Shown here one piece after another: positions 1 to 64,000 of a stretch of 64,000 nt of DNA. The stretch lies in the NCBI RefSeq assembly GCF_031312595.1, contig NZ_CP133592.1, forward strand, positions 2,604,001 through 2,668,000. Direction: 5' to 3'. This stretch comes from Methanolobus sediminis. GTDB taxonomy: Archaea > Halobacteriota > Methanosarcinia > Methanosarcinales > Methanosarcinaceae. Every line of letters begins with the position of its first letter. Positions within the stretch are counted from its first letter, which is position 1. The translations under genes were made by a program, and so were the position numbers. The notes under the pieces were generated by a model. It saw nothing but the letters and a program-made list of their open reading frames with translations, did no database searches and was not told the origin of the DNA.

Positions 1-1
1 T

Positions 2-88
2 CTTGTAGAAGGACTTGCTGAAGAAGGTATATACTCTTTAAATACTGAATTTTTTACAAACTCCCCACATTCACATAAAATCATGTAA
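2..88 (+). CDS. possible 3' end of a gene cut by the window edge
   Basis: The frame beginning at base 2 is open from the window edge to a TAA at 86-88 and would encode a 28-residue tail ending in HSHKIM. The first part (LVEGLAEEGIYSL) has ordinary protein composition, but I do not recognise a family. It is reported only because the window starts inside it. It could equally be chance in AT-rich DNA. Confidence 0.25.
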   Translation, partial: LVEGLAEEGIYSLNTEFFTNSPHSHKIM

Positions 89-542
89 TCGCCCCCCAAA
101 TCATAAAATAAAGCTCACGCTAATCAAAAGGAGTTGTCATTGCCCCACCGCTCGCTCCTTAAATTAAATATACTGCGTATATTTTATTAACCCATTTTGA
201 TTTAGGATGTAAAAGTATATAATAATATCCACATTACCGAATATAATTAGTATTTACGAATCAAGTGCTATAATTTTATGATTTAATTGATTATTTTAGC
301 TCATTGGATAATTTCATATCAAATTATTTGCAAAATACAATATTGAGTTATCTTCAAAAATCATAAATCATATTATAAATTTTTAATTAAACTATACTAT
401 TTTGTGATGATATAGATGATATCTTGTCAGAGAAACTCAATACGATTTTACAAATTTTATTTATCTAAATGATGCCAAGATAATTTATTTTAAGATAACA
501 TTTTAATATCTTTAAGTAGCCTCTTATTATGGGAGCGATAAA
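89..542. other. AT-rich intergenic region with a GC-richer patch
   Basis: About 450 bases without a convincing gene. Most is very AT-rich. A GC-richer patch at 128-160 has weak 6-bp arms (AAGGAG at 128-133, CTCCTT at 155-160) around CCCCACCGCTC. The reverse complement of that 11-mer recurs near 54617. The promoter of the downstream thioredoxin-like gene must lie in the last 100 bases; several TTTATTTA/TTTAATAT stretches could act as TATA elements and I cannot choose between them. Confidence 0.4.
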
Positions 543-935
543 ATGGCTGAAAATAATATTTTAGAAGCTAATGATTCTAATTGGGATGAGCTCATTAAAA
601 ACCAGGAAAAACCAATGGTTGTCATGTTCTATCTGCCAACCTGCGTTCACTGCAAGGAGATAGAGCCATATTTCAGGGATTATTCAATTGAGTTTCACAA
701 ATCATGTACCTTTGTAATGATGAACGGACTTGACAGTCCTCTGACTGCAAGAAAATATGGTGTTCGCGGAACTCCAACTTTTAAGTTCTTCTGTAAAGGA
801 CGTGCTATTAAAGAACAGGTGGGTCTTGTTTATCCTTCAATACTCCGCCAATCCATCGAAGAACTCATTAAACATGGTGATGAATGCGTGCTGCATACAT
901 CCCCGATGCCTGATGAAGTGTCTCCATATGAGTGA
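543..935 (+). CDS. thioredoxin-fold protein
   Basis: 130-residue cytoplasmic protein with a single thioredoxin domain at about residues 8-108. The redox motif is CVHC at about residues 35-38, following the usual β-strand (VVMFYLPT), and a cis-proline loop GTPTF lies near residue 77. It lacks the classical WCGPC sequence, so it is better called thioredoxin-like than thioredoxin. The likely role is a thiol-disulfide exchange or a redox-sensing partner; the substrate is unknown. A GGGAGCGAT ribosome-binding site lies just before the ATG. It stands alone, with the convergent phosphoglycerate mutase downstream. Confidence 0.85.
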   Translation: MAENNILEANDSNWDELIKNQEKPMVVMFYLPTCVHCKEIEPYFRDYSIEFHKSCTFVMMNGLDSPLTARKYGVRGTPTFKFFCKGRAIKEQVGLVYPSILRQSIEELIKHGDECVLHTSPMPDEVSPYE

Positions 936-1262
936 AATAGCTTCTGGCTCTGTAGAAATCCTGCTATTATGATAAATCATAGATAAATCTTAGATTGTGA
1001 ATAACTGAAATGATCCCGAAGGGTCCGGCGAAGCCGGTGTTTTCCGACAAGATGAAGCAAAATAATTTTCCTAATACCTTATACTTCTTCCAGGACTTCT
1101 GTAGAATTGATAGTATAACTGCACTAATTCATTTGATTTTTTTTATATTACGGCATTGGAATGTGCCGCCTTCGGCGGATGATTGCATTGTTTTTTAATT
1201 GTCAACTGATTTGGTGAACTAATATAAACGCAAAGATTTCTACAAAACCATTATTCTTTCAT
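936..1262. other. intergenic region with two compact GC hairpins
   Basis: A gap between convergent genes. It holds two very similar mini-hairpins in otherwise AT-rich DNA: CCGGC-GAA-GCCGG at 1025-1037 and CCGCC-TTC-GGCGG at 1166-1178. Both have 5-bp stems and triloops that are reverse complements of each other (GAA/TTC). The 62-codon open frame across this region has no ribosome-binding site or family resemblance, so I do not call it. Confidence 0.45.
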
Positions 1263-1928
1263 TTATTTATCTTTAACGAATTTGCCGTTGTTGAAACTGT
1301 AAAATACTGGCTTTCCTGTTTCCAGTTCAAGTTTAGGTATGTCTTCGTCACTGATATTCTCAATATATTTAATCACAGAGCGCAGGCTGTTACCATGTGC
1401 TGAAACGATTACATTTTTTCCATTTTCAAGTTGGGGGATGATTGCTTCTATGAAGTAAGGAATTGTGCGCTCATATGTATCCTTAAGACTTTCACCGCCA
1501 GGAGGTCTAATGTCATAACTTCTCCGCCAGATGAAAACCTGTTCCTCCCCAAACGTTTCCCTTGCTTCCTGTTTGTTCTGTCCCTGCAGATCTCCATAGA
1601 ATCTTTCATTCAGGGCATCGCTTGAAAAGACAGGAATCTCGTTATCCTCGAATCTGACAGGATGCAGTGACCATTCCTTCCTTTTAGTACTTTCATGCAG
1701 GAAAATGCCACTTTTCTTCTGCTTTGCCAGTATAAGGAATAGTGTCTCCTGCGCCCTTATGAGCTTGGAGGTGAATGCAACATCTATCTCCACGTTCTCA
1801 AGTTCAACAGCACAGTCCATTGCTTCCTTGATCCCTTTTTCACTAAGTGGTACATCAACCCACCCGGTGAACCTGTTCTCAAGGTTCCATCTGGATTGTC
1901 CGTGTCTTACCAGTATCAGATAATTCAT
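1263..1928 (-). CDS. gpmA: 2,3-bisphosphoglycerate-dependent phosphoglycerate mutase
   Basis: 221 residues, slightly shorter than bacterial GpmA (about 250). Interconverts 3- and 2-phosphoglycerate in glycolysis/gluconeogenesis in the cytosol. It has the histidine-phosphatase RHGQS motif with the phospho-accepting His at about residue 9, the GpmA hallmark FTGWVDVPLSEKG, ERFYGDLQG, RRSYDIRPPGGES, and the second catalytic His in VSAHGNSLR near the C-terminus. Start is supported by GGGATGATACG directly upstream. Many methanogens rely on the cofactor-independent mutase, so this dPGM-type gene may be an additional or acquired isoform; that is inference. Confidence 0.9.
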   Translation of the reverse strand: MNYLILVRHGQSRWNLENRFTGWVDVPLSEKGIKEAMDCAVELENVEIDVAFTSKLIRAQETLFLILAKQKKSGIFLHESTKRKEWSLHPVRFEDNEIPVFSSDALNERFYGDLQGQNKQEARETFGEEQVFIWRRSYDIRPPGGESLKDTYERTIPYFIEAIIPQLENGKNVIVSAHGNSLRSVIKYIENISDEDIPKLELETGKPVFYSFNNGKFVKDK

Positions 1929-2041
1929 CGTATCATCCCATTTATTCCCATTTACCTAATAGTATTTTGCAGGTTGCATATTAAAAGTTTAAGGTTTTAA
2001 GGTAATGTTGATAAATATGCCCGCCATCTATTCATCCAGTT

Positions 2042-2947
2042 ATGAGCTCAGAAGACACAATTCAGGCTGCGGATTTCCTGCCACTGGTCCGGCCACCCCA
2101 GAAAGATGATAAGAGTGACAGCTTTTGTTTTGCATTCAGGAACCGTGAGTTATTACTTATAGGTGAGGAAGGAAACTACAGATTACCTTTGATGAAAGAG
2201 ATGGGGAAACTTGGTTTTTCAGGGATAAGAACCCAGTATCTCGGAGAACTCAGAGATATATCATGTTATTCCATGGAACTTGACGGTTCAAAAGATACAG
2301 GAGAATTGGTATCTGGAAACCCTTTCGAGAATCTATCTCTGGCAGATGTCTGTGACCTCAGTGAAAAAACCTGTTTTGTCGGACTCAGGGAACTAAGTGG
2401 CATTCTTGAAGAAACACTAACCGCACTTGCAGGAAAAGCTGTCCATATTATGGAGTGGGATAAAAATACTCTTTATTGTGGCAGGTGTGGCAGTGAAACC
2501 TCAATAAAAGAAGAAGAAAGAGCAAAACAATGTCCTGAATGTGGTTTCACATCTTTCCCAAAAATATCACCTGCAATAATCGTCATGATCGAAAAAGAGG
2601 ACAAAGTCCTGCTGGCACGTTCTCCTCATTTCCCACCTGGCCGATACAGTATCATTGCAGGATTTGTTGAACCTGGAGAGTCAATTGAGCAGGCTGTTGT
2701 CAGGGAAGTAAAGGAGGAAGTAGGTGTCCAAATTAAAAACATCAGATACTTTGGAAGCCAGCCATGGCCTTTCCCGGATTCACTCATGATAGGGTTTACC
2801 GCTGAGCATGCAGAAGGTGACATTAAGATAGATGGCATTGAGATCGAAGATGCAGGCTGGTACAGGATAGATGAGATCCCTCATGCTCCCGGAACGACTA
2901 GTATATCAGGACAGTTGATCAGATATTTTATTGATCGGCATTCCTGA
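2042..2947 (+). CDS. nudC: NAD+ diphosphatase (NudC-type Nudix hydrolase)
   Basis: 301 residues with NudC architecture: an N-terminal β-rich domain (about 1-135), a four-Cys zinc ribbon (CGRCG at about 147-151 and CPECG at about 166-170), and a Nudix domain with box GX5EX7REVKEEVG beginning near residue 208. The NudC signature SQPWPFPDSLM follows the Nudix box. Family members hydrolyse NAD(H) to NMN(H) and AMP, and bacterial NudC also removes NAD caps from RNA. The archaeal role is not known to me. Transcribed divergently from gpmA with about 110 bases between start codons. Confidence 0.9.
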   Translation: MSSEDTIQAADFLPLVRPPQKDDKSDSFCFAFRNRELLLIGEEGNYRLPLMKEMGKLGFSGIRTQYLGELRDISCYSMELDGSKDTGELVSGNPFENLSLADVCDLSEKTCFVGLRELSGILEETLTALAGKAVHIMEWDKNTLYCGRCGSETSIKEEERAKQCPECGFTSFPKISPAIIVMIEKEDKVLLARSPHFPPGRYSIIAGFVEPGESIEQAVVREVKEEVGVQIKNIRYFGSQPWPFPDSLMIGFTAEHAEGDIKIDGIEIEDAGWYRIDEIPHAPGTTSISGQLIRYFIDRHS

Positions 2948-3072
2948 GAATAAATTTAAACCTTTTTTAATTGTTTTTTTCATATTAGTGCACAAGCTTT
3001 ATAGCATCTCATAACAAATTATTAGCATGAATACATTTGTCAAAAAGAGCAAAAACATATGAGGAAGGCGTT

Positions 3073-5049
3073 ATGATGATGTTTAGGAGATTTATTTGTA
3101 TCATTTTGTTACTAATTACCAGTTTGGCACTTGTGCAAACATGCGCAGCATTAACTTATTCGGGTGGCGGTGAATGGAACTATTCTGAAGAAATTATTAT
3201 TAAAGAGAATTCAGATAGCAGCCTGACAAATTATCAGGTTCCAATAATTCTGAATAGCTCCAATTTTGATTTTTCTCTTGCCCAGTTAGAAGGACAGGAT
3301 ATACGTTTTACATCCGGTGATTCACAGCTTAAACATTGGATTGAAGAATGGAATGCTAAAAAGGAAACTGCAACAATTTGGGTGAAAGTACCTTCTATTC
3401 CTGCCGGAAGCAGTACCACTATCACAATGTATTATGGTAACCCTGAGGCAAGTGATATTGCCAGTGGTTCCGGAACATTTGAGTTTTTTGATTCATTCAG
3501 TGGAACCAGTGCTTTTGCAAACTGGGACTCATTCACAACGGGTGGAGGAGAACAGGAAGTTTCTAATGGAGTTTGTAAACTCATAGTTCCTAAATTCCAT
3601 CCGGAGGACGTTTCCAGCATAAAATCCGAAGACGAATTTTCAATAAACTCCATGTTTGTAGTAAAAAGATCAAAAACAACTACCGGAGAAGACAGCAGAG
3701 GTCCTGTGATCACACAGGGATTTGTTGACCCTCAGAAAGAGACCAAGAACCAGATACTGTCCGTATCCGAACTTCAGAATGAGACTAAGGTTAGCTGGAC
3801 TCTTAAGAATGATAAAGCAGATGTCCGCTATTACCCTTCAGACCTGACAGACATCGATGAAACAGAAGGTGACTGGTATACTATTGGTGTTGCCTGGTAT
3901 CTGGATGATGAACTTGGAAGAATTTCTTGGTATAAGGATGGTATCAAAGATAGTAATATGGATATTGTATCCACAGAGGAGAACAACTATATTCCGATTA
4001 CTGATATGAAAGTCTACATATCTGCAAATTCGTACTCTGATACATCAGATAACACGGGTTATGTATCTATTGATTATGCCTATGTACGAAATTATGTTCC
4101 TGATGAACCAACTGTAACCCTGAGAAATTCAATTCAGGACGTTGATGAGGAAGCTGTAGTCGAGACTCCTGTCAGGATCAACATAACCCCTGCAAGTGGT
4201 ATAATGACTGCAATACGCATTTTTAATACAACTGATTATGACGAGAATGCTATTGTTGACCTGAAAGACAGCGGACTGAACACTATCATGGTCCTAACCA
4301 ATGAAGACGATATCTGGAATCTTGAGAGATTTGTTAAGACTGCACACGACAATGATATGCAGGTCTATGCAATGATCTTCAATGACCCGAACAGTGATAC
4401 CAATGAGGATAACTCCGTTTATGTGAAGTCTGTCCTTGAAGAGGTGATTGACTACAACAGCAAATCCCTTTCAGCATTTGATGGTGTGGATATAGCTCTT
4501 GATCCATGTACAGATGATCTTGATAGTGCATGTGCTTTGAACCTGCTTCTGCTTGAAGATGTCAGGAAAATGGCGGGTAATGGACTTGCAATTGCTGTCG
4601 ATATTCCTGCGTTTTATACACTGTCTGACCTTTCAGGAGTTTCTGAGAACGCTGATCTGATAATCCTTCAGACATACGAACAGGGAGACTCAAACCCGGA
4701 TACGAAGTCAGAGATCATTGATTCCGTGGCTTCCAGAATGGGTGAGATAAGAGTATCAGAAGGAAAAGCTCTCATAGGTATTTCAGTAAATAAGGACTTC
4801 CAGACTGATGCTGATGTGCAGAGTCTTCTTTCTGACATCGAAGACTATTATGCAGACGACAGTGCATTCATGGGAACATCCATAGCAGTCTATGAGGACT
4901 ACGAGGCTTATGCAAGTGTTGCAGCACCTGTAGAAGATGACAGTGGAAGCAGTGGTATTCCCGGATTCACCGGATTGTCGGCAATAGCAGGGATTGTCGG
5001 AGTAATAGCAATTTCCTTAATTCAAAAAAGAAGGTCAAAAGAAGAATGA
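3073..5049 (+). CDS. cell-surface DUF2341 protein with PGF-type C-terminal anchor
   Basis: About 658 residues from the ATG at 3073, chosen over an ATG 36 bases upstream because GAGGAAGG (3061-3068) sits just before it. Signal peptide at residues 1-28 (hydrophobic, ending QTCA-ALT). Residues 30-130 are a clear DUF2341 domain (WNYSEEI..., ...WVKVPSIPAGSSTTITMYYGNP). A concanavalin-like β region follows. Residues about 375-610 look like a TIM-barrel glycosidase-type fold (LKDSGLNTIMVL, FDGVDIALDP, NADLIILQTYE). The C-terminus is a short acidic/Gly-Ser linker, PGFTGL, a hydrophobic segment and RRSKEE, the pattern of PGF-CTERM proteins processed by archaeosortase. Function unknown; a carbohydrate-active S-layer protein is possible. 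Confidence 0.85.
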   Translation: MMMFRRFICIILLLITSLALVQTCAALTYSGGGEWNYSEEIIIKENSDSSLTNYQVPIILNSSNFDFSLAQLEGQDIRFTSGDSQLKHWIEEWNAKKETATIWVKVPSIPAGSSTTITMYYGNPEASDIASGSGTFEFFDSFSGTSAFANWDSFTTGGGEQEVSNGVCKLIVPKFHPEDVSSIKSEDEFSINSMFVVKRSKTTTGEDSRGPVITQGFVDPQKETKNQILSVSELQNETKVSWTLKNDKADVRYYPSDLTDIDETEGDWYTIGVAWYLDDELGRISWYKDGIKDSNMDIVSTEENNYIPITDMKVYISANSYSDTSDNTGYVSIDYAYVRNYVPDEPTVTLRNSIQDVDEEAVVETPVRINITPASGIMTAIRIFNTTDYDENAIVDLKDSGLNTIMVLTNEDDIWNLERFVKTAHDNDMQVYAMIFNDPNSDTNEDNSVYVKSVLEEVIDYNSKSLSAFDGVDIALDPCTDDLDSACALNLLLLEDVRKMAGNGLAIAVDIPAFYTLSDLSGVSENADLIILQTYEQGDSNPDTKSEIIDSVASRMGEIRVSEGKALIGISVNKDFQTDADVQSLLSDIEDYYADDSAFMGTSIAVYEDYEAYASVAAPVEDDSGSSGIPGFTGLSAIAGIVGVIAISLIQKRRSKEE

Positions 5050-5074
5050 TGTAATTACACATCATTTTCCTTTT
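5045..5074 (+). terminator. hairpin terminator after the DUF2341 gene
   Basis: Arms AATGATGT (5045-5052) and ACATCATT (5059-5066) pair perfectly over a 6-base loop and run into a T-rich stretch. The left arm overlaps the stop codon of the surface-protein gene. The following gene is convergent, so it may serve both strands. Confidence 0.6.
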
Positions 5075-5122
5075 AAATTTTTAATTTAATCTGGTTTAAT
5101 TTAAAAATCTCAGATTATTTCC

Positions 5123-6769
5123 TCACTGGTCGTTTTTCTCTTTCAGAAGCTCAACAGCCAGATCCCTGAGTTTGAACTTCTGTATTTTTCCGCTTGCAGT
5201 GAGTGGATAGTCTTCAACGAAGAATACATGTTTCGGAACTTTGTAGCGTGCAATTCTTGCAAGACCAAAGTCCCTGACATCCTCTTCTGTAATGTCAGAG
5301 CCTTCTTCCTTTACTATGAATGCACCGACTATCTCACCATATTTCTGATCCGGTATACCGACGACCTGGGCATTCTTGACACCTGGCATGGTGAAAAGGA
5401 ATTCTTCTATCTCTCTGGGATATATATTCTCGCCGCCACGGATGATCATGTCCTTGATACGGCCGGTGATCTTGTAGTAACCATCCTCGTCAACGGTTGC
5501 AAGGTCACCACTGTGGAGCCATCCGTCCTTGTCAATTGCAAGTTCAGTCATTTCAGGCATCTTGTAGTATCCTTTCATGACATTGTAACCACGACAGCAT
5601 ATTTCTCCCTGCTCATTCGTTCCGACAGTCTCACCGGTTTCCGGGTCAACTATCTTAACCTCTATTTCAGGCATAGATGTTCCCACTGTACTTACACGAC
5701 GCTCTATTGGATCATCTGTACTTGTCTGCGTGAACACAGGCGATGCTTCAGTAAGTCCATAGGCTATTGTGATGTCCTTACAGTGCATCTCGTTGATAAC
5801 ACGTTTCATGGCCTCTATAGGACATGGTGAACCTGCCATGATACCGGTTCTGAGGGATGTAAGGTCAAACATCTTGAACATCGGGTGGCTGAACTCTGCA
5901 ATGAACATAGTTGGCACACCATAGAGGGCTGTACATTTTTCTTTCTGGACAGCAGCAAGTGCCATCAGAGGGTCAAATATTTCCAGCATCACAAGAGTGC
6001 CACCATGGGTAAGTATAGCCATAACACCAAGAACTATTCCAAAACAATGGAAGAGCGGGACAGGGAGACAAAGCCTGTCTATTTCAGTGAACTTCTGCCT
6101 TTCTCCAATATAGTATCCATTGTTAACGATATTATAATGAGTGAGCATAACACCTTTAGGGAAACCAGTGGTTCCTGAAGTGTACTGCATGTTGATGACT
6201 TCATCCTTGTCAAGTGTTTTCATTATGCTTCTGATGGCTTCATCACTGCCGTGCTGCCCAAGAAGCAGGAGTTCACGGGTACTGTACATTCCGCGATGTT
6301 TCTCCTGACCAATGAAAATAACATTTTTCAGACAAGGGAAGTTCTCACTTTTGAGATTTCTACGGCTCTGTGTCTTTAGTTCAGGAACAAGCTCATAAAT
6401 GGTTTCGATATAACTGACATCCCTGAAACCATCTATGATCGCTATGGCTTTCAGGTCCGCCTGTTTCATCAGGTATTCTACTTCATGTATCTTGTATGCC
6501 GTATTCACAGTTACGAAAACTGCGCCAATTTTTGCTGTTGCGAACAGGAAGGTCAGCCATTCAGGAACATTTGTTGCCCATATACCTACATGGTCCCCTT
6601 TACCGATTCCAATCTCAAGCAGGCCTTTGGCCAGCATATTGATACGTTCGTCAAATTCCTTATAGGTAAATCTCAGGTCCCTGTCGGGATAGACGAGGAA
6701 TTCCCTGTCAGGGTCTTTCATAACCTGTTTCTCGAAAAAGTCACCTACCGTATCACTTGTAAAAGGCAT
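5123..6769 (-). CDS. AMP-forming acyl-CoA synthetase
   Basis: 548 residues, the usual length of ANL-superfamily ligases. P-loop-like [11 protein letters not shown] near residue 195, A5 motif AYGLTE, A7 [19 protein letters not shown]8 hinge [13 protein letters not shown], and the catalytic lysine in [10 protein letters not shown] near residue 530. This is a medium/long-chain fatty acyl-CoA synthetase type rather than an acetyl-CoA synthetase; the true acid substrate cannot be read from sequence. Last gene of a minus-strand cassette; the thioesterase ends 17 bases upstream. In a methanogen with isoprenoid lipids it may serve scavenging or detoxification of fatty or aromatic acids, which is inference. 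Confidence 0.88.
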
Positions 6770-6786
6770 GATTAAATCTCCATGAT

Positions 6787-7203
6787 CTATTTACAACTGT
6801 TGTCTTCATTCTGCAGGTGCTCTTCAAGTTTCTTCCTGATGTCATCAGGGATTGGCTCAGACTTTTTGTTTAAAAAGTCATAGTGCACGATTGTTGACCT
6901 GCCGATTGCTCCTTTTGTCCCGTTTTGCCATGCTTCCTGTGTAACTACAAATGAAGAGTTCCCTATCCTTGATATGTAGCTGATGATCTCAACATCGTGT
7001 CCGTAGAACATCTCGCCTACATAATCATATTCTGTCCTTGCCATGATGAGTTTCCAGTTCTCATAGCTCAGGTCAAGGTCAGGTGTGAACAGCCTGAAAA
7101 CCGGGTTTCTGGCCTGTTCGAACCATATGGCAATGGCAATGTTGTTGGCGTGTTTAAGTCCGTCTATATCGCCGAATCGTGGAGTAACAGTTGTTTTGAA
7201 CAT
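6787..7203 (-). CDS. hotdog-fold acyl-CoA thioesterase
   Basis: 138 residues, a single 4HBT-type hotdog domain. Visible hallmarks are the N-terminal [24 protein letters not shown] segment (Asp and the HxN pair typical of the YbgC/4HBT active site) and the downstream [16 protein letters not shown] strand. The family hydrolyses acyl-CoA thioesters. Placed between the regulator and the acyl-CoA synthetase with gaps of only 22 and 17 bases, so almost certainly co-transcribed and acting on the same acyl-CoA pool. The substrate is not inferable. Confidence 0.82.
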
Positions 7204-7225
7204 TTTTATCTACTTCTGGTATTGA

Positions 7226-7801
7226 TTAATAAGGTGCATATACGACTGCCAGTATCTTTGCATCTTCGGTTCCGACTGCATGCACATGATGAGGTACAAC
7301 GGAATCATAGTAAATGCTGTCACCGGTTGCGAGTGTGAAACGGTCCTTGCCGTAAAGGATCTCTATCTGGCCGCTGAGGACGTAAATGAACTCTTCGCCT
7401 TCGTGGGATGATGGATTTGCTTCACCTGACCCTGGGTGAACATCGATGATGAAAGGTTCCATGTGCCGGTCAGCTTTGTCTTTAGCCAGTGAGAAGAAGT
7501 CCAGTGTGCTGTTCTCGCATGTATCGCAGTTGCCGGAAAATCTTACAACATTGTCAGATTCACCGTTTTTGACAACTACCGGTTCATTATTTGGTGCATC
7601 ATCAAGGAAGGTTCCAAGACGAACTCCAAGTGCTCTTGCAATCTGCATGAGCGGAGTAAGTGAAGGAACAAGTGCCCCGTCTTCAAGTTTATTGATAAGT
7701 TCTGCGCTTGTATTACTGTTATTTGCCAGATCTTCCACAGACATGTTCTGCATTTCACGTATCTGACGGATTTTACCACCTAGTATGTTCTTATCAGCCA
7801 T
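7226..7801 (-). CDS. XRE-family transcriptional regulator with cupin sensor domain
   Basis: 191 residues. Residues about 8-63 form an XRE/Cro helix-turn-helix ([20 protein letters not shown]..., [14 protein letters not shown]). Residues about 110-190 form a cupin domain with [13 protein letters not shown] and a late PHHVHAVG histidine pair. A CDTC pair near residues 93-96, between the domains, could bind metal. First gene of the cassette, so probably autoregulatory and controlling the thioesterase and acyl-CoA synthetase, with a small ligand bound by the cupin. That regulatory link is inferred from gene order. Confidence 0.85.
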
Positions 7802-7975
7802 CGTATTGTCCTCTTGGTTTTATCGCGAAAACGTGTTCTTAGGCTTACGGTATGCTCAGTTAAAAAAGTATTGATTTTTCATGAACATTTAAGATGATCT
7901 TTGAATAATATGTAGTGGCAGACGCAGATTATTATAGAATTCAGATATCCAGCTAAAGAACATTGAGCATCAATT

Positions 7976-8272
7976 TCATAAGTCACCGGATATCATTGCT
8001 TTGTGGTAAGCAGAAGTCAGCATATTATTAACAAGCTCAGTAGCTTCTTCTTCAGAATCAACCATTCTTATGGTTACCTGAGCATTCCTGAAAAAGTTAA
8101 GTTCTTTATCTCCAATTCTCAGTGCTACCATTCCAAGTTCTTCCGAATACTTCCCATCGAGATATTTGGATATCAGGGGTAAATCAGGTGTTTCATCAAG
8201 ATGTGCAATGATCCTCAGTTTCCATGGGTCTGCAATGCATGGAAGAACTTTCTCTATACTTTTTACTCTTAT
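7976..8272 (-). pseudogene. small conserved-looking protein lacking a standard start codon
   Basis: A 98-codon frame with good coding character runs from ATA (8270-8272, minus strand) to TGA at 7976-7978. It reads IRVKSIEKVLPCIADPWKL..., ...RIGDKELNFFRNAQVTIRMVDSEEEATELVNN. From memory, VRSIEKVLPCIADP-type N-termini occur in methanogen (Fe-S)-associated small domains, usually beginning M-K/R-V, which places the missing ATG exactly at the ATA. Upstream in frame there is a stop (TAA) and no ATG, GTG or TTG. A TTTAAATA element at about 8302-8310 fits a promoter giving a very short leader. Either a start-codon mutation has silenced the gene or it uses a non-standard start. Function unknown. Confidence 0.6.
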
Positions 8273-8396
8273 TTTTAATCCCCTACTATAAAAGAGATGA
8301 TGTATTTAAAAATCTTTTGAAGCATATACTCTTAAATATTCACACAACAATCTATAAATTGGAACTTAATCTTATTTTTAAAAAAGGTGATAAGAG

Positions 8397-10331
8397 ATGC
8401 ATTTTGGTCTTGGGATAGATGCAGGTGGAACATATACGGATGCAGTACTCATAAGAGGCTCAGATGGTGCGATAGTTGATTCTAAAAAGGCTTTTACAAC
8501 TTATCCTGACCTTCAGGCAGGTATAAAGAATGTGCTTGATTCACTGGATCAGGAGCTCCTTAAAAACGTCAATCTTGTATCTGTTTCCACAACTCTTTCC
8601 ACAAATTCATTGCTTGAAGGAACCGGTACATCGGTTGCTCTTATCATTATAGGTGAAAAGCCAGCTCAGACCGAGTTTCCGGCTGAGTTTATAATCTGTG
8701 TAAAAGGCGGACACGATACAAGAGGTGATGAGGCCTGTGAATTAGATATGGCTGCGGTTGAGAGTTTTGTCCAGAGTACAAGGATGAAAGTATCTGCCTA
8801 TGCAGTTTCAGGTTATTTCGGTGCACGTAACCCGGAACATGAGGTTCAGGTCAAAGAGCTAATTATGAAGATGACCGGTATGCCGGTAGTTTGCGGTCAT
8901 GAACTGTCACAGGAACTTGGGGCCTATGAAAGGGCTGTTACTGCTGTCCTTAATGCGCAACTCATGCCCATCACCTATCAGTTTGTAAATTCAGTTGTGA
9001 AAGATGTCCGGGGACGCGGGATTGATGCACGTCTTCTGATGCTCAAATGTGATGGCTCGGTCTATAATATAGAGGATGCGCTGGAAAAACCCATTGAGAC
9101 TATATTCTCGGGCCCAGCTGCAAGTCTTCTGGGTGCATCATATCTGTCAAAAATGGATACATGTGCTGTTATCGATATAGGGGGAACCAGTACTGATGTT
9201 TCAATGCTTCGTGATGGAGTTCCTGAGATAAGCAGCTCCGGTGCTATTGTAGGCGGCTGGAAAACCCGTGTAAGAGCTATGAAAATGGAAACTTCAGCCA
9301 CAGGTGGAGATAGTCACATATGGGTTCAGGATACTCAGGTTCATGCGGGACCCAGGAGAGTCTTGCCTTTATGTGTTGCTTCAACAATGTATCCTGATTT
9401 CCTGAACAAGCTCAAAAGGAGCAGGGTTGTGCCAAGAAATCGTATGGATGAGAATCTCCAGCCAACAAAATTCTTTGTCAGGACCGCCTACGAGGCTTCA
9501 GATCTCAATGCGGATGAAACCGAAGTTCTCTCAATGATAGGTAGTGAGCCGGTTTCTGTCACTGATATTACTTCAGATCTTCGAAAGAATATTCCTGGCG
9601 GAGTACTGGATTCCTTAACACGAAAAAGGCTTGTGCAGGGAATTGGTTTTACACCTACGGATGCATTGCATGTTCTTGGTATATATACAAAATGGGATGT
9701 GCAGGCTTCAGAGATTGGTGCTGCTAATCTTGCACGTTATACTACAAAAGGAAAATATGATTTTTGTACACTTGTGAGAGAACTTGTGGCAAAGAACATG
9801 GCAGCGGATCTTATGTCCTATATTCTTCCGCATCATCCAGTCGGTATGATCGCTGATCTGCTTAACGATAAATACCCCGCAAAATTCAAGGTTGAGATTC
9901 CGGTTGTGTTGCTTGGCGGTCCTTCCAGAGCTTATGAAAGTGAACTTAGTTCTATGATTGATGCTGAAGTTATCGTTCCTGAATTTTCAGATGTAGGAAA
10001 TGCAGTTGGAGCACTTGCAGGCAAAGGTGTCAAAAGAGTTGAGATCATGATTACGCCTGCATCATTAGAGAATCCAGATGAGGACTTCCTTGTGTTCTCT
10101 CCTGTTGGCAGAGGACGCTTCAAGAATTATGGGGATGCCGTGGAATTTGCAACAGATACTGGCAAAGACCTGGTACTTGATTATGAACTGCGTTGTGGTA
10201 TCTTAAAACAGGACACTAAAATAACTGTCTCAAAGAAAACAATCTCACCGGACAACTGGTCACATCCACCACTGGAGACCAGGGTCATTGTTGTAGGAAT
10301 TGGAAATCCGATGATGATATTGAAGGATTGA
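8397..10331 (+). CDS. hydantoinase/oxoprolinase family protein
   Basis: 644 residues. The N-terminal Hydant_A_N region (GLGIDAGGTYTDAVL, STTLSTNSLLEG) is followed by the ASKHA-type Hydantoinase_A core with phosphate-binding motifs VIDIGGTSTDVSML and FSGPAASLLGA. Family members hydrolyse cyclic amides with ATP, but stand-alone A subunits in methanogens have no demonstrated substrate, and no B subunit is next to it here. Ribosome-binding site AAGGTGAT lies 5 bases before the ATG. The 3' end overlaps the convergent kinase gene by 47 bases. Confidence 0.82.
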   Translation: MHFGLGIDAGGTYTDAVLIRGSDGAIVDSKKAFTTYPDLQAGIKNVLDSLDQELLKNVNLVSVSTTLSTNSLLEGTGTSVALIIIGEKPAQTEFPAEFIICVKGGHDTRGDEACELDMAAVESFVQSTRMKVSAYAVSGYFGARNPEHEVQVKELIMKMTGMPVVCGHELSQELGAYERAVTAVLNAQLMPITYQFVNSVVKDVRGRGIDARLLMLKCDGSVYNIEDALEKPIETIFSGPAASLLGASYLSKMDTCAVIDIGGTSTDVSMLRDGVPEISSSGAIVGGWKTRVRAMKMETSATGGDSHIWVQDTQVHAGPRRVLPLCVASTMYPDFLNKLKRSRVVPRNRMDENLQPTKFFVRTAYEASDLNADETEVLSMIGSEPVSVTDITSDLRKNIPGGVLDSLTRKRLVQGIGFTPTDALHVLGIYTKWDVQASEIGAANLARYTTKGKYDFCTLVRELVAKNMAADLMSYILPHHPVGMIADLLNDKYPAKFKVEIPVVLLGGPSRAYESELSSMIDAEVIVPEFSDVGNAVGALAGKGVKRVEIMITPASLENPDEDFLVFSPVGRGRFKNYGDAVEFATDTGKDLVLDYELRCGILKQDTKITVSKKTISPDNWSHPPLETRVIVVGIGNPMMILKD

Positions 10332-13098
10332 CGTCATTGTTCATTGCAGGAAGGATTACGTGGACCTTTGTTCCGATACCTTCCGCACTCTCCAGCCAGA
10401 GTTTACCACCATGGTCTTCTGTAATCCTTTTACAGATGTTCAGGCCAATACCTGCACCACCATATCTGCGTGTCAATGATCCGTCAAGCTGGTAGAAACT
10501 ATCAAATGTTTTCATAATCTTTGTTTCAGGTATACCGATTCCTGTATCTTCTATGATTATATGTATTCCAGTTTCCTCATTTTTTCCTGTAATTATAATT
10601 CTGCCACCGGATGGTGTGAATTTGAATGCATTGTCGATCAGATGAATGAAAACTTCACTGAGATAATTTGAATCACCGCTCACAAATGGAAGTGAATCAG
10701 GAATCGCGTTCTCAACTGTAAGTTGCTTATCTGTGTTTTCCATGGAAATTACAGAAAGGGCTTTGTCTATGATCTGTGGAAGTCTTAGTTCTAAGTATTC
10801 ATATTCATAATTCCTGGCTTGCAGGGAACTCATGAAAAGCAAAGATTCTATAAGACGTTTCAATTGTCCGGAATTACTGTTCATAACCTTCATGGCTCTT
10901 TTCTGTTCCTTGTTCAGCGGACCAAGTGTCTCATCTCCAACCAGCTCACCAAATCCCATTATAGAGATAAGAGGAGTTTTTAGTTCATGACTCATTGTTG
11001 CCAGGAAATTGCTCTTCATTTCATCAAGGGAATGAAGTTCATCGTTAGCTTTCCTGAGTTCATCGTTAATGGTTTCCAGTTTACGGTTATAATTTTTCAG
11101 CTCATCCTCGGAATGCTTGAGCAGAATCATGTCTCCCATCATCTGGGTTATTAGCGAGATCTGTCTTGCATCGTTTTTTGTGTAATCATCTTTCTTGTTC
11201 GCAACTGCCAGAAGACCTACAACTTTGTTCTCATAGATTATTGGTGCTGCCAGATATGACATGATATTCATATTTTTGAATATTTCCGGGCATCTTGCAC
11301 GTTCGATCTCAGTTGGCTCATTCATTATAAGCGGCTTTTTGCTCTCCAGCAATTCTGCCCAGCGATGGCAACTTTCAAGTCCGGAAATAAGGTCATTCTC
11401 AGCGAAACCATGCATTTTCAATATGTTACCAGGTTGAGTGATCACAGATGACAGATTCTTGGTTTCATCAAAGAATCCAAGAACACCTACCTCGCTTCCT
11501 GTAAGTTTAATACCTTCCACCAGTGCAAAATTACGAATATTATCTATAGAAAATCCGTTCATATGGCTTAATTCATGAAGTGTTTCAAGACATGATTCAT
11601 CAACCATCAGAGCTTTTTCTGTTTTCTTGAGCTCTGTAAGGTCATTAATTATGAATACAGTGTTGTTATTTGTTCTTGCAAAATAGATAACGACCTCTCT
11701 TTCGCTTCCATCAAGGCATTTTAAGACCCTTTCCGCACTTGCTCCATTATCATTTCTTTTTGATATCTCATTCCAGTTTTCCTGCACTTTCTTGCGATAT
11801 TCAGGATCAGGGTAAAGAGTTTCCCACCATTTACTGATAGTTGGTATGTCATCAATTGTGTAACCGATCATCTCAGTGAATTTATGATTTGCATATTCAA
11901 ACTCTCCTAAAGAATTCATGATGGCTATGGGAAGCGGAGAACTGTCAATTATTTTCGTGAAATTATCTTGGTTTTCTTTAATAGTCCTTTCAGCCTGTTT
12001 TATTTCAGTGATATCATGAGCCATTTCCAGACGTACATCTCTGCCATCTGTCCATTTTAGTATCCTGTCCAGTACAAGATAATCCCTTTCAGCAATCGGG
12101 TTATGATATTCCCACTTATGAGCCTGATTTCTATTTTTAAGTATTATTGAATTAGTACAAAAATCACAGGTTTCATTCAAGCCCTGAAGTACTTGATAAC
12201 ATTTTTTACCAATAGGATTCTCAACTATTATCTGCTTCAGGAATCTATTAACATACAATATTTCATAAGTATAAGGATCTGATACATATACAGGTTCATC
12301 AATGATGTCAAATATTGATAACAATTGCCGCCTTTCCAGATTAAGTTCCTCTGCAATGGAGTTTTTCCTGAACGCCATGGCAAGCAAATTTGAATATGTG
12401 GTGAGTACTTCAATATCCTGTTTTGTCCATTCATTGGTTTCTCTTACGTTGTCAAATCCTATGAAACCTGCAATCTCGTTTTCTATAAAGAATGGAAGTG
12501 CAATAAGTGATTTTATATCCTGACCTGTGAGTAGTTCTTTTTCAGCTTTAGCTTCAGGAGGAAGTTTTTCGATGTCTTTTATGTGAATGTTTCCTTCTTC
12601 TGTAAGTTTCTTTAGCCACCACTGATAATCAGAACCTGATAAGTTCTGAAGCATCTCTTTTTGAGGCTTTACACCTTTTGCACACCATTCATGTGTATTG
12701 CTAACAGTGTCTTCATCATCTACAACTCTGAAGACGTATGAACGGTCAGCATTGCAGAGTTCGCCAAGCATTCCAAGTGATTCTTCTATTTTCTCATCCA
12801 GGTTATCGGCAAAGGAAAGCATAGAGGATATTTTAGATAATGTACTTTCGATTTTGTACTTTACCATAAGCCTGTCATGAGCATCTTTGTTTTTTTGAAC
12901 TTCAGATTCCAGGTCTTTTTTCAATGTCGTAACTTTAAGATTGTGAGCTATTACAAAACAGATGAGTATTGCCAGAAATATCATCCAAATAAGTTTTTGT
13001 TCACCCTCCAGGGTATAAACATGAAACAGGGCAGTTGCCAAAAGCACTAAAAAGGACAGGATCATCAATACTAATTTATTTCTGGCTCTGTTTTTCAT
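10285..13098 (-). CDS. membrane-bound multi-PAS/GAF sensor histidine kinase
   Basis: About 937 residues from the ATG at 13098; a TTG nine bases upstream is the alternative start. Two transmembrane helices at about 8-50 with almost no extracellular loop, a short coiled coil, GAF (about 100-250), PAS (255-370), PAS (380-495), GAF (510-650), a coiled coil, then HisKA with FLATMSHELKTP (phospho-His near 705) and HATPase_c with IDNAFKFTPSGG, DTGIGIP and GGAGIGLNICKR. A complete kinase core, probably sensing a cytoplasmic signal. No response regulator is adjacent. It is a 3'-overlapping neighbour of the hydantoinase-like gene. Confidence 0.9.
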   Translation of the reverse strand: MKNRARNKLVLMILSFLVLLATALFHVYTLEGEQKLIWMIFLAILICFVIAHNLKVTTLKKDLESEVQKNKDAHDRLMVKYKIESTLSKISSMLSFADNLDEKIEESLGMLGELCNADRSYVFRVVDDEDTVSNTHEWCAKGVKPQKEMLQNLSGSDYQWWLKKLTEEGNIHIKDIEKLPPEAKAEKELLTGQDIKSLIALPFFIENEIAGFIGFDNVRETNEWTKQDIEVLTTYSNLLAMAFRKNSIAEELNLERRQLLSIFDIIDEPVYVSDPYTYEILYVNRFLKQIIVENPIGKKCYQVLQGLNETCDFCTNSIILKNRNQAHKWEYHNPIAERDYLVLDRILKWTDGRDVRLEMAHDITEIKQAERTIKENQDNFTKIIDSSPLPIAIMNSLGEFEYANHKFTEMIGYTIDDIPTISKWWETLYPDPEYRKKVQENWNEISKRNDNGASAERVLKCLDGSEREVVIYFARTNNNTVFIINDLTELKKTEKALMVDESCLETLHELSHMNGFSIDNIRNFALVEGIKLTGSEVGVLGFFDETKNLSSVITQPGNILKMHGFAENDLISGLESCHRWAELLESKKPLIMNEPTEIERARCPEIFKNMNIMSYLAAPIIYENKVVGLLAVANKKDDYTKNDARQISLITQMMGDMILLKHSEDELKNYNRKLETINDELRKANDELHSLDEMKSNFLATMSHELKTPLISIMGFGELVGDETLGPLNKEQKRAMKVMNSNSGQLKRLIESLLFMSSLQARNYEYEYLELRLPQIIDKALSVISMENTDKQLTVENAIPDSLPFVSGDSNYLSEVFIHLIDNAFKFTPSGGRIIITGKNEETGIHIIIEDTGIGIPETKIMKTFDSFYQLDGSLTRRYGGAGIGLNICKRITEDHGGKLWLESAEGIGTKVHVILPAMNNDVNPSISSSDFQFLQQ

Positions 13099-13415
13099 CC
13101 ATATCAACTATTTTGTCACATAAATATGATTGCTGCTACAACATTCTAATGATTTTATAACACTGCTTAATCCTTTTAGTATATAAATTCATTCAATTAT
13201 AATGATAAAAATATTTAATTTTATGAAATTCACATTAATTCTCTTCCATTCTTGTTTGGTATGTAGATAATTCGTTATCACAGGCGTTATGCTTTTATAT
13301 CATCATATTTGCACTTGTATATTTATTTGGTATTGTCGATGGATAAGATCGATAAGAAGATCAATATTTACCAATTGAAGAAAACTGTTATATTTCCAAG
13401 GGATAAACTACATTT
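13099..13415. other. promoter region between divergent kinase and Sir2 genes
   Basis: About 317 bases, AT-rich. TATA-like stretches include TATATAAATT near 13180 and TATATTTATTT near 13318. AAGGGAT just before 13416 is the Sir2 ribosome-binding site. I see no hairpin or repeat of note. Confidence 0.4.
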
Positions 13416-14147
13416 ATGCAGAGATTTCTTGATCTACTGGAAGAATCTGATAATTGTGTCTTTTTAAGTGGGGCTGGCATTTCCACATTTTCAGGAATTC
13501 CTGATTTCAGGGGCAGCAACGGTCTCTATGCAAAATATGATGCCAATAAGATCTTTGATCTGGCATATTTCTACAAAGATCCTGCATATTTCTATACTCA
13601 TGCCAGGGAATTCATTTATGATCTGGATACCAGGGAGCCAAATCTTATACACAGGACTCTGGCAATGATGGAGAAAAAAGGCTACTTAAAATCTGTTATT
13701 ACACAGAATATCGACCTGCTTCACCAGAAAGCAGGTTCTTTGAATGTGATAGAGATACACGGCTCACCTGCAACTCATAAATGCCTTTCCTGTGGAGAGA
13801 ATTATTCCTATAATGATGTTCGTGAGCTTCTGGAAAAAGAGACGGTTCCCCGTTGCACTAAGTGCAGTGGCCTCATTAAACCGGATATAACATTCTTTGG
13901 CGAAATGCTGGATGAGACTGCAATCACAAATGCAATAGCAGCAAGTTCAAAAGCAGATCTCTTCGTTGTAATAGGCTCATCACTTGTAGTCCAGCCGGCA
14001 GCAAGCCTCCCGCTTTATTCACTGAAAAGAGGTGGAAAGCTCGTTATCATTAATAATATGGCAACACCGCTGGACGAATATGCATACCTGAAATATGATG
14101 AGCTAGGTGACTTTTTCAATCACCTGTCATCTTATTTCAATGAATGA
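13416..14147 (+). CDS. Sir2-family NAD-dependent protein deacylase
   Basis: 243 residues, the normal size for prokaryotic sirtuins. NAD-binding GAGIS (about 20-24) and GIPDFRG, TQNIDLLH, catalytic His in EIHGS near residue 115, zinc-binding pairs CLSC and CTKC, and IGSSLVVQPAA. Removes acyl groups from lysines using NAD+. In archaea targets include chromatin proteins such as Alba and acetyl-CoA synthetases, but the target here is unknown. Ends 16 bases inside the convergent TfoX-C gene. Confidence 0.88.
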   Translation: MQRFLDLLEESDNCVFLSGAGISTFSGIPDFRGSNGLYAKYDANKIFDLAYFYKDPAYFYTHAREFIYDLDTREPNLIHRTLAMMEKKGYLKSVITQNIDLLHQKAGSLNVIEIHGSPATHKCLSCGENYSYNDVRELLEKETVPRCTKCSGLIKPDITFFGEMLDETAITNAIAASSKADLFVVIGSSLVVQPAASLPLYSLKRGGKLVIINNMATPLDEYAYLKYDELGDFFNHLSSYFNE

Positions 14148-14386
14148 TAGTATTCCTTCAGGGACTTTTTGTCATTTTCTGACAGTTGATGCCACCGAAT
14201 ACCCTGTATGGCACCTTCCAGAGCATAGAGTTTGTTCATGCACGCAGTTTCATCGATGAGCAAAAGTCTATCAAAGGCTTCTTTGCTTCCAAGTTCCTGA
14301 AGTTCAGCCGGGTTTGTTATCCCGGCCTGTTCAAGGAGTTCCTCAAGTTTTTTGCCAATGTTGGGGAGCTGTGAAAGTTCTCCCAT
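14132..14386 (-). CDS. TfoX C-terminal domain protein
   Basis: 84 residues consisting only of the TfoX_C helix-hairpin-helix domain (LPNIGKKLEELLEQAGITNPAELQELGSKEA..., ending LKEYYHSLK). In bacteria this domain is attached to TfoX/Sxy competence regulators; free-standing copies in archaea have no known role. Its 3' end overlaps the Sir2 gene by 16 bases on the opposite strand. The pirin gene starts the same strand run upstream. Confidence 0.8.
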   Translation of the reverse strand: MGELSQLPNIGKKLEELLEQAGITNPAELQELGSKEAFDRLLLIDETACMNKLYALEGAIQGIRWHQLSENDKKSLKEYYHSLK

Positions 14387-14424
14387 TGTGATTTTCCTTT
14401 TGTTATCCCTTTTTATTTTTCACA

Positions 14425-15126
14425 TCAGTAATTTCCGGTTGCATCAACCAGAATGAAAAAGGCATCTGTGCCTGCTTCAATGACTATGGTATCATTCTGA
14501 TTTATGCGAATCTGATCGTTCTTTGCGAGTTTTTCGCCACAGGCTGTGATCTCTCCATCCAGTACATAGATGAAAACATATCTGGAAACATCGGTAAGCA
14601 GGTCAATAACTTTTCCGGAATCAAGTTTTGACATATGGACTGTTGTGTTTGCCCTGAGTTTAACTGCACCGGGATATCCCTGACCTGCCACAGGTACAAG
14701 CTCATTCTTACGGCTTTCAATGTCAAAATTTTCCATCCTGCATGCAGGCTTCATGTTCTGCATAAGAGGATCGACCCACATGCGTAAAAGGTGTGTCTCC
14801 TTACCGGACATGTTCATATCTGTGAAAGTAACCCCGCTTCCGCTTGAAAGTACCTGCACGTCACCTGCTTTGAGTAATTCCTTAGCTCCGGTGCTGTCTT
14901 CATGGTTTAACTCTCCTTCAAGGACAATGGTAACGATTTCCTTATCGTTAACTGATTCCGGTTTGTAGAACTTGCCAGCTTTTAAAACCTCATCATTGAA
15001 TACCTTCAGGTCTCCGAAGTGTGTGTTTTTCATATCCAGATAGTCTGAATATGAGAAGATCCAGTAACCATTTATTGCATCGTTTTCGACGGAATGCCTT
15101 TCATCTGCTCTAACTACCTTTATCAT
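14425..15126 (-). CDS. pirin-like bicupin protein (YhaK type)
   Basis: 233 residues with the two tandem cupin folds of the pirin/YhaK family: VRADERHSVE at the N-terminus, LKAGDVQVLSSGSGVTFTDMN in the first cupin, and a C-terminal cupin with VFIYVLDGEI. The metal-binding HxH/E set of classic pirins is degenerate (HEDST, SGSGV), so quercetinase activity should not be assumed. Probably a redox-sensing or binding protein. Spaced 38 bases from the downstream TfoX-C gene on the same strand. Confidence 0.75.
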   Translation of the reverse strand: MIKVVRADERHSVENDAINGYWIFSYSDYLDMKNTHFGDLKVFNDEVLKAGKFYKPESVNDKEIVTIVLEGELNHEDSTGAKELLKAGDVQVLSSGSGVTFTDMNMSGKETHLLRMWVDPLMQNMKPACRMENFDIESRKNELVPVAGQGYPGAVKLRANTTVHMSKLDSGKVIDLLTDVSRYVFIYVLDGEITACGEKLAKNDQIRINQNDTIVIEAGTDAFFILVDATGNY

Positions 15127-15225
15127 ATTATTATCACCAGTTTTGGAACTTATAATGTAGAAGTAAGATATGTAGACTTTGGAGAAATGAAATTATGATC
15201 TGTAATTTATCGTAGAATCATAATT

Positions 15226-15261
15226 TTTAAAAAAGCCGCAAAAGAGGGAGTTAAACCCTCT
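15226..15261 (-). terminator. terminator of the secreted mini-peptide gene
   Basis: On the minus strand, AGAGGG and CCCTCT arms (15256-15261 and 15243-15248) with a 7-base loop are followed by TTTGCGGCTTTTTT. The hairpin begins two bases after the stop codon of the 44-residue peptide. Confidence 0.7.
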
Positions 15262-15262
15262 A

Positions 15263-15397
15263 TCACTTTTGTAAATCTGCAGCGTTTGCTGCATAAGTTC
15301 TATCAATATCAGAATAAGTGGTTGAGGCTGTTAAGATTACAATGCAAATAAGGCTATATTTAATAAATTTCCCTATTAGATAATTCATTTTCATCAT
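15263..15397 (-). CDS. 44-residue secreted or membrane mini-peptide
   Basis: Starts at ATG 15397, immediately after a near-perfect Shine-Dalgarno GGAGGTGGT (15401-15409); a longer frame upstream lacks such a site. The peptide has a charged start (MMKMNY), a hydrophobic core (IKYSLICIVILTAST) and a polar tail ending AANAADLQK, as in a signal peptide with a short mature part or a single-pass membrane peptide. The strong ribosome-binding site plus a terminator right after the stop argue that it is a real, separately expressed gene. I recognise no family. Confidence 0.6.
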   Translation of the reverse strand: MMKMNYLIGKFIKYSLICIVILTASTTYSDIDRTYAANAADLQK

Positions 15398-15697
15398 ATT
15401 ACCACCTCCTATATTTGTTTTTGATTTAATTGTATTATAAATACGTTTCACATCTGATTTGATTTCATCACTTATACAGTTAATAACTACCGCAGTTATG
15501 TTTGCGACATTGGTAATAATATAATACTAAGATATTTCTTAATATATTTCTAACTTCCTTTATTGCTCTATACCCTTTGATTTTGGCAATATTTAAGATA
15601 CTACTTTTAAAGAAGAGAAATAACTGAGAATTAATAGGTATTTAAATAACATCCATTTTACTCATGATGTTTTATCAAAAAATAGTCAAAAAGCCGC
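15398..15697. other. AT-rich intergenic region
   Basis: Contains the promoter of the mini-peptide (minus strand) and the 3' region of the GvpH-like gene. Apart from the ribosome-binding site at 15401-15409 I see no further structured element. Confidence 0.35.
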
Positions 15698-16207
15698 TTA
15701 TTCTTCATCAGCGGCACGTTCAAATGTGAGTTCAAGTACACCGTTCCTGTAACTTGCAACCATGGTTTGCGGGTCTACGCCACATGGAAGGTCGACGACC
15801 CTTGAATAACCTGTGTCGTTGGTTATGACATTTATCTCAACATGGGAACAATATGGGAAATATTCTACATATTTTTCCTCAACGCCAAGGTCTGCAAGCA
15901 GGACAAGCCTGTCATCGGTTTCAAAGATGTCTATGAATGGTTCCTGCTTGAAGATGTAGAAGTCGTCTTCCCGATCATCATCTTCATAATCAAGATCATC
16001 CTCATATTCATGCTGTCCATTGAATCCGAATACAGTAGGCTTTTTACCTGGCTGCCCGATGATGGTGAAACCACGTATCACAGTTTTTCCGTCTTCTTCT
16101 GTGATGCTGCCGGAGAACATTTTCATAATGTGCTCAATCAGTTCATCGATGCTTGTTATTCTGTCAGGCGCTTCGTCATCACCGGAGTAATGATCTTTGT
16201 CATACAT
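15698..16207 (-). CDS. GvpH/Hsp20-like protein
   Basis: 169 residues from ATG 16207, preferred over an ATG 33 bases upstream because AGAGGATATAGGA precedes it. An acidic N-terminal half (GDDEAPDRITSIDELIEHIMKMF; a run rich in D/E at about 75-90) is followed by an α-crystallin-like domain (PFIDIFETDDRLVLLADLGVEEKYVE..., YRNGVLELTFERA). This matches the GvpH family, small heat-shock-like chaperones first seen in gas-vesicle clusters. No other gvp gene is nearby, so here it is probably a stand-alone chaperone. Confidence 0.8.
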   Translation of the reverse strand: MYDKDHYSGDDEAPDRITSIDELIEHIMKMFSGSITEEDGKTVIRGFTIIGQPGKKPTVFGFNGQHEYEDDLDYEDDDREDDFYIFKQEPFIDIFETDDRLVLLADLGVEEKYVEYFPYCSHVEINVITNDTGYSRVVDLPCGVDPQTMVASYRNGVLELTFERAADEE

Positions 16208-16567
16208 TCCTATATCCTCTTTTTCTGAAACGGGGTTCATTACGGACTATTCAAAGGTAACAATTTACTGTTTTTACTGCTTGATGCAACCTTGATTGTT
16301 CTATAATATGCGAACAAGTTGTATATATATTCTACGTTCTGAATGAGGCTGCCTGAAAAAAGAGAGTAAGTGAAACTAATTCTCCCTTTTTTCTATATAC
16401 TTATTATTTGTGTTCATTTACTAATTAAGTTCACGGTCAAAAATAAAAATATGAAGACTGCATCTATTTTTGAATCTTCTTTCTCAGATTAAATCCATAG
16501 TATTTCTCCAATCAACTATTTATCTTTGTACCGAGATGTAAGGAACCAGAGATTAAAGAGGAATTAT
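16208..16567. other. divergent promoter region with an A/T-stem hairpin
   Basis: Lies between the divergent GvpH-like and decarboxylase genes. GAAAAAAGAGAG (16355-16366) and CTCCCTTTTTTC (16382-16393) pair with a single A·C mismatch over a 15-base loop, and TATATAC follows. The hairpin could end an unseen small transcript or lie in the decarboxylase leader. AAAGAGGA at 16554-16561 is the ribosome-binding site for the gene at 16568. Confidence 0.4.
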
Positions 16568-17830
16568 ATGGTGTCAAAACAAGTTCCATTCACAAAGGAA
16601 GAGATTACAGAGTTAATCGAAAAGTATCCGACACCTTTTCATGTATATGATGAGAAGGCTATCATAGAAAATGCCAGGAAACTCAAGAAGGCATTCAGCG
16701 TTGTCAACGGTTTCAAGGAATATTTTGCTGTGAAAGCACTTCCAAATCCATATATCATGAAGTTGCTTAAGAGCGAGGGTTTTGGTTCTGACTGCAGTTC
16801 CCTTCCGGAACTCCTGCTTTCCGAAAAGGCAGGAATTGTAGGTGAGGACATCATGTTCAGTTCCAATGACACGCCTGCAGAGGAGTTCATTAAGGCCAGG
16901 GAACTTGGAGCTATCATTAATCTGGATGACCTGAGCCATATTGAGTTTCTGGAAGAATCAGCCGGATTACCGGAAATAGTCTGCTGCCGCTACAATCCGG
17001 GACCATTGAAGGAAGGAAATACTATCATTGGTAATCCTGAGGAAGCAAAGTACGGATTTACAAGAGAGCAGCTTTTCACCGGATACCGCATGATGAAGGA
17101 GAAGGGTGTGAAAAGGTTCGGTCTGCATACAATGGTTGCATCCAATGAGCTTGATCCTGCTTATTTCATTGAGACTGCAAAGATACTCTTTGAGCTTATT
17201 GCAGAGCTTTCAAAGGAGCTTGACATCAAGTTCGAGTTTGTGAACCTTGGTGGTGGAATTGGCATCCCTTACAGGCCGGAACAGGAACAGGTTCCATACG
17301 ATGTTATTGCAAAGGGTGTTGCAGAAGCATACGATGAGACGATCAGGGCAAACGGTCTGCATCCATTGAAGATCTTCCTGGAATGTGGTAGGGTCATCAC
17401 AGGACCATACGGTTACCTTGTGACAACTGTACGCCACCTGAAGCACATTTACAAGGATTATGTTGGTCTTGATGCATGTATGGCAAACCTCATGCGTCCT
17501 GCACTCTACGGAGCTTACCACCACATTACCGTTCTTGGAAAAGAACATGAGAATCATGAGATGCTCTATGATGTTACAGGTTCCCTTTGTGAGAACAATG
17601 ACAAGTTCGCCATCGACAGGCTGCTGCCTGAAATAGAGAGAGGTGACATCCTTGTTATCCACGATGCAGGAGCACACGGACATGCTATGGGCTTTAACTA
17701 CAACGGTAAGCTCAGGTCCGCAGAATTCCTTCTAAGACCTGATGGTAGTTTCGTGCAGATAAGGAGAGCTGAAACAATAGATGATTATTTTGCTACCCTT
17801 GATTTTGAAAAACTGTCTGATTTTGAATGA
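16568..17830 (+). CDS. lysA: diaminopimelate decarboxylase
   Basis: 420 residues from ATG 16568 (AAAGAGGA ribosome-binding site). PLP-dependent fold-III decarboxylase: the PLP lysine lies in EYFAVKALPNP near residue 57, the glycine-rich phosphate loop is NLGGGIGIPYRPE, LECGRVITGPYG follows, and the C-terminal GSLCENNDKFA carries the conserved Cys. Converts meso-diaminopimelate to lysine, the last step of the DAP pathway. Related ornithine/arginine and carboxynorspermidine decarboxylases share the fold, but the GGGIGIPY and C(E/D)xxD motifs fit LysA best. Confidence 0.8.
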   Translation: MVSKQVPFTKEEITELIEKYPTPFHVYDEKAIIENARKLKKAFSVVNGFKEYFAVKALPNPYIMKLLKSEGFGSDCSSLPELLLSEKAGIVGEDIMFSSNDTPAEEFIKARELGAIINLDDLSHIEFLEESAGLPEIVCCRYNPGPLKEGNTIIGNPEEAKYGFTREQLFTGYRMMKEKGVKRFGLHTMVASNELDPAYFIETAKILFELIAELSKELDIKFEFVNLGGGIGIPYRPEQEQVPYDVIAKGVAEAYDETIRANGLHPLKIFLECGRVITGPYGYLVTTVRHLKHIYKDYVGLDACMANLMRPALYGAYHHITVLGKEHENHEMLYDVTGSLCENNDKFAIDRLLPEIERGDILVIHDAGAHGHAMGFNYNGKLRSAEFLLRPDGSFVQIRRAETIDDYFATLDFEKLSDFE

Positions 17831-17985
17831 ATATTGTTTTTAATATTCATTTTTCTACTTAATTTTGAATATTGGTTTATAATTAATTATTTTTGAATTA
17901 GCGCGCTACTATCTTATTTTTACACGAATGTTCATGACAATATCACAACATACTTATATATGTCCATTGAGTTTAGGAGGTACAA

Positions 17986-18012
17986 GTGCAAAAGTGCAAC
18001 TTCATTATATAA
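17986..18012 (+). CDS. possible 8-codon leader peptide
   Basis: AGGAGGT (17976-17982) lies four bases before GTG at 17986, which opens an 8-codon frame (MQKCNFII) ending at TAA 18010-18012, 33 bases before the protease start. A TATA-like TACTTATATATG at 17951-17962 precedes it. The ribosome-binding site is much better than the one at the protease gene itself. It may be translated as a leader or may only be a ribosome loading site. Confidence 0.3.
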   Translation: MQKCNFII

Positions 18013-18045
18013 TTTAGAACCATTTGGCGAAAAACTGGTGATCTA

Positions 18046-19626
18046 ATGAATAAAGTACCAATTACGTTATTTTTAATCTTGTCTATTTCGCTTTCCTTTT
18101 TGGTGGCACCGGCAAGTGCTGTATCGTCCGATAATGAAAAAATTCCTGTCCTTATTCAATTCAAAAACAAACCCGATGCTCAGCTTGTAAAGGCAAACGG
18201 TGGCAGCATAAAATACGAATATGATATCGTTCCTGCTATTGCTGCTGAACTTCCTCAGAAGGCCATCGATGCCCTTTCAAAGAACCCGAATGTAGAACTT
18301 ATCGAGCAGGATGGAATCGCTCAGATCACAGGAGAAACGATTCCGTGGGGAATTGACAGAGTAAATGCACCTGATACCCAGGCTCTTGGTTTTGATGGCA
18401 ATGGAATTAAAGTTGCTATCATTGATACAGGTGTAGACTACACCCATCCAGACCTTGCAGCAAATTACCTTGGCGGATATGACTACGTTAACGGCGACAA
18501 CAATCCAATGGATGATAACAGCCACGGAACGCATGTTGCTGGTACTATCCTTGGGATTGACAACGAGATAGGAGTGCTTGGAGTTGCTCCTAATACAGGT
18601 TTCTATGCTCTTAAGGCAGCAGATTCAACCGGATACTGCTCATACAGTGACATAATCGCATCCATCAACTGGGCAGTGAACAACAATGCAGATGTAATTA
18701 CAATGAGTCTTGGTGGTTCATATTCCTCAACACTCAAAGCAGCATGTGATAATGCATATGCAAGTGGTGTTGTAGTAGTTGCAGCAGCAGGTAATACCGG
18801 TGGTTCTGTGATATATCCTGCAGGATTTGATTCGGTTATCGCTGTAGCTGCAACAGATTCTAGCAACAACAGAGCTTCATGGTCATCATATGGTCCACAG
18901 GTAGAACTGTCAGCTCCTGGTGTATCAATATACTCAACAATGCCCGGTTCCTCATATGGCTATAAGAGTGGTACCAGCATGGCCACACCTCATGTGACCG
19001 GTGTAGTAGCACTCCTTCTTAACACAGATGTTTCAGGAACAAACCTTGATCTTGACAAAGACGGAAAATGGGACCCTGCAGAGGTTCGTGCAAGACTCCA
19101 GAGCACAGCTACAGATCTTGGTGCAACAGGCAAGGATGACTATTATGGATACGGACTTGTGAATGCATATGCTGCAGTTTCAAACCTTGGCCAGGCACCT
19201 GCAACAGAGGAGCCTGCAACAGACCCTGCTACCGAGACACCTGTAACAGACCCTGCTACCGAGACACCTGCTAGTGATGTAGTTTCCATGCATTTCAGTG
19301 AACTTGCGGTAGACACAACTTACACTGTAAAGGCAAACAAACATGTATTTGCATACGCAACTGCAACAGCTACAGTAGTTGACGCAGATGGTAATCCTGT
19401 ATCCGGCGCAACGGTTTCAGGTGACTGGAGCGGTCTTGTATCAGGAAGTGTATCTGCTGTGACTAATTCAAACGGCGAGGCTACATTCCAGTCCTCCCAG
19501 TTGAAGAATCCCCTGGGTAATTTCATTTTCACATTGAGTGGTGTCACACTTAATGGTTATGTGTATGATTCCAGTCAGGACTGTGATTTGACTGCAAGTG
19601 CTGCTTTTACAGTTTCCTTGAAGTAG
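18046..19626 (+). CDS. secreted subtilisin-like serine protease (S8)
   Basis: 526 residues. Signal peptide 1-26 (ending ASA), inhibitor I9-type propeptide (about 28-95, IPVLIQFKNKPDAQ...), then an S8 catalytic domain with the triad Asp in IDTGVDY near 127, His in NSHGTHVAG near 160 and Ser in GTSMATPH near 311. A TDPATETP linker encoded by two perfect 26-base tandem repeats (19218-19243, 19245-19270) leads to an Ig-like C-terminal domain (VVDADGNPVSGATVSGDW). No membrane anchor, so presumably released or held by the S-layer. An extracellular peptidase suggests amino-acid scavenging or surface-protein turnover. Confidence 0.92.
   Translation: MNKVPITLFLILSISLSFLVAPASAVSSDNEKIPVLIQFKNKPDAQLVKANGGSIKYEYDIVPAIAAELPQKAIDALSKNPNVELIEQDGIAQITGETIPWGIDRVNAPDTQALGFDGNGIKVAIIDTGVDYTHPDLAANYLGGYDYVNGDNNPMDDNSHGTHVAGTILGIDNEIGVLGVAPNTGFYALKAADSTGYCSYSDIIASINWAVNNNADVITMSLGGSYSSTLKAACDNAYASGVVVVAAAGNTGGSVIYPAGFDSVIAVAATDSSNNRASWSSYGPQVELSAPGVSIYSTMPGSSYGYKSGTSMATPHVTGVVALLLNTDVSGTNLDLDKDGKWDPAEVRARLQSTATDLGATGKDDYYGYGLVNAYAAVSNLGQAPATEEPATDPATETPVTDPATETPASDVVSMHFSELAVDTTYTVKANKHVFAYATATATVVDADGNPVSGATVSGDWSGLVSGSVSAVTNSNGEATFQSSQLKNPLGNFIFTLSGVTLNGYVYDSSQDCDLTASAAFTVSLK
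19218..19270 (+). repeat. in-frame tandem repeat in protease linker
   Basis: Two identical 26-base copies starting AACAGACCCTGCTACCGAG, period 27 bases (nine codons, TDPATETPx). A likely site of length variation by slippage in the protease linker. Confidence 0.85.
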
Positions 19627-19651
19627 TGATATTCCATACAAAAAGTCAGGT

Positions 19652-19675
19652 TCCCGGATAATATCCGGGACATTT
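19652..19675 (+). terminator. intrinsic-type terminator after the protease
   Basis: TCCCGGAT (19652-19659) pairs perfectly with ATCCGGGA (19663-19670) across an AAT loop, followed by CATTTTTCTT. One of the clearest terminators in the window. Confidence 0.8.
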
Positions 19676-19861
19676 TTCTTATTTTCATGTTTTTCTCTTT
19701 TGATGTTCATTGAAGGTTGTATTGATTGTTGCATCATTTTTTCAAAAACCATTATCAGTATAATGTGAACATACTACTTTTCAATTCTTTATATTATGAA
19801 TATGATTCATGGCCCGGTATGATTAATATCGTTCCATATCATCTTTATCAGAGGGATATGC

Positions 19862-20254
19862 ATGCAAATAAAAACTGGAAAAAGGATAGAACTGATCGAT
19901 ATCACGGATGATGTAAGAAAATATGTAGCTTCCAGTGGAATACAAAATGGCATCTGTCTAATAAGTACAAAGCACACAACAACATCCATCATCGTTAATG
20001 AGAATGAATCCGGCCTTGTATCTGACATACTTGATTTGCTGGAGAAACTCGTCCCTGCACATGCCGGTTATGCCCATGACCGAATTGACAACAATGCTGA
20101 TGCCCATTTAAAGGCAGTATTGCTTGGCAGCAGTGAAACCATTCCGGTCATAGGTGGCAGTTTACAGCTTGGAACCTGGCAGAGTATTTTCCTTGCAGAA
20201 ATGGATGGTCCAAGGACAAGAGAGGTCACGGTTACTGTGATAAGTAGTCAATAG
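19862..20254 (+). CDS. YjbQ/UPF0047 family protein
   Basis: 130 residues covering the whole UPF0047 domain: KTGKRIELIDITDDVRKYV, STKHTTTSIIVNENESGLVSDI, NADAHLKAVLLGSSETIPV, LGTWQSIFLAEMDGPR. The conserved histidines (KHTT, NADAH) could bind metal. Some family members complement a thiamine-phosphate synthase defect as a side activity; the physiological role is open. A weak AGAGGGAT ribosome-binding site precedes the ATG. Stands alone. Confidence 0.85.
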   Translation: MQIKTGKRIELIDITDDVRKYVASSGIQNGICLISTKHTTTSIIVNENESGLVSDILDLLEKLVPAHAGYAHDRIDNNADAHLKAVLLGSSETIPVIGGSLQLGTWQSIFLAEMDGPRTREVTVTVISSQ

Positions 20255-20326
20255 GCCGCATGAACTTGATTATCCAGTATATTGTTGAATTAAAAAGTAA
20301 AAAAAGTAATTGGTTTTTATTTCTAA

Positions 20327-20524
20327 TTATTCTGACTTTTCGTAGTCAGCGTGTGCATAGAAGCATCTTTTTGGAGTACAGACTGCATCTGCGCTCTTGA
20401 GTGCTTTGAGAATCTTACTGACCTCTTTGCTTTCAAGACCGGTAGCTTCAGCAATCTCTCCTGGTCTCATTGGCTTTCCTGCGTCTTTAAGTGCGTCGAG
20501 TACTTTCTGTTCATCATCTGCCAT
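20327..20524 (-). CDS. small winged-helix DNA-binding protein
   Basis: 65 residues, essentially one winged helix-turn-helix (EQKVLDALKDAGKPMRPGEIAEATGLESKEVSKILKALKSADAV), ending in a short basic wing with CTPKRCFYAH. Similar small proteins are abundant in Methanosarcinales. The two cysteines nine residues or fewer apart could bind metal or respond to redox. Probably a local transcription factor of unknown target. Confidence 0.8.
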   Translation of the reverse strand: MADDEQKVLDALKDAGKPMRPGEIAEATGLESKEVSKILKALKSADAVCTPKRCFYAHADYEKSE

Positions 20525-20647
20525 ATTTTATTCTCCTACAATTATTTTACTATTAAGGGAATCGTGAAATAAATAGTTGATGCAATTGATTTCGTTATTT
20601 TATCAATATATAATCTATCGTATCTCGAATCGTTGTCAGCTGTTTGC

Positions 20648-21061
20648 TTAAAATGAGTTCCTGAGCTTTTCAGCAAGTTCAGCAATGTTCTCTGTGGATG
20701 GGTGTAGCTCTACAATGGTGTGCATGTTACCTTCCCCATCACCTGCACGCCTTGGGATTATGTGAACGTGCACATGTGGCACAGTCTGCCCGGCAAGCTC
20801 TCCGTTGTTGATGCCGATATTCATGCCTTCAAGTTCCAGCGTTTTTCCAACTGTCTTTGCGACCTTATTAACTGAAGCAAACAGGCTGGCAGCTTCATCA
20901 TCACTCATGTCAGTGAATTTTTCAAAATGCTTTTTCGGAAGCACAATTGTGTGTCCCTCTGCACAGGGATAGATATCCAGAAATGCATAAACAAAATCAT
21001 CTTCATAGACCTTATGTGAGGGAATCTCACCGGCAACGATCTTACAGAATAGACAATCCAT
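20648..21061 (-). CDS. HIT-family nucleotide hydrolase
   Basis: 137 residues from ATG 21061, directly after GGAGGGTGAT; an upstream in-frame start would add 20 poorly conserved residues. MDCLFCKIVAGEIPSHKVYED with the CxxC opening typical of Hint/Fhit-like HIT proteins, and the histidine triad HVHVHIIPRR at about 97-106. The family hydrolyses AMP-lysine, AMP-amidates or dinucleoside polyphosphates. Cytoplasmic housekeeping protein. Confidence 0.88.
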   Translation of the reverse strand: MDCLFCKIVAGEIPSHKVYEDDFVYAFLDIYPCAEGHTIVLPKKHFEKFTDMSDDEAASLFASVNKVAKTVGKTLELEGMNIGINNGELAGQTVPHVHVHIIPRRAGDGEGNMHTIVELHPSTENIAELAEKLRNSF

Positions 21062-21234
21062 ATGTATCACCCTCCTTCTTTGAGGTTCTGGATATTTAAT
21101 TATTGTTGTTGCACATTGCATAAATACCTAATAATTGCTTGAATTACAGTACATTTTCAAACTCTGCCACAACAGGCATGTGGTCTGATTTGTGGTGTAT
21201 AGAGTAGATTCATTTTATATTTATTATTATAGTT

Positions 21235-21305
21235 ATGTACATCCAAGACGATATATCGCCAATTTCATGTACATATACCTTTTAAACCCGACACATATTG
21301 TACAT
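21235..21305. promoter_or_regulatory. three phased TGTACA palindromes
   Basis: The 8-mer ATGTACAT occurs at 21235-21242 and 21267-21274, and TTGTACAT at 21298-21305. Spacings are 32 and 31 bases, three helical turns each, ending 5 bases before the ATG of the downstream gene. TTTTAAAC near 21280 could be its TATA element, so sites two and three flank the core promoter. Such phasing fits a cooperative regulator binding the same DNA face. Confidence 0.5.
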
Positions 21306-21309
21306 TATT

Positions 21310-21990
21310 ATGAGAGTGGACACTAAGGGACAGAAGTCAAAAAAACTAATCCCAATTATAGCTATTTTTGTCGTTCTAATCCTGTTTTCCAGTCAGTCCA
21401 TGGCAGAGGTCGTTGATCAGCTCAAAGTTGAGATCAATGAACATGATATTCTTGGTCCATTCGATAGCACAATTTCTGAAAAGGATACATCCATAAAATC
21501 CTCAAATACGTATAATTCAGGAAGCAATTCAGGTCATAGCACAGGGTCACATGCTACATACACCGCTTCATCTTCTGACACAAGTTCATCACAGGTCACT
21601 AAAGGAACAGTTAACACAGACCTTTTCACTCTGCTGAAAAAATATACTGAATACTACAATAGTGGTATTGACGAAGTTCCTGGAATTGTCAAAAATATAG
21701 CGGGCAATGATCTCATTCTTCTTGAGATAGCCATGAATGATAACAGTGAACTGAGAATCAAAGTTTGTACAGAGGACGGTCTGATTACAGAATTCAGTAA
21801 GCTTTCATCAGGTGAAAAAATAGACCCTACAGTAACTCTCACCAGCAATGAAAACACCATTCGTACAATAATTAAGAGTGATGATCCATTGGGATATTTC
21901 ATAACATCACTAAATCAGGGCTTGATAAATATCGAGTGCAAGGGCTTTATTAAGAAAGCAGCATTATCAACATTAAAAGCATTGGGATGA
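21310..21990 (+). CDS. secreted or membrane-anchored SCP2-like protein
   Basis: 226 residues from ATG 21310. N-terminal membrane segment (KKLIPIIAIFVVLILFSSQSMA), a Ser/Gly/Thr-rich spacer at about 60-105, then a globular domain at about 115-226 whose pattern (LRIKVCTEDGLITEFSKLSSGEKIDPTVTLTSNENTIRTI..., GLINIECKGFIKKAALSTLKALG) resembles SCP2 sterol-carrier domains. May bind a hydrophobic ligand outside the membrane. I see no ribosome-binding site, so it may be a leaderless transcript. Preceded by the three TGTACA sites. Confidence 0.6.
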   Translation: MRVDTKGQKSKKLIPIIAIFVVLILFSSQSMAEVVDQLKVEINEHDILGPFDSTISEKDTSIKSSNTYNSGSNSGHSTGSHATYTASSSDTSSSQVTKGTVNTDLFTLLKKYTEYYNSGIDEVPGIVKNIAGNDLILLEIAMNDNSELRIKVCTEDGLITEFSKLSSGEKIDPTVTLTSNENTIRTIIKSDDPLGYFITSLNQGLINIECKGFIKKAALSTLKALG

Positions 21991-22130
21991 ATAGATTTAA
22001 TATCTATCCATTTCCCTAAATATTTATACTAACTCTCTTTTCTTCAAATATCGAAGAGCCAATTAGAGTCATTTTTATATGGTACATTACTAACTAAATT
22101 ATATCTGAATAAAACTTAGAATAATTAACC

Positions 22131-22907
22131 ATGTCTCAAAAACCTCCTTCTTCAACCGATTACCCCAAAAAAGTCCTTGAAATTCCGACAGATACCGAAG
22201 GCATCCTAATTGAAAGACCAAATCGTTTTCTGGCCATTGTAGAAATTGATGATAACGGAACCAAAAGTCAGGAGAAGGTACACGTTCATGACCCCGGCAG
22301 ACTCATTGACATATTATATCCGGGAAACAGGGTGCTGCTTCGAAAAGCCAGCAATCCGAAAAGAAAAACAGGCTGGGATATGATAGCCGGAAGGATCGGG
22401 GAGGAATGGATACTTATCAATTCCGCTTTCCACAGGCAGATATCTCAGTGGATACTGGAAAACCGGATTATTGATAAGTTAAGGAATATTGATAATATCA
22501 TTCCTGAGCAGAGATTTGGTGACAGCAGGCTGGATTATCTTTTAGAAGAAGGTAGGAAGAAGACATGGGTTGAGGTTAAAGGTTGCACACTGGCAGAGGA
22601 TAATGTCGCGGTCTTTCCGGATGCTCCTACAACCCGTGGAAAACGTCATCTTGAGGAACTCATGCGTGCTGTGGATGAAGGAAATGATGCAGCTATCATC
22701 ATACTGGTATTCAGATCTGATGCAAAGTGTTTTACTCCTAACCGGAAGATCGACATTGATTTTACAGAAACGATGATAAAAGCGGTAGAAAAAGGTGTTA
22801 TGGTCTTCCCATTGCAATTCTGTTTTGAGAACAACAACATTTACTATCTGTCACAAATTCCGCTTTGCCTGGAGAAAACAGGACTCATCGCAGGACTGAT
22901 TGAATGA
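22131..22907 (+). CDS. sfsA: SfsA-family DNA/RNA-binding nuclease-like protein
   Basis: 258 residues. SfsA pattern: an N-terminal OB-like region (LIERPNRFLAIVEID, KVHVHDPGRLIDILYPGNRVLLRKA) and a restriction-nuclease-like core with SRLDYLLEEG, WVEVKGCTLAE, FPDAPTTRGKRHLEELMRA. Acidic/Lys residues D, E and K of the PD-(D/E)xK site are present. Originally named for sugar fermentation stimulation in E. coli; the biochemical role is uncertain. Its last codons overlap the symporter start by four bases (ATGA), so the two are translationally coupled. Confidence 0.88.
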   Translation: MSQKPPSSTDYPKKVLEIPTDTEGILIERPNRFLAIVEIDDNGTKSQEKVHVHDPGRLIDILYPGNRVLLRKASNPKRKTGWDMIAGRIGEEWILINSAFHRQISQWILENRIIDKLRNIDNIIPEQRFGDSRLDYLLEEGRKKTWVEVKGCTLAEDNVAVFPDAPTTRGKRHLEELMRAVDEGNDAAIIILVFRSDAKCFTPNRKIDIDFTETMIKAVEKGVMVFPLQFCFENNNIYYLSQIPLCLEKTGLIAGLIE

Positions 22908-24301
22908 GCTTTGTGGATATTTTTTTATCAATAGTGAATTCTTCTAAACTCTTATTCTATCTCAAAGCAGTTGATAACTTCATATGGGGCCCACCTTTGT
23001 TGATATTGCTCGTAGGTACGGGTGTTTTTTTCACATTCAGCCTTGGTTTCATACAAATAAAACACCTTCCTCTTGCTTTACGATATGTATTTGGTTCGCA
23101 GAGACTGGAAAATGGGGTAAAGGGTGATGTATCCAGTTTCGGAGCCCTCACCCTTGCACTGGCTGCAACCATAGGTACTGGAAACATAGTGGGTGTTGCC
23201 ACAGCTATAAAAGTGGGTGGACCCGGAGCACTATTCTGGATGTGGATGGCAGCCTTTTTCGGAATGGCAACAAAATATGCAGAGTGTACTCTGGCTGTTA
23301 AATACAGGATATTCGATGAGAACGGAGAAGCTGCCGGTGGTCCCATGTACTATATCAAGAACGGCCTTGCAGACCGGTCATACAGCGGTATCCTCTCAAA
23401 AGCCTTTGCATGCTTTGGAATATTCGTAGGATGTATGGGTATCGGAACCTTCACACAGGTCAACGCCATAGTGGACTCGGTTAAGATCACATTCGGAATT
23501 CCTTCCATGCAAACCGCCATTGTGATTTCGACACTGGTATTCCTTGTGACCATAGGAGGGATAAAAAGCATCGTTAGAGTCGCACAATTTATCGTTCCCT
23601 TTATGGCGATCTCCTATGTACTCAGTTCAGTTGTTATAATAGCACTTAACATCGGATCTCTGCCCTCTGTGCTCTCTCTTGTAATTCAGTCAGCATTCAG
23701 TAGAACGGCAGCAACCGGGGGATTTCTCGGAGCTTCTATAATGATGGCAATGCAATTTGGCGTTGCCAGGGGAGTATTTTCAAATGAAGCAGGCCTTGGC
23801 AGTGCACCAATAGCGGCGGCATCAGCAAAGGTGAAAAGCCCTGCAAAACAGGGTTTAATCTCCATGACAGGTACGTTCTTTGATACAATAATCATATGCA
23901 CAATGACCGGAATTGTCCTGATAATAACAGACTCATGGAAAGGTGAACTTGCCGGTGCATACATGACCAGCCAGGCTTTTTCCAGCGTGCTGAGTATCGG
24001 CAGCTATGTGGTTGGTATTGGTTTGATGTTCTTTGCATTCACGACAATTCTGGGCTGGAACTATTATGCTGAAAAATGCACAGAATTCCTTTTTGGAGTA
24101 AAGGCGATACTTCCATTCAGAATGATCTATGTAGTGCTGGTTTTCATCGGCGCTTTCCTTACACTGGATGCTATCTGGATACTGGCAGATATCTTCAATG
24201 GGCTCATGGCTATTCCAAATCTCATAGCACTGGCTGCACTCAGGAAAATAGTGATCTCAGAAACAAGAGAATATTTCAACTCCCTTGAATCTGAAAAGTA
24301 G
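22904..24301 (+). CDS. sodium:alanine symporter (AGCS family)
   Basis: 465 residues with about ten transmembrane helices. AGCS signatures are visible: GALTLALAATIGTGNIVGVATAIKVGGPGALFWMWMAAFFGMATKY, GGPMYYIKNGL, and FSNEAGLGSAPIAAA. Imports alanine or glycine with Na+. Coupled to sfsA by an ATGA overlap. Convergent with the radical SAM gene 38 bases downstream. Substrate specificity within the family cannot be read from sequence. Confidence 0.9.
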   Translation: MSFVDIFLSIVNSSKLLFYLKAVDNFIWGPPLLILLVGTGVFFTFSLGFIQIKHLPLALRYVFGSQRLENGVKGDVSSFGALTLALAATIGTGNIVGVATAIKVGGPGALFWMWMAAFFGMATKYAECTLAVKYRIFDENGEAAGGPMYYIKNGLADRSYSGILSKAFACFGIFVGCMGIGTFTQVNAIVDSVKITFGIPSMQTAIVISTLVFLVTIGGIKSIVRVAQFIVPFMAISYVLSSVVIIALNIGSLPSVLSLVIQSAFSRTAATGGFLGASIMMAMQFGVARGVFSNEAGLGSAPIAAASAKVKSPAKQGLISMTGTFFDTIIICTMTGIVLIITDSWKGELAGAYMTSQAFSSVLSIGSYVVGIGLMFFAFTTILGWNYYAEKCTEFLFGVKAILPFRMIYVVLVFIGAFLTLDAIWILADIFNGLMAIPNLIALAALRKIVISETREYFNSLESEK

Positions 24302-24339
24302 GCATTGTGCTTATCTGTCTGGTCTGTATGTTGATGTCA

Positions 24340-25719
24340 CTAAGTAGGATTAACCAGCCAGCAGTGGCAGTTAGCCTGGAAAATATCCTTTCTTGTAAAA
24401 TTAGCCGCAATGCAGCTTCCCCTGCAAACAGAAAGCCACTGGCACCTGCTGCATTCACCTTTCATGTCCGAAGCTTTCAGGCTCCTAAAATAGTTGAGGA
24501 ATCGTGAATTATCCCATATCCACCGGAAGGATTTGTCTTTCACATTCTCAACATCTGCTCCCTCAAAATAGTTACATGGGAGAACATCGCCCTTTGAAGT
24601 GACCGTGCAATATCCTATAGCACCATCACATCCAATTCTTGTATCAGTATTAGTTTCAATTTCCTGTTCCGGAATTGGTCGGAACGTACACTCAAATTCC
24701 ATAGGTGCAATTTCAGGACCATCAGATTCTCTTTTACTGAGCAGGAATTCTGTCAGTTCCCGCATTCTTGCAGGTTTAACTTCCAGATCATAAGCACCTG
24801 TTCCACGTCCGGAAGGAACAAAAGGCAATATTCTGAATGTCTGTACTCCAAGCTCTTTTCCAAGTTCATAGATGTCAGGGATATTATCGATATTCATTGT
24901 GGTTACTGCGGCTGCAAGTGTGACAGGAACACCTGCTTTTACCAGCAATTTTATTCCTTCTACTGTCTTTTGCCATGAACCAGATAACTGGCGGAAATCA
25001 TCATGTATGGCAGGTATACTTGAATCAAGACTCACCTGTGCCCTTGCTCTCATACTTGCAAGTTTTTCAGCAGCAGCTTCGTCTATCAGTGTTCCATTGG
25101 TGGCCACCTGTATCATTATATTTTTGGAAGCGGCATATTCAGCTATATCAAAAAAATCCTTTCTTATCATTGGTTCGCCACCACTGAGTATCAACTGGCC
25201 GACTTCAAAATCAGCAAACTCATCGATAAGCATGCAACAGTCGTCAAAGCTCAGCTCATCGCTGCACTGCTCACCGGCACTCACAACGCAATGCCTGCAT
25301 CTGAGGTTACATTTCGATGTAAGATCCCAGAGCACACCAGCAGGAGCAGGGACTTTCCAGTAGTTCATCCTTTCATTACGCCACCACAAAAGTCCTCGAT
25401 CTGTGAGTCCATCAAGTACCGGTATGCTTTTATCAATCACAGTTTCCCTGTCAGAATGGAAAGATGTACTTAATTGAGTAATAATCTCGTCAAGTGTCCG
25501 GTACCCGTCACACATTTTGAGGAGCCAGTATGCAGCTTCATTCAGCTCCTGAACTTCCGAACTGAGCGGGTCTTTTGTGATCCAGGTGCCATTTTCCTTA
25601 CTTATCCTGAAAGGAAAATAAGGGACAGCAGATCTGTCCGGAAAAACACTTCCACATGTCATCCCGGTATCTACTTTATAATCATCTGCTGTCAATATGC
25701 CAGGCTGTTCTTCTATCAC
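24340..25719 (-). CDS. radical SAM/SPASM peptide-modifying enzyme with N-terminal PqqD-like domain
   Basis: 459 residues starting with GTG that overlaps the stop of the M4 peptidase gene (GTGA), with CGGGGAAAT as ribosome-binding site. Residues about 30-118 resemble a PqqD/RRE peptide-binding domain (ELNEAAYWLLKMCDGYRTLDEI). The radical SAM core has CNLRCRHC (Cys 137, 141, 144) and GGEPMIRKDF. The C-terminal SPASM region carries many Cys (CDGAIGYCTVTSKGDVLPCNYF, CSRCQWLSVCRGSC) for auxiliary 4Fe-4S clusters. Enzymes of this build install thioether or C-C crosslinks in ribosomal peptides. The coupled M4 peptidase and the upstream WC-peptide are candidate partners, by inference. Confidence 0.88.
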   Translation of the reverse strand: MIEEQPGILTADDYKVDTGMTCGSVFPDRSAVPYFPFRISKENGTWITKDPLSSEVQELNEAAYWLLKMCDGYRTLDEIITQLSTSFHSDRETVIDKSIPVLDGLTDRGLLWWRNERMNYWKVPAPAGVLWDLTSKCNLRCRHCVVSAGEQCSDELSFDDCCMLIDEFADFEVGQLILSGGEPMIRKDFFDIAEYAASKNIMIQVATNGTLIDEAAAEKLASMRARAQVSLDSSIPAIHDDFRQLSGSWQKTVEGIKLLVKAGVPVTLAAAVTTMNIDNIPDIYELGKELGVQTFRILPFVPSGRGTGAYDLEVKPARMRELTEFLLSKRESDGPEIAPMEFECTFRPIPEQEIETNTDTRIGCDGAIGYCTVTSKGDVLPCNYFEGADVENVKDKSFRWIWDNSRFLNYFRSLKASDMKGECSRCQWLSVCRGSCIAANFTRKDIFQANCHCWLVNPT

Positions 25720-27827
25720 TTGATTTCCCCGAGCATCACAAGTGTCTTCTTTCTCCAGTCATGTATCTTGTTTTCTGAAATTCCCAGTGTCTTTGACAGC
25801 TCAGTTACCTTCTTTGCGTTCTCTGTTGCCTTCAGGAAGTCTCCCAGTGTTGAAATCGATCTTCCTTTGAACAGGATTGCAGTTTCCGGTCCGATACCTA
25901 CGATATCTATGATGTCTGTTTTCAGTGTAATAACCGGGTTTTTGACACGTATGTACGGATCATATGGCAACGGGTCCGGTCCGGGAAGACATGAAAGTCC
26001 CGGAGATGGCGGACAGGCTATGTAAGGTGACGGTGGACAAACTATCATTGGTGATGGCGGGCATACAAAGTCCGGTGCAGGCGGGCAGATGTAAGGTGCT
26101 GGTGGGCATACAAAGCCTGGTGCAGGTGGACATAGTATATGTGGTGATGGTGGACAGATCATCGGTGCTATCCAGCATATGACCGGACATGTCACAGCCG
26201 TACCAATTCCCACAGCAGCAAATGCATTGATTATGCTTGCTCTCCAGCGTGAATAATGCGGATTGGTCGAGTAGAGATCATCAAGTGAATCCAGTACCGC
26301 ATCCCTCATGTCGCTGAAATCTGAACTTGAAACAAGATGTGTTGTCAGTGCCTGATAATAGAGAAGTCCAAGCACATCACGGCCAAGTCCCTCGCATATC
26401 CTGATTCCCCTGTGCGTTCCACCGGTAGCTATCAGGTAAGCGGCCTTGTTCATGATTCCACTGTTGATGTGGACTCCGCCATAGTCCAGTGCTCCTGTGT
26501 ACTTATCGGTCATATGATCCGGCTGGTGGCCTGCAAGGACACTGGTGATCGGATCAGTAGGATCATAGAGTCCTCCATTGGTAGGATCTTCCAGATTACG
26601 TGCTCCTGGTGCCGATGCCAGTAACCATGGATCCTCTCCATAGATCCAGTTACCGGCTATCAGACAGGAAAATACATCGGACATGGACTCGTTCAATGCG
26701 CCCGATTCCCCACTGTACACCAGGCCTGCGGTGTACTCGGTCACAGCATGTGTCCATTCATGTGCCACCACATCAAGTGAACATAGAGGACCATTGCTGA
26801 TACCATCACCGTTTCCAATTTTAACATAACTGCCGTTCCATGAAGCATTATTCCAGTTGGTTCCACAGTTGGCATAAATATGCATATCAGCTCCTGCATC
26901 ATCATAGCTGTCACGTCCGTGTACTGCGAAGAAATAGTCGTAGACCATTCTTGTATACAGGTGACAGTCAACTTCAGGTCCCTGTCCGGATGCAGACCAA
27001 TTATTATTGCTGTCTTCAGAAACAGGGGCTGGAGGATAGCCGCCATTTGCATCATGGGTAATTACTCTTGCAGAACTTGGTACCCATTGGTCCTCAAGCA
27101 GGTATTTGGCTGTGCCGTGATCGTGTAGTGTGTTGATGGTTACAGAACCTGCATATGTTCCGATCCCCGAACCCGTGGTCCTTGTGTGAGTCTGCTCATT
27201 ATTGTATTTCCAGACTACTTTTCCGGTCAGTGCATCAACAAAATATTCCCATTTGGCAAGTGTTTCTTCCCCGGCAAGATCCTTGTCTATTCCCTCAACT
27301 GAAACATGCCATACAAGATGTGGTTCCTTTACAAACTGCGACAGGATCATCAATGTGGGTTCAGCATGCAGTTTTCCTCTGGAATTATTCTTGTCATCTC
27401 CAAGAGCTGCTTTCAATGCTTCTTCTCCTGTGACCTTTGCCTTGTCCGGCAGGTCAAGTTCAGGAGTTAGCTTTCCGGTTGTTCCTTTAATATTATCGTT
27501 AGCATCGATATGGACTATTATCTCGCTGCCAAAAACAGGCAGTTCCTTGTAGACCTGCTGCATGCGCACATGTCTGGCACCGATACGGTCAGTATCGATC
27601 CTTTTAACAAGCATTTCCTTGCTGACAGAATTTAATAAAAAGAGGTCTTTGTTAACTTCCATAAATTCTATGGCAGCTTTTCCCGGATCTTTCTGTTCAG
27701 TTTTTGCAAGCAAGCCTTTGAGTCTAAGTGGAATACCGGTACGTTCATCCCATTTGACATCTACGTTCTCATCGACATTTTTCAGCTTATCGAGTATATC
27801 CTTTTGTTTTCTGACAGGTTCATACAT
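25716..27827 (-). CDS. M4 (thermolysin-like) metallopeptidase with Cys-Pro-Pro repeats and C-terminal HhH domain
   Basis: 703 residues. FTP/PepSY-type propeptide (about 1-215), then an M4 catalytic domain with HEWTH near 354-358 and the third zinc ligand in GALNESMSD, and a late GGVHINSGIMNKA. After it comes a proline/cysteine array at about 545-620: seven CPP[SA]P units at 7-8 residue spacing, flanked by degenerate copies. The last 70 residues (IDIVGIGPETAILFKGRSISTLGDFL...) are a helix-hairpin-helix DUF4332-like domain normally found in the cytoplasm. No signal peptide is visible, unusual for a thermolysin relative with a propeptide. The start has GGGGGAGATAGGTA just upstream. The radical SAM gene overlaps its stop codon. 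Confidence 0.9.
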   Translation of the reverse strand: MYEPVRKQKDILDKLKNVDENVDVKWDERTGIPLRLKGLLAKTEQKDPGKAAIEFMEVNKDLFLLNSVSKEMLVKRIDTDRIGARHVRMQQVYKELPVFGSEIIVHIDANDNIKGTTGKLTPELDLPDKAKVTGEEALKAALGDDKNNSRGKLHAEPTLMILSQFVKEPHLVWHVSVEGIDKDLAGEETLAKWEYFVDALTGKVVWKYNNEQTHTRTTGSGIGTYAGSVTINTLHDHGTAKYLLEDQWVPSSARVITHDANGGYPPAPVSEDSNNNWSASGQGPEVDCHLYTRMVYDYFFAVHGRDSYDDAGADMHIYANCGTNWNNASWNGSYVKIGNGDGISNGPLCSLDVVAHEWTHAVTEYTAGLVYSGESGALNESMSDVFSCLIAGNWIYGEDPWLLASAPGARNLEDPTNGGLYDPTDPITSVLAGHQPDHMTDKYTGALDYGGVHINSGIMNKAAYLIATGGTHRGIRICEGLGRDVLGLLYYQALTTHLVSSSDFSDMRDAVLDSLDDLYSTNPHYSRWRASIINAFAAVGIGTAVTCPVICWIAPMICPPSPHILCPPAPGFVCPPAPYICPPAPDFVCPPSPMIVCPPSPYIACPPSPGLSCLPGPDPLPYDPYIRVKNPVITLKTDIIDIVGIGPETAILFKGRSISTLGDFLKATENAKKVTELSKTLGISENKIHDWRKKTLVMLGEIK
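25975..26200 (-). repeat. CPP[SA]P-encoding repeat array in M4 peptidase
   Basis: Imperfect 21-24 base repeats encode units such as CPPSPHIL, CPPAPGFV, CPPAPYI, CPPAPDFV, CPPSPMIV, CPPSPYIA and CPPSPGLS. Each unit keeps one Cys followed by two or three Pro and then two or three hydrophobic or small residues, so the cysteines are regularly spaced along what is probably a polyproline-like rod. Confidence 0.85.
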
Positions 27828-28047
27828 TACCTATCTCCCCCTGGACAGTTCCCACTATCCTGATAGCACGTTAGTCAGGGCAAATGAAAAAGATTGCAGA
27901 CCTTTCCTAGAGCACCCCTGCCCGGCCAGATTCAGAACCTTCCCCTATTACTTATTACCCTTAATATAAATTCCAGCTAATAATCTATAAAGTTTGCTCT
28001 GGAATTCAGCTTAATATCTTAAAATAAGTTAAAATAAGTTAAAATAA
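27828..28047. other. spacer between WC-peptide gene and M4 peptidase, with short tandem repeat
   Basis: AAAATAAGTT occurs twice in tandem (28021-28040) followed by a partial third copy (28041-28047), right at the end of the peptide gene. AATTTATATTAAGG on the minus strand near 27962-27975 is a possible TATA element for the peptidase operon, so the peptidase/radical SAM pair may have its own promoter. Confidence 0.45.
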
Positions 28048-28245
28048 CTAATCCATTTTCTCTTTTTTCTTCTTTTCTTCTTCCTCAACGGTAGTATTAT
28101 CACACCATGCATCAACTTCAAGATCCGCTGCACTTTTCATAGAGTCATTTGAGTCTGGCACTGTGCACCATGTATCGATCTGTTCATCAAGGCTTGGTAT
28201 CTCTATATCTTTCATTTCTTTCTTTTTCATATCCTTTTTATCCAT
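28048..28245 (-). CDS. 65-residue charged peptide with two WC motifs, possible RiPP precursor
   Basis: Starts at ATG 28245 after AGAGAGGGTTGA. The sequence is a Lys/Met/Asp-rich head (MDKKDMKKKEMKDIEIPSL), then two related segments, EQIDTWCTVPDS and LEVDAWCDNTTV, 21 residues apart, and a Glu/Lys tail. The shared pattern is [IV]D-x-WC. No transmembrane segment. Lying on the same strand just upstream of an M4 peptidase and a PqqD-domain radical SAM/SPASM enzyme, it is the natural candidate substrate. I recognise no characterised family, and a role as a small metal- or protein-binding peptide is equally open. Confidence 0.65.
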   Translation of the reverse strand: MDKKDMKKKEMKDIEIPSLDEQIDTWCTVPDSNDSMKSAADLEVDAWCDNTTVEEEEKKKKEKMD

Positions 28246-28508
28246 TTCAACCCTCTCTTTTGGTTTTAATTATGCTATTTCTTCAAAGCATCTGTTTTGT
28301 TTTCCTGAAATTCTATCAGTACTGAAGCTTAAAAAATGTTTTTACCGTGAATAAAGCAATGCCAAATTATATTAAGATAAAAAAATGAATATTTCTACAA
28401 GATAATTATTAGTTCCGGTGAAAAATAGGGTAGTTATCTCTATGGGAATAGAGTCTGGCTGCTAAAGTTGAATACCGGTTTGGTATAAATCATTTAATGG
28501 AGATTGTT

Positions 28509-29747
28509 ATGAAGCGGATCGTTTTAGGATTCCAGCACGTGCTGGCCATGTTCGGTGCCACGGTGACAGTCCCTCTGGTTGTTGGTTCTGCCATTGGGCT
28601 TTCGCTTTCGGAAATTGCAGTGATGATGCAGGCTGTTCTTTTTGCAATGGGAATTGCAACCCTGCTGCAGACATTTATCGGTTCTAAATTCCCAATTGTC
28701 CAGGGATCAAGTTTTGCTTTCATTCCGGGTCTTATTGCAATAGGTTCTGGCCTTGGCCTTGCAGCTGCTGAGGGAGCTCTTATTGTCGGTGGTATTGTTG
28801 AAGGACTCACCGGTGCTTTAGGTCTCATAGGCAGACTCAAAAAGCTTTTCTCACCACTTGTTACGGGAATAACCATAATGCTTGTGGGTTTCTCACTTGC
28901 CAATGTGGCTGTCATGTACACGTTTAATTATTATGCCGATGCCGCCGGAACAACTATTCTGCCTTCTTCTATTATTGCTATAGTGACGTTCAGTACGACT
29001 ATTCTCGTAGCACTCAAGGCAAAAGGAACTTACAAGACAATGCCTGTTATTGCAGGTGTAATTGTAGGATATATTTTGAGTATGGCATTCGGAATTGTTG
29101 ATTTCAGCCTCGTTAAGAGCATGCCTATTGTAAGCCTGCCAAAACTGTTTCCATGGGGAACTCCGGTGTTTGATGTCAGTGCAATCATAATCCTGCTTTT
29201 CGCATTCATGGTAAGTATAATAGAGAGTGTAGGCGATTATCATGCAATATCAACTATTGCTGACCTGCCAATTGATAATAAGAAAATAAACCGCGGTATA
29301 GGTTCAGAAGGTCTTTCCTGTTCCATTGCAGGTATTTTCGGTGCTTGTGGTACAACCAGTTATTCTGAGAACATCGGTCTTGTGGCTCTGACAAGGGTTT
29401 CAAGTGTGCAGGTCGTTCAGATAGGTGCCGGAATTCTCATCCTGTTCTCACTTATCCCAAAATTCTCAGGTCTGCTGGCATCCATTCCTGCACCGGTTCT
29501 CGGCGGACTTACAACGGCGCTGTACGGAATGATAGGTGTTACAGGTCTGAAACTCATTAAGGATAGAGTAGAGCTTAACGACAGGAACACGCTGATCCTT
29601 GCAAGTTCACTGGTTCTTGGACTTGGTGCTCCTCAGCTTCCTGCAGAATTCCTTGCAAATTTCCCACAGATTATTGCAAGCATACTCGAATCCGGAATGG
29701 CAGTCGGTGCAATTTCAGCAATAATAATGGATCAGTTACTCAAATAG
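28509..29747 (+). CDS. uracil/xanthine permease (NCS2 family)
   Basis: 412 residues from ATG 28509, which has TGGAGA at the right distance; an ATG 12 bases upstream would overlap that site. About 12-14 transmembrane helices. NCS2 motifs: GFQHVLAMFGATVTVPLVVG at the N-terminus, FPIVQGSSFAFIPGL, SIIESVGDYHA and GACGTTSYSENIGLVALTRV. Next to upp, it most likely imports uracil by H+ or Na+ symport. Confidence 0.9.
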   Translation: MKRIVLGFQHVLAMFGATVTVPLVVGSAIGLSLSEIAVMMQAVLFAMGIATLLQTFIGSKFPIVQGSSFAFIPGLIAIGSGLGLAAAEGALIVGGIVEGLTGALGLIGRLKKLFSPLVTGITIMLVGFSLANVAVMYTFNYYADAAGTTILPSSIIAIVTFSTTILVALKAKGTYKTMPVIAGVIVGYILSMAFGIVDFSLVKSMPIVSLPKLFPWGTPVFDVSAIIILLFAFMVSIIESVGDYHAISTIADLPIDNKKINRGIGSEGLSCSIAGIFGACGTTSYSENIGLVALTRVSSVQVVQIGAGILILFSLIPKFSGLLASIPAPVLGGLTTALYGMIGVTGLKLIKDRVELNDRNTLILASSLVLGLGAPQLPAEFLANFPQIIASILESGMAVGAISAIIMDQLLK

Positions 29748-29803
29748 GGCAAAAAACGGATACAACATATATTGGATATTAAGATACTAATCAAGGTGTT
29801 AAT

Positions 29804-30502
29804 ATGATAGAAGATAATCGATGGGAAGGTGTGTATTCCTTTGAAGATTCTCCTTACCTTATGGAGATATTAACCGAACTTCGTTCTAAAGAAACGGAAA
29901 ATGTTCGTTTCAGGAAAGATCTTGTGAAACTTGGCAGGTACATGGGTTATGAGTTCACCAAAACAATGGAGTTCAAAAAAGTGAAGATAGAGACTCCTCT
30001 TGAGAGCACAGAAGGCATTGCTTCCGGTGACAGGGACCATGTGTACATTATTACTGTGCTCAGGGTGGCAATTCCACTTATGGAAGGTCTCATCAAGACA
30101 CTGGAGCATTCAAGGGTGGGTATTGTTTCTGCTTCCAGGGGCAAAGCTCCTGATTTTAATATTGAGATGAGCTATATCAAAGTCCCTCACATGAGGGAAG
30201 ATGATACTGTGATTGTCTGCGACCCGATGATAGCTACTGGTTCTACTCTTCTGAAGACAGTTTCAGAAATAAAGAAGTGCGGAATCCCGAAAAGAATTGT
30301 CATCATAGGTGTGCTTGCAGCACCAGAGGGTATAACTGCCCTGAAAGAGGAACTTCCGGATGTTGAGATCTATGTTACGAAGATTGACAGGGAGCTTAAC
30401 GACAAAGGTTATATCCTTCCTGGTCTGGGTGATGCAGGTGACAGGGCATTCGGTGAGCCGATCAATATCTCAATGCTTCCATTGATGCACAATCTGGAAT
30501 AA
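29804..30502 (+). CDS. upp: uracil phosphoribosyltransferase
   Basis: 232 residues. PRPP-binding loop [15 protein letters not shown], conserved [12 protein letters not shown] and SRGKAPD, and the C-terminal uracil-binding [25 protein letters not shown]. Converts uracil plus PRPP to UMP. Located 56 bases after the permease with AAGGTG before its start, so the two form a uracil uptake and salvage operon closed by a terminator at 30544. Confidence 0.93.
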
Positions 30503-30543
30503 GCTGAAAGGTTGAAAATAAAAATAAGTTTAAAAATAAGTAA

Positions 30544-30577
30544 GGTCTGTTACAGGTATAACAGATCTCTGTTTTTT
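30544..30577 (+). terminator. terminator of the permease-upp operon
   Basis: GGTCTGTTA (30544-30552) pairs with TAACAGATC (30559-30567; one G·U pair) over a 6-base loop, followed by TCTGTTTTTTATT. Confidence 0.75.
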
Positions 30578-30602
30578 ATTATTGATCCATATTTTAAGTT
30601 AA

Positions 30603-31355
30603 TTACAGCATCGGACTGATTGTCCTTAGTTCTATTATCTGTCCCCACATGTGGAAACTCATCATATCATCACGTGGATAAGCTGTGAATCTGATTTCTG
30701 TTCCATCAGTTCTGAATTCTTCTGGCAGGTTTGTGGGGTCATATTTTGTATCGTCAGCACCCACAATTCCAAAAAAGCCACCTTCAAGGTTGTTGTATGT
30801 CACAGTTCCGGTATCAGTTATAAGCCCGCTTTCTGGAATTACCTGGATTGTCAGTTCATAGCCGTCTTCGGTTCCTGTAATTTCTTCCCATGGGCGCACG
30901 TAAATTGCGGATATGCTTTGTTCACCTGTTTCAATGACTTCAAAAATCCACATGTGAGAACCGCCTGCACCAACAAGAGTTACATTAGCACTTGCCTGGG
31001 TATATACATCCTCTTGAACCTCAAGTCCTTCACTGTATGTCATATTCCATGAGTAACCGGTTGTGGGATTCTCTTCAAGTTCAACTATAATTAGATCTCC
31101 AATAATGGCATAGACTGTACTCTGGCTGTCGTTCTCTGAAAAACTATGACTAACTGCTGTCATTGTTCCTATGGAAACGCCAGAATTATCGATGGTTCCT
31201 GTCTGATCTTCTATGTTTTGTGTTGCATTGCTATTGTCATCAATGCTGGTGTTACTACCGGTATCACTGCCGGCATCTTTGCTGTTTGATACACAGCCTG
31301 AAGCCATACATACAAGCAAGACAACTGCTGCAACCATAAGTAATTTGATGTTCAT
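30603..31355 (-). CDS. chagasin-like (I42) protease-inhibitor lipoprotein
   Basis: 250 residues. Signal sequence with lipobox ASGC at about 18-21, a low-complexity Asp/Ser/Asn/Thr linker, then an I42 domain with all three inhibitor loops recognisable: ENPTTGYSWN, GAGGSHMWIFEV and YVRPWEE. Such proteins inhibit papain-type cysteine peptidases. The C-terminal 70 residues (YNNLEGGFFGIVGADDTKYDP..., HMWGQIIELRTI) form an additional small domain I cannot name. Anchored outside the membrane by lipid. Confidence 0.82.
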   Translation of the reverse strand: MNIKLLMVAAVVLLVCMASGCVSNSKDAGSDTGSNTSIDDNSNATQNIEDQTGTIDNSGVSIGTMTAVSHSFSENDSQSTVYAIIGDLIIVELEENPTTGYSWNMTYSEGLEVQEDVYTQASANVTLVGAGGSHMWIFEVIETGEQSISAIYVRPWEEITGTEDGYELTIQVIPESGLITDTGTVTYNNLEGGFFGIVGADDTKYDPTNLPEEFRTDGTEIRFTAYPRDDMMSFHMWGQIIELRTISPML

Positions 31356-31521
31356 TTTATATTCATCTCCTGTATTCTTAGTTACAGGATTGTTTTCCAG
31401 CTATATACAGGTTTATTTAACTGCAAATATGCTTGTAGTCATAGATTACGGCAGGATTTTCGGTTTTAAAGAATTGTAATTCTGTATAAATTATAGGTTT
31501 CAAAACTTATGTAGTGCAAAT

Positions 31522-31575
31522 ATAAGTTAAAAAAACGATATAATTAAATAATAAGTTATATATACGATATAATTA
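31522..31575. promoter_or_regulatory. 25-bp tandem direct repeat upstream of satD-like gene
   Basis: Two copies of ATAAGTTA-N5-ACGATATAATTA at 31522-31546 and 31551-31575, exactly 29 bases apart. They cover the likely promoter of the SatD/DUF3307 pair. Both copies contain TATAATTA, so one may serve as the TATA element and the array as operator. Confidence 0.55.
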
Positions 31576-31643
31576 GGTTATAATTTTTAAAAGTTATATT
31601 TTTGTTTACATTAAAGAAGACAAAAAGCAGGAAGTGGGTTCAT

Positions 31644-32333
31644 TTGCAGGATAAAAGAAAACTGTATGCAGTTATCACAGGTGACCTTATAAGTTCTTCT
31701 GATATGGATTATAGTGACAGGGAAGCCCTCCTCCTGATAATGCATGATTCATTCTCTTTTGTAAAAAATTGTCTATATCCGGACGGTGGAGAAATCTTGT
31801 CCTTTGAGATATCCAGGGGCGACAGTTTCCAGAATATAGTCAGAAATCCAAAAGATGCGTTGATGGTATCAGTCCTCCTCCTTCTGAAATTAGGTACAGG
31901 TAAAAATGAGCGAAGACTGGCAGCCAGAATGTCCATAGGTATTGGAAGTGTGGAATATTTCCCGGATTCCGGTAGTGTGGGCGAGGCCGACGGACAGGCA
32001 TTCAGGTTTTCAGGTAAGACACTTGACACCATGAAGGAGCAGGAAAAGCAACTTCTTGTAACGACAGCAAATCCTGCATTGAATCTGATGCTGGAATCCC
32101 AATGTGCTTTTTTTGATAACATGGCTGGCAGGTGGACAGGTGTCCAGAAAGAGATACTTCTTGAGAAGCTCAGTGGCCTGACACAGGATGAAATTGCGCT
32201 AAAACTCGGAAAGTCCCAGTCCACAATCTCCCAGAGCCTTAAAGCCGCAGGTTATGATGCCCTGAAGAAATTCCTAGACAACTATGCAAGCTTATTTGAA
32301 TATCCAGGGATATTCCTTATGGGGAATGAATGA
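31644..32333 (+). CDS. SatD-family protein with C-terminal helix-turn-helix
   Basis: About 229 residues from TTG 31644; a TTG at 31602 would add 14 basic residues. SatD family members open with (Y)AVITGDxxxS, seen here as LYAVITGDLISSSD. The middle (ISRGDSFQNIV, RLAARMSIGIGSVEY) has the cyclase-like fold signature of the family. The C-terminus carries a clear HTH (GLTQDEIALKLGKSQSTISQSLKAAG). SatD is known from S-adenosylmethionine/acid stress loci in streptococci but its activity is unknown. Overlaps the DUF3307 gene by ATGA. Confidence 0.8.
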   Translation: MQDKRKLYAVITGDLISSSDMDYSDREALLLIMHDSFSFVKNCLYPDGGEILSFEISRGDSFQNIVRNPKDALMVSVLLLLKLGTGKNERRLAARMSIGIGSVEYFPDSGSVGEADGQAFRFSGKTLDTMKEQEKQLLVTTANPALNLMLESQCAFFDNMAGRWTGVQKEILLEKLSGLTQDEIALKLGKSQSTISQSLKAAGYDALKKFLDNYASLFEYPGIFLMGNE

Positions 32334-33061
32334 TGGATGTCGCAGTTCTAAATGTATCACTGCTTGCAAGACTTCTTTTATCTCATGTGCTTGCAGACTT
32401 TGTGTTTCAGAATCAGACAATGGTCAGCAATCGCTTTGAGAATAAGTGGCATTCAAAATGGCTTTACATACACGGCATTCTTGCGGGAATACTTGCATAC
32501 GTCCTTTCAGAAGCTTATGTTTTTATCTGGCTGTTTCTGGCCTACACTATCTCCCATATTGTCATAGATGGTTTTAAGTCCACACGTAAGGACAATCTTA
32601 CATGGTTCATTCTCGACCAGCTGGCACATCTGCTTATCATAGTAGTTGTCTGGGCAATGATATCCGGACCCGGAAATATAGTTTCAGGTATTTCATTTGT
32701 CCAATTGAACAATACAGGCATCTGGCTTTTACTCCTTTCTTATGTTATCGTGATATGGCCAAGCGGGATACTGATCGGTAAATTTACAGAACCCTGGCAT
32801 CATGATAAGGACGGGGAAGAAGGCGAAGGTCTTTTTAATGCAGGTCTGTGGATAGGGCGCCTTGAGAGATTCCTGCTCCTGACATTTGTGTTACTTGAAC
32901 AATATCAGGCAATTGGATTACTTGTAACTGCAAAATCGATCTTCAGGTTCACCACTGACCGTAAGGTAAGTGAATATATTCTCATTGGCACCCTGTTGAG
33001 TTTCACGATAGCTGTTTTTGTTGGAATTATCGTAAAATGGATGCTTGATATGGGAGTTTAG
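32330..33061 (+). CDS. DUF3307 membrane protein
   Basis: 243 residues, six or seven hydrophobic segments. DUF3307 pattern near the N-terminus (LLARLLLSHVLADFVFQNQTMVSNRFENKWHSKWLYIHGILAG) with conserved His/Asp residues in a membrane context, and YTISHIVIDGFKS. Translationally coupled to the SatD-like gene; this pairing recurs in many prokaryotes, which suggests the HTH-bearing SatD partner regulates or works with this membrane protein. Function unknown. Confidence 0.82.
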   Translation: MMDVAVLNVSLLARLLLSHVLADFVFQNQTMVSNRFENKWHSKWLYIHGILAGILAYVLSEAYVFIWLFLAYTISHIVIDGFKSTRKDNLTWFILDQLAHLLIIVVVWAMISGPGNIVSGISFVQLNNTGIWLLLLSYVIVIWPSGILIGKFTEPWHHDKDGEEGEGLFNAGLWIGRLERFLLLTFVLLEQYQAIGLLVTAKSIFRFTTDRKVSEYILIGTLLSFTIAVFVGIIVKWMLDMGV

Positions 33062-33171
33062 ATTTTCTGATTTTTCTTCCGATTAGTTATTTTTCTGCAG
33101 TACTAAGTAATCTTTATATATAATAAAGTCAGATATGGACTGCCGATTAAGGCAAAGGAAAAGGTGAAAAC

Positions 33172-33336
33172 ATGGATATAGCAACTACACTGAGGTATGG
33201 TTTGATAAACATGAACCATTTCAGAAGATGTATGATGAGCAGAATGACCTACCAGCTTTCATCATACTGGAAAAAAGATGCCGATATCCCTGCTTTCGAC
33301 ATGAAACCGGTGAGTTTAACGTCTTACTCAGTATAA
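33172..33336 (+). CDS. 54-residue small protein
   Basis: ATG 33172 after AAGGTGAAAAC, with TATA-like CTTTATATATAATAAAG at about 33111-33127, some 50 bases upstream. The product is basic and Met/Arg/Tyr-rich (ATTLRYGLINMNHFRRCMMS, then SSYWKKDADIPAFDMKPV). A perfect hairpin with T-rich tail (33411) could terminate it. Promoter, ribosome-binding site and terminator-like hairpin make it credible although I know no family. Possible nucleic-acid-binding small protein. Confidence 0.55.
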   Translation: MDIATTLRYGLINMNHFRRCMMSRMTYQLSSYWKKDADIPAFDMKPVSLTSYSV

Positions 33337-33410
33337 GTTCAATCATCGCGAAAAACGACTTGCCATCTCTCCAATAGGAACTGCCGGTTTCATTAAAAAA
33401 TGAAGTCTAT

Positions 33411-33455
33411 ATGGGTGCAGAAAGCACCCATCTCCTCCATACTTCCCTATTTTAT
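33411..33455 (+). terminator. hairpin terminator
   Basis: ATGGGTGC (33411-33418) pairs perfectly with GCACCCAT (33424-33431) over AGAAA. A T-rich tract (TATTTTATTTTTTTAC) follows 17 bases later. Lies between the 54-residue gene (plus) and the DUF6951 gene (minus). Confidence 0.6.
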
Positions 33456-33493
33456 TTTTTTACTTTCTCAATAAACAACAGTGCACATACTCC

Positions 33494-33814
33494 TTATTCA
33501 TCATCGAATTCTATGCTTACTCTCTCTGATTGTTTTGCAAGGGTCTTTGAAAGCATACCAAGCTCCATTTTACAGACATGGAGTACTCCTGCAGGCACTA
33601 TGCATGTTGTGCAGCAGACATTTTCCGCCTGGTCCATGACGTAGTTCTCTTTAATGTTCAGGGTCTGCTTTTTTGGAATTTCCATATGCGCTATTTTGGC
33701 AACCTTGGAACAATCAGTTTCTATATCTGTAATTACAGTTTTTCCGTCAAGCGTTCCGTTTATTTTGTGTTTGAAACCACATATAGCAGAATTAACAGTT
33801 ACCTGTGATGGCAT
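33494..33814 (-). CDS. DUF6951-like Cys-containing small protein
   Basis: 106 residues from ATG 33814, preceded by GAGAGTGAT; a GTG nine bases upstream is an alternative. Cysteines at SAICGF, ETDCSKVAK, ENVCCTTCIVP and VCKMELGML form a conserved-looking metal-site pattern, as in the DUF6951 family of methanogens. A small cytoplasmic Fe-S or metal-binding protein is likely. No partner gene is obvious. Confidence 0.6.
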   Translation of the reverse strand: MPSQVTVNSAICGFKHKINGTLDGKTVITDIETDCSKVAKIAHMEIPKKQTLNIKENYVMDQAENVCCTTCIVPAGVLHVCKMELGMLSKTLAKQSERVSIEFDDE

Positions 33815-33986
33815 TTTAATCACTCTCTTGTAAAATCAATATAACAAATAAAACCGGAGTGCTTTTAAAAGTTTGTGTCTAAATGAAAATATCGCCGTTT
33901 TTCAGCAGTTCTGTATCAGTATCATTAAAATGTAATGACAGGAAAGTAAAACAGACAAAAAAGAAATGGAAAGAGATTATATATGT

Positions 33987-34322
33987 TTATTTCTCTTCGT
34001 CACCTGAACAACTGCAGCAGACATTTCCCTTCAATATTTCTTTCCAGTCACCAATCACATCATGGGTCCAGCAGTCATCTGCACCTGCAGCTTCTCTCAT
34101 TGTCAAGGCAAATATGTAAGACAACTCTTTGACCGTAGCACCTGCATCCAATGCACCCTTAAAATGTTTAAGCACGCATGGCTTTGATCTTGCTTTGATT
34201 GAAAGTGCGAAGCAGATAAATTGATATGTCTTTTCATCGATTGTTCTGGTATCGGCATACAACTTGTCTATCTCATCAAGTTTTTCGGTAAATTCCGGGA
34301 AGAACTCTTCTAGCATCCTCAT
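33987..34322 (-). CDS. carboxymuconolactone decarboxylase/AhpD-like protein
   Basis: 111 residues from ATG 34322, chosen for TTGGAGATT upstream. CMD-fold helices FPEFTEKLDEIDKLYADTRTIDEKTYQFICFALSI and the active-site segment ARSKPCVLKHFKGALDAGAT. The usual CxxC is here CVLKH, so only one redox cysteine remains plus the His, as in some CMD proteins. The C-terminus ends NVCCSCSGDEEK, an extra CCxC that could bind metal. Possible peroxidase partner or thiol reductase. Confidence 0.78.
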   Translation of the reverse strand: MRMLEEFFPEFTEKLDEIDKLYADTRTIDEKTYQFICFALSIKARSKPCVLKHFKGALDAGATVKELSYIFALTMREAAGADDCWTHDVIGDWKEILKGNVCCSCSGDEEK

Positions 34323-34478
34323 GGTATAATCTCCAATATTTTTGAAGTTAACACTGTTAATGCGCCATCGATCTTTTAGTCTCAGTGGCGGATACTTCAA
34401 ATTATGTTGAAATAGATATTTAAGCTTAATTATTGATCACTGGCGAATGGTACAAAAAAGAAAACAGTTTCTCTCCTT

Positions 34479-35402
34479 TTAAACCTGTATCTTAAAGTAT
34501 TTCCCAAATATCTTCGGGCTTTTTTCCATCACTGCGATATAGGCTCCAAAGAGAATGAACACGCATCCAATAACCGTGTCTATAAGTAATGGTGTATGAA
34601 CGATTGTGAAATCAAAAAATATACCGCTCACCGGTTCAAGTAATGCAAGGATGCTTCCCTTCTGTGCTTCGATCTGGGAAATACCGCTAACATAAAGAAC
34701 TGCCGCCAGGGCTGTGTTGATAATACCAAAGAAGATCAGCATTGGCATGTTGTCTATAATGACATGTTCCGGGGTACCCCCTGATAAAGGAATCAGCAAG
34801 ATCACTCCAACAAAAGTGTACCAGAAAAGCAGGGCAACACTTGAGTAATCATCCTTGATGTATCTTATAGTAACTATTTCACTGCCAAAGGATAGTCCGG
34901 AAAGAATTCCTGCGGCAATTCCTAAAAGGTAACCGCTACCTCCGTTGATTCCCAGGCTCAGTCCGGTTGCAACATTTTCCATGTCAACAATGAAGAGAAG
35001 ACCGATTAATGACAGTATTAATGCAACTACACCTTTCCTTGTTATTTTTTCTTTTAAAACCAGCGGTGAAAGTATGGTTACATACATGGGTGCGGTATAA
35101 AGCATTAGTATTGCAACTGAAAAGCTGGTATATTTGATGCATGTGAAGTAAGAAAATATCGTGCATGTATTGATAAATCCCAGAAGCAGAAGGTACTTTT
35201 TTTTCCTGCGGGGTACGATCTGGGATAGCTTTCCTGTTAAGACAATGAAGATAAGCAGTGATAGCAAACCAAATAGCTGCTTGTAAAATATCATGGGTCC
35301 TGTGGGGACTGCTTTCAGGTAATCCACGAAAACTCCCAGAAGTCCGAATAGAACTGAGCCTGTTATTAGTTCAAAATACGCTTTTTTAGAACTCTGGCTC
35401 AT
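34479..35402 (-). CDS. EamA/DMT-family transporter
   Basis: About 307 residues from ATG 35402 with ten transmembrane helices in two EamA halves (FELITGSVLFGLLGVFVDYL..., and GIAAGILSGLSFGSEIVTIRYIKDD...). ATGs at 35435 and 35489 in the same frame would only add a hydrophilic extension unusual for the family. Drug/metabolite transporters export amino acids, nucleobases or drugs; the substrate is unknown. Divergent from the VOC gene. Confidence 0.85.
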   Translation of the reverse strand: MSQSSKKAYFELITGSVLFGLLGVFVDYLKAVPTGPMIFYKQLFGLLSLLIFIVLTGKLSQIVPRRKKKYLLLLGFINTCTIFSYFTCIKYTSFSVAILMLYTAPMYVTILSPLVLKEKITRKGVVALILSLIGLLFIVDMENVATGLSLGINGGSGYLLGIAAGILSGLSFGSEIVTIRYIKDDYSSVALLFWYTFVGVILLIPLSGGTPEHVIIDNMPMLIFFGIINTALAAVLYVSGISQIEAQKGSILALLEPVSGIFFDFTIVHTPLLIDTVIGCVFILFGAYIAVMEKSPKIFGKYFKIQV

Positions 35403-35509
35403 AGACTGGAAATAGTCAGATAGGCTATAAAGCATTTGGTGGGCATCATTTTGATGCCGGAGCAAAGATATTAATAATTCTGGACACAAGGTATTAAAGG
35501 GGTTAAAAA

Positions 35510-35881
35510 ATGCCTACATTTATACATATAGATATACCAACGGATAATGTAGAGAGAGCTAAAAAGTTTTATTCTGATATTTTTGAATGGACATTTGAAA
35601 AACCATCACCTGAAATGGATTACTATTTATTTAGTACCAAAGACCTTGATGGGAAGGAAGGTATTCGTGGAGGAATGGGGCTTCGTGGTGAGCCGGATCA
35701 GAAGATAGCTGCATATATCGGGGTCGATTCTATCGAGAAATATGCATCTCAGATCCAAAAAACCGGTGGTAAGGTTCTGAACAAAATGCCGGTTCCGGGT
35801 TGGGGTACTCTTGCTATCTGTCTTGACACTGAAGGAAATCTCTTCGGACTATGGGAGGATGCAACTGAAGAGAATAAGTAG
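35510..35881 (+). CDS. VOC (glyoxalase-fold) protein
   Basis: 123 residues, one vicinal-oxygen-chelate domain: FIHIDIPTDNVERAKKFYSDIFEWTFE, GGMGLRG, YIGVDSIEKYASQIQKTGGKVL, and a C-terminal DTEGNLFGLWED with the metal-site Glu region. The HxE metal ligands of glyoxalase I are incomplete, so it is better described as a VOC family protein of unknown substrate. A purine-rich GGGGTT precedes the ATG. Confidence 0.85.
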   Translation: MPTFIHIDIPTDNVERAKKFYSDIFEWTFEKPSPEMDYYLFSTKDLDGKEGIRGGMGLRGEPDQKIAAYIGVDSIEKYASQIQKTGGKVLNKMPVPGWGTLAICLDTEGNLFGLWEDATEENK

Positions 35882-36233
35882 ATCGTTGAGAAAAGGCGAT
35901 TCTACATACAACATCCTTAATAAAAGGGATGATTTTTCAGGCACCTATAAATTAATTTCCCTTCGTGTACACTTAAAAGTGCAGGTGTGCACAGGCAACC
36001 TTACTATAATAATATGTTAATTTACCAAATAATGACAGAGGATAGTGATTTTTATTTTTGAAAAATAAAGGTTGATATTTTAGTTCTCATTTTTTAGACG
36101 TAAGCTTTACATAGCAGACTTGCACTTAAAGTAGCCATTAGAATAATGTATATACATTATCTGTCATTACAGTGGTCCATAGGCTGTAAATGACATGTAT
36201 TGCTCAAAAACGAAAAAGCATAAAGGAGGTTCA
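35882..36233. other. leader region of the orphan mtaC
   Basis: About 350 bases. Holds an 18-bp perfect palindrome at 36143-36160, flanked at a distance by AATGACAG (36031) and CTGTCATT (36161-36168), which are inverted repeats of each other. AAAGGAGGT just before 36234 is the ribosome-binding site. No gene seen. Confidence 0.5.
36143..36160. promoter_or_regulatory. 18-bp perfect palindrome in mtaC promoter region
   Basis: ATAATGTATATACATTAT is self-complementary over all 18 bases and lies 74 bases before the mtaC start. It overlaps a TATA-like core (GTATATAC), so it may be a promoter over which an operator is laid. Confidence 0.5.
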
Positions 36234-36998
36234 ATGCTAGATATAGACCCTACGGGTATCCTTGTCAGGTATAATGCTAAATTAGAAAATGAATTAACTC
36301 CTGATGAGATAGCAAGAGAACTATTCCCCAGAGATATTCTATTAAGGAACATAGTTGAAGCGGTTTTTGAAGGTGATGAGGATGAGGTTATAGTTACCCT
36401 CAAAGATGCCGTAAAAAAAGGCAAAGACCCAATATCCCTCATAGATGATGCACTTATGGTGGGGATGGGCATAGTATCCCAGCTATATGATGATGGGCAC
36501 CTGTTTCTTCCGGATGTGATGATAGCATCCCATGCAATGACTGATGGTATTGAATACTGTAAGCAGATATCTGGCAAGACTCATGAATGTAAGGGTACTG
36601 TTGTTTCCTATGTCGTGGAAGGTGACATACATGATATCGGTAAGAAGATACTGACAGTACTTTTGAAATCCAATGGGTATGAGGTAATAGACCTTGGAAG
36701 TGATGTGCCTACTGATGAAGTTATCAGAGCTGTGCTAAATTACAGGCCTATAATGGTCACAGGAACTTCCCTGATGACAACTACCATGTATTCTTTCATG
36801 GAACTTAATAACAGGCTTCTCGAAAATGACATAAAAATCCCTCTTGTATGTGGTGGGGGCGCTGTAACCCAGGACTTTGTGATGAACTATGAACTTGGCA
36901 TATATTGTGAAGATGCTGCATTGGTACCTAAAATTGCAGATTCTATTCTCAAGAACAAAAGTATAGACGAGCTAAGGGAACAGTTTCATGTACATTGA
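36234..36998 (+). CDS. mtaC: methanol corrinoid protein (orphan MtaC)
   Basis: 254 residues from ATG 36234 (AAAGGAGGT), the same length as the second MtaC in this window and alignable throughout. N-terminal helical cap domain, then a B12-binding Rossmann domain with EGDIHDIGKKI, where His is the lower cobalt ligand, plus GYEVIDLGSDVP and VCGGGAV. Carries the methyl group from MtaB to MtaA in methanol methanogenesis. No mtaB is adjacent, and codon usage is ordinary (AT-rich), unlike the strongly biased mtaCB operon at 41 kb. It may serve another methyltransferase or be a minor isoform. Confidence 0.87.
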   Translation: MLDIDPTGILVRYNAKLENELTPDEIARELFPRDILLRNIVEAVFEGDEDEVIVTLKDAVKKGKDPISLIDDALMVGMGIVSQLYDDGHLFLPDVMIASHAMTDGIEYCKQISGKTHECKGTVVSYVVEGDIHDIGKKILTVLLKSNGYEVIDLGSDVPTDEVIRAVLNYRPIMVTGTSLMTTTMYSFMELNNRLLENDIKIPLVCGGGAVTQDFVMNYELGIYCEDAALVPKIADSILKNKSIDELREQFHVH

Positions 36999-37350
36999 AA
37001 CTATTAAGGCATAATTATGCAATGAAAGAGGTGGCTCACATCCAAAGACAGATCCCTCTTGTGTAGATTGGATTGAAGGAAGTATAGCATTCAGATGAGA
37101 GCCAATTTATGCTTTTCATCTTCATGTATTTAATATCTCCTTTTTTTCAATATTTAAATGAAATGTAGGATAGGGGCCTTTGCATAATATAATAACATGT
37201 GTGTATATTATGTTCATACGTGTAAATGAAATGTTATTGTATCTAATGTCGTAAGGGAATATATCATACAGCGCGGGGGTCAACATTATCAGCTCTGAAA
37301 AAATACGGGAAAACAAGTATTCTTTACTGAATGGAAATACTGATTGCCTG
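36999..37350. other. spacer with mtaCB-leader-like sequence
   Basis: Contains TTGTGTAGATTGGATTGA (37059-37076) followed by AGGAAGTATAG, closely matching the leader immediately upstream of mtaC at 41055 (TTGTGTAGATTGGATTGA at 40986-41003, AAGGAGGTATAG before its ATG). It looks like the relic of a duplicated mtaC 5' end. No gene follows the relic; the PAS gene starts at about 37351. Confidence 0.6.
37059..37076 (+). repeat. copy 1 of 18-base repeat shared with the mtaCB leader
   Basis: TTGTGTAGATTGGATTGA, identical to 40986-41003. Confidence 0.85.
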
Positions 37351-40300
37351 TTGTCTGATGCAATCCTCTCTTTTCTCTGGAAAGGGACTGATAAAAAGCG
37401 TGTTATTTCAGTTTCTGAAAATATATCCCTTTTAGGCTATCTTCCCGATGATTTTGTTTCCGGAAAACTTAGTTTCATGGATATTATTCATCCCTCTGAC
37501 ATTGAAACTGTAAGGCATAAGTATGTTCAGTATACTAATAATAAAAGTCCTTTTTTCGTTGCAGATTATAGATTAAGATCCGCTGACGGCAAAATCTGTG
37601 AGGTCAGTGAAAGAACAGTTGAATTATCTCTGGATGATGAATGCCTTTACCATGGAATCATCTCTATAAAAAAGAGTTTTGAGTTCGATACGGATAAAGA
37701 AAAGATCTATTGCAAAAGTATAGTTGACGGTATACAGAACCCGCTTTTAATTCTTGACAGTACGTTCCATGTTTTTTCTGCTAACCGGTATTTCTATGAT
37801 CTCTTCAAGTTGAAACCTGAAAATACTGAAGGAAAGCATTTTTTAAGTTTGAATAATTCAAACAGACATGAGCTAAGTTCTTTTTTTGATAAAGTCCTTC
37901 AGGAAGAGTATTTCTTTGATTCTATTGAAGTTGACTGTAGTATAGATGGCCTTGGAAACCGTACAATGAAGCTTACTGCCCGTCCTCTTGATACGGGTAT
38001 GGACAGAAAGAAGCTGATTCTGGTTTCAATAGAAGATATAACTCCTCAGAAAATGGCTGAAGCAAAAATCCGTGCGTCAGAAGAAAAGTATTCCACTCTT
38101 GTTGAAAAGGGAAACGATGGTATTCTTATCGTAAATCAAAAAGGAACACTTAGTTTTGCAAACTCCAAATTCTCCCAGATGATCGGACTTGAACAAAACA
38201 AACTTTCAGGTAAGAATCTTCTGGATTTCGTTCCTCAGGAATATCATCGAATGATAGGTATTCGACTCAAGAAAGTCCTCAAAGACATGCGCAGCATAAA
38301 GCGCAATGATGAGGTTGAGTTTATCAAAACCGAGGGCGGAAGTTTTTCTGCTGAGATAAGTCTTTCCTATATCTTACATGAGCACCAGCCGTCTGTCATG
38401 GTGGCTTTGAGGGATATCTCTGAGAGAAAACATGCCGAAGCAGAGCTAAAAGCTTCTGAGGAAAAATACTCTACACTTGTTGAAAAAGGCAATGATGGTA
38501 TAATAATTCTTCATGATCTTTCCTTCAAGTTCGCAAATTCCAAGTTCTCTGAACTGACAGGTTATTCACGAGAGGAATTGCTTGATAAGACTTTCACAGA
38601 TCTTGTGCCGGTAGATTACAGGCGCATGATAGGAAAGCGTATCAAAAAGGTCCTGAAAGATAAACATAGCATTCGTAGAAATGATGAACTTGAGTTTCTG
38701 GCAAAAGGAGATGTGACCTTCCCGGCTGAAATCAGTCTGTCATATATCTTACATGAGGAAATGCCCTCTGTAATGATGACTGTCAGGGACATCTCTGAGA
38801 GGAAACAGGCTGAGGCTGAACTTAAGGCCTCTGAAAAGAAATATTCTTCCCTTGTAGAAGAAGGTAATGACGGTATTATTATTGTTCAGAATGGGGTACT
38901 TGTTTTTGCCAATATGAAGTTCTGCGAGATTACTGGTTTTTCCAAGACTGAAATACTTCGCAGGCCGTTTGAAGATTTCCTTTCTATTGAATACAAGCGT
39001 CTTGTTATGACCAAATTCAGGAAAAGCCTTGAGAAAAAGAAGTCTTCACTGAAATATGAGATAGAACTTGTGTCAAAGGAAGGACACAATACTCCTGCTG
39101 AGATTAACTCTTCGATCATTGATCACGAAGGTGCACCGGCCATAATGGCAATTATCAGGGACATAACCGATCAGAAGGAAAAAGAAAGGGAACTCCTTGA
39201 ACTGATCGAGGTGCAGAAGGTCCTTGAAACCGTAATTAAGAGCAGTCCTGCTGTTGTATTTTTCTGGAAACCTGATGAGGACTGGAAAGTGGAATTCGTT
39301 TCCGAGAATATATCCCAGTTCGGTTACCAGGCAGAGGATATGATGTCAGGCAAGATCCTTTATGGCGATATCATTCATCCTTCTGATGTGGAAAGGCTCA
39401 CCATGGAATACGATATCTTTTCCGGTGAGGAGAACCTTTCATTCGAGTATCGCATACTTACAAAAGCAGGTGAGGTGCGCTGGGTTGATGAGAGGTCAGT
39501 TCTGAAACGTGATGCTGAAGGTAACCTCCAATACATACAGGGTATTATTGTCGATATTACTGAGCGCAAGAATGTGAAGAACTTCATGCAGATTGGCAAT
39601 GATGTTGGAATGCTTTTCAGTCCGCTTGGTGATGTGGGTGATATGTTTTCACAACTGGTGGAATTCACCACTCAGATGGATAATCTGGACTGCGGTGCTC
39701 TCTATCTTGTTGACGGGGAAACGGGTGACATGAATATAGTTGCTCACTCCGGTCTTTCGGCTGAGTTCGTTAAAAGCGCAAGGCATTATGGCGGCAAATC
39801 TATCCATGCGCGCCTGCTGAAAACAGAATATCCTCTTTATACAAGATATTATGAGCTCACTTCCATGATTCCCGGGGAGAAACTGAGCTATGAGGGACTG
39901 GAAGCAACCGCCCTGATTCCAATTAGATATGGTATGGAGCTTGTAGCAATACTCATGCTGTCATCTCATAGTGTTTATTCTGTTCCTTTTGAAGTAAGGG
40001 ATTCCCTTGAGACTGTGGCATCTCAGATTGGTCCTGTGATAGGGCGCATGCGGGAACAGGCAGATGTCCAGAAGAATATCAGGAATCTGCAGGTTATTTT
40101 TGATGTCATGGAGGACATGGTTTTCATGCTTGATGCTGATGGTTGCATTCTTTATGCAAATCCTTACACATTTACACGGCTTGGATACTCTAAAAATGAG
40201 CTAATTGGAATGAATCTTATTAACCTCTATCCTCAGAAAGTGCTCCTTGAAGTTGCAACTGAAATCAAATCTCTATTAGAAGGCAGGGCAAAGGTCTGCA

Positions 40301-40419
40301 CAATTCCTTTTGAGTCTGTTTCCGGGGAACTTGTAACTGTTGAGATGCACTGTTCAACTGGGCAACTGGGTGATGATCCAATAACGATATGCGTCTCCCG
40401 TGAAAAAGGTATGATATAA
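37351..40419 (+). CDS. PAS/GAF multi-domain sensory protein without output domain
   Basis: About 1,022 residues. The start is uncertain: the frame is open upstream to 37254 or so without ATG or GTG, and TTG 37351 is the only near-standard start. Domains: PAS with FLWKGT (1-110), PAS (120-235), three near-identical PAS modules each opening with ASExKYSxLVExGNDGI (about 240, 367 and 493; 127-residue period), PAS (627-740, FFWKPDEDWKVEFVSENISQFGY), GAF (745-905) and a last PAS (913-1017). No histidine kinase, GGDEF or HTH domain follows. Placed between orphan mtaC and mtaCB, it could sense a signal for methanol genes through a separate partner. Confidence 0.83.
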   Translation: MSDAILSFLWKGTDKKRVISVSENISLLGYLPDDFVSGKLSFMDIIHPSDIETVRHKYVQYTNNKSPFFVADYRLRSADGKICEVSERTVELSLDDECLYHGIISIKKSFEFDTDKEKIYCKSIVDGIQNPLLILDSTFHVFSANRYFYDLFKLKPENTEGKHFLSLNNSNRHELSSFFDKVLQEEYFFDSIEVDCSIDGLGNRTMKLTARPLDTGMDRKKLILVSIEDITPQKMAEAKIRASEEKYSTLVEKGNDGILIVNQKGTLSFANSKFSQMIGLEQNKLSGKNLLDFVPQEYHRMIGIRLKKVLKDMRSIKRNDEVEFIKTEGGSFSAEISLSYILHEHQPSVMVALRDISERKHAEAELKASEEKYSTLVEKGNDGIIILHDLSFKFANSKFSELTGYSREELLDKTFTDLVPVDYRRMIGKRIKKVLKDKHSIRRNDELEFLAKGDVTFPAEISLSYILHEEMPSVMMTVRDISERKQAEAELKASEKKYSSLVEEGNDGIIIVQNGVLVFANMKFCEITGFSKTEILRRPFEDFLSIEYKRLVMTKFRKSLEKKKSSLKYEIELVSKEGHNTPAEINSSIIDHEGAPAIMAIIRDITDQKEKERELLELIEVQKVLETVIKSSPAVVFFWKPDEDWKVEFVSENISQFGYQAEDMMSGKILYGDIIHPSDVERLTMEYDIFSGEENLSFEYRILTKAGEVRWVDERSVLKRDAEGNLQYIQGIIVDITERKNVKNFMQIGNDVGMLFSPLGDVGDMFSQLVEFTTQMDNLDCGALYLVDGETGDMNIVAHSGLSAEFVKSARHYGGKSIHARLLKTEYPLYTRYYELTSMIPGEKLSYEGLEATALIPIRYGMELVAILMLSSHSVYSVPFEVRDSLETVASQIGPVIGRMREQADVQKNIRNLQVIFDVMEDMVFMLDADGCILYANPYTFTRLGYSKNELIGMNLINLYPQKVLLEVATEIKSLLEGRAKVCTIPFESVSGELVTVEMHCSTGQLGDDPITICVSREKGMI

Positions 40420-40967
40420 TCCTTTTGGTCGTTTTCGCTTTTTTTGTGCTATTTTTTACTAATAAATAACAATAGATATATAATTTGTACTTCATTTAAA
40501 TATCAACATTCATTTTTATTCATATTGATTTTTCAAATCGAGATTTTATCAGTTACAGTGCTAAATTCATTTCTTTTAGCTATAAAGTTCGAATATATCA
40601 TGTATATAAGCTATTTGCTTCGTTACCGTATCCTAAATCAAGTAATTATGATATGATACAAAAAACAATATCAATATACGCTCTTTTTTCTCCATTTTTC
40701 AGACTCTTAACTAACATATATGATATAGTATACATTACTTCTTATATGTGTTTTCTTTACCCGATTCTAAGCTCATTATACTTAAAGTATCTCCTATATT
40801 TTGTAGCTGAGGATGTACACAAAAACATCGGCACACAAAAATCACTATCAATAGCCTCTATATTTGATTATTATATGTGTTGTCCTATTTATCAAAAAAA
40901 CATATGTTTATATAGTAGTATCTTTGCAAAGAAACCTTTATATTACATGAAAAAAGTGGATGATTTG

Positions 40968-40987
40968 AGGTTCAGAAGAACCTTTTT
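40968..40987 (+). promoter_or_regulatory. terminator-like hairpin in mtaC leader
   Basis: AGGTTC-AGAA-GAACCT (40968-40983) is followed directly by TTTT(G), the layout of a small intrinsic terminator or attenuator. It stands 70 bases ahead of the mtaC start. Confidence 0.5.
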
Positions 40988-41003
40988 GTGTAGATTGGAT
41001 TGA
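40986..41003 (+). repeat. copy 2 of 18-base repeat, in mtaCB leader
   Basis: TTGTGTAGATTGGATTGA, identical to 37059-37076; bridges the two leader hairpins. Confidence 0.85.
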
Positions 41004-41020
41004 GCTTGACCCAAGCTCAA
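41000..41020 (+). promoter_or_regulatory. second hairpin in mtaC leader
   Basis: TTGAGCTT (41000-41007) pairs perfectly with AAGCTCAA (41013-41020) over a GACCC loop, 35 bases before the mtaC start. It is absent from the relic leader at 37059. Confidence 0.55.
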
Positions 41021-41054
41021 GAAAATAGACTATCCAAATTGAAGGAGGTATAGA

Positions 41055-41819
41055 ATGTTAATAGTAGACAAAGAAGGTATCCTTATCAGATACAACGTTA
41101 AAATGGAAAAATCAATGACCCCTGAAGAGGCGGCAGCAGAACTCTATCCAAAAGAGGAGTTATACAAGCCAATCGCAGAAGCGATCTTTGAGGGTGAAGA
41201 AGATGATGTTATCGAAGGTCTCGAGGCAGCTATCGCAGCAGGCAAGGACCCAATCGCACTCATCGACGATGCACTTATGGTAGGTATGAAGGTAGTAACA
41301 GACCTTTACGACCAGGGTGTAATTTTCCTTCCAAACGTAATGATGTCCGCAGATGCAATGCTCGAAGGTATCGAGTTCTGTAAGAGCCAGTCCACAGAGA
41401 CCCCAGTCCAGAAGGGTAAGGTCATCTGTATGGTCGCAGAAGGTGACGTACACGACATCGGAAAGTCAATCGTAGCAGCACTCCTCAGAGCAAACGGCTA
41501 TGAAGTCATCGACCTCGGAAGAGATGTACCATCCGCAGAAGCACTTGCAGCTGTAAAGGAACACAAGCCACTCATGATGACCGGAACTGCACTCATGACA
41601 ACAACCATGTATGCATTCAAGGAAGTCAACGACCTTCTCGTCGAGAGCGGAATCACAATGCCATTCGCATGTGGTGGCGGAGCAGTCAACCAGGACTTCG
41701 TATCCACCTACTCACTCGGTGTATACGGTGAAGAAGCAGCAGATGCACCAAAGATGGCAGACGCAATCCTTGCAGGCGCAGATGTAGCAGCACTCAGAGC
41801 AAAATTCCACAACCACTAA
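41055..41819 (+). CDS. mtaC: methanol corrinoid protein MtaC
   Basis: 254 residues, the first gene of mtaCB. Cap domain with ALIDDALMVGMKVVTDLYDQG, then a B12 domain with EGDVHDIGKSI (axial His), GYEVIDLGRDVPS, TGTALMTTTMYAF and ACGGGAV. Accepts methyl from methanol through MtaB and passes it to MtaA/coenzyme M. GAAGGAGGT ribosome-binding site. Codon use is heavily biased (GCA, CTC, ATC, AAG rich), as for a very highly expressed gene, unlike its orphan paralogue. mtaB starts 11 bases after the stop. Confidence 0.95.
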   Translation: MLIVDKEGILIRYNVKMEKSMTPEEAAAELYPKEELYKPIAEAIFEGEEDDVIEGLEAAIAAGKDPIALIDDALMVGMKVVTDLYDQGVIFLPNVMMSADAMLEGIEFCKSQSTETPVQKGKVICMVAEGDVHDIGKSIVAALLRANGYEVIDLGRDVPSAEALAAVKEHKPLMMTGTALMTTTMYAFKEVNDLLVESGITMPFACGGGAVNQDFVSTYSLGVYGEEAADAPKMADAILAGADVAALRAKFHNH

Positions 41820-41830
41820 GGTGATTAAAA

Positions 41831-43210
41831 ATGGCAATTAACAGATTCACAACAATGGCATATTCCGAAGCTGACGAAATGGTCTTCGGACACGCAAAGA
41901 AACCTGTAAAAGCAGGTCTCGACCTTGAGATCGGAGCAGGATACACAACCGCAGAAGTAAACTACGCACCAAGGCCAGAAGCTGGTGAGTCCATGGAGAA
42001 ACTCGTAAACGAGTACCAGAGGATCACAAAAGACATCATGGCAAGAATGGTTCAGGTTGGTTTCCCATCCGTAGTACTTGAGACAGAACACGTTCAGCAG
42101 ATGACCAACAACCCATCATGGGGAGCAGCTGTAGCACACGCACAGAAGACCATCATGGAAGAGTACCATGAAGAATATGGAATCAAATGTGCACTGAGAC
42201 ACACCCCTGGTGACATCAGAGAGCACAAAGAGTTCATGGATCTCAGAGGCGACAAAATGGGCGTTGTCATGGAGTCCTTCGAACAGATCGCAGAGAGCGG
42301 CGCAGACCTTCTCTCCATCGAATCAATGGGTGGAAAGGAAATCTTCGACTACGCAGTACTCAGGAACGACGTTCCAGGTATGCTCTACGCAATCGGATGC
42401 CTTGGTACCATGGACATGGACTACCTCTGGCAGGAAATCTCAAGCGTAGCACAGAAGAAGGGCGTTGTCTCCGCTGGTGACACAGACTGTGCACAGGCAA
42501 ACACTGCAATGTTCATTGCAGGTGGTCTCCTTGACAAGAACCTTGCACACACCCTTGCAATCCTCGCAAGAGCAATCTCCGCTCCAAGATCACTCGCAGC
42601 ATACGAGGCTGGCGCAGTAGGTCCAGGAAAGGACTGTGGATACGAGAACATCATCGTAAAGGCAATCTCCGGTATGCCAATGTCCTTTGAAGGTAAGACT
42701 TCAACCTGTGCACACTCAGATGTCATGGGTAACCTTATCATGCAGTGCTGTGACCTCTGGTCAAACGAGTCCGTTGAATACCACGGTGAATTCGGTGGTA
42801 CAACAGTACAGTGCTGGTCCGAGTCCCTCAACTACGACTGTGCTCTTATGAACACAGCTCTTAAGTCAGGAAACGAGAAGATCCTCAGAGACCTCCTCAT
42901 GGCTTCCGACAGATTCAGAGACCCACAGTCATACGTCCTTGCATACGACAACGCATACGCAGTCGGAGAAGCAATCGTAAAGGACGGAGAAGATATCTTC
43001 CTCCGTGCAAAGAACGCTGCAATAGCATGCTGTGACACACTGAACAACTCAGAGGGTCTTGAGATGACAAAGTTCGAACTCGGTGCACTCGCAAAGGCAA
43101 CCGCAGAACTCGACGCAATCACCTCAGAATCCGAGACATTCATGAGCGAATGCATGGAGCGCTTCAAGGCAGAAGTACCAGTCTTCAAGCCAGAGAACTA
43201 CGCTCTCTAA
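41831..43210 (+). CDS. mtaB: methanol:corrinoid methyltransferase MtaB
   Basis: 459 residues, full length for MtaB (about 460). TIM-barrel zinc enzyme that activates methanol and methylates MtaC. Visible family segments are MAINRFTTMAYSEADEMVFG, the Glu-containing ESMGGKEIFDYA, GDTDCAQANTAMF and KTSTCAHSDVMGN, the last two carrying the zinc-ligand cysteines known from the M. barkeri enzyme. Codon bias equals that of mtaC. A 9-bp terminator follows the stop. MtaA and the corrinoid-activating enzyme are not in the window. Confidence 0.96.
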   Translation: MAINRFTTMAYSEADEMVFGHAKKPVKAGLDLEIGAGYTTAEVNYAPRPEAGESMEKLVNEYQRITKDIMARMVQVGFPSVVLETEHVQQMTNNPSWGAAVAHAQKTIMEEYHEEYGIKCALRHTPGDIREHKEFMDLRGDKMGVVMESFEQIAESGADLLSIESMGGKEIFDYAVLRNDVPGMLYAIGCLGTMDMDYLWQEISSVAQKKGVVSAGDTDCAQANTAMFIAGGLLDKNLAHTLAILARAISAPRSLAAYEAGAVGPGKDCGYENIIVKAISGMPMSFEGKTSTCAHSDVMGNLIMQCCDLWSNESVEYHGEFGGTTVQCWSESLNYDCALMNTALKSGNEKILRDLLMASDRFRDPQSYVLAYDNAYAVGEAIVKDGEDIFLRAKNAAIACCDTLNNSEGLEMTKFELGALAKATAELDAITSESETFMSECMERFKAEVPVFKPENYAL

Positions 43211-43227
43211 ATTTAAAACAAGGACTG

Positions 43228-43252
43228 GAAGTTTTCTTAGGAAAACTTCTTT
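43228..43252 (+). terminator. mtaCB terminator
   Basis: GAAGTTTTC (43228-43236) pairs perfectly with GAAAACTTC (43241-43249) over TTAG, followed by TTTCCTTTAT. It begins 18 bases after the mtaB stop. Confidence 0.8.
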
Positions 43253-43330
43253 CCTTTATATCTTTACATTTCAAAAACGAAAAAATATCACACTTATCAA
43301 TTCAAACTTAACTCCACAATTAAAAATCAT

Positions 43331-43432
43331 AGGCTTTACAGAAAAAGGGTTACAACGCCATCAATTCTACCTCCAACTCCACAACCTTCATTTTATGGCA
43401 AGTACCTAATAATACTTCCCTCTGTAAAGCCT
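43331..43432. repeat. spaced inverted repeat downstream of mtaCB
   Basis: AGGCTTTACAG (43331-43341) and CTGTAAAGCCT (43422-43432) are perfect 11-base inverted copies 80 bases apart. Just inside them AGGG and CCCT could extend the pairing after a small bulge. The interior has no frame of note. Could be a structured RNA or a remnant of a small inverted-repeat element. Confidence 0.5.
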
Positions 43433-43573
43433 TTGATATCTTCATGATTCTGTTTTCCTTTCTTGTTAGCGTTTTTTTGTATTCTGCCTGAATATTTTTG
43501 TGTACATGAACCTGTATTTCATGTTCATTAAACTAATAAACACAAACAAAGGTTCCTTCATATAGGTGCCTTT

Positions 43574-44638
43574 ATGGATTCTTCAAAACGATTTCATTTA
43601 CTTACTATATTTGCATTAATGGCTGTCCTCATTCTGCCAGCATTGACTGATAATAGTAGTTCAGCCGAGCTTTCTGCCAGTGAAATAAGTGTCATACCTT
43701 CCAGTTATCAGGTCGAACCGGGAACTACGTTCACTATCGACATCAACATTGATCCGGTAACTCCTGTATCCGGCGTACAGTTTGATCTGTCACTTCCTTC
43801 TTCGGATTTTTCAGTAATTAGTGTGAATGAAGGAGATTTGTTCTCCCAATCCGGAGCTACTGTGGCATTTGAATTGAAAAATGCTCCTTCATCGACTTCT
43901 TCAGGAACAATATATTCAGCAGTTCTTGGCAACCTATCAGCCACTGAAACCGGTACAGTTGCAGAAATGACTGTTGTTGCAGGAGATAAAACTGGTTTCT
44001 TTGATATTGGTCTTACAAATGTGATAATGAGTGATTCATCCTCACATTCAATGGGATTTGTCTCTAATTCAGCAACTATCCTTGTAGACTCAAAACCAGT
44101 ATTAACCAATCCCGGATTGGTACAGGTTAAAGAGAACGATCAGCTGGATCTAACATTACAGGCAGCAGATTCAGACAATGATGTACTGACATTTTCAGCT
44201 ACTTCACTTACAGACGGTGCCTCGTTTAACAGTTCCACTGGTAATCTGTTATGGATTCCTGATGCCAGTCAGGTAGGTGAACATTCAGTTGAAGTTGCAG
44301 TAACAGATGGTTATCTGAATGACACGATGATTCTGACAATTGAAGTTCTTCCCTCAGACTTAGCACCTGTAGCAGATGCAAGTGGTCCATATACAACAAG
44401 GGTTGGCAAAAAGATCAAATTAACAGGTACGGATTCCTATGACCCTGACGGAACTATCATGTCATACACCTGGGATTTCGGAGATGGTAGCACAGCAGTT
44501 GGCGCAACTGCTTTCCATACATATACAAAAACCGGAGTGTACACAGTAAAATTGACTGTAATGGACAATGCCGGAAATACCGGTACGGATGTGACAACAT
44601 TAACAGCCGAGAGCTTCTTTAAGTATTACCTTGGATGA
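43574..44638 (+). CDS. secreted cohesin-like/Ig/PKD protein
   Basis: 354 residues. Signal peptide 1-31 (LLTIFALMAVLILPAL...SSSAEL). A cohesin-like β-sandwich (about 35-172: ISVIPSSYQVEPGTTFTIDINIDPVTPVSGVQFDL...), a cadherin/Ig-like repeat (176-262: NPGLVQVKENDQLDLTLQAADSD) and a PKD domain (265-350: DGTIMSYTWDFGDGS, HTYTKTGVYTVKLTV). No anchor at the C-terminus. Cohesin-type domains in archaeal surface proteins mediate protein assembly; no dockerin protein is visible nearby. Confidence 0.83.
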   Translation: MDSSKRFHLLTIFALMAVLILPALTDNSSSAELSASEISVIPSSYQVEPGTTFTIDINIDPVTPVSGVQFDLSLPSSDFSVISVNEGDLFSQSGATVAFELKNAPSSTSSGTIYSAVLGNLSATETGTVAEMTVVAGDKTGFFDIGLTNVIMSDSSSHSMGFVSNSATILVDSKPVLTNPGLVQVKENDQLDLTLQAADSDNDVLTFSATSLTDGASFNSSTGNLLWIPDASQVGEHSVEVAVTDGYLNDTMILTIEVLPSDLAPVADASGPYTTRVGKKIKLTGTDSYDPDGTIMSYTWDFGDGSTAVGATAFHTYTKTGVYTVKLTVMDNAGNTGTDVTTLTAESFFKYYLG

Positions 44639-44677
44639 GCCTTAAATAAAAGATGACTAATGTTATGACAGAAGGCT

Positions 44678-45721
44678 TTAAGCCTCCTGCCATCCCATTT
44701 CTGTAAGTGTTTCCACAGCACTTTCTTTTACTTTTATTGTGTACTGACAGTTTCCATCATCGAGACTTGTTTGACTCAGGTCTGAAACTTCTATGTTGTA
44801 TACAGTGCCAAAGTATGCAATTACAAGTTCTTCTTCTGTTGGTTCTTTGAAGAAATTGATATTACCGTCAGCATACCAGGTCTGCCATGGTGTCTGGCTG
44901 CAATTCATTTCTTGTGACTTCATTGTAACAGTCTTTTCCAGCATTACCTGGTTAACTTCATCCCATACGTCATCAATGGTTGCAAAAATAACATTTCTGT
45001 TATAAAGCACAACTTCAATAGAGTGTTCTGTGATTACCTGAGTAACCATCTGGTCAGATCTGTTACCATAGCCTCCGTGACTGCTTGTGAATGTATAGTT
45101 TAATGTATATTCGCCGGGATTTTCTGTGCTTACCTGATAGTCTTCCAATGCAAGATCAGAGCCATCAAAGCTGTAAGTTGGTGCGCTCATTATCCATTGA
45201 CTGGCAGTTTCTTTGACCTCGTTCTCGGAAGGCGTCATAGCATACTGTTTAAGTTCGATAAGTGCTGCATTTATCTCTCTTAGTTTTTCCGGCATATATT
45301 CAGGAGAATAGGGATCGATCTTAATGATTTTACTGGCATCACTTTGTATTACCTGTATTTCCACAGTTCCGGTGTCAGCAACTACAGTTTGTCCTTCCTG
45401 TGGTTCATACTGATCATTCATTTCCATGAAACTGTTGTTATTTAAAAGGGAAATGAGATTATCCCTGGTTTCCTGGTCAATGGATTTAACATATCTAGCC
45501 GTCAATTCATTCTGATAATTGTAATAACTAAGATTGACTGCCGTTAAGTTCACAACAAGTTCCTGTACTGCCATTTCAGGTAGTGTGAAGGCACCATATG
45601 AAAGATACACAACGATTGCAGTGTCAGAAACAGCATTTTCGTTAGTGTTGTTCTGCACTTCAGTGCAGCCGGCACTTGTAAGGAAAAGTGCCATCATAAA
45701 AAATATAAATAGTTTATTCAA
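44678..45721 (-). CDS. lipoprotein of unknown function
   Basis: 347 residues. Signal sequence with lipobox TSAGC (Cys at about 19), then an acidic, Asn/Thr-rich extracellular protein with many N-glycosylation-type NxT/S sites. No repeats and no catalytic motif that I can recognise. The central region (LREINAALIELKQYAM) and a C-terminal pair of Cys (MNCSQTPWQTW, DGNCQYTIKV) suggest two globular domains. Similar lipoproteins are common in Methanosarcinales genomes. Convergent with the cohesin gene. Confidence 0.7.
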   Translation of the reverse strand: MNKLFIFFMMALFLTSAGCTEVQNNTNENAVSDTAIVVYLSYGAFTLPEMAVQELVVNLTAVNLSYYNYQNELTARYVKSIDQETRDNLISLLNNNSFMEMNDQYEPQEGQTVVADTGTVEIQVIQSDASKIIKIDPYSPEYMPEKLREINAALIELKQYAMTPSENEVKETASQWIMSAPTYSFDGSDLALEDYQVSTENPGEYTLNYTFTSSHGGYGNRSDQMVTQVITEHSIEVVLYNRNVIFATIDDVWDEVNQVMLEKTVTMKSQEMNCSQTPWQTWYADGNINFFKEPTEEELVIAYFGTVYNIEVSDLSQTSLDDGNCQYTIKVKESAVETLTEMGWQEA

Positions 45722-45825
45722 TAATAACCCTCCCGTTAATATAAAGGTTCGTTTTTCCTGTAATATTGTTCTTGTTGTTCGTAATATCTTACGATTAAAA
45801 CTGGAAAACGCATTGAACTTATTAA

Positions 45826-46002
45826 ATAATTACTAAAACTTCAAACCCATTCGTAGTTACGATCCTGAAATCGATTCACCTTGCAGAGATATGTGATCCA
45901 TGTCACATAACTGCAGTTGATGTTTATCAACCATTTCTTGATTCATTAATGGAAAATGCAATGGTAAAAGGTGTTTCAGAACTATTAAGGGTCAAAAAAT
46001 GA
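45826..46002 (+). pseudogene. possible remnant of a coding sequence
   Basis: An open frame of 58 codons with coding-like composition (ILKSIHLAEICDPCHITAVDVYQPFLDSLMENAM, ending LLRVKK) has no ATG, GTG or TTG before residue 42 and no ribosome-binding site. It may be the 3' end of a decayed gene whose front has been lost. I cannot name the family, and chance is not excluded. Confidence 0.3.
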
Positions 46003-46034
46003 TCAAGATATTTGAATGCGTAAATGTTTCAGGT

Positions 46035-46358
46035 TCAGGCAAGCACTGAGACAATTCCGTTCTCAATCTTTACATCATAAGTTTCTATTTTAGGGTCATC
46101 TATGTCGATATATTCTCCCGTATCGACATTTTCCCCGGTCCTTATATCAAAACCCCAATTATGACATGCACACTTGAGTGTATATTCTTCAAGCGTTCCG
46201 CTTTTAAGAGGGCACCCCTGATGAGGGCATTCGTTGTCAAGTGCATATATTTCATTTTTCATTTTAATAAGAGCTATTTGCTTATTACCTGTGTTCACAA
46301 TTTTTATTTTTCCTTCGATCAGATCTTCTTCCTTAATAGCAGCTACCCACTCAGGCAT
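46035..46358 (-). CDS. Rieske-type [2Fe-2S] ferredoxin
   Basis: 107 residues from ATG 46358 (TGGGGT upstream). One Rieske domain with the two cluster motifs CPHQGC (CxH) and CACHNWGF (CxxH), in the order and spacing of small bacterial Rieske ferredoxins such as the NirD/BphF type. No oxygenase or cytochrome partner is near, so it is a soluble electron carrier of unknown pathway in an anaerobe. Confidence 0.88.
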   Translation of the reverse strand: MPEWVAAIKEEDLIEGKIKIVNTGNKQIALIKMKNEIYALDNECPHQGCPLKSGTLEEYTLKCACHNWGFDIRTGENVDTGEYIDIDDPKIETYDVKIENGIVSVLA

Positions 46359-46689
46359 GATATTACCCCACATCTGGTTTTTAGTCTAAAGAATGGACTC
46401 GTCTGTAAGTAAGAACTTGTACTGCAGACTTTCTCCCTTTTCCCGTAATTATCTCTGACTTTCCTTTATATATAAATTTCCTGAGTTTAATGAATTGTAA
46501 GTCAAATTTACCGACAGGCTTAATTCCATTGTTGCCATTAACAAAGGACTGATCTTTTTTGTTTTGCTTTACCAAAACAATTTGGAACGTTTATAGACTC
46601 GATTTTAAATCTGGCCAAATTGGAAACCGTCGTGATGATTTATCTCATCCTGTGTTTGCATAAGGCCTATCATCACAGGAATTATTAAT
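46359..46689. other. divergent region between Rieske gene and deaD
   Basis: Holds the deaD promoter and leader. The last 58 bases contain two mutually exclusive stems (see 46632-46680). A basic 64-codon frame on the minus strand (46381-46575) lacks a ribosome-binding site and is not called. Confidence 0.45.
46632..46680 (+). promoter_or_regulatory. alternative hairpins in the deaD leader
   Basis: GTGATGAT (46632-46639) can pair with ATCATCAC (46669-46676), while TCCTGTG (46648-46654) can pair with CACAGGA (46674-46680). The stems share bases 46674-46676 and exclude each other. The second stem covers AGGA, the only ribosome-binding-site candidate for the ATG at 46690. Confidence 0.5.
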
Positions 46690-47982
46690 ATGGAATCATC
46701 AAGTTTTAAAGACCTTCATTTATCACGAAATCTCGAAAAAGCAATTGAAGAACTGGGTTTTGAGGAGCCAACGCCTATTCAGGCTCAGTCAATACCTTTT
46801 ATTATTGAAGGTAGGGATGTCATCGGACAGGCCCAGACAGGTACAGGAAAAACTGCAGCATTTGGAATTCCTGCCCTTGAAATGGTAAACCCTAACAGCA
46901 AGAAGACACAGGTACTTGTCCTCTGTCCTACAAGGGAACTTGCGAATCAGGTTGCAGAAGAGATGGGCAAACTTGCCAAGTATCTTAATGTACATATACT
47001 CCCGGTTTACGGCGGACAGAATATTGACAGACAGATCAAGGCTCTCAGAAAAGGTGTCCAGATAGTTATCGGTACCCCTGGAAGGGTTATGGATCACATT
47101 GAGAGAAATACACTGAAGCTTAACGGCGTAGACATGATTGTGCTCGATGAAGCAGATGAAATGCTGGATATGGGTTTCAGGGAAGATATTGAAACAATAC
47201 TCAGTAGTGTTCCTGAGACAAGGCAGACGATTTTTTTCTCTGCTACAATGCCAAAGCCAATTATGAGGCTGACAAAGCAGTATCAGCAGAACCCAATGCA
47301 TGTGAAGACAATACACAAGGTAGTTACTGCGCCAAACATGGAACAGTCCTATTTTGAGGTCAAGCATCACATGAAGCCTGATGTTCTTTGCAGAATGATA
47401 GATATCTATGATGTGAAATCATGTCTTGTATTCTGTAATACAAAAAAGATGGTTGATGACCTTGTTACTACTCTAAAGACCAGAGGATATCTTGCAGATG
47501 GTCTTCACGGCGATATGAAGCAGACCCAGAGAGAAAAAGTAATGGCCAGCTTCAGGAAAGGTGAGATAGAGACACTTGTTGCTACTGATGTGGCTGCACG
47601 TGGTATCGATGTGGAGAATATTGAGGTTGTATTCAATTTTGATATGCCACAGGATGAAGAATCATATGTTCACAGGATCGGAAGGACTGGTCGTGCAGGA
47701 AGACAGGGAATTGCATTTACTTTTGTCACTGCAAGGGAGATCTACAAGATCAAGAGCATCCAGAAATACACCAAAACCAAGATACAGTGCAAGAAGGTTC
47801 CTACCAGAAGTGATGCCGAAGAGATCAAGGCAGGTATGCTTGCAACCAGGGTCAAGGAAACCATTGATGAAGGACATCTTGGCAAATATGTCCACTGGGT
47901 GGAAAAAATGCTTGATGAAGATTGTACTACCATGGATATTGCGGCAGGTCTCGTTAAGATCATGCTTGCTGAGAACAGGTAA
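46690..47982 (+). CDS. deaD: DEAD-box RNA helicase, cold-shock type
   Basis: 430 residues with the complete DEAD-box set: Q-motif PTPIQAQ, AQTGTGKT, PTRELA, GTPGR, DEAD, SAT, then the helicase C domain with LVATDVAARGIDV and HRIGRTGRAGR. The C-terminal tail is short with no RNA-binding extension. The related helicase of Methanococcoides burtonii is cold-induced and has a structured 5' leader. Here too the leader can form competing hairpins, and aIF1A and a TRAM protein lie downstream, supporting a role in RNA unwinding at low temperature. Confidence 0.93.
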   Translation: MESSSFKDLHLSRNLEKAIEELGFEEPTPIQAQSIPFIIEGRDVIGQAQTGTGKTAAFGIPALEMVNPNSKKTQVLVLCPTRELANQVAEEMGKLAKYLNVHILPVYGGQNIDRQIKALRKGVQIVIGTPGRVMDHIERNTLKLNGVDMIVLDEADEMLDMGFREDIETILSSVPETRQTIFFSATMPKPIMRLTKQYQQNPMHVKTIHKVVTAPNMEQSYFEVKHHMKPDVLCRMIDIYDVKSCLVFCNTKKMVDDLVTTLKTRGYLADGLHGDMKQTQREKVMASFRKGEIETLVATDVAARGIDVENIEVVFNFDMPQDEESYVHRIGRTGRAGRQGIAFTFVTAREIYKIKSIQKYTKTKIQCKKVPTRSDAEEIKAGMLATRVKETIDEGHLGKYVHWVEKMLDEDCTTMDIAAGLVKIMLAENR

Positions 47983-48301
47983 TTATTCGGTAGTCATTCT
48001 GATATTTGGGTCATTGGATAATATGGGCTATATATACTGATTAAATTATTGGGAACATTTCCCATATTCCATTTATATCATACGGTTCATATTATATACT
48101 ATGACCCTGTTTATTGAATACTGATAATTAAGTACCTGTTAAAAACTGTTAATATCGTATTATTTTTCAGTAACAGGTAATGCATGTTTGTTTTATTTGA
48201 CTGGGATATTTCTGATGTTGTGTGATCTTGACATCATTTGTCATTAATGTCTTGTATTTGAATAAAGCAGGAACAAAAACAGTTCACACTGAGGTATTAA
48301 T
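47983..48301. other. spacer before aIF1A gene
   Basis: 319 bases. TACCTGTTA (48133-48141) and TAACAGGTA (48171-48179) are perfect 9-base inverted repeats around an AT-rich 29-base spacer, a candidate operator or stem-loop. GAGGT at about 48291-48295 is the likely ribosome-binding site for the gene at 48302. Confidence 0.45.
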
Positions 48302-48637
48302 CTGGCTAATTATAGAAGTAATAAAAGGAAAAGTAACGCAAGTGGGGGAAACACTGACGGTGAGGTTGTCAGAGTCAGGACTCCACGTAAAGAAAATGGT
48401 GAGGTTCTTGCAACAGTTTCAAGTTTACTTGGAGCGAACAGGGTAAGGTTGCAGTGTATGGACGGTGTTGTCCGTATGGGAAGGATCCCTGGTTCAAAGA
48501 AGAAGAGAATGTGGGTTCGTGAAGGCGACATTGTTATTGCTACTCCCTGGGAGATCCAGGATGAAAAAGCTGATGTTATCTGGAAGTATACCAGGCCACA
48601 GATTACATGGCTGGAGAAAAAAGGATACCTTAAATAG
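48302..48637 (+). CDS. eif1a: translation initiation factor aIF1A, apparently starting at CTG
   Basis: 111 residues, an almost complete aIF1A: basic N-tail ([15 protein letters not shown]), then the OB fold ([82 protein letters not shown]). Upstream in frame a TGA lies four codons before CTG 48302, and there is no ATG, GTG or TTG until mid-protein. CTG follows GAGGT at a normal distance and would give M-A-N-Y-R, a typical archaeal aIF1A beginning. The factor promotes start-codon selection on the small ribosomal subunit. Confidence 0.85.
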
Positions 48638-48660
48638 ATGAATTTATTATTCATCTTTTA
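48636..48660 (+). terminator. aIF1A terminator
   Basis: AGATGAAT (48636-48643) and ATTCATCT (48649-48656) pair perfectly over TTATT and are followed by a T-rich stretch. The left arm overlaps the stop codon. Confidence 0.65.
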
Positions 48661-48774
48661 ATTGGTTTTAATTTTAAGTCATCTGATTTTAGTTTCTTAA
48701 TATTTTACTAACTACTATCTTGAACTTATTATCTCACATTCTTTTCTTGATGATTTTTCAATCATTTTCCAGGA

Positions 48775-48808
48775 GTTTTTCAAATAACCAATGTTATATT
48801 TGAAAAAC
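48775..48808. terminator. AT-rich inverted repeat between convergent genes
   Basis: GTTTTTCAAAT (48775-48785) and ATTTGAAAAAC (48798-48808), 11 bp perfect, 12-base loop. It lies between aIF1A (plus) and TRAM (minus) and may terminate the latter. Confidence 0.4.
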
Positions 48809-48929
48809 ATTTAAAGACCAGGTAGCTGCAATTGTATATGATTACAAGAATAATTGCAAATCACAGAATAGTTAGAAGAGAGTAGAAAACCCGAAGTATG
48901 AATGATACTTCACTAAAAAAGTAAGTTGC

Positions 48930-49139
48930 TTATTCAGCAACTTCTGCGAAAGCGAACTTTCTGAGTACTTTTGTGATCTTGATGTTTACTTCATCGCCTA
49001 CGGATGTGCCAGGTACGAAGATTACAAAACCGCTTACTCTTGCAATTCCGTCTCCTTCTCTTGCGATATCCTCGATTGTTACTTCGTATGTCTCTCCGGC
49101 ATCTACTGGAGCAGTTGATTCTTCTCTGTTGTTGAACAT
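48930..49139 (-). CDS. small TRAM-domain RNA-binding protein
   Basis: 69 residues from ATG 49139; an upstream in-frame start would add 21 residues unlike the family. A single TRAM domain ([58 protein letters not shown]) after a short FNNREES head. Free-standing TRAM proteins of methanogens act as RNA chaperones, and one in M. burtonii is strongly cold-responsive. Fits with deaD and aIF1A upstream as a translation and cold-adaptation neighbourhood. Confidence 0.88.
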
Positions 49140-49369
49140 ATTAAATTCACGTCCTTTTTTATAAAGCCTAAAATACCTGAGTAAGCTGAAAACATAATGC
49201 AAAATAGAAATCTACAGTCAAAGTAAATGCCATCTAATGTCAATACGTTTAGCGAATAACAGTCTTATTTTAAAGCACTGTATCATGGGTTTGTTTATAT
49301 AAAAGGGTTGTGCATGGTGGTGATTTTACTTTTATTATGTCTTCTTTTATCAAAGGAAATACAATAATC

Positions 49370-49666
49370 TCACTGGCAGCATCCATCCTCACCACAGCAA
49401 CTTGCTTCGCTATCCATGTCCTTTCCTTTAAGGGCTGCATTTATCATTGCCCATGCACATCCGACACCGCTCTGTACTTCAATAGCCTGAACAGGGCAAT
49501 TACCAGCACATGCACCACATTCCATACATAATTCCGGTCTTGTGAGTTCTACATGTTTCTCTCCTTCAGTGAAAACTCCATGTGGGCAGACCTGTGTGCA
49601 CATAAGACAGTTTATGCACTTCTCAGGATAGTACTGAAGCGTGTTCTCTTCGTATGAATTGAACAT
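49370..49666 (-). CDS. hgcB: HgcB, ferredoxin of the mercury-methylation pair
   Basis: 98 residues from ATG 49666, preceded by AAGGAGATGAT and overlapping the hgcA stop by one base (TGATG). Two 4Fe-4S motifs, CINCLMCTQVCP and CMECGACAGNCP, the latter containing the HgcB hallmark ECGAC with an extra conserved Cys. The C-terminus has paired cysteines (ASCCGEDGCCQ), as expected for Hg(II) capture. HgcB reduces the corrinoid of HgcA and delivers mercury. Confidence 0.92.
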   Translation of the reverse strand: MFNSYEENTLQYYPEKCINCLMCTQVCPHGVFTEGEKHVELTRPELCMECGACAGNCPVQAIEVQSGVGCAWAMINAALKGKDMDSEASCCGEDGCCQ

Positions 49667-50745
49667 CAGATCATCTCCTTGAGGTGTGCAACTGCCAGGA
49701 CAAGCAGGCAAAGCAATCCGGTCCCTGCTGTCAGTGCCATGTAAGGTACGTACCTGAATATCTCTTTCTTAACACCGGTTCTTGATGTATAGGTTGTACA
49801 GCCTGTGAAGTTAAGAGCAAGGTAGCCTGTCACTGCCGGTACTATCAGGAACATAGCTATCAGTGATAGCATTTCTTTCCAGAGGAACATGGTATTATTT
49901 GCTGCAAGGCTGATCCCAAATGGTAAAGCCACCAGCCATCCTAAGATAATTCCCTTGATGCTGAGGTCATGTGCAGGCAGGTAAGGCATCAGAACAGGGA
50001 ACAATACTGTTCCTGCAAATGCTGCCACGACTGCAAGAAATGCTGCAAAAGGACCGGACAGCAGGTAGAGGATTATTGTAGCTATTAGTGTCGGTTTGAT
50101 AACATGGATGAACTCTATCGGTGTCAGTACCAGCCTGTCCCGGAAAGTGAACCTGACTTTTCTCATTTCTGTCGTTGCCATATGGTTTTTGAGATACTCC
50201 GGCAAGTCCTGAGCGCGTACCGGTCCGTATTCTACTTTGAATCCGGACTTGCGTTTGACTTCATGTGCAGAAACACCCGGTGCCCCAAGCTGTGGTAATA
50301 TCAGGTTGCGATGATTGACAAATTTTGCAAGTCCTGACCACCTAATGCGATATATTATCTCATCGGTGCCAAATGTTCCTTTTCCGGCAGCACACCAGAC
50401 ATTGATTCCTTTTGTGTCAATGACAAGGATGTAACAGTCAATACCAGCCAGTGAACTGCGCAGTGCATCAAAACTGAGTGTATAGTTGGCAGAAACGAAT
50501 ACCGGAGAATCTGCATCAGGATTTCCAAGTTTGTAGATGCCGGGTTCTACTATGTGTCTCATCCTGTTCACTCCCCAACGTGCTAAGAAATGGTCAAGCC
50601 TGTCATTGAAAGTGATTAAACTTGTAATTTCACGAATTTCCGGTGCAGGGACGTTTTTGTCCAGACCTATCATCTGAATAAACTGTCCTGTATCCTCTTT
50701 GCTGTCAGAAGGGCAGCATGAACCTGTATCACTGGTGTTGTCCAT
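49666..50745 (-). CDS. hgcA: HgcA, corrinoid-dependent mercury methyltransferase
   Basis: 359 residues from ATG 50745 (AAGGTGA upstream; an ATG 30 bases further up lacks a site). The diagnostic cap-helix motif NVWCAAGK lies at 115-122, with Cys 118 as cobalt lower ligand. The N-terminal corrinoid domain spans about 40-200, followed by five transmembrane helices (about 215-355). Together with HgcB it transfers a methyl group to inorganic Hg(II). A CC pair at 10-11 in the N-terminal tail is extra. The methyl group is thought to come from folate or pterin one-carbon pools; H4SPT derivatives would be the source in a methanogen. Confidence 0.95.
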   Translation of the reverse strand: MDNTSDTGSCCPSDSKEDTGQFIQMIGLDKNVPAPEIREITSLITFNDRLDHFLARWGVNRMRHIVEPGIYKLGNPDADSPVFVSANYTLSFDALRSSLAGIDCYILVIDTKGINVWCAAGKGTFGTDEIIYRIRWSGLAKFVNHRNLILPQLGAPGVSAHEVKRKSGFKVEYGPVRAQDLPEYLKNHMATTEMRKVRFTFRDRLVLTPIEFIHVIKPTLIATIILYLLSGPFAAFLAVVAAFAGTVLFPVLMPYLPAHDLSIKGIILGWLVALPFGISLAANNTMFLWKEMLSLIAMFLIVPAVTGYLALNFTGCTTYTSRTGVKKEIFRYVPYMALTAGTGLLCLLVLAVAHLKEMI

Positions 50746-50941
50746 GTTTTTCACCTTGAAATATGGGTGTTTCAAAAATGTATCGTAAAATTAAATTATG
50801 CATATATATTAATCTTTAGTATCTAAAACACCATTGGATGTTTCCTTTATTTTGTGAGGAAAAATATACAAAAATAAAGAAGAAAGAAAAAATAATAGCA
50901 TTCGAATGTTTTTCTTGCATCCTGCTTTACGATGTTTGATA

Positions 50942-51127
50942 TTACTCTTTCCTTATTGCTGCTTTAATTGCCTTTTGAGTTTCAGGATCATTTAATTGCT
51001 CATCAGTATAACCATGTTCTTCTTTGGCGTGCTTTACAGCAATTTCCATCATTTCATCCATGGTTTCCCCCTCAGCAACAAAAGGACACATAACTCCCAT
51101 ATCTTTACAAGCTAATTTATATGTCAT
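50942..51127 (-). CDS. DUF1059 small protein
   Basis: 61 residues, a full DUF1059 domain: KLACKDMGVMCPFVAEGETMDEMMEIAVKHAKEEHGYT, with conserved Cys in ACKDMG and MCPF. A strong GGGAGGTCAT ribosome-binding site precedes the ATG. Function unknown; a metal- or nucleotide-binding small cytoplasmic protein is likely. Confidence 0.85.
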   Translation of the reverse strand: MTYKLACKDMGVMCPFVAEGETMDEMMEIAVKHAKEEHGYTDEQLNDPETQKAIKAAIRKE

Positions 51128-51269
51128 ATTTTATGACCTCCCAATTTATACTATCTCAATGGCTGTATTTAACAACTGTGAAGCACATAGTATGAATATA
51201 AAATAATCTGCATTAGTATTGATCCATATTTCCTTTACTTAGCGATAATGGAAAACCCATCAAACAAAA

Positions 51270-52283
51270 CTAAACCAATAAATCACTCAAATCGATCTCT
51301 TCCCCAGCTCTTAACTGGTCTCTCATAAGTGTGATCTTCCTGTCTATCTTTTCAAGGCTTTCCAGATGCTTTTTCTCATCATCTGTGGTCTTCAGGAGTT
51401 TTGAGATGCCACCGTTTTTGATGACAATACGCTGGTCTGCCGACAGGGCCAAAAGCGGGTCGTGAGTGCTGATAAGGACGATCTTGTTATTGCTTACCAG
51501 AAGTTCAAGGGATTTTACTTTGTCAACTCCTGCATTCTCAATTTCGTCTATCAGGACTACTGATGCAGGGCTTAGGAGCGCTGTGTCTGCTATCATTAAT
51601 GCCCTTGATTGTCCTCCTGAGAGTTGTGTAACAGGAGTTTCACGGCTGAATGGTTCACCTGCAAGGACGTTTGCAGTATCGTATATCTTCTGGACGATGT
51701 GGTGAATTTCATCAACCATACGACTTTCAGCATGTAGTGTCAGGAAATCTTCCACACTCAGATCCATAACAAAATTCATGTTCTGGGAAAGTTGTGCGAT
51801 AAAGCGTCCTTCAGTTGAGAAACGTTCCTCATCTGTTGGGGAGCGGCCATCTACCAGTATGCTTCGTCCAGTAGGTGTGTCTTCCTGTGCAAGGGATTCA
51901 ATATCAGCAAGCAGGCGGGATTTGCCAGACCCGGTTGGACCGACAATTGCTGTCACTTTTCCCTTTTTCAGCTCAACTGAAAATCCCTCTTTATCACCAT
52001 TTTTGTTTAGTCCGGGGAGAACAGTCAGGGAATTAATCGAGAATCCACTATCCTGCTGCAGAGCTTTGACCTGCTCAATAAACATGAAGAAGCCGTCGAT
52101 AAAGTCATGATAGGTGGTTCCTTTTTCTGTAAAATAATCCTCGCCGAGTGTTGAACCCAATTCTCCCAGCTTCAGGTTCCCGATCTCAGCAGGGTCGATT
52201 GCAAACGAAGAGAAATAATCCTCTATCCAGGGCATCATCTCCATGAGCTCATCTATTGTCATTTGAAGAAGAGTTGTTCTCAT
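51270..52283 (-). CDS. cytoplasmic ABC-type ATPase with helical N-terminal domain
   Basis: 337 residues from ATG 52283, with AGGGGAGATGAC upstream; the GTPase stop lies one base before it. Residues 1-75 are a helical domain (MTIDELMEMMPWIEDYFSSFAID...) recalling DUF1858 and similar in layout to the head of the third gene of this triad. The ABC domain has GPTGSGKS, QLSQNMNFV (Q-loop region), LSGGQSR, VVLIDEIENAG and ISTHD. No permease gene is nearby, so it is probably not a transporter subunit but a motor acting on the two coupled proteins. Confidence 0.83.
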   Translation of the reverse strand: MRTTLLQMTIDELMEMMPWIEDYFSSFAIDPAEIGNLKLGELGSTLGEDYFTEKGTTYHDFIDGFFMFIEQVKALQQDSGFSINSLTVLPGLNKNGDKEGFSVELKKGKVTAIVGPTGSGKSRLLADIESLAQEDTPTGRSILVDGRSPTDEERFSTEGRFIAQLSQNMNFVMDLSVEDFLTLHAESRMVDEIHHIVQKIYDTANVLAGEPFSRETPVTQLSGGQSRALMIADTALLSPASVVLIDEIENAGVDKVKSLELLVSNNKIVLISTHDPLLALSADQRIVIKNGGISKLLKTTDDEKKHLESLEKIDRKITLMRDQLRAGEEIDLSDLLV

Positions 52284-52284
52284 T

Positions 52285-52980
52285 TTAGTCATCTCCCCTG
52301 AAATTGACCAGTTTTGAAACACCAATTTGCCTGTCATCACCTATCTTTCTCTCACCAAGGCAATAAGAGCATAAAGCTCCTGGCATGGTAAACCTGAGCG
52401 TTGCACCCTGAAGTGTATCAACTGAGCTGGTTTTCTCAACTTGCTTTGCAAGGTAGAAACTACCCTGTCCTGTAACACCGTTGATGTGAATTATCATTCC
52501 TCTGGGGTTGACCTGTCTCACCCTGTATGCAAAGACCTCACGCTCAGCCTGGGAGACAATATCGCCTTTGGTTATGACAACGATGTCTGCCATTTTAAGC
52601 ATCGGACCTATCTTTTTAGGTGTATTGACACCACTGAGGTTATCAATTACACAGATTGCCAGAACATCTTTTATGTGAGGAGAACATCGGTTGCAAAGAC
52701 CTGCACTCTCTGTTATCAGGAAGTCAAATTCCCTGTCTTCAGCCCATTTGATTGCTTCTTCAATATTGCTCACAAAAAAATGGTCGGGACATAGTCCTCC
52801 GGAAAGTCCGGTCCTGACAGGGATGCTGTAAGCTGAATAAAGCTCTTCGTCCTGTGCCGAGAGACAATCGAATTTAACTACGCCAACTGTGTAACCCTTA
52901 TTCCTGAGTTCTTCAACTGTCCTGACAATTATGCTGGTTTTTCCTGAAGATGGAGGACCTGCTACCGTAACAAGCCTCAA
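52285..52980 (-). CDS. UreG/HypB/CobW-type GTPase
   Basis: 231 residues starting with TTG inside the stop of the preceding gene (TTGA), with GGAGGCG as ribosome-binding site. SIMIBI-class features: P-loop GPPSSGKTS, DFLITESAGLCNRCSP (where UreG/HypB have ENVGNLVCP), and ITKGD specificity motif. Extra CxxC pairs (CNRC near 118, CSYC near 207) look metal-binding. Relatives insert nickel or cobalt into enzymes or cofactors, so a metallochaperone role within this triad is the best guess. Confidence 0.83.
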   Translation of the reverse strand: MRLVTVAGPPSSGKTSIIVRTVEELRNKGYTVGVVKFDCLSAQDEELYSAYSIPVRTGLSGGLCPDHFFVSNIEEAIKWAEDREFDFLITESAGLCNRCSPHIKDVLAICVIDNLSGVNTPKKIGPMLKMADIVVITKGDIVSQAEREVFAYRVRQVNPRGMIIHINGVTGQGSFYLAKQVEKTSSVDTLQGATLRFTMPGALCSYCLGERKIGDDRQIGVSKLVNFRGDD

Positions 52981-54212
52981 ACAACGCCTCCGGTTGTCAT
53001 GAACTGTTTGTTGAATACTTCAGCAATCTCCTTTTTGAGTGCACCGATGTCATTGTTCAGCAGGAAATCCCATCCAAGCCAGTAGAGTGAGCCGACATCA
53101 TCCATCTTATTCTTGACTTCAGGGTTTGTTGTCGGGAAGTAAGCCCTGGCAGAAATCTCTCCAAACTTCTTTCCGCAAAGGAAATCCGTTATTTCCTTAA
53201 CCCTTTCAGTTGCTTCCTTCTTTACCAGCATCTGAACCGGACTTACAATTGCTCCTTCCTTTGGTACAGTAATTGAAACCCTAGATTTATCCTGTATCTT
53301 CATGGCAAAGAAGTGTGGCATGATATACATTGGTGGTACATCGTCTTTCTTGCTGTCTACCATCTTCACCATCTGTGATGGATGAAGACCCATATAAACA
53401 GAGGATGCCAGTTTCTTGATTCCTTCAGTGCCATACATCTGATAGAATGGAAGCAATACACCGTTACAGAAGAATCCATTCTGTCCACGCATGGCAACCT
53501 TGTTCCTGAACTCGTCTTTCAGGATATCTTCCCAAGACTGCGGTGCTGGTTTTCCATCCATAAGTTCATTAATTGTAACCAGCACAAGAAGGTTTCCTGA
53601 GAGCATGGTAAACTGTCCCCGAGGGTCAGCAAAACCAATTTCTTCAAAATCACTGTTCATTGGTGATGCACCAAGGTCAGTGAAGTATTCATAACTCAGG
53701 AAGTTCTCCTGGAATGGTTTATGGTAGAAGCTGTTAATATCGGAACTGATGATTATGTCCGGTAATTCTTCTACCGATGTGACCGAATCCATATATGCGT
53801 AGTAGGAAAGTTCGTGGTTGACATTACCTTCTATGAGTGAATGGAGCACATTTCCTGTCTGTTTGCTGTACTCGGCTGAGAATTCATTTAAAGCCCTGTT
53901 AAATGGCATCTTCATACCACATGGTAAAAGGGCAAGAAGTGTGAGCTCCTTTTGTCTTTGCGGAGCGTCAGCAAGTGTGAAATCTCCCCGAGCTTCATTG
54001 TCTGCCACTGCCTGATTCAGAAGCTCAATGAAGGATTCCTTGTTTACGGATACCATTGAAAGGGCAGTTTTTAGTTTGAGTAATGGTCCGAGTTGTTCAA
54101 GAACATCCTTAATCTCGAATTTTCCCATTCCATGCTGCTTGAATATTTTCAGTAAAAAGGGATATTCGCTTAATATCTGGTATACGCTCATTGTTTCATC
54201 TATTTTTTCCAT
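52977..54212 (-). CDS. solute-binding-protein-like protein with DUF1858 head, no signal peptide
   Basis: 411 residues from ATG 54212 (AGGGGAATAAAT upstream). Residues about 8-70 are a DUF1858-like helical domain (ETMSVYQILSEYPFLLKIFKQHGMGKF); the rest is a type-2 periplasmic-binding-protein fold (LTLLALLPCGMKMPFNRALNEFSAEYSKQTG..., DIIISSDINSFYHKPF, ...ARAYFPTTNPEVKNKM). There is no signal peptide or lipobox, so it stays in the cytoplasm, unlike ordinary ABC solute-binding proteins. First gene of a translationally coupled triad with the GTPase and ABC ATPase. Ligand unknown; metal or metal-cofactor capture is plausible. Confidence 0.8.
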   Translation of the reverse strand: MEKIDETMSVYQILSEYPFLLKIFKQHGMGKFEIKDVLEQLGPLLKLKTALSMVSVNKESFIELLNQAVADNEARGDFTLADAPQRQKELTLLALLPCGMKMPFNRALNEFSAEYSKQTGNVLHSLIEGNVNHELSYYAYMDSVTSVEELPDIIISSDINSFYHKPFQENFLSYEYFTDLGASPMNSDFEEIGFADPRGQFTMLSGNLLVLVTINELMDGKPAPQSWEDILKDEFRNKVAMRGQNGFFCNGVLLPFYQMYGTEGIKKLASSVYMGLHPSQMVKMVDSKKDDVPPMYIMPHFFAMKIQDKSRVSITVPKEGAIVSPVQMLVKKEATERVKEITDFLCGKKFGEISARAYFPTTNPEVKNKMDDVGSLYWLGWDFLLNNDIGALKKEIAEVFNKQFMTTGGVV

Positions 54213-54843
54213 ATTTATTCCCCTGATACTTTTCCAGTATTTTTGATCCTTATTCTTACAGCCTGTATTAATAGTCTGTTTTTGATATTCAGGTATCCCA
54301 ATAGTCATACAAACATATAAGTATTATCATCTAAGAAGTAATTTTCCGGCATTATGGTTGCTTTTTGATACTACGTTGCTATCTTCTGGTATTCTCTCTG
54401 ATTATATTGTTTTTCACCATCATTATGATATATCAGTTAGTAGGTATATTTATTAAGTATTAAAAACTACCATGTTTTAGTCAACAAACACATTAAAAAC
54501 GAAAAAACAAAAATTGTGAAAGATGCGGTTATCCTGGTTTCATAGCTCTCCCCTCAGACCATGTCCTCTAAGGATTCTAAATCAGTATCTTTCATTTAAC
54601 ACCAGAAGTGGAGTATGAGCGGTGGGGTTGTGTTTGTTGATGGGGTTATTGTCATAATGGGGAAATTAATTCCCCTACAACTTTTCTTGCATTCTGTAAT
54701 TGACACGAATGAGTTGTCTGTATCTATTTTATACATTGTATCATGAAAATATATCGTAAATCACAAATAATTCTTATAATAATCCTCAATATTTCAGAAT
54801 GTTTATATAGTACGGACGCCAATGTTAAAATGGTGAGTCCCGT
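54213..54843. other. long non-coding spacer with possible mobile-element remnant
   Basis: About 630 bases. The middle (54530-54640) is GC-richer and contains GAGCGGTGGGG at 54617-54627, the reverse complement of the 11-mer at 143-153. A TATA-like TTTATATAG at 54801-54809 is the probable promoter for the small gene at 54844. No intact transposase. Confidence 0.4.
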
Positions 54844-54954
54844 ATGAAAACAAGTACATATATTGAAATTAAGAAAGGTCTTCTGATATTTCTGGTCTAT
54901 GTTTTCCTAATGTTATCACTGGGAATCATGTCACAAGTGACTGGATTTATTTAG
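54844..54954 (+). CDS. 36-residue membrane mini-protein
   Basis: ATG 54844, with GGTGAG nine bases ahead and TTTATATAG 35-43 bases ahead, the normal spacing for an archaeal promoter with a short leader. The product is a polar head (MKTSTYIEIKKG) plus one transmembrane helix (LLIFLVYVFLMLSLGIM) and a short tail. The promoter, ribosome-binding site and amphipathic layout make it believable. Family unknown; convergent with pncB. Confidence 0.5.
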   Translation: MKTSTYIEIKKGLLIFLVYVFLMLSLGIMSQVTGFI

Positions 54955-54983
54955 CACTAATATTTTCCCAATAGAATTTTTCT

Positions 54984-56192
54984 TTAATCATCAAGCCCTT
55001 TGCGACCAAAGATGTAATTCGCAACTCGCAAAGCATCCTTGTCTCCTGTCTCTTTTCCTTCATCATCACTTAGTTTTACAACAGGTATATCATTGACACT
55101 GTGCAGTTTGATGACCATATTCAAAGGCGGACTTGAGCGGAAGAAATCATAATTGTTTGTAAGGCTGGTACCTATCCCGAAACTGCAGTTTATGCGTCCC
55201 TCGCATTTTCTTTTAATTTCAATGGCAACATCTGCGGAAAGTGAATCACTGAACACCACGACCTTTGTAAGAGGATCGATTCCCATTTTCTTATAGTGCT
55301 CTATGACTCTATCTGCAAAGACGAGCGGATCACCGCTATCATGGCGTACACCATCGTATAGTTTGGATAATTTCAGGTTGAAATTCCTGAAGAAAGGTCC
55401 CGAGCCAAAGGTATCAGAAAGAGCGATACCAAGGTTTCCCTTGTAAACATTAACCCAGTTCTCCAGTGCAAAAAGATTAGCATTTCTCATTCCTATCAAC
55501 GCGGAAATTCCCATTATCCATTCATGACCTATTGTACCAATGGGTCTGACGCCGTATTTCTTTGCAAGATAAACATTACTTGTACCTGAGAAGGTCTTAC
55601 ATTTGTGCAACATTCTGACAGCAATGTCGTGTATTTCAAAACTGCGTCTTCTGCGGGTTCCGAACTCTGAAAAACCACAATTGTTCTGTTCAAGCTCCAC
55701 ACCTATGTTTCCCATGAGTTTTGCGTAATCCTGTAATAGTTCATCATAATCTCTGCTGGTATCAGGGTCTGTATTTTTCCAGTCACTTTCTACCATGTCA
55801 AAATAAAGCTCGGAAATTGTTGCCATAAGGACAATCTCCCAGAGAATGCTGCTATGCCAAGGTCCTTTTATTATAAGGTCAAGGTTTGAATCTTCAGTCA
55901 GGGACACAGATACTTCTGAAGGGTCAAAACGATAATTCCTTAGGTATTCTATATAACTGGGTTTAAAATAAGGGCATTCAGCTTTCAGCCATGTGTATTC
56001 GTCATCTGCCAGGTGGAATAAAGGAAATTCTTCCCTGATCAGCCTTTTAAGCTCTTCCACAAATTCCGGTGTGAAGCGCTGTTCTCCCCTGTTGGTGAAC
56101 CTGTATTCTGCAGATGCCTGCGGGAACAGCTCAAGAACTGCCATCTGCATGGTCAATTTATATAGGTCGTTATCCAGTACTGAGCAAATCAA
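54984..56192 (-). CDS. pncB: nicotinate phosphoribosyltransferase
   Basis: 402 residues starting with TTG (GGGATGAATC upstream), which aligns with the usual N-terminus ([17 protein letters not shown]). Further NAPRTase motifs are [57 protein letters not shown] and [10 protein letters not shown]. Converts nicotinate and PRPP to nicotinate mononucleotide in NAD salvage. Confidence 0.93.
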
Positions 56193-56244
56193 GTTGATTC
56201 ATCCCCATAAGTCAGTAATAAATACTTGCTGTAAAGCTTCTTAC

Positions 56245-56406
56245 ATGCCTACACTCTTCATCTATATATCATGTTTGATTGTGTTCACTATTTTTACCTG
56301 TGAATTACCGGAATTTACCCGTGAGCCTAAAGTAAATCAGGTAATGAACAAGCTTGACAAGATTTGTATTGAGTTGGCATTTCAACAGGTTCAGAAATTG
56401 ACATGA
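56245..56406 (+). CDS. possible 53-residue exported small protein
   Basis: An ATG-started frame with a hydrophobic N-terminus (MPTLFIYISCLIVFTIFTC) and a charged, helical C-terminal half (EPKVNQVMNKLDKICIELAF). It looks like a signal-anchored small protein, but there is no ribosome-binding site and it lies in the upstream region of pncB. Low confidence. Confidence 0.3.
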   Translation: MPTLFIYISCLIVFTIFTCELPEFTREPKVNQVMNKLDKICIELAFQQVQKLT

Positions 56407-56711
56407 TAACAATACATCTACAATTATTTTTTATCATGTAACTGGTCAAATATCGAAGATTTATACAGAGCCAATCTCTCCTATTTTACTCATATGCATA
56501 CATAAAAATAATCAGCAAGAATATAAAAGATAAGTGCCGCCTCTGGAAATCGACATATTTATATAACAATACTAAGTTCACATGTATTATCTTATAATGA
56601 AAGGATTGTAGTAAATTAAGCAATATGTATATGTTATTATTTATGAGTTAATTTTTATTAACTCATAATCGTTGGTTGTTGAAACATATACTCAATCTAC
56701 AGGGTGGTACA
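56407..56711. other. promoter and leader of the CobN-like operon
   Basis: 305 bases. ATATTTATATAAC near 56556-56568 is a good TATA element. The perfect hairpin at 56641-56668 follows in the presumed leader, and AGGGTGGT at about 56701-56708 is the ribosome-binding site for 56712. Confidence 0.5.
56641..56668. promoter_or_regulatory. 28-bp perfect palindrome ahead of the CobN-like operon
   Basis: Arms TTATGAGTTAAT (56641-56652) and ATTAACTCATAA (56657-56668) with a TTTT loop, 12 bp without mismatch, 44 bases before the first gene. It could be an operator for a dimeric repressor or an RNA hairpin in the leader. Confidence 0.6.
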
Positions 56712-57386
56712 ATGAGCTATGTATATGCAGCCGTAATCGGCATACTGATAGGCATCTTTATCTTCGGGCTAAAGACCGGAGTTGGATGTGGCTTTTCAAC
56801 GGTAAAGAAAAAAGATGTATTGATACTTGCAAGTGGTTATTTTCTTATCCCCATCATACTTGGAAGCCTTGTGGAAATGGTTGATCAGTCATACCTGGAA
56901 GGGGTTGCAGATCTTGGAATGACATTACACGTTTTCATTGCATTGTTTCTCATTGCTGCAGGTGTTTACACACAGAAAAAATGGAACTGCGGACACGATG
57001 TCTCAAAAAAGACCTTCCTTGTAATATCCGTCCCCTGTCCGGTATGTCTCACAGCTCTTTTCGTATCATGCATGATACTGGCCTCAACCCTTGAAATGAG
57101 CGGCTGGAAGGTCGGAATCATTGTAGGACTTGTATTCTTCATTTCAGTAATATCATCAACATTCATCTTCAGGAAAATGAAACGTACACCCGAAGATCTT
57201 GGAACCACAATGATGTTTCTCGGGCTTTTCTATCTTCTCGGAGCAATGATAGTTCCCGCTTACATCAAAGCAAAAAAACTCAGCATGGAATTCAGTACAG
57301 GCGGAGATTTCGATATAGTTCCTCTGTTGGTATTATCAATATTCATAATTGGAGGCTATGCGCTCAATAGCATAAGAGGTCAATAA
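56712..57386 (+). CDS. DUF2162 predicted transporter
   Basis: 224 residues from ATG 56712 (AGGGTGGT). Six or seven transmembrane helices. DUF2162 pattern with GLKTGVGCGFSTVKKKDVLILASGYF and conserved Cys in VPCPVCLTALFVSCM. The first gene of an operon with an ExbB-like channel, a DUF2149 protein and the CobN-like surface protein; gaps are 2 bases, a 4-base overlap and 153 bases. As I recall, the same set accompanies HmuS in Bacteroidetes haem operons, so a role in tetrapyrrole or metal passage is likely. Confidence 0.83.
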   Translation: MSYVYAAVIGILIGIFIFGLKTGVGCGFSTVKKKDVLILASGYFLIPIILGSLVEMVDQSYLEGVADLGMTLHVFIALFLIAAGVYTQKKWNCGHDVSKKTFLVISVPCPVCLTALFVSCMILASTLEMSGWKVGIIVGLVFFISVISSTFIFRKMKRTPEDLGTTMMFLGLFYLLGAMIVPAYIKAKKLSMEFSTGGDFDIVPLLVLSIFIIGGYALNSIRGQ

Positions 57387-57388
57387 AA

Positions 57389-58012
57389 ATGGATGCTACT
57401 TCATCGTTATTTGGTATATTATACACATTTTCAGCATCATTGCTGTACCCGGTAATTATCATTCTCATATTGCTTGTGGTATTTTCTTTGATGCTCATAG
57501 GGGAATTCCTTTCGGAGTATTCAAAAAGGCACAGAGATATCGAAAACCTTGAACTTTGCTGTAATGCTGTCAGGGAACATGTGGGTTCCCAGGAATATAA
57601 TAAGGCAGCAAAGTCTCTTCGCAACATTAAACAGAATTTCATGGTAATGAGCTTTGCAGAATCTGCAGCCGGCCATCTGGAAAAGAACATGTTACCAGCC
57701 ATAGAATGGCTTTCTCAGGAATATGAGATAAGAATGGCAAAGAGGCTGGAGCAGACCAGGATTGTTGCGACGATCTCACCAATGCTTGGTCTTATGGGAA
57801 CACTTATCCCTCTTGGTCCTGCACTTATCGGTCTTTCACAGGGAGATATCGTGCAGCTTGCAAACAATCTTATGATCGCTTTTGCAACAACTGTTATCGG
57901 ACTTTTTGCAGGAACAATTGGTTACGTTCTCACCCAGGTCAGAAAAAGATGGTATTGGCAGGACATGGCAGATATCGATTATATCCTTGACACGTTGGAG
58001 GTTGAAGAGTGA
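57389..58012 (+). CDS. MotA/TolQ/ExbB proton-channel family protein
   Basis: 207 residues with three transmembrane segments: about 10-38, and the conserved pair at 125-150 and 165-190 carrying VATISPMLGLMGTLIPLGPALIGLSQGD and IAFATTVIGLFAGTIGYVL, the TolQ/ExbB signature. Between helices 1 and 2 is a cytoplasmic helical domain with LEKNMLPAIEWLSQEYEIRMAKRLEQ. Uses proton flow to power a surface process; the coupled DUF2149 protein is the likely ExbD counterpart. Overlaps the next gene by four bases. Confidence 0.88.
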   Translation: MDATSSLFGILYTFSASLLYPVIIILILLVVFSLMLIGEFLSEYSKRHRDIENLELCCNAVREHVGSQEYNKAAKSLRNIKQNFMVMSFAESAAGHLEKNMLPAIEWLSQEYEIRMAKRLEQTRIVATISPMLGLMGTLIPLGPALIGLSQGDIVQLANNLMIAFATTVIGLFAGTIGYVLTQVRKRWYWQDMADIDYILDTLEVEE

Positions 58013-58398
58013 AAGGGAGGAGAAGGTACAGGCGAACCGGACTCATAAACAACGAGGATGAGCAAAACCCCTTAACAGGGGTTGCCAACCTCTTTGATAT
58101 TGCCATGGTTTTCTCAGTTGCATTACTCGTAGCACTTGTTATGTCTTACCAGATGCCTGAGCTTCTAAATCCTACAGAGGATATCACTCTTGTGAAAAAC
58201 CCTGGCCAGAAGGATATGCAGATCATCATTAAGGAAGAAGGCAAACCCCTTGAGGTGCTGAACATGACCGATCAGATCGGTGGCGGTACCGGGGAGGCAT
58301 TGGGTACGGCATACAAACTTGCCGATGGCAGGGTTGTTTATGTACCTGAAGATGAGGAAGGTGGTGAAGAGGAGGTAGAAACTGCTACTTCCGATTAA
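58009..58398 (+). CDS. DUF2149 protein, ExbD-like partner
   Basis: 129 residues starting with GTG overlapped by the stop of the channel gene (GTGA). Basic N-terminus (KGRRRYRRTG), one transmembrane helix (LFDIAMVFSVALLVALVMSY, with an Asp at its start as in ExbD/TolR), then an extracytoplasmic domain (DMQIIIKEEGKPLEVLNMTDQIGGGTGEALGTAYKLADGRVVYVP) and an acidic tail. The layout is that of ExbD/TolR/MotB stators. Precedes the CobN-like gene with 153 bases between. Confidence 0.82.
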   Translation: MKGRRRYRRTGLINNEDEQNPLTGVANLFDIAMVFSVALLVALVMSYQMPELLNPTEDITLVKNPGQKDMQIIIKEEGKPLEVLNMTDQIGGGTGEALGTAYKLADGRVVYVPEDEEGGEEEVETATSD

Positions 58399-58420
58399 TT
58401 TTTTTTCTAATATTTGAGCA

Positions 58421-58443
58421 AGTTGATTTGTTTTAAATCAACT
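58421..58443 (+). promoter_or_regulatory. intercistronic hairpin after DUF2149 gene
   Basis: AGTTGATTT (58421-58429) pairs with AAATCAACT (58435-58443) over GTTTT. No T-run follows, so it is more likely an mRNA processing or stability hairpin than a terminator. Confidence 0.45.
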
Positions 58444-58467
58444 GCAATTTACATAAGTGGTTGGTGG

Positions 58468-58554
58468 ATAGGAACATGAAAACATGGTGGAGCATTTCGG
58501 CACAGCCTGCAAGCAAAGTAGCCGAAATGCTGCACGTTATCGAGGGATAACATG
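58468..58554 (+). ncRNA. leader RNA motif upstream of first CobN-like gene (copy A)
   Basis: Parts in order: box ATAGGAAC (58468-58475) followed by ATGAAAACA; 11-bp perfect stem AGCATTTCGGC (58491-58501) / GCCGAAATGCT (58521-58531); 19-base loop holding AGCCTGCAAGCAAA; linker GCAC; second hairpin GTTATC-GAGG-GATAAC (58536-58551), whose loop plus next base gives GAGGG, the ribosome-binding site; the ATG (58552) follows the stem without a gap. Copy B at 63543 keeps the box, the loop and the second hairpin, but has an unrelated first-stem sequence that still pairs. This points to a selected RNA structure controlling translation. Confidence 0.75.
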
Positions 58555-61500
58555 CAGGAAAAGAGAATAATAATATTATTCATAAGTCTATTGTTGTTAC
58601 TTTCACTAACAACAACAGCATCGGCAGAAGAAAATGAATATTATCTGGTCGCTAATACGACCAGTGATGCAGATGGGAATTTTGTATTTGAGGCTATTCC
58701 TCAGGGAAATTATACAATAATTGCTATTAATGAGACACTCAAAAAAGGAAACATTATTTACTACAATAAGGAACTTGGCATAAGCGTAAATGAAACTGAT
58801 ATTTTGAATTTTAATGTGTCACTCGACAGTGGTGGTGATGTCGATCATGATGAAGTGGAGTCTCTTTTAGCTTCAAAATCAAAGACTTCATCAATATCAG
58901 GAAGAACTTTTTACTATTCGTCAGGAATGGGTAAGGAATATTCAAAAATATGTACAATAGCACTGCTTTATGCCAATGAATATGTAGTTGCAAGTACAAC
59001 AAGTGACGCAAACGGAAACTTCACACTTGATGATATTCCTGAAGGAAATTACACAATAGTAGCTATTAATGAAACAATCAAGAGTGGAAGCACCACCTAT
59101 TACAATAAGGAACTTGACATAAGCGTAAATGAAACTGATATTTCAAATTTCAATGTATCACTTGATAGTGGCGGAGCTGTCGATCATGATGAAGTGGAGT
59201 CACTCTTAATCTCTAAATCAAAGATTTCATCAATATCTGGAAGAACTTATTACTATTCGTCAGGAATGGGTAAGGAATATTCTAAAATATGTTCAGTCCT
59301 TCTTACAAAAAGAGATTCAGTTGAAGAGGTCTCAAATGCTCCACATCTGAACGTATCCATAATAACAGGGTATTCTTCATATGAGGAAGAACTTGCAAAT
59401 TTTACAGAGAGGATCAATTCTAATTCTGAGTTGAACATAACCGTAAGTTCGTATATCACCACTAACTTACCAGATAATATTAGTCTGAGTAATATGGATA
59501 TCATCTATATTGTGATGGTTACTCAGAGTGCATCTGAATTTGAAACTGCTGTTCAGGAAGCTATTGATAATGGTGCATTGGTAATTGGCTCAAATACATA
59601 TTTGCCTGAAAGTAATTATACAATTCCTGCAGATGAAGACGAATCCAGCTTTAAAGAACTTCTGTCTGATTACTGGTCAGGAACTTCCTTTGATAACACT
59701 AATTTAGACAATTTAATATTTTACTTGGCTCAGGAATACTATGGCCGTACGGATTTAACTGTAGAAGATCCCACTGGTTTACTGAGGGCTATTTATCATC
59801 CATCAATGAATGGAACTCTAGTTGATTATTTTACAAACGATGCCGATGAATACTTTAGCTGGTACACTAATAGGTCAGATGGGCATGTTTTTGACGTAAT
59901 TGCACCTACAGTAGGTATTACATTTTATGGTTCTTACTATCCTGACGACATGGATCCTATAGACAAACTCATAGAAGGGTTTGAGAACAGGGGAATAAAT
60001 GTAGTTGCATGCTATGGAAACTCTGCCAATACTATTGATGATTACTTTAACCACAGTACTGAAACAAAGGTTGATACAGTTGTATCGTTCAATTACCGTG
60101 GTAACTACTTTGACATCGAATCGCTTGGTGTTCCTGTCATGAACGCTGTTCTCAACGGTTACATGAATACCAGTGAATGGATTGAATCCAGTACACCTTT
60201 ACCTGAAACAAATATGCTCCGGATATATGGTCCTGAAACAGATGGTCTCATAGATTCAATTATGATTGGTGCACTGGAGACTTTTGTAGAAGGCAACACT
60301 ACCGTTGAGAAATACATCGGTCACGATGATCAGATAGACTGGCTAATTGACCGTACAATTGCACAGGCTGAACTTGGAACTGAGGATGAGTCTGACAAAA
60401 AAGTTGTCATTCTTTACTACAACCACGGTGGTGGAAAGGACAACATAGGAGCATCATATCTGGAGGTCATGCCAAGTATTGTGAACCTGCTCGAAGGAAT
60501 GGCAGACGAAGGCTATGACATAAACAGCAGTCTGATACCAAACAAGACTGAACTTGTAGATCTTATTGTCTATCAGGGAAGAAATGTCGGTACCTGGGCA
60601 CCGGGAGAACTTGAAGCACTTGTTGAAACCGGTGAAGTTGAGCTTATTCCTGAGAGCACCTATCTTTCATGGTTCAATGAACTTCCAGAAGAGAGAAGGG
60701 AAGAAGTAGTTGATATGTGGGGAGAAGCTCCTGGCGAGATAATGGTGTACACAGATGAAAATGGTGACAAGTTTATCGTTATCCCTAAGATCAATATCAG
60801 TGACAATGTGATTCTTGCTCCACAGCCAACAAGGGGATGGTTGCAGGATAATGAAGTGCTCTATCACGATACAGAACTCCCACCACATCACCAGTATATC
60901 GCATTCTATTTCTGGTTACAGCACGAGTTTGATGCTGACGTTATGGTAAATATGGGGAGACACGGAACAGTTGAATGGCTACCAGGAAAGGACTTCTGTC
61001 TGTTGAGTGATGAATGGCCTGCCCTTATGGTCGGTGACATACCTGTCATCTATCCATATGTAATGGATGGAATGGGTGAAGGTATGCAGGCAAAACGCAG
61101 GGGCAATGCAATTATTATCGATCACCTGATACCACCTGTTGTGTCTGCCGGTCTTTACGGAAATTACAGCAGCCTTAGCAATGACATAACTTCTTATCAG
61201 ACACTGAGCACTGAAAATGACGAGTTGAAACAGTCATATCTGCAGAGTATAGTAAATTTGACACTCGATCTTGGACTGGATTCACAGGTCAACATGAGTC
61301 TTGCAGAGGATGAAACTACTATTGATGAATTCCTCGAAGAGCTGGATGACATACTCACTGAACTGAAGAGTCAGTCCATGCCATACGGTCTTCACGTCCT
61401 TGGTGAAGCACCTGAAGGAGAAGCTCTTGTAGGAATGGTCAATTCTATGCTTGGAGATGAGTTCACAGATCTTGTTGCAGTTTACAATAGTTCTGATAAT

Positions 61501-63486
61501 GCATCCACTGACTTGCTTTCACTGGTACTGCTGGACAATATGTCCACAACTGCAGCCCAGATACAGATACTTGGAATTTCTGAGGCAGATGCGGATATAG
61601 ATTCACAGCTTAATACCTCCATAAACTACGCTGAATTACTTGGTGAGGCTGATAATGAAGTACAGCAGGTACTGAATGCAATGGATGGAGAATACATCAG
61701 TGCAAACCTTGGCGGTGACCCGGTACTTCGTTCCGAGACGCTTCCGTCAGGTAGCAATTTCTATGCATTTGATGAGCAGCTCATACCTACCGAAGAGGCA
61801 TGGAATCAGGGTAAAGCACTTGTTGACGAGTGGCTTGCAGAATATTATGCTGAGAACGGTGAGTATCCAACTAAAGTGGGATACATACTCTGGGCAGGAG
61901 AATCCACACGTCATCAGGGAGTGATGGAATCCCAACTTCTCTACATGATGGGAATCAAGCCTGTCTGGAATGCTGATAACAGTGAAGTTGAGGATGTTGT
62001 GGTAATCAATTCATCAGAACTTGGAAGACCACGTATCGATGTACTTGTACAGATATCCGGTCTTTACAGGGACACATTCCCGATGAAGGTTAAGCTGATC
62101 GATAAAGCGGTTAGACTTGCATATGAACAGGGAGAAACTGACGAGTATGATAACTATGTCACTCAAAATACGGATGCAATTCAGCTTGTTCTGAATGAAA
62201 CACTGGAAGATGGCAACCTTTCACTTGACATAGCACAGTTCAGAGTCTTCGGTCCTGCTGACGGTGCTTATGGTACCGGAATGGCAAATGCAGTTGATTC
62301 CAGTGACACCTGGAATGACACCAGTGTACTTGCAGAACTCTATGTCAGCAAGATGAGCTATGTCTACGGAGAAAATGTATGGGGACAGACGATATCCGAA
62401 TACATCGAGCAGCAGACCGGTCGTGTAGTTGATATCGATAATTCAGTGGTCTTTGAGAGCAATCTTAACGGAACTGCAGCAATATTCCATAGCAGAAGTT
62501 CCAGTACATATGGTTGCCTTGATACTGATGACTTCTACCAGTATATGGGTGGCTTGTACAATGCTATCAAATACATCACGGGTACAGGACCTGATACTTA
62601 TGTGGTGAACCTGCAGGATCTCAATGATGCGGAGATTCAGACACTTCAAACATACCTCACAAACGAGCTGTATGCTAGATACCTGAATCCATCATGGATT
62701 GAAGGAATGCAGCTTAGTGGTTATGAAGGTGCACTTGCAATGTCTGACTTCATTGATAATCTCTGGGGATGGGAAGCGCTCAGTCCGGATCTTATCAGTG
62801 ATGATGTCTGGAACAGTGTGTATGATACCTACATGAGTAATGCAGAGCTCAGCAGCTGGATGCAGGAAAATAACCCATATGCATACCAGTCCATGCTTGC
62901 AAGGATGACTGAAACTATTAGAAAAGAAAGTTGGGACGCTTCAGATGATACTCTTAATGATCTGGTATCCCAGCAGATAAAATCAGTCATTGAGAATGGA
63001 GCCACATGCTGTCATCACACTTGTGGAAACATTTTGAATCAGGAATTTATTACAGGAATTGCACAGGCACTCGTAGATGCAGGAGAATTGACTCAGGCTG
63101 AACTTGACAAGTATCTGGAAATTATGAAAGAAGCCACTACTTCCAGTATTGTGTTAAAGGATACTTCTGTAAGTACTCCTACTTCTACTTCTTCTGATTC
63201 ACTCAACTCTGTCCAAAGGGCAATGGCTTCTCAAGCAGCAGCCAACCAGAGCTCAACATCTGAGTCAGGTGGTGCCGGAGTAAACACAGTACAACCTCTG
63301 GAGGAAGGCTCAAAGTCCACTCCGGATGACTATGTAGAAGGTTATGAAATGACTCGGTCGAGTGTTTCTGATGCCACCTCACCTAACAGTCCACCGATCT
63401 CAGGTTCTGATGTTCTTGCAATGGGATTTGTAGTTACATTAGTAGGTTCAATTTACATTGGATTCTGGAAGAGGAGAAAGATATGA
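58552..63486 (+). CDS. cell-surface CobN-like cobaltochelatase family protein
   Basis: 1,644 residues. Signal peptide 1-25; two carboxypeptidase-regulatory-like repeats (about 28-140 and 141-253, 113-residue period) with DADGNF...IPQGNYTIIAINET; CobN/Mg-chelatase H region about 265-1540 with NHGGGKDNIGASYLEVMPSI, LAPQPTRGW, MGRHGTVEWLPGKDFCLL, DLIPP-like IIIDHLIPPVVSAGLYG, GYILWAGESTRHQGVMESQLLYMMG, RPRIDVLVQISGLYRDTFP and FGPADGAYGTGM. A Cys/His motif ATCCHHTCGN lies near 1485. Ser/Thr-rich linker, transmembrane helix and RRKI end. It is anchored outside the membrane, so it cannot be the cytosolic cobalamin-synthesis chelatase; haem-type tetrapyrrole demetallation as in HmuS is the nearest precedent. 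Confidence 0.88.
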   Translation: MQEKRIIILFISLLLLLSLTTTASAEENEYYLVANTTSDADGNFVFEAIPQGNYTIIAINETLKKGNIIYYNKELGISVNETDILNFNVSLDSGGDVDHDEVESLLASKSKTSSISGRTFYYSSGMGKEYSKICTIALLYANEYVVASTTSDANGNFTLDDIPEGNYTIVAINETIKSGSTTYYNKELDISVNETDISNFNVSLDSGGAVDHDEVESLLISKSKISSISGRTYYYSSGMGKEYSKICSVLLTKRDSVEEVSNAPHLNVSIITGYSSYEEELANFTERINSNSELNITVSSYITTNLPDNISLSNMDIIYIVMVTQSASEFETAVQEAIDNGALVIGSNTYLPESNYTIPADEDESSFKELLSDYWSGTSFDNTNLDNLIFYLAQEYYGRTDLTVEDPTGLLRAIYHPSMNGTLVDYFTNDADEYFSWYTNRSDGHVFDVIAPTVGITFYGSYYPDDMDPIDKLIEGFENRGINVVACYGNSANTIDDYFNHSTETKVDTVVSFNYRGNYFDIESLGVPVMNAVLNGYMNTSEWIESSTPLPETNMLRIYGPETDGLIDSIMIGALETFVEGNTTVEKYIGHDDQIDWLIDRTIAQAELGTEDESDKKVVILYYNHGGGKDNIGASYLEVMPSIVNLLEGMADEGYDINSSLIPNKTELVDLIVYQGRNVGTWAPGELEALVETGEVELIPESTYLSWFNELPEERREEVVDMWGEAPGEIMVYTDENGDKFIVIPKINISDNVILAPQPTRGWLQDNEVLYHDTELPPHHQYIAFYFWLQHEFDADVMVNMGRHGTVEWLPGKDFCLLSDEWPALMVGDIPVIYPYVMDGMGEGMQAKRRGNAIIIDHLIPPVVSAGLYGNYSSLSNDITSYQTLSTENDELKQSYLQSIVNLTLDLGLDSQVNMSLAEDETTIDEFLEELDDILTELKSQSMPYGLHVLGEAPEGEALVGMVNSMLGDEFTDLVAVYNSSDNASTDLLSLVLLDNMSTTAAQIQILGISEADADIDSQLNTSINYAELLGEADNEVQQVLNAMDGEYISANLGGDPVLRSETLPSGSNFYAFDEQLIPTEEAWNQGKALVDEWLAEYYAENGEYPTKVGYILWAGESTRHQGVMESQLLYMMGIKPVWNADNSEVEDVVVINSSELGRPRIDVLVQISGLYRDTFPMKVKLIDKAVRLAYEQGETDEYDNYVTQNTDAIQLVLNETLEDGNLSLDIAQFRVFGPADGAYGTGMANAVDSSDTWNDTSVLAELYVSKMSYVYGENVWGQTISEYIEQQTGRVVDIDNSVVFESNLNGTAAIFHSRSSSTYGCLDTDDFYQYMGGLYNAIKYITGTGPDTYVVNLQDLNDAEIQTLQTYLTNELYARYLNPSWIEGMQLSGYEGALAMSDFIDNLWGWEALSPDLISDDVWNSVYDTYMSNAELSSWMQENNPYAYQSMLARMTETIRKESWDASDDTLNDLVSQQIKSVIENGATCCHHTCGNILNQEFITGIAQALVDAGELTQAELDKYLEIMKEATTSSIVLKDTSVSTPTSTSSDSLNSVQRAMASQAAANQSSTSESGGAGVNTVQPLEEGSKSTPDDYVEGYEMTRSSVSDATSPNSPPISGSDVLAMGFVVTLVGSIYIGFWKRRKI
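58633..59305 (+). repeat. duplicated 113-codon module inside CobN-like gene
   Basis: Two tandem modules 339 bases apart with long identical stretches, for example TACAATAAGGAACTTG, GTCGATCATGATGAAGTGGA and ATTCGTCAGGAATGGGTAAG. Synonymous differences are few in the second half of each module, pointing to a recent duplication or gene conversion. Confidence 0.85.
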
Positions 63487-63495
63487 AAACTTTTT

Positions 63496-63520
63496 AGGCG
63501 CATTTATGCGCCTGCTTTTA
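63496..63520 (+). terminator. terminator between the two CobN-like genes
   Basis: AGGCGCA (63496-63502) and TGCGCCT (63507-63513) with a TTTA loop, followed by GCTTTTA. Starts ten bases after the first CobN-like gene and only 30 bases before leader copy B. Confidence 0.7.
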
Positions 63521-63542
63521 CAATTGTAAAATTAAACAGGGT

Positions 63543-63629
63543 ATAGGAACGAGAAACAATTAAGACACTCCCAAAAAGCCGCCAAGCAAGAATTGGGAGT
63601 GTCAACACACGTTATCGGGGGATAACATG
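63543..63629 (+). ncRNA. leader RNA motif upstream of second CobN-like gene (copy B)
   Basis: Box ATAGGAAC (63543-63550) then GAGAAACA; 11-bp perfect stem GACACTCCCAA (63564-63574) / TTGGGAGTGTC (63593-63603); 18-base loop with AGCCGCCAAGCAAG; linker AACACAC; hairpin GTTATC-GGGG-GATAAC (63611-63626), with GGGGG as ribosome-binding site; ATG at 63627 directly after the stem. See copy A at 58468 for the comparison. Both copies have the same order and nearly the same spacing (23 versus 21 bases from box to stem). Confidence 0.75.
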
Positions 63630-64000
63630 CAAGAAAGAAGTATATTGGTAATACTATTAAGTGTATTGTTGCTGGCATCAGCAACAACGATCGTATCGGC
63701 AGACGAAAACGATGTGAACGTCACCATCATCACCTATGATGATGCAGAAGTGATTGATTATGCTAAAAATGCAAACATCTACAATGAAAGCATAAATGTT
63801 CAGTATTTTACAACAAAGGATAATCTAACTGATATTGATCTCAGTAACCAGGACATAATATTTACCTACATGCTTTGGGGTTCTAAATACGAACAATTCT
63901 CCGACGAGATGGAGAAGGCAAAGGCTGAAGGAACTACTCTTGTGAACATTGCAAGTTACATTGACACATCCCTATATGATTACGATTTTAGTGGAGGCGA
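63627..64000 (+). CDS. second CobN-like surface protein, cut by window end
   Basis: The first 124 residues only. The signal peptide (MQERSILVILLSVLLLASATTIVSADE) resembles that of the preceding CobN-like protein (MQEKRIIILFISLLLLL...). The mature start goes straight into the NVTIITYDDAEVIDYAKNANIYNESINVQYFTT segment, equivalent to residues about 265 onward of the first protein (LNVSIITGYSSYEEELANF), so the N-terminal repeat modules are absent. Same leader motif, presumably same regulation. A paralogue with a different substrate or metal is plausible. Confidence 0.8.
   Translation, partial: MQERSILVILLSVLLLASATTIVSADENDVNVTIITYDDAEVIDYAKNANIYNESINVQYFTTKDNLTDIDLSNQDIIFTYMLWGSKYEQFSDEMEKAKAEGTTLVNIASYIDTSLYDYDFSGG

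Follow-up and report, generated by a model that had tools for sequence, protein, structure and literature searches.

The locus analyzed here lies in the window, the 64,000-nucleotide stretch of Methanolobus sediminis DNA under study, and contains three genes, all on the (-) strand. The coordinates, strands and annotations given to them in a previous sequence-only reading were all borne out. These genes, and the parts of their products that matter below, are as follows:

24340-25719, (-) strand: radical SAM (rSAM)/SPASM protein, 459 aa, GTG start
24361-24630, (-) strand: SPASM domain of this enzyme, residues 364-453 (PF13186), with a seven-cysteine pattern in invariant alignment columns
25387-25572, (-) strand: PqqD-like recognition domain (RRE) of this enzyme, residues 50-111 (PF05402, E 2e-8)
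25716-27827, (-) strand: M4 (thermolysin-like) peptidase, 703 aa (PF01447/PF02868/FTP)
25716-25970, (-) strand: M4 segment C-terminal to the tail, residues 620-703 and stop (HhH-like match, PF14520, E 0.034, below cut-off)
25971-26189, (-) strand: Cys/Pro repeat tail of M4, the proposed substrate, residues 547-619 (from the translation)
26205-27176, (-) strand: M4 catalytic domains, residues 218-541 (Pfam and phmmer)
28048-28245, (-) strand: open reading frame of the WC peptide, 65 aa, with two WC segments

The overlap of the enzyme gene with the M4 stop codon, claimed earlier, was confirmed: the GTG start of the former and the stop of the latter share 4 bases, AAGTGATAG. The WC peptide ORF lies 220 bases upstream of the M4 gene on the same strand.

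All three domains of the enzyme scored above the Pfam cut-offs (PqqD, PF05402, 34.9 bits; Radical_SAM, PF04055, 85.1 bits; SPASM, PF13186, 34.9 bits), and its PqqD match is the only one in the genome. The CxxxCxxC motif (CNLRCRHC) and the seven SPASM cysteines are kept among its relatives. Thus, the hallmarks of a sactipeptide maturase, namely the rSAM core CxxxCxxC, the SPASM auxiliary-cluster cysteines and an RRE, are all present in this protein. No NCBIfam equivalog cut-off was reached by it: the streptosactin-maturase model NF045574 gave 135.8 bits against a cut-off of 625. The identity of a heme-pathway rSAM enzyme was rejected (AhbD 215.8 and NirJ 208.6 bits versus 500), as was that of a mycofactocin or PQQ maturase (172.7 versus 265 and 103.9 versus 381 bits, respectively), and the QhpD model was absent among the matches listed.

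The neighboring protein is a member of peptidase family M4 by its M4 domains (PF01447, 105 bits; PF02868, 117 bits), HExxH motif and distal Glu, and it also has an FTP propeptide. As in the thermolysin family, propeptide and catalytic domains align (pro-thermolysin 5a3y with residues 23-541, phmmer E 2e-75), and the HEWTH and NESMSD motifs are kept in 14/14 orthologues. Unlike thermolysin-family enzymes, the window protein is without an apparent signal peptide, as no hydrophobic N-terminal segment was seen in it, and it bears a repeat tail followed by an extra C-terminal segment. Neither this tail nor the segment with the weak HhH match had been mentioned in the sequence-only reading.

The tail consists of the units CPVI-CWIAPMI-CPPSPHIL-CPPAPGFV-CPPAPYI-CPPAPDFV-CPPSPMIV-CPPSPYIA-CPPSPGLS-CLPGPDP. 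C-x-x-[GAS]-P units of the CPPSPxxx/CPPAPxxx type recur 9-11 times in the M4 tails of 14 Methanolobus genomes, and selection on them is visible in the 11 tails that could be aligned in register: cysteine is replaced at 0/9 positions, with its codon variable at 7/9, and the +3 position swaps only between A and S. Among 172 clustered cysteines, the share of G/A/S is 81% at +3, compared with 9% at +1, 24% at +2 and 5% at +4; in a few cases in the tails (CPVI, CPAP, CPGP) the cysteine is followed at +3 by another residue. M4 homologues from outside Methanolobus have no such tail.

A profile search with the enzyme over 185 genomes of the order gave a bimodal distribution of scores, with 23 full-length relatives (E <= 3e-168) set apart from a background of matches to the rSAM domain only (E >= 2e-88). 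Each of these relatives (23/23) is paired with a C-x-x-[G/A/S]-(x)-P repeat protein, and the tail adjoins the enzyme on one contig in 22/23, while in G480 both are located at contig ends. The tail carriers are M4 proteases (14), S8 subtilases (2), caspase-fold proteins (3) and contractile-injection (CIS13-type) fibres (4), and the tail is the sole part common to these four types; we found no shared recognition sequence for the PqqD domain in them. At the DNA level, a CPPxP tail pattern was found in 12/185 genomes and a CxxGxP triple in 4/185. All 16 matching genomes are enzyme-positive, whereas matches among enzyme-negative genomes (0/162) and with reversed-pattern controls (0) were absent. 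The S8 homologues of the enzyme-negative genomes G091 and G095 (~40% identical) stop at residues 464-466, the point at which a tail would start, and do not have it. The wider phylum sample added only G127, a genome outside the order with an intermediate enzyme relative (E 1.5e-106) and no C-x-x-[GAS] tail nearby.

The third carrier had no Pfam match, no plasmid match and no convincing PDB sequence match. A structure model of it based on nine sequences could be used between residues 40 and 245 (a two-sequence model was poor), and resembles clan CD over ~180 residues, with VIA Z values of 16.9 to SAVED-CHAT and 16.7 to gingipain. H105-G106 and C141 are invariant in the nine aligned sequences. 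By this model and these residues, the third carrier belongs to clan CD (caspase/gingipain fold) and has the His-Gly/Cys dyad of a putative protease. In the enzymes of this group the PqqD domain was weak in one search (E 0.0084) and absent in another, and a plasmid search with one of them returned mostly rSAM-domain matches, none covering 80%.

In Methanoperedens-like genomes, the tail is found on a fibre-like protein. The N-terminal match of this protein to the CIS13 fibre family NF053767, and its locus with eCIS_core proteins, are as in extracellular contractile injection systems, and the sheath PF04984 is present in 4/4 fibre-type genomes. What sets these loci apart is the rSAM maturase neighbor and the Cys repeats on the fibre, of which we found no description in the open-access literature; the same holds for rSAM-modified protease tails and for rSAM genes tied to injection-system fibres. 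A role of the M4 protease as eCIS cargo was rejected, since the sheath PF04984 occurs in only 1/14 enzyme-positive Methanolobus genomes.

The sequence-only reading took the WC peptide for a possible RiPP precursor, crosslinked at WC by the rSAM enzyme and cut by the M4 peptidase. The peptide is indeed encoded by a real gene, its two WC pairs are invariant in 13 aligned orthologues, and the genes are close to each other in most loci. However, the peptide is present in 27/27 Methanolobus genomes, whereas M4 and rSAM genes occur, adjacent in 14/14 cases, in an identical set of 14/27, and other Methanosarcinaceae genera carry the peptide, WC pairs retained, without the enzyme pair. The refuting condition named in the sequence-only reading, a peptide missing where the pair occurs, was not observed; it is the presence of the peptide without the pair that discriminates. 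Moreover, it has sfsA and a chagasin-like lipoprotein gene as its stable, ancestral neighbors, and it lies apart from M4 and rSAM in 4/14 loci: in G051 it sits between these two neighbors with the enzymes on a different contig, and in G057, G043 and G042 an opposite-strand gene intervenes, which makes a shared transcript with the enzymes impossible there. It was not seen near the enzymes at Methanosarcina, caspase-fold-group or fibre loci, and the residues following its WC pairs (CTVP, CDNT) do not match the C-x-x-[GAS] motif that adjoins all 23 enzyme relatives. The WC peptide as substrate was rejected on this distribution and synteny, and we regard the whole reading as highly improbable. What stands of the RiPP-like arrangement is the coupling of a modifying PqqD-rSAM/SPASM enzyme to M4. 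Of the classical features of a RiPP pathway, co-occurrence of the precursor gene with the modifying enzyme does not hold for the WC peptide, and a short leader-core substrate is not seen, the only shared candidate being the tail of proteins of 318-1395 aa. Nor did the assignment of M4 as a mere processing enzyme gain support; judging from the genes, M4 itself is likely to be the substrate, through its repeat tail.

We consider it probable that the rSAM protein is a dedicated maturase of its neighbor's tail, which would form sactionine-type rings and leave a structural rod on the whole protein. By analogy to RiPP recognition elements, the enzyme would bind the newly made M4 protease through its PqqD-like domain and act on every C-x-x-[G/A/S] unit of the tail. 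It would most likely abstract the alpha-carbon hydrogen of the small +3 residue and then close a thioether (sactionine) between Cys-S and this C-alpha. Where the +3 residue is glycine, epimerisation and beta-carbon linkage are excluded. Small unnested rings in series, with prolines between them, would result, turning the tail into a rigid rod, stable to reduction, that links the catalytic domain of a still functional protease with its C-terminal segment, rather than yielding a small secreted peptide. The bridges of streptosactin (Cys25-Ser28 and Cys31-Gly34, S to C-alpha, unnested) have the same i to i+3 spacing and Ser/Gly acceptors, and are made by a SPASM rSAM maturase as well (GggB/StsB) (PMC8172795), which points to a sactionine-type modification. 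As the enzyme scores far under the NF045574 cut-off, this chemistry is suggested by analogy of motif only, that is, by C-x-x-[GAS] and the streptosactin precedent. Streptosactin differs in that a short leader-core peptide is converted into a 14-mer, whereas the motif here is in the tail of large proteins.

Elsewhere in the order, the same enzyme-tail module is found on unrelated carrier proteins. Whether it is a portable one, in which a C-x-x-[G/A/S] tail with its own PqqD-rSAM/SPASM maturase was transferred to at least four unrelated proteins of methane-cycling archaea and gives thioether-ringed rods on whole proteins and not on small peptides, seems to us evenly balanced.

The same enzyme and substrate could also serve a different end, if the modified tail were cut off as the product and the protease were fused to its own RiPP precursor, to be freed by self-cleavage or activation. 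Autoprocessing is known of M4 and S8 enzymes, and three of the four carrier types are proteases, from unrelated families and with their catalytic motifs intact, which would be odd for an arbitrary carrier. Nevertheless, the fourth is an injection-system fibre and no protease, a conserved C-terminal segment follows the tail in every carrier seen, and a repeat number that varies from 9-11 units in M4 to as many as 22 Cys in a fibre is easier to reconcile with a rod than with a small molecule of defined structure. As the Methanolobus loci compared have no conserved transporter or immunity gene beside M4 and rSAM either, we find such release unlikely. A further alternative is that the enzyme has another substrate, either the WC peptide or a small molecule, and that the tail is an unmodified spacer. 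Cys/Pro-rich tails can serve, unmodified, as disulfide or metal-binding spacers, such spacers exist in other proteins, and the best NCBIfam matches of the enzyme are AhbD and NirJ, even though far under their cut-offs. Against this, a distinct AhbD-like gene is already present in the enzyme-positive genomes, neither metal binding nor disulfides call for a small residue at +3, and enzyme and tail are gained or lost jointly on four different carriers, so that a tail left unmodified appears quite improbable. Maturation of the tail on the intact protein remains the reading we prefer.

To our knowledge, sactionine-type chemistry has to date been described for small antimicrobial peptides. If the proposal is true, archaea use it as a modular, probably structural, finishing step for large proteins, proteases and injection-machine fibres among them, and C-x-x-[G/A/S] adjoining a PqqD-rSAM gene is a simple rule for finding such proteins. 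A general tagging system, transplantable to chosen proteins, would also be suggested. Mass spectrometry of cultured Methanolobus species can test the proposal directly.

If true, the proposal would additionally extend rSAM protein substrates past cases such as QhpD, which makes intra-protein thioethers in the QHNDH gamma subunit for structural stability (PMC8172795). There too the substrate is a protein and not a small peptide, as we propose here from the genes. QhpD, however, forms its links between Cys and Asp/Glu methylene carbons, in a single fixed subunit, whereas the tails described here have short tandem units and G/A/S acceptors on four unrelated carriers. Similarly, the subtilisin-like QhpE, which the S8 carrier matches weakly, is a separate processing protease, whereas here it would be the protease itself that bears the substrate. 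PqqE/PqqD and mycofactocin MftC/MftB share the combination of PqqD-type recognition and a SPASM rSAM enzyme, but turn small precursor peptides into redox cofactors, and the window enzyme is far under the cut-offs of their equivalog models. A plasmid search with this enzyme gave 14 records at 80% coverage, the best of which was mftB+mftC.

The sequence-only reading had joined a radical SAM enzyme, an M4 peptidase and a small WC-motif peptide into one possible pathway, and the positions of all three genes were confirmed in the window. They are listed here with a recurrent neighbor:

24340-25719, minus strand: PqqD-radical SAM/SPASM enzyme
25716-27827, minus strand: M4 (thermolysin-like) peptidase
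28048-28245, minus strand: 65-residue WC peptide
30603-31355, minus strand: lipoprotein gene often found close to the WC gene; the product contains ENPTTGYSW and looks by eye like chagasin, a cysteine protease inhibitor

The PqqD, Radical_SAM and SPASM domains of the enzyme all scored above the Pfam cut-offs, and the peptidase is genuine, as shown by its propeptide motifs and by HEWTH/NESMSD. Enzyme and peptidase genes share 4 bases. At the C-terminal end of the peptidase, the catalytic domain is followed by CPVICWIAPMICPPSPHILCPPAPGFVCPPAPYICPPAPDFVCPPSPMIVCPPSPYIACPPSPGLSCLPGPDP and then by about 84 residues; this Cys/Pro repeat tail had escaped the sequence-only reading.

The WC gene is real, as both WC pairs are invariant in an alignment of 13 orthologues, but its distribution does not follow that of the enzyme. 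In a family sample of 111 genomes, the enzyme and the tailed M4 peptidase were present in an identical set of 14 of the 27 Methanolobus genomes, so that their proposed association held, whereas the WC peptide occurred in all 27, and in several further genera devoid of both enzyme and M4, with both WC pairs kept. A neighborhood comparison showed that the WC gene recurrently lies between the chagasin-like lipoprotein gene and sfsA, and that in most carrier genomes the M4 and radical SAM genes are placed between the WC gene and sfsA. The adjacency of the three genes is shared synteny and not one operon of all three, because in one genome (G051) the WC gene lies directly between the chagasin-like gene and sfsA, with the M4 and radical SAM genes on a different contig, and in three others (G057, G043 and G042) an opposite-strand gene separates WC from M4. 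The single three-gene pathway was thus abandoned. The WC peptide (also in loci L098-L112) is a conserved small charged Methanosarcinaceae protein in which the segment [E]I[DEK]xWC occurs twice.

What the enzyme loci have in common is the repeat tail. In two Methanosarcina genomes, a 40%-identical enzyme adjoins an S8 subtilase with the C-terminus CLRAPQIICLRAPQII...CLRGPIQ (G098) or CPPAPKICPPGPIRC... (G084), and the CPPxP unit is common to these tails and the Methanolobus M4 tail. The G084 subtilase is split across contigs inside its Cys repeat (L114 end / L047 start), the tail end lying beside the enzyme; draft assemblies may therefore often break up or overlook tails of this kind. A 105-residue protein adjoining the Methanosarcina enzyme (L046:8506-8823, minus; L047:1861-2181, plus) is similar to the propeptide region at the N-terminus of the S8 carrier and is possibly a stand-alone inhibitor or chaperone.

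In G003, G273 and G444, a related enzyme is preceded by a 318-350-residue protein that has CRTGLPDMTLH repeats and CAAGP units at its C-terminus. This carrier had no Pfam match. It has a caspase fold and is a putative cysteine peptidase, because His-Gly and Ser-Cys are invariant in nine homologues and its structure model resembles CHAT, gingipain, separase, legumain and caspases, with Z up to 16.9. Transthyretin-like proteins (TTR-52, sub-threshold) lie upstream of such carriers (L146:8062-8754, L157:4585-5166) and also of the copies in L177 and L178, which are truncated. The enzyme of four Methanoperedens-like genomes adjoins proteins of 1171-1395 residues with an N-terminal CIS13 match and repeats of CLAGKPDNTIT or CPAGQPDTPCTMGG. 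They are flanked by eCIS_core proteins, and G480 holds a full contractile-injection locus. Several eCIS_core-type proteins (LLLQRTIGNQA motif) stand beside the enzyme in the contractile-injection loci L217, L182, L214 and L215.

A profile built from tail-associated enzymes was run against 185 genomes of the order. It recovered 23 full-length relatives (E <= 3e-168), all other matches having E >= 2e-88 and covering the radical SAM part only. A C-x-x-[GAS] repeat protein accompanied 23/23 of them, adjoining the enzyme on one contig in 22, although these counts are non-independent events owing to genome kinship; in the remaining one, G480, the enzyme is at the end of one contig and the fibre at the end of another, and the two contigs are contiguous in its relative G482. 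As a test for tails without enzyme, we used strict DNA patterns, which overlook some true tails: two CPPxP units matched 12/185 genomes and three C-x-x-G-x-P units 4/185. All 16 were among the 23 enzyme-positive genomes, so that neither pattern found a tail without enzyme in the 185 genomes, and the reversed control patterns matched none of them. In the enzyme-negative G091 and G095, the nearest S8 homologues (40-41% identical) stop right at the tail start, and M4 homologues in other genera carried no tail. With four different carriers, there are nevertheless several independent enzyme-tail associations.

The tail-associated enzymes, together with that of G127, grouped apart from the other radical SAM proteins sampled (99/100, midpoint root), in a tree with an analyst-chosen outgroup and long L182 and G127 branches. 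G127, from outside the order, encodes an intermediate enzyme relative (E 1.5e-106), but no C-x-x-[GAS] tail accompanies it; a divergent neighboring ORF with HEVGHWLNLYH is M43-like by eye (metalloprotease). The pair occupies L145:3050-5374 (minus) and 5890-7314 (plus).

Among 172 clustered cysteines, G, A or S occupied position +3 in 81% (+1, 9%; +2, 24%; +4, 5%), a count that takes in a few non-tail cysteines, the true tail figure being higher. Proline is common at +4 or +5, and Methanolobus units with an unusual interior (CWIAP, CLPGP) retain A or G at +3. The tail cysteines, prolines and small +3 residue are under purifying selection, because in 11 Methanolobus tails in register Cys is never replaced though 7/9 Cys codons vary, +3 switches solely between A and S, and +5 to +7 drift. 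Since glycine has neither a side chain nor a stereocentre, epimerisation or a beta-carbon link is impossible at the Gly +3 units, while an alpha-carbon link is possible. A characterised precedent with tail-like geometry is streptosactin, whose unnested Cys25-Ser28 and Cys31-Gly34 bridges are made by the SPASM enzyme GggB, and at the protein level QhpD forms intra-protein thioethers in a dehydrogenase subunit (PMC8172795). From the motif, the enzyme family and these two precedents, we infer that the enzyme would join each Cys to the C-alpha of the +3 residue by a thioether, in one unit of the tail after another. Such chemistry would be sactipeptide-like, a known kind, acting here on whole proteins.

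We put at about even the chance that the tail and its own PqqD-radical SAM/SPASM maturase are a portable module, found on at least four unrelated proteins and making thioether-ringed rods. In the open-access literature, we found no description of protease tails finished by radical SAM enzymes or of such enzymes tied to injection-system fibres. We argue for the tail as a structural rod or anchor because the repeat number varies, the segment after the tail is conserved and an injection-system fibre is also a carrier. Three of the four carrier types are proteases, as would suit self-processing, in which each protease, fused to its own precursor, cuts off and releases the modified tail as a product; we consider this unlikely and favor the rod or anchor. 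No obvious signal peptide was seen on the carriers. The proteases as injection-system cargo were unsupported, with a sheath gene in just 1 of the 14 enzyme-positive Methanolobus genomes. A phage/injection-system sheath gene, rare among the genus relatives tested, lies outside the window in its own genome (G000:C1:2752978-2753436).

Follow-up and report, generated by a model that had tools for sequence, protein, structure and literature searches.

The antisense RNAs that most resemble the element described here are CopA of plasmid R1 and Inc RNA of ColIb-P9, both short stem-loop RNAs that lie opposite a 5' UTR and display a YUNR loop, a motif that occurs in the loop of either the antisense or the sense RNA of such U-turn systems (PMC4485353). 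IS10 RNA-OUT, according to a title cited in PMC3432209, is similar in that the translation start is occluded. In contrast to these plasmid and transposon regulators, the present element, which we read as the gene of a cis-encoded antisense RNA, is archaeal, chromosomal and conserved throughout a family, with a predicted promoter located in signal-peptide codons and a secreted chelatase as its target. No homology to the described U-turn families (CopA, Inc RNA) was found and no Rfam match was obtained on either strand; convergence is the more likely source of the resemblance.

Within the archaea, cis-antisense RNAs have been listed for M. mazei, H. salinarum and Methanolobus psychrophilus, and the RNA predicted here from sequence would belong to the same class of transcripts. 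In M. mazei 43 cis-antisense RNAs were reported, several of them over transposases (PMC3432209). Antisense starts over 5' UTRs are frequent, as in Methanolobus psychrophilus, where 22% of 1110 antisense start sites overlap 5' UTRs (PMC5378194), and we counted this frequency in favour of an antisense reading. RNA-seq detects antisense transcripts in abundance in archaea, and signs of selection have been shown for few of them. Unlike these mostly bare transcript lists, the element studied here has a structure, promoter and loop that covary or are conserved in about 12 genera, and its target is not a transposase.

Two further systems invite comparison through the gene that follows the element. 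The cobalamin riboswitch (RF00174) also sits upstream of a CobN-superfamily gene, but the present element has no Rfam match and differs from it in size, fold and probably strand. The hmuYRSTUV operon of Bacteroidota contains a CobN/HmuS homologue as well, in the order CobN-like, hypothetical, MotA/ExbB, DUF2149 (PMC10434189). No hmuYRSTUV operon with an RNA of this type is reported in the literature searched, and full-text searches yielded no report of the element itself. As far as comparative analysis can tell, the family appears to be new and the kind of regulator known; what would set it apart is its archaeal host, a promoter hidden in signal-peptide codons, covariation throughout the family and a U-turn moved by inversion.

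Two copies of the element and their target genes

The window, the whole 64-kb stretch of Methanolobus sediminis DNA that was analysed, contains two 87-nt copies, A (58468-58554) and B (63543-63629). The initial annotation had described both as two-hairpin leaders in front of CobN-like genes; its coordinates are exact, and each copy closes with the start codon (ATG) of a CobN-like ORF. A search of the entire 2.8-Mb genome returned these two copies only, with no trans-encoded or orphan copy. Both folds are far more stable than expected from composition (z = -5.25 for A and -4.71 for B), with none of 200 shuffles equally stable. The features are as follows, with strands given relative to the target genes' strand (+).

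58468..58475 (copy A) and 63543-63550 (copy B), + strand: ATAGGAAC box, outside the conserved core and lost beyond close Methanolobus relatives
58483..58555, - strand: predicted antisense RNA of copy A, two hairpins; predicted 5' end at 58555, opposite CDS base 4
58532..58555, - strand: antisense hairpin 1 of copy A, 10 bp spanning the start codon and the Shine-Dalgarno (SD) sequence, which faces the loop CCUC
58491..58531, - strand: antisense hairpin 2 of copy A, 11-bp stem with a U-turn loop (antisense GCUUGCAGGC)
58579..58593, - strand: predicted antisense promoter of copy A (BRE and TATA, CAATAGACTTATGAA) in signal-peptide codons; matrix score 7.8
58552..63486, + strand: target gene A, 1644 aa, a secreted, C-terminally anchored CobN/HmuS-like protein
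63556..63630, - strand: predicted antisense RNA of copy B, two hairpins; predicted 5' end at 63630
63607..63630, - strand: antisense hairpin 1 of copy B, 10 bp spanning the start codon and the SD, which faces the loop CCCC
63564..63603, - strand: antisense hairpin 2 of copy B, 11-bp stem with a UUGGCG U-turn loop (antisense UUGCUUGGCGGC)
63654..63668, - strand: predicted antisense promoter of copy B (CAATACACTTAATAG) in signal-peptide codons; score 1.4
63627..64000 and past the window end (L003 5628-9917), + strand: target gene B, 1429 aa, a second secreted CobN-like protein

Both target proteins belong to the CobN/HmuS/ChlH superfamily and, as read from their sequences, carry a signal peptide and a C-terminal anchor. 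Protein A matches PF02514 with 1063 bits, and its best match among solved structures is the heme dechelatase HmuS (9d26, E 6e-140); protein B matches PF02514 with 967 bits and has CobN as its top match. Genes for DUF2162, MotA/ExbB and DUF2149 proteins lie upstream of gene A, and the latter two fit the annotations of HmuU and HmuV (PMC10434189). Judged by these domain assignments, the DUF2162, MotA/ExbB and DUF2149 genes together with the two CobN/HmuS-like genes (56676-63486 and L003 5628-9917) are an hmuT/U/V/S-like cluster, putatively for tetrapyrrole dechelation. It differs from the bacterial operon in being archaeal, and neither hmuY nor hmuR was seen nearby. A 2025 paper on HmuS notes many archaeal homologues whose use is unclear (PMC12583661). 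Since the targets are secreted, anchored CobN/HmuS members beside hmu-type genes, a corrinoid ligand is not implied. If the regulation proposed below is correct, a set of surface tetrapyrrole chelatases in methanogens would be marked as tightly regulated. Directly downstream of gene B lie two winged-helix regulators (L003 10002-11360), which are ArsR-like, one of them with a weak HTH_metalloreg match; they are possible transcriptional regulators of the cluster.

Distribution and covariation of the element

A covariance model built from copies A and B alone detected the element about 60 times among 120 relatives, 36 of which had a match, and a refined model placed the element in 62 of 112 Methanosarcinaceae genomes, representing 11 of the family's 14 genera. 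In total, covariance models recovered about 95 further copies from the 60-odd Methanosarcinaceae genomes that have the element; leader and signal peptide are so alike within genera that these copies do not count as independent events. Outside the family there was a single strong match, in a genome of the same order (G092), and a search of 393 genomes of the phylum gave only weak singletons beyond these. An exact pattern searched across 84,980 species matched only Methanolobus, Methanomethylovorans and one Methanosarcinaceae MAG, and the element was not found in viral contigs. Nearly every strong match adjoins the ATG of a secreted CobN-like gene or of a truncated remnant of one, and a genome that has no CobN-like genes (G005) has no element either. 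The reverse does not hold: many CobN-like paralogues have no element (11 of 12 in one genome, G131), and it is thus not essential to the CobN-like family. Eighteen such leaderless paralogues served as a control set.

Aligned on the sense strand, 93% of cells are paired and 198 double changes are seen, compared with 66 in shuffles; within the long stem, all 11 pairs have double changes. The search of relatives that the initial annotation had proposed therefore produced both more copies and compensatory changes, which together with the stability beyond shuffles bear out its view that an RNA structure is under selection. Two of its more detailed statements needed revision. The 11-bp stem was said to be fully rewritten between A and B; it is indeed paired in both, but the two do share some sequence, in that the long stems across the roughly 95 copies follow one weak pattern (roughly RRRCAYTYCSS) and are mostly paired transitions apart. 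Likewise, the ATAGGAAC box and GAAA link, described as conserved, are so in A and B but not family-wide, being kept only in close Methanolobus relatives.

Several decayed or truncated CobN paralogues keep the element upstream (L015 1501-2146, L042, L043, L088 and L104); in these, the signal peptide is fused to the C-terminal anchor or a stop follows directly after the ATG. In genus g8 (L095, L096, L097 and L117) and in other genera, CobN-like proteins of one genus have near-identical leaders and signal peptides but differ in the N-terminal part of the mature protein, at what may be one common site. Recombination or gene conversion among CobN-like paralogues is possible on this pattern, and the combination of a common leader and signal peptide with divergent mature proteins also raised a site-specific recombination or silent-cassette model.

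The folded strand and a predicted antisense promoter

The two strands of the element differ in how well they fold. Hairpin 1 of the antisense strand has 10 bp, begins exactly opposite CDS base 4 and runs through the start codon; each of its ten pairs is formed in 96-100% of 90 copies, compared with 51% at CDS base 5. On the sense strand of the same 90 copies the outer pairs of this hairpin fail, with A1 paired in 21% and base 4 in 57%, and all four extension pairs are present in 81 copies on the antisense strand versus 16 on the sense strand. The terminal hairpin with the ribosome-binding site in its loop, as initially annotated, thus holds for the sense strand, where it has a core of 6 bp; its antisense counterpart is a 10-bp hairpin extending to CDS base 4. 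When 31 diverse copies are aligned on the antisense strand (A5), 98.3% of cells are paired (97.1% in helix 2), compared with 28-48% in slid versions, and double-change cells number 82 versus 22.9 in shuffles. Mean minimum free energies point the same way, at -32.1 for antisense and -25.5 for sense, with the antisense fold lower in 80 of 88 elements (p=2e-15); for copy B the values are -34.6 and -29.8 kcal/mol, respectively. The antisense RNA of copy A folds at -36.1 kcal/mol with a 10-bp 5' hairpin. It is matched by the R3 model at 2662483-2662555 on the minus strand (E 7e-16), and that of copy B at 2667556-2667630 on the same strand (E 1e-16).

Mismatches also bear on the strand. In hairpin 1 read on the sense strand, A.C occupies 57 cells and G.T only 3, whereas tRNA acceptor stems of the Methanolobus sediminis genome, used as a control, had 14 G.T and no A.C. 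Because A.C on the sense strand is G.U on the opposite one, these departures from pairing fit an antisense RNA. Stem 2 taken alone gave 17 A.C versus 9 G.T events, a difference that is not significant (p=0.17), and residual A.C mismatches are present on the antisense strand too. Taken together, these comparisons make the antisense strand the most likely source of the functional folded RNA.

An antisense RNA encoded in cis would have its own promoter opposite its target. From the regions upstream of 24 tRNAs in the Methanolobus sediminis genome we derived a BRE/TATA matrix, which is independent of the elements; across 91 elements its score on the antisense strand has a single peak, at -42, with z=12.1 relative to synonymous-codon shuffles. 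Such a promoter is accordingly predicted here: it has the consensus CAATACACTTAATAC, overlaps codons 10-14 in the signal peptide of the chelatase, and is spaced for a start near the complement of CDS base 4, where hairpin 1 begins. Scores above 0 were obtained for 91% of the 91 elements versus 11% of the 18 leaderless paralogues (p=3e-9), although the matches are weaker than tRNA promoters (median 2.1 versus 8.5 bits). The copy B promoter, CAATACACTTAATAG, is near the commonest promoter sequence of the element family. A search by position in the same elements found no fixed TATA on the sense strand. Codon usage reflects the same constraint, as 87 of 91 elements have C at CDS base 4 though codon 2 varies among Gln, Arg and His, and Leu11=TTA, Leu14=TTG and C4 are fixed in nearly all copies while adjacent Leu codons vary. 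Leu14 is TTG in each genus with Leu at this position, with rare TTA in Methanolobus. Among 84 loci with an upstream neighbour, that gene is on the same strand in 73 and on the opposite strand in 11, so that the antisense promoter would usually not serve a divergent gene. As a point of method, what covaries as a 'leader' can mirror a functional RNA on the opposite strand, and the strand can be told from A.C versus G.U counts and from synonymous constraint.

Loop inversion, proposed mechanism and alternatives

Of 71 distinct loops, 70 contain a YUNR U-turn (on the antisense strand in 59 and on the sense strand in 11), compared with 43+-4 in shuffles. The antisense loop is usually UUGCUUGGCGGC and its U-turn typically UUGGCG; the loop motif of ColIb-P9 Inc RNA is 5'-rUUGGCG-3'. 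The 11 sense-strand cases are the copies with an inverted loop (GCTTGGCGGC), which occurs in at least two lineages and is then conserved, namely in five Methanolobus species (L055, L062, L080, L081 and L082) and in a second genus, g8, with genomes of about 2 Mb (L095-L099 and L117). Inversion between the stem arms has occurred independently at least twice. Because a U-turn in either the antisense or the sense RNA suffices, such inversion would be tolerated. A pseudoknot between loop and SD was considered and dropped, as the inverted loops are G-rich and unable to pair with the SD.

We consider it highly probable that each element is the gene for a short cis-encoded antisense RNA that masks the ribosome-binding site and start codon of the chelatase mRNA, probably blocking its translation. 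Transcription would start from the BRE/TATA promoter inside the signal-peptide codons, opposite CDS base 4 in codon 2. The predicted RNA is fully complementary to the mRNA leader, SD and ATG included, and its 5' 10-bp hairpin would cover the start codon and SD region, while the longer second stem-loop would display the U-turn for fast kissing with the mRNA hairpin. Loop-loop kissing would then progress to extended pairing and prevent ribosome binding, such that the secreted CobN/HmuS-like protein would be made only if the mRNA outruns the antisense RNA. The RNA probably ends in a U-rich stretch after hairpin 2: runs of at least four A on the sense strand accompany 74% of elements versus 39% of leaderless paralogues, a difference that hints weakly at a U-tail acting as terminator. 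Computed duplexes are much more stable for cognate pairs (-187 and -180 kcal/mol) than for A/B cross pairs (-83 and -80 kcal/mol), and cross-regulation between paralogues through the near-identical hairpin at the ribosome-binding site is possible. A speculative extension, which we regard as rather doubtful, is that U-turn antisense RNAs, one per chelatase paralogue, cross-pair via this hairpin and silence one another so that few surface chelatases are made at once, with loop inversion swapping the U-turn partner and helping to insulate new paralogues.

The initial annotation had favoured a sense-strand leader that controls translation, either a riboswitch or a 5' UTR bound by a protein, with the SD located in the loop of a hairpin. 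Such a leader would account for a covarying structure that adjoins SD and ATG and is tied to one gene family, and the sense strand is also able to fold. We nevertheless consider it unlikely, since the outer pairs of hairpin 1 fail on that strand, changes there yield A.C and not G.U, and the promoter-like synonymous constraint in the signal peptide is left unexplained. Furthermore, a ligand or protein that reads the loop should not accept its inversion, which was kept in two lineages. No riboswitch in Rfam matches either; there were no gathering hits on either strand of the window, and relaxed E-values applied to copy A and 10 related loci gave noise only. The annotation was therefore right that this is not a cobalamin riboswitch and that the ribosome-binding site is involved. 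Its riboswitch or protein-binding leader was probably placed on the wrong strand, and the mechanism is then probably wrong as well, given pairing, wobble pattern, promoter, synonymous-codon constraint, U-turn and inverted loops, the observations on which the antisense reading is based.

An element acting as DNA (an operator, cruciform or recombination site, with inverted repeats kept by quasi-palindrome correction) is very unlikely. Stem pairs that covary with few wobbles, an invertible loop, and a leader and signal peptide seemingly exchanged among paralogues would all suit it. However, the arms differ between copies within one genome, which speaks against a common operator, and the G.U pairs of hairpin 1 are systematic on one strand only, which DNA pairing does not predict; promoter and U-turn would also go unexplained. 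The smallest chance is left for a real antisense promoter that acts mainly through transcriptional interference or yields mostly a long antisense transcript. In its favour, the U-tract that would mark the 3' end of a short RNA has weak support, but interference alone would have no use for a 5' end and two hairpins with a U-turn loop under strong structural selection. For the short antisense RNA, the strand, 5' end, promoter and structure, and how it is likely to pair, can be read from sequence comparison alone across a family of methanogens, which opens antisense control in archaea to direct tests with mutations that leave the protein unchanged.

Other strong 5' hairpins, with different loops, are frequent at CobN-like paralogues that lack the element (L134, L138, L135, L139 and L130). 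That of L135 has a 14-bp stem, and L134 and L138 have the loop CCGYTTYCACACAC in common.
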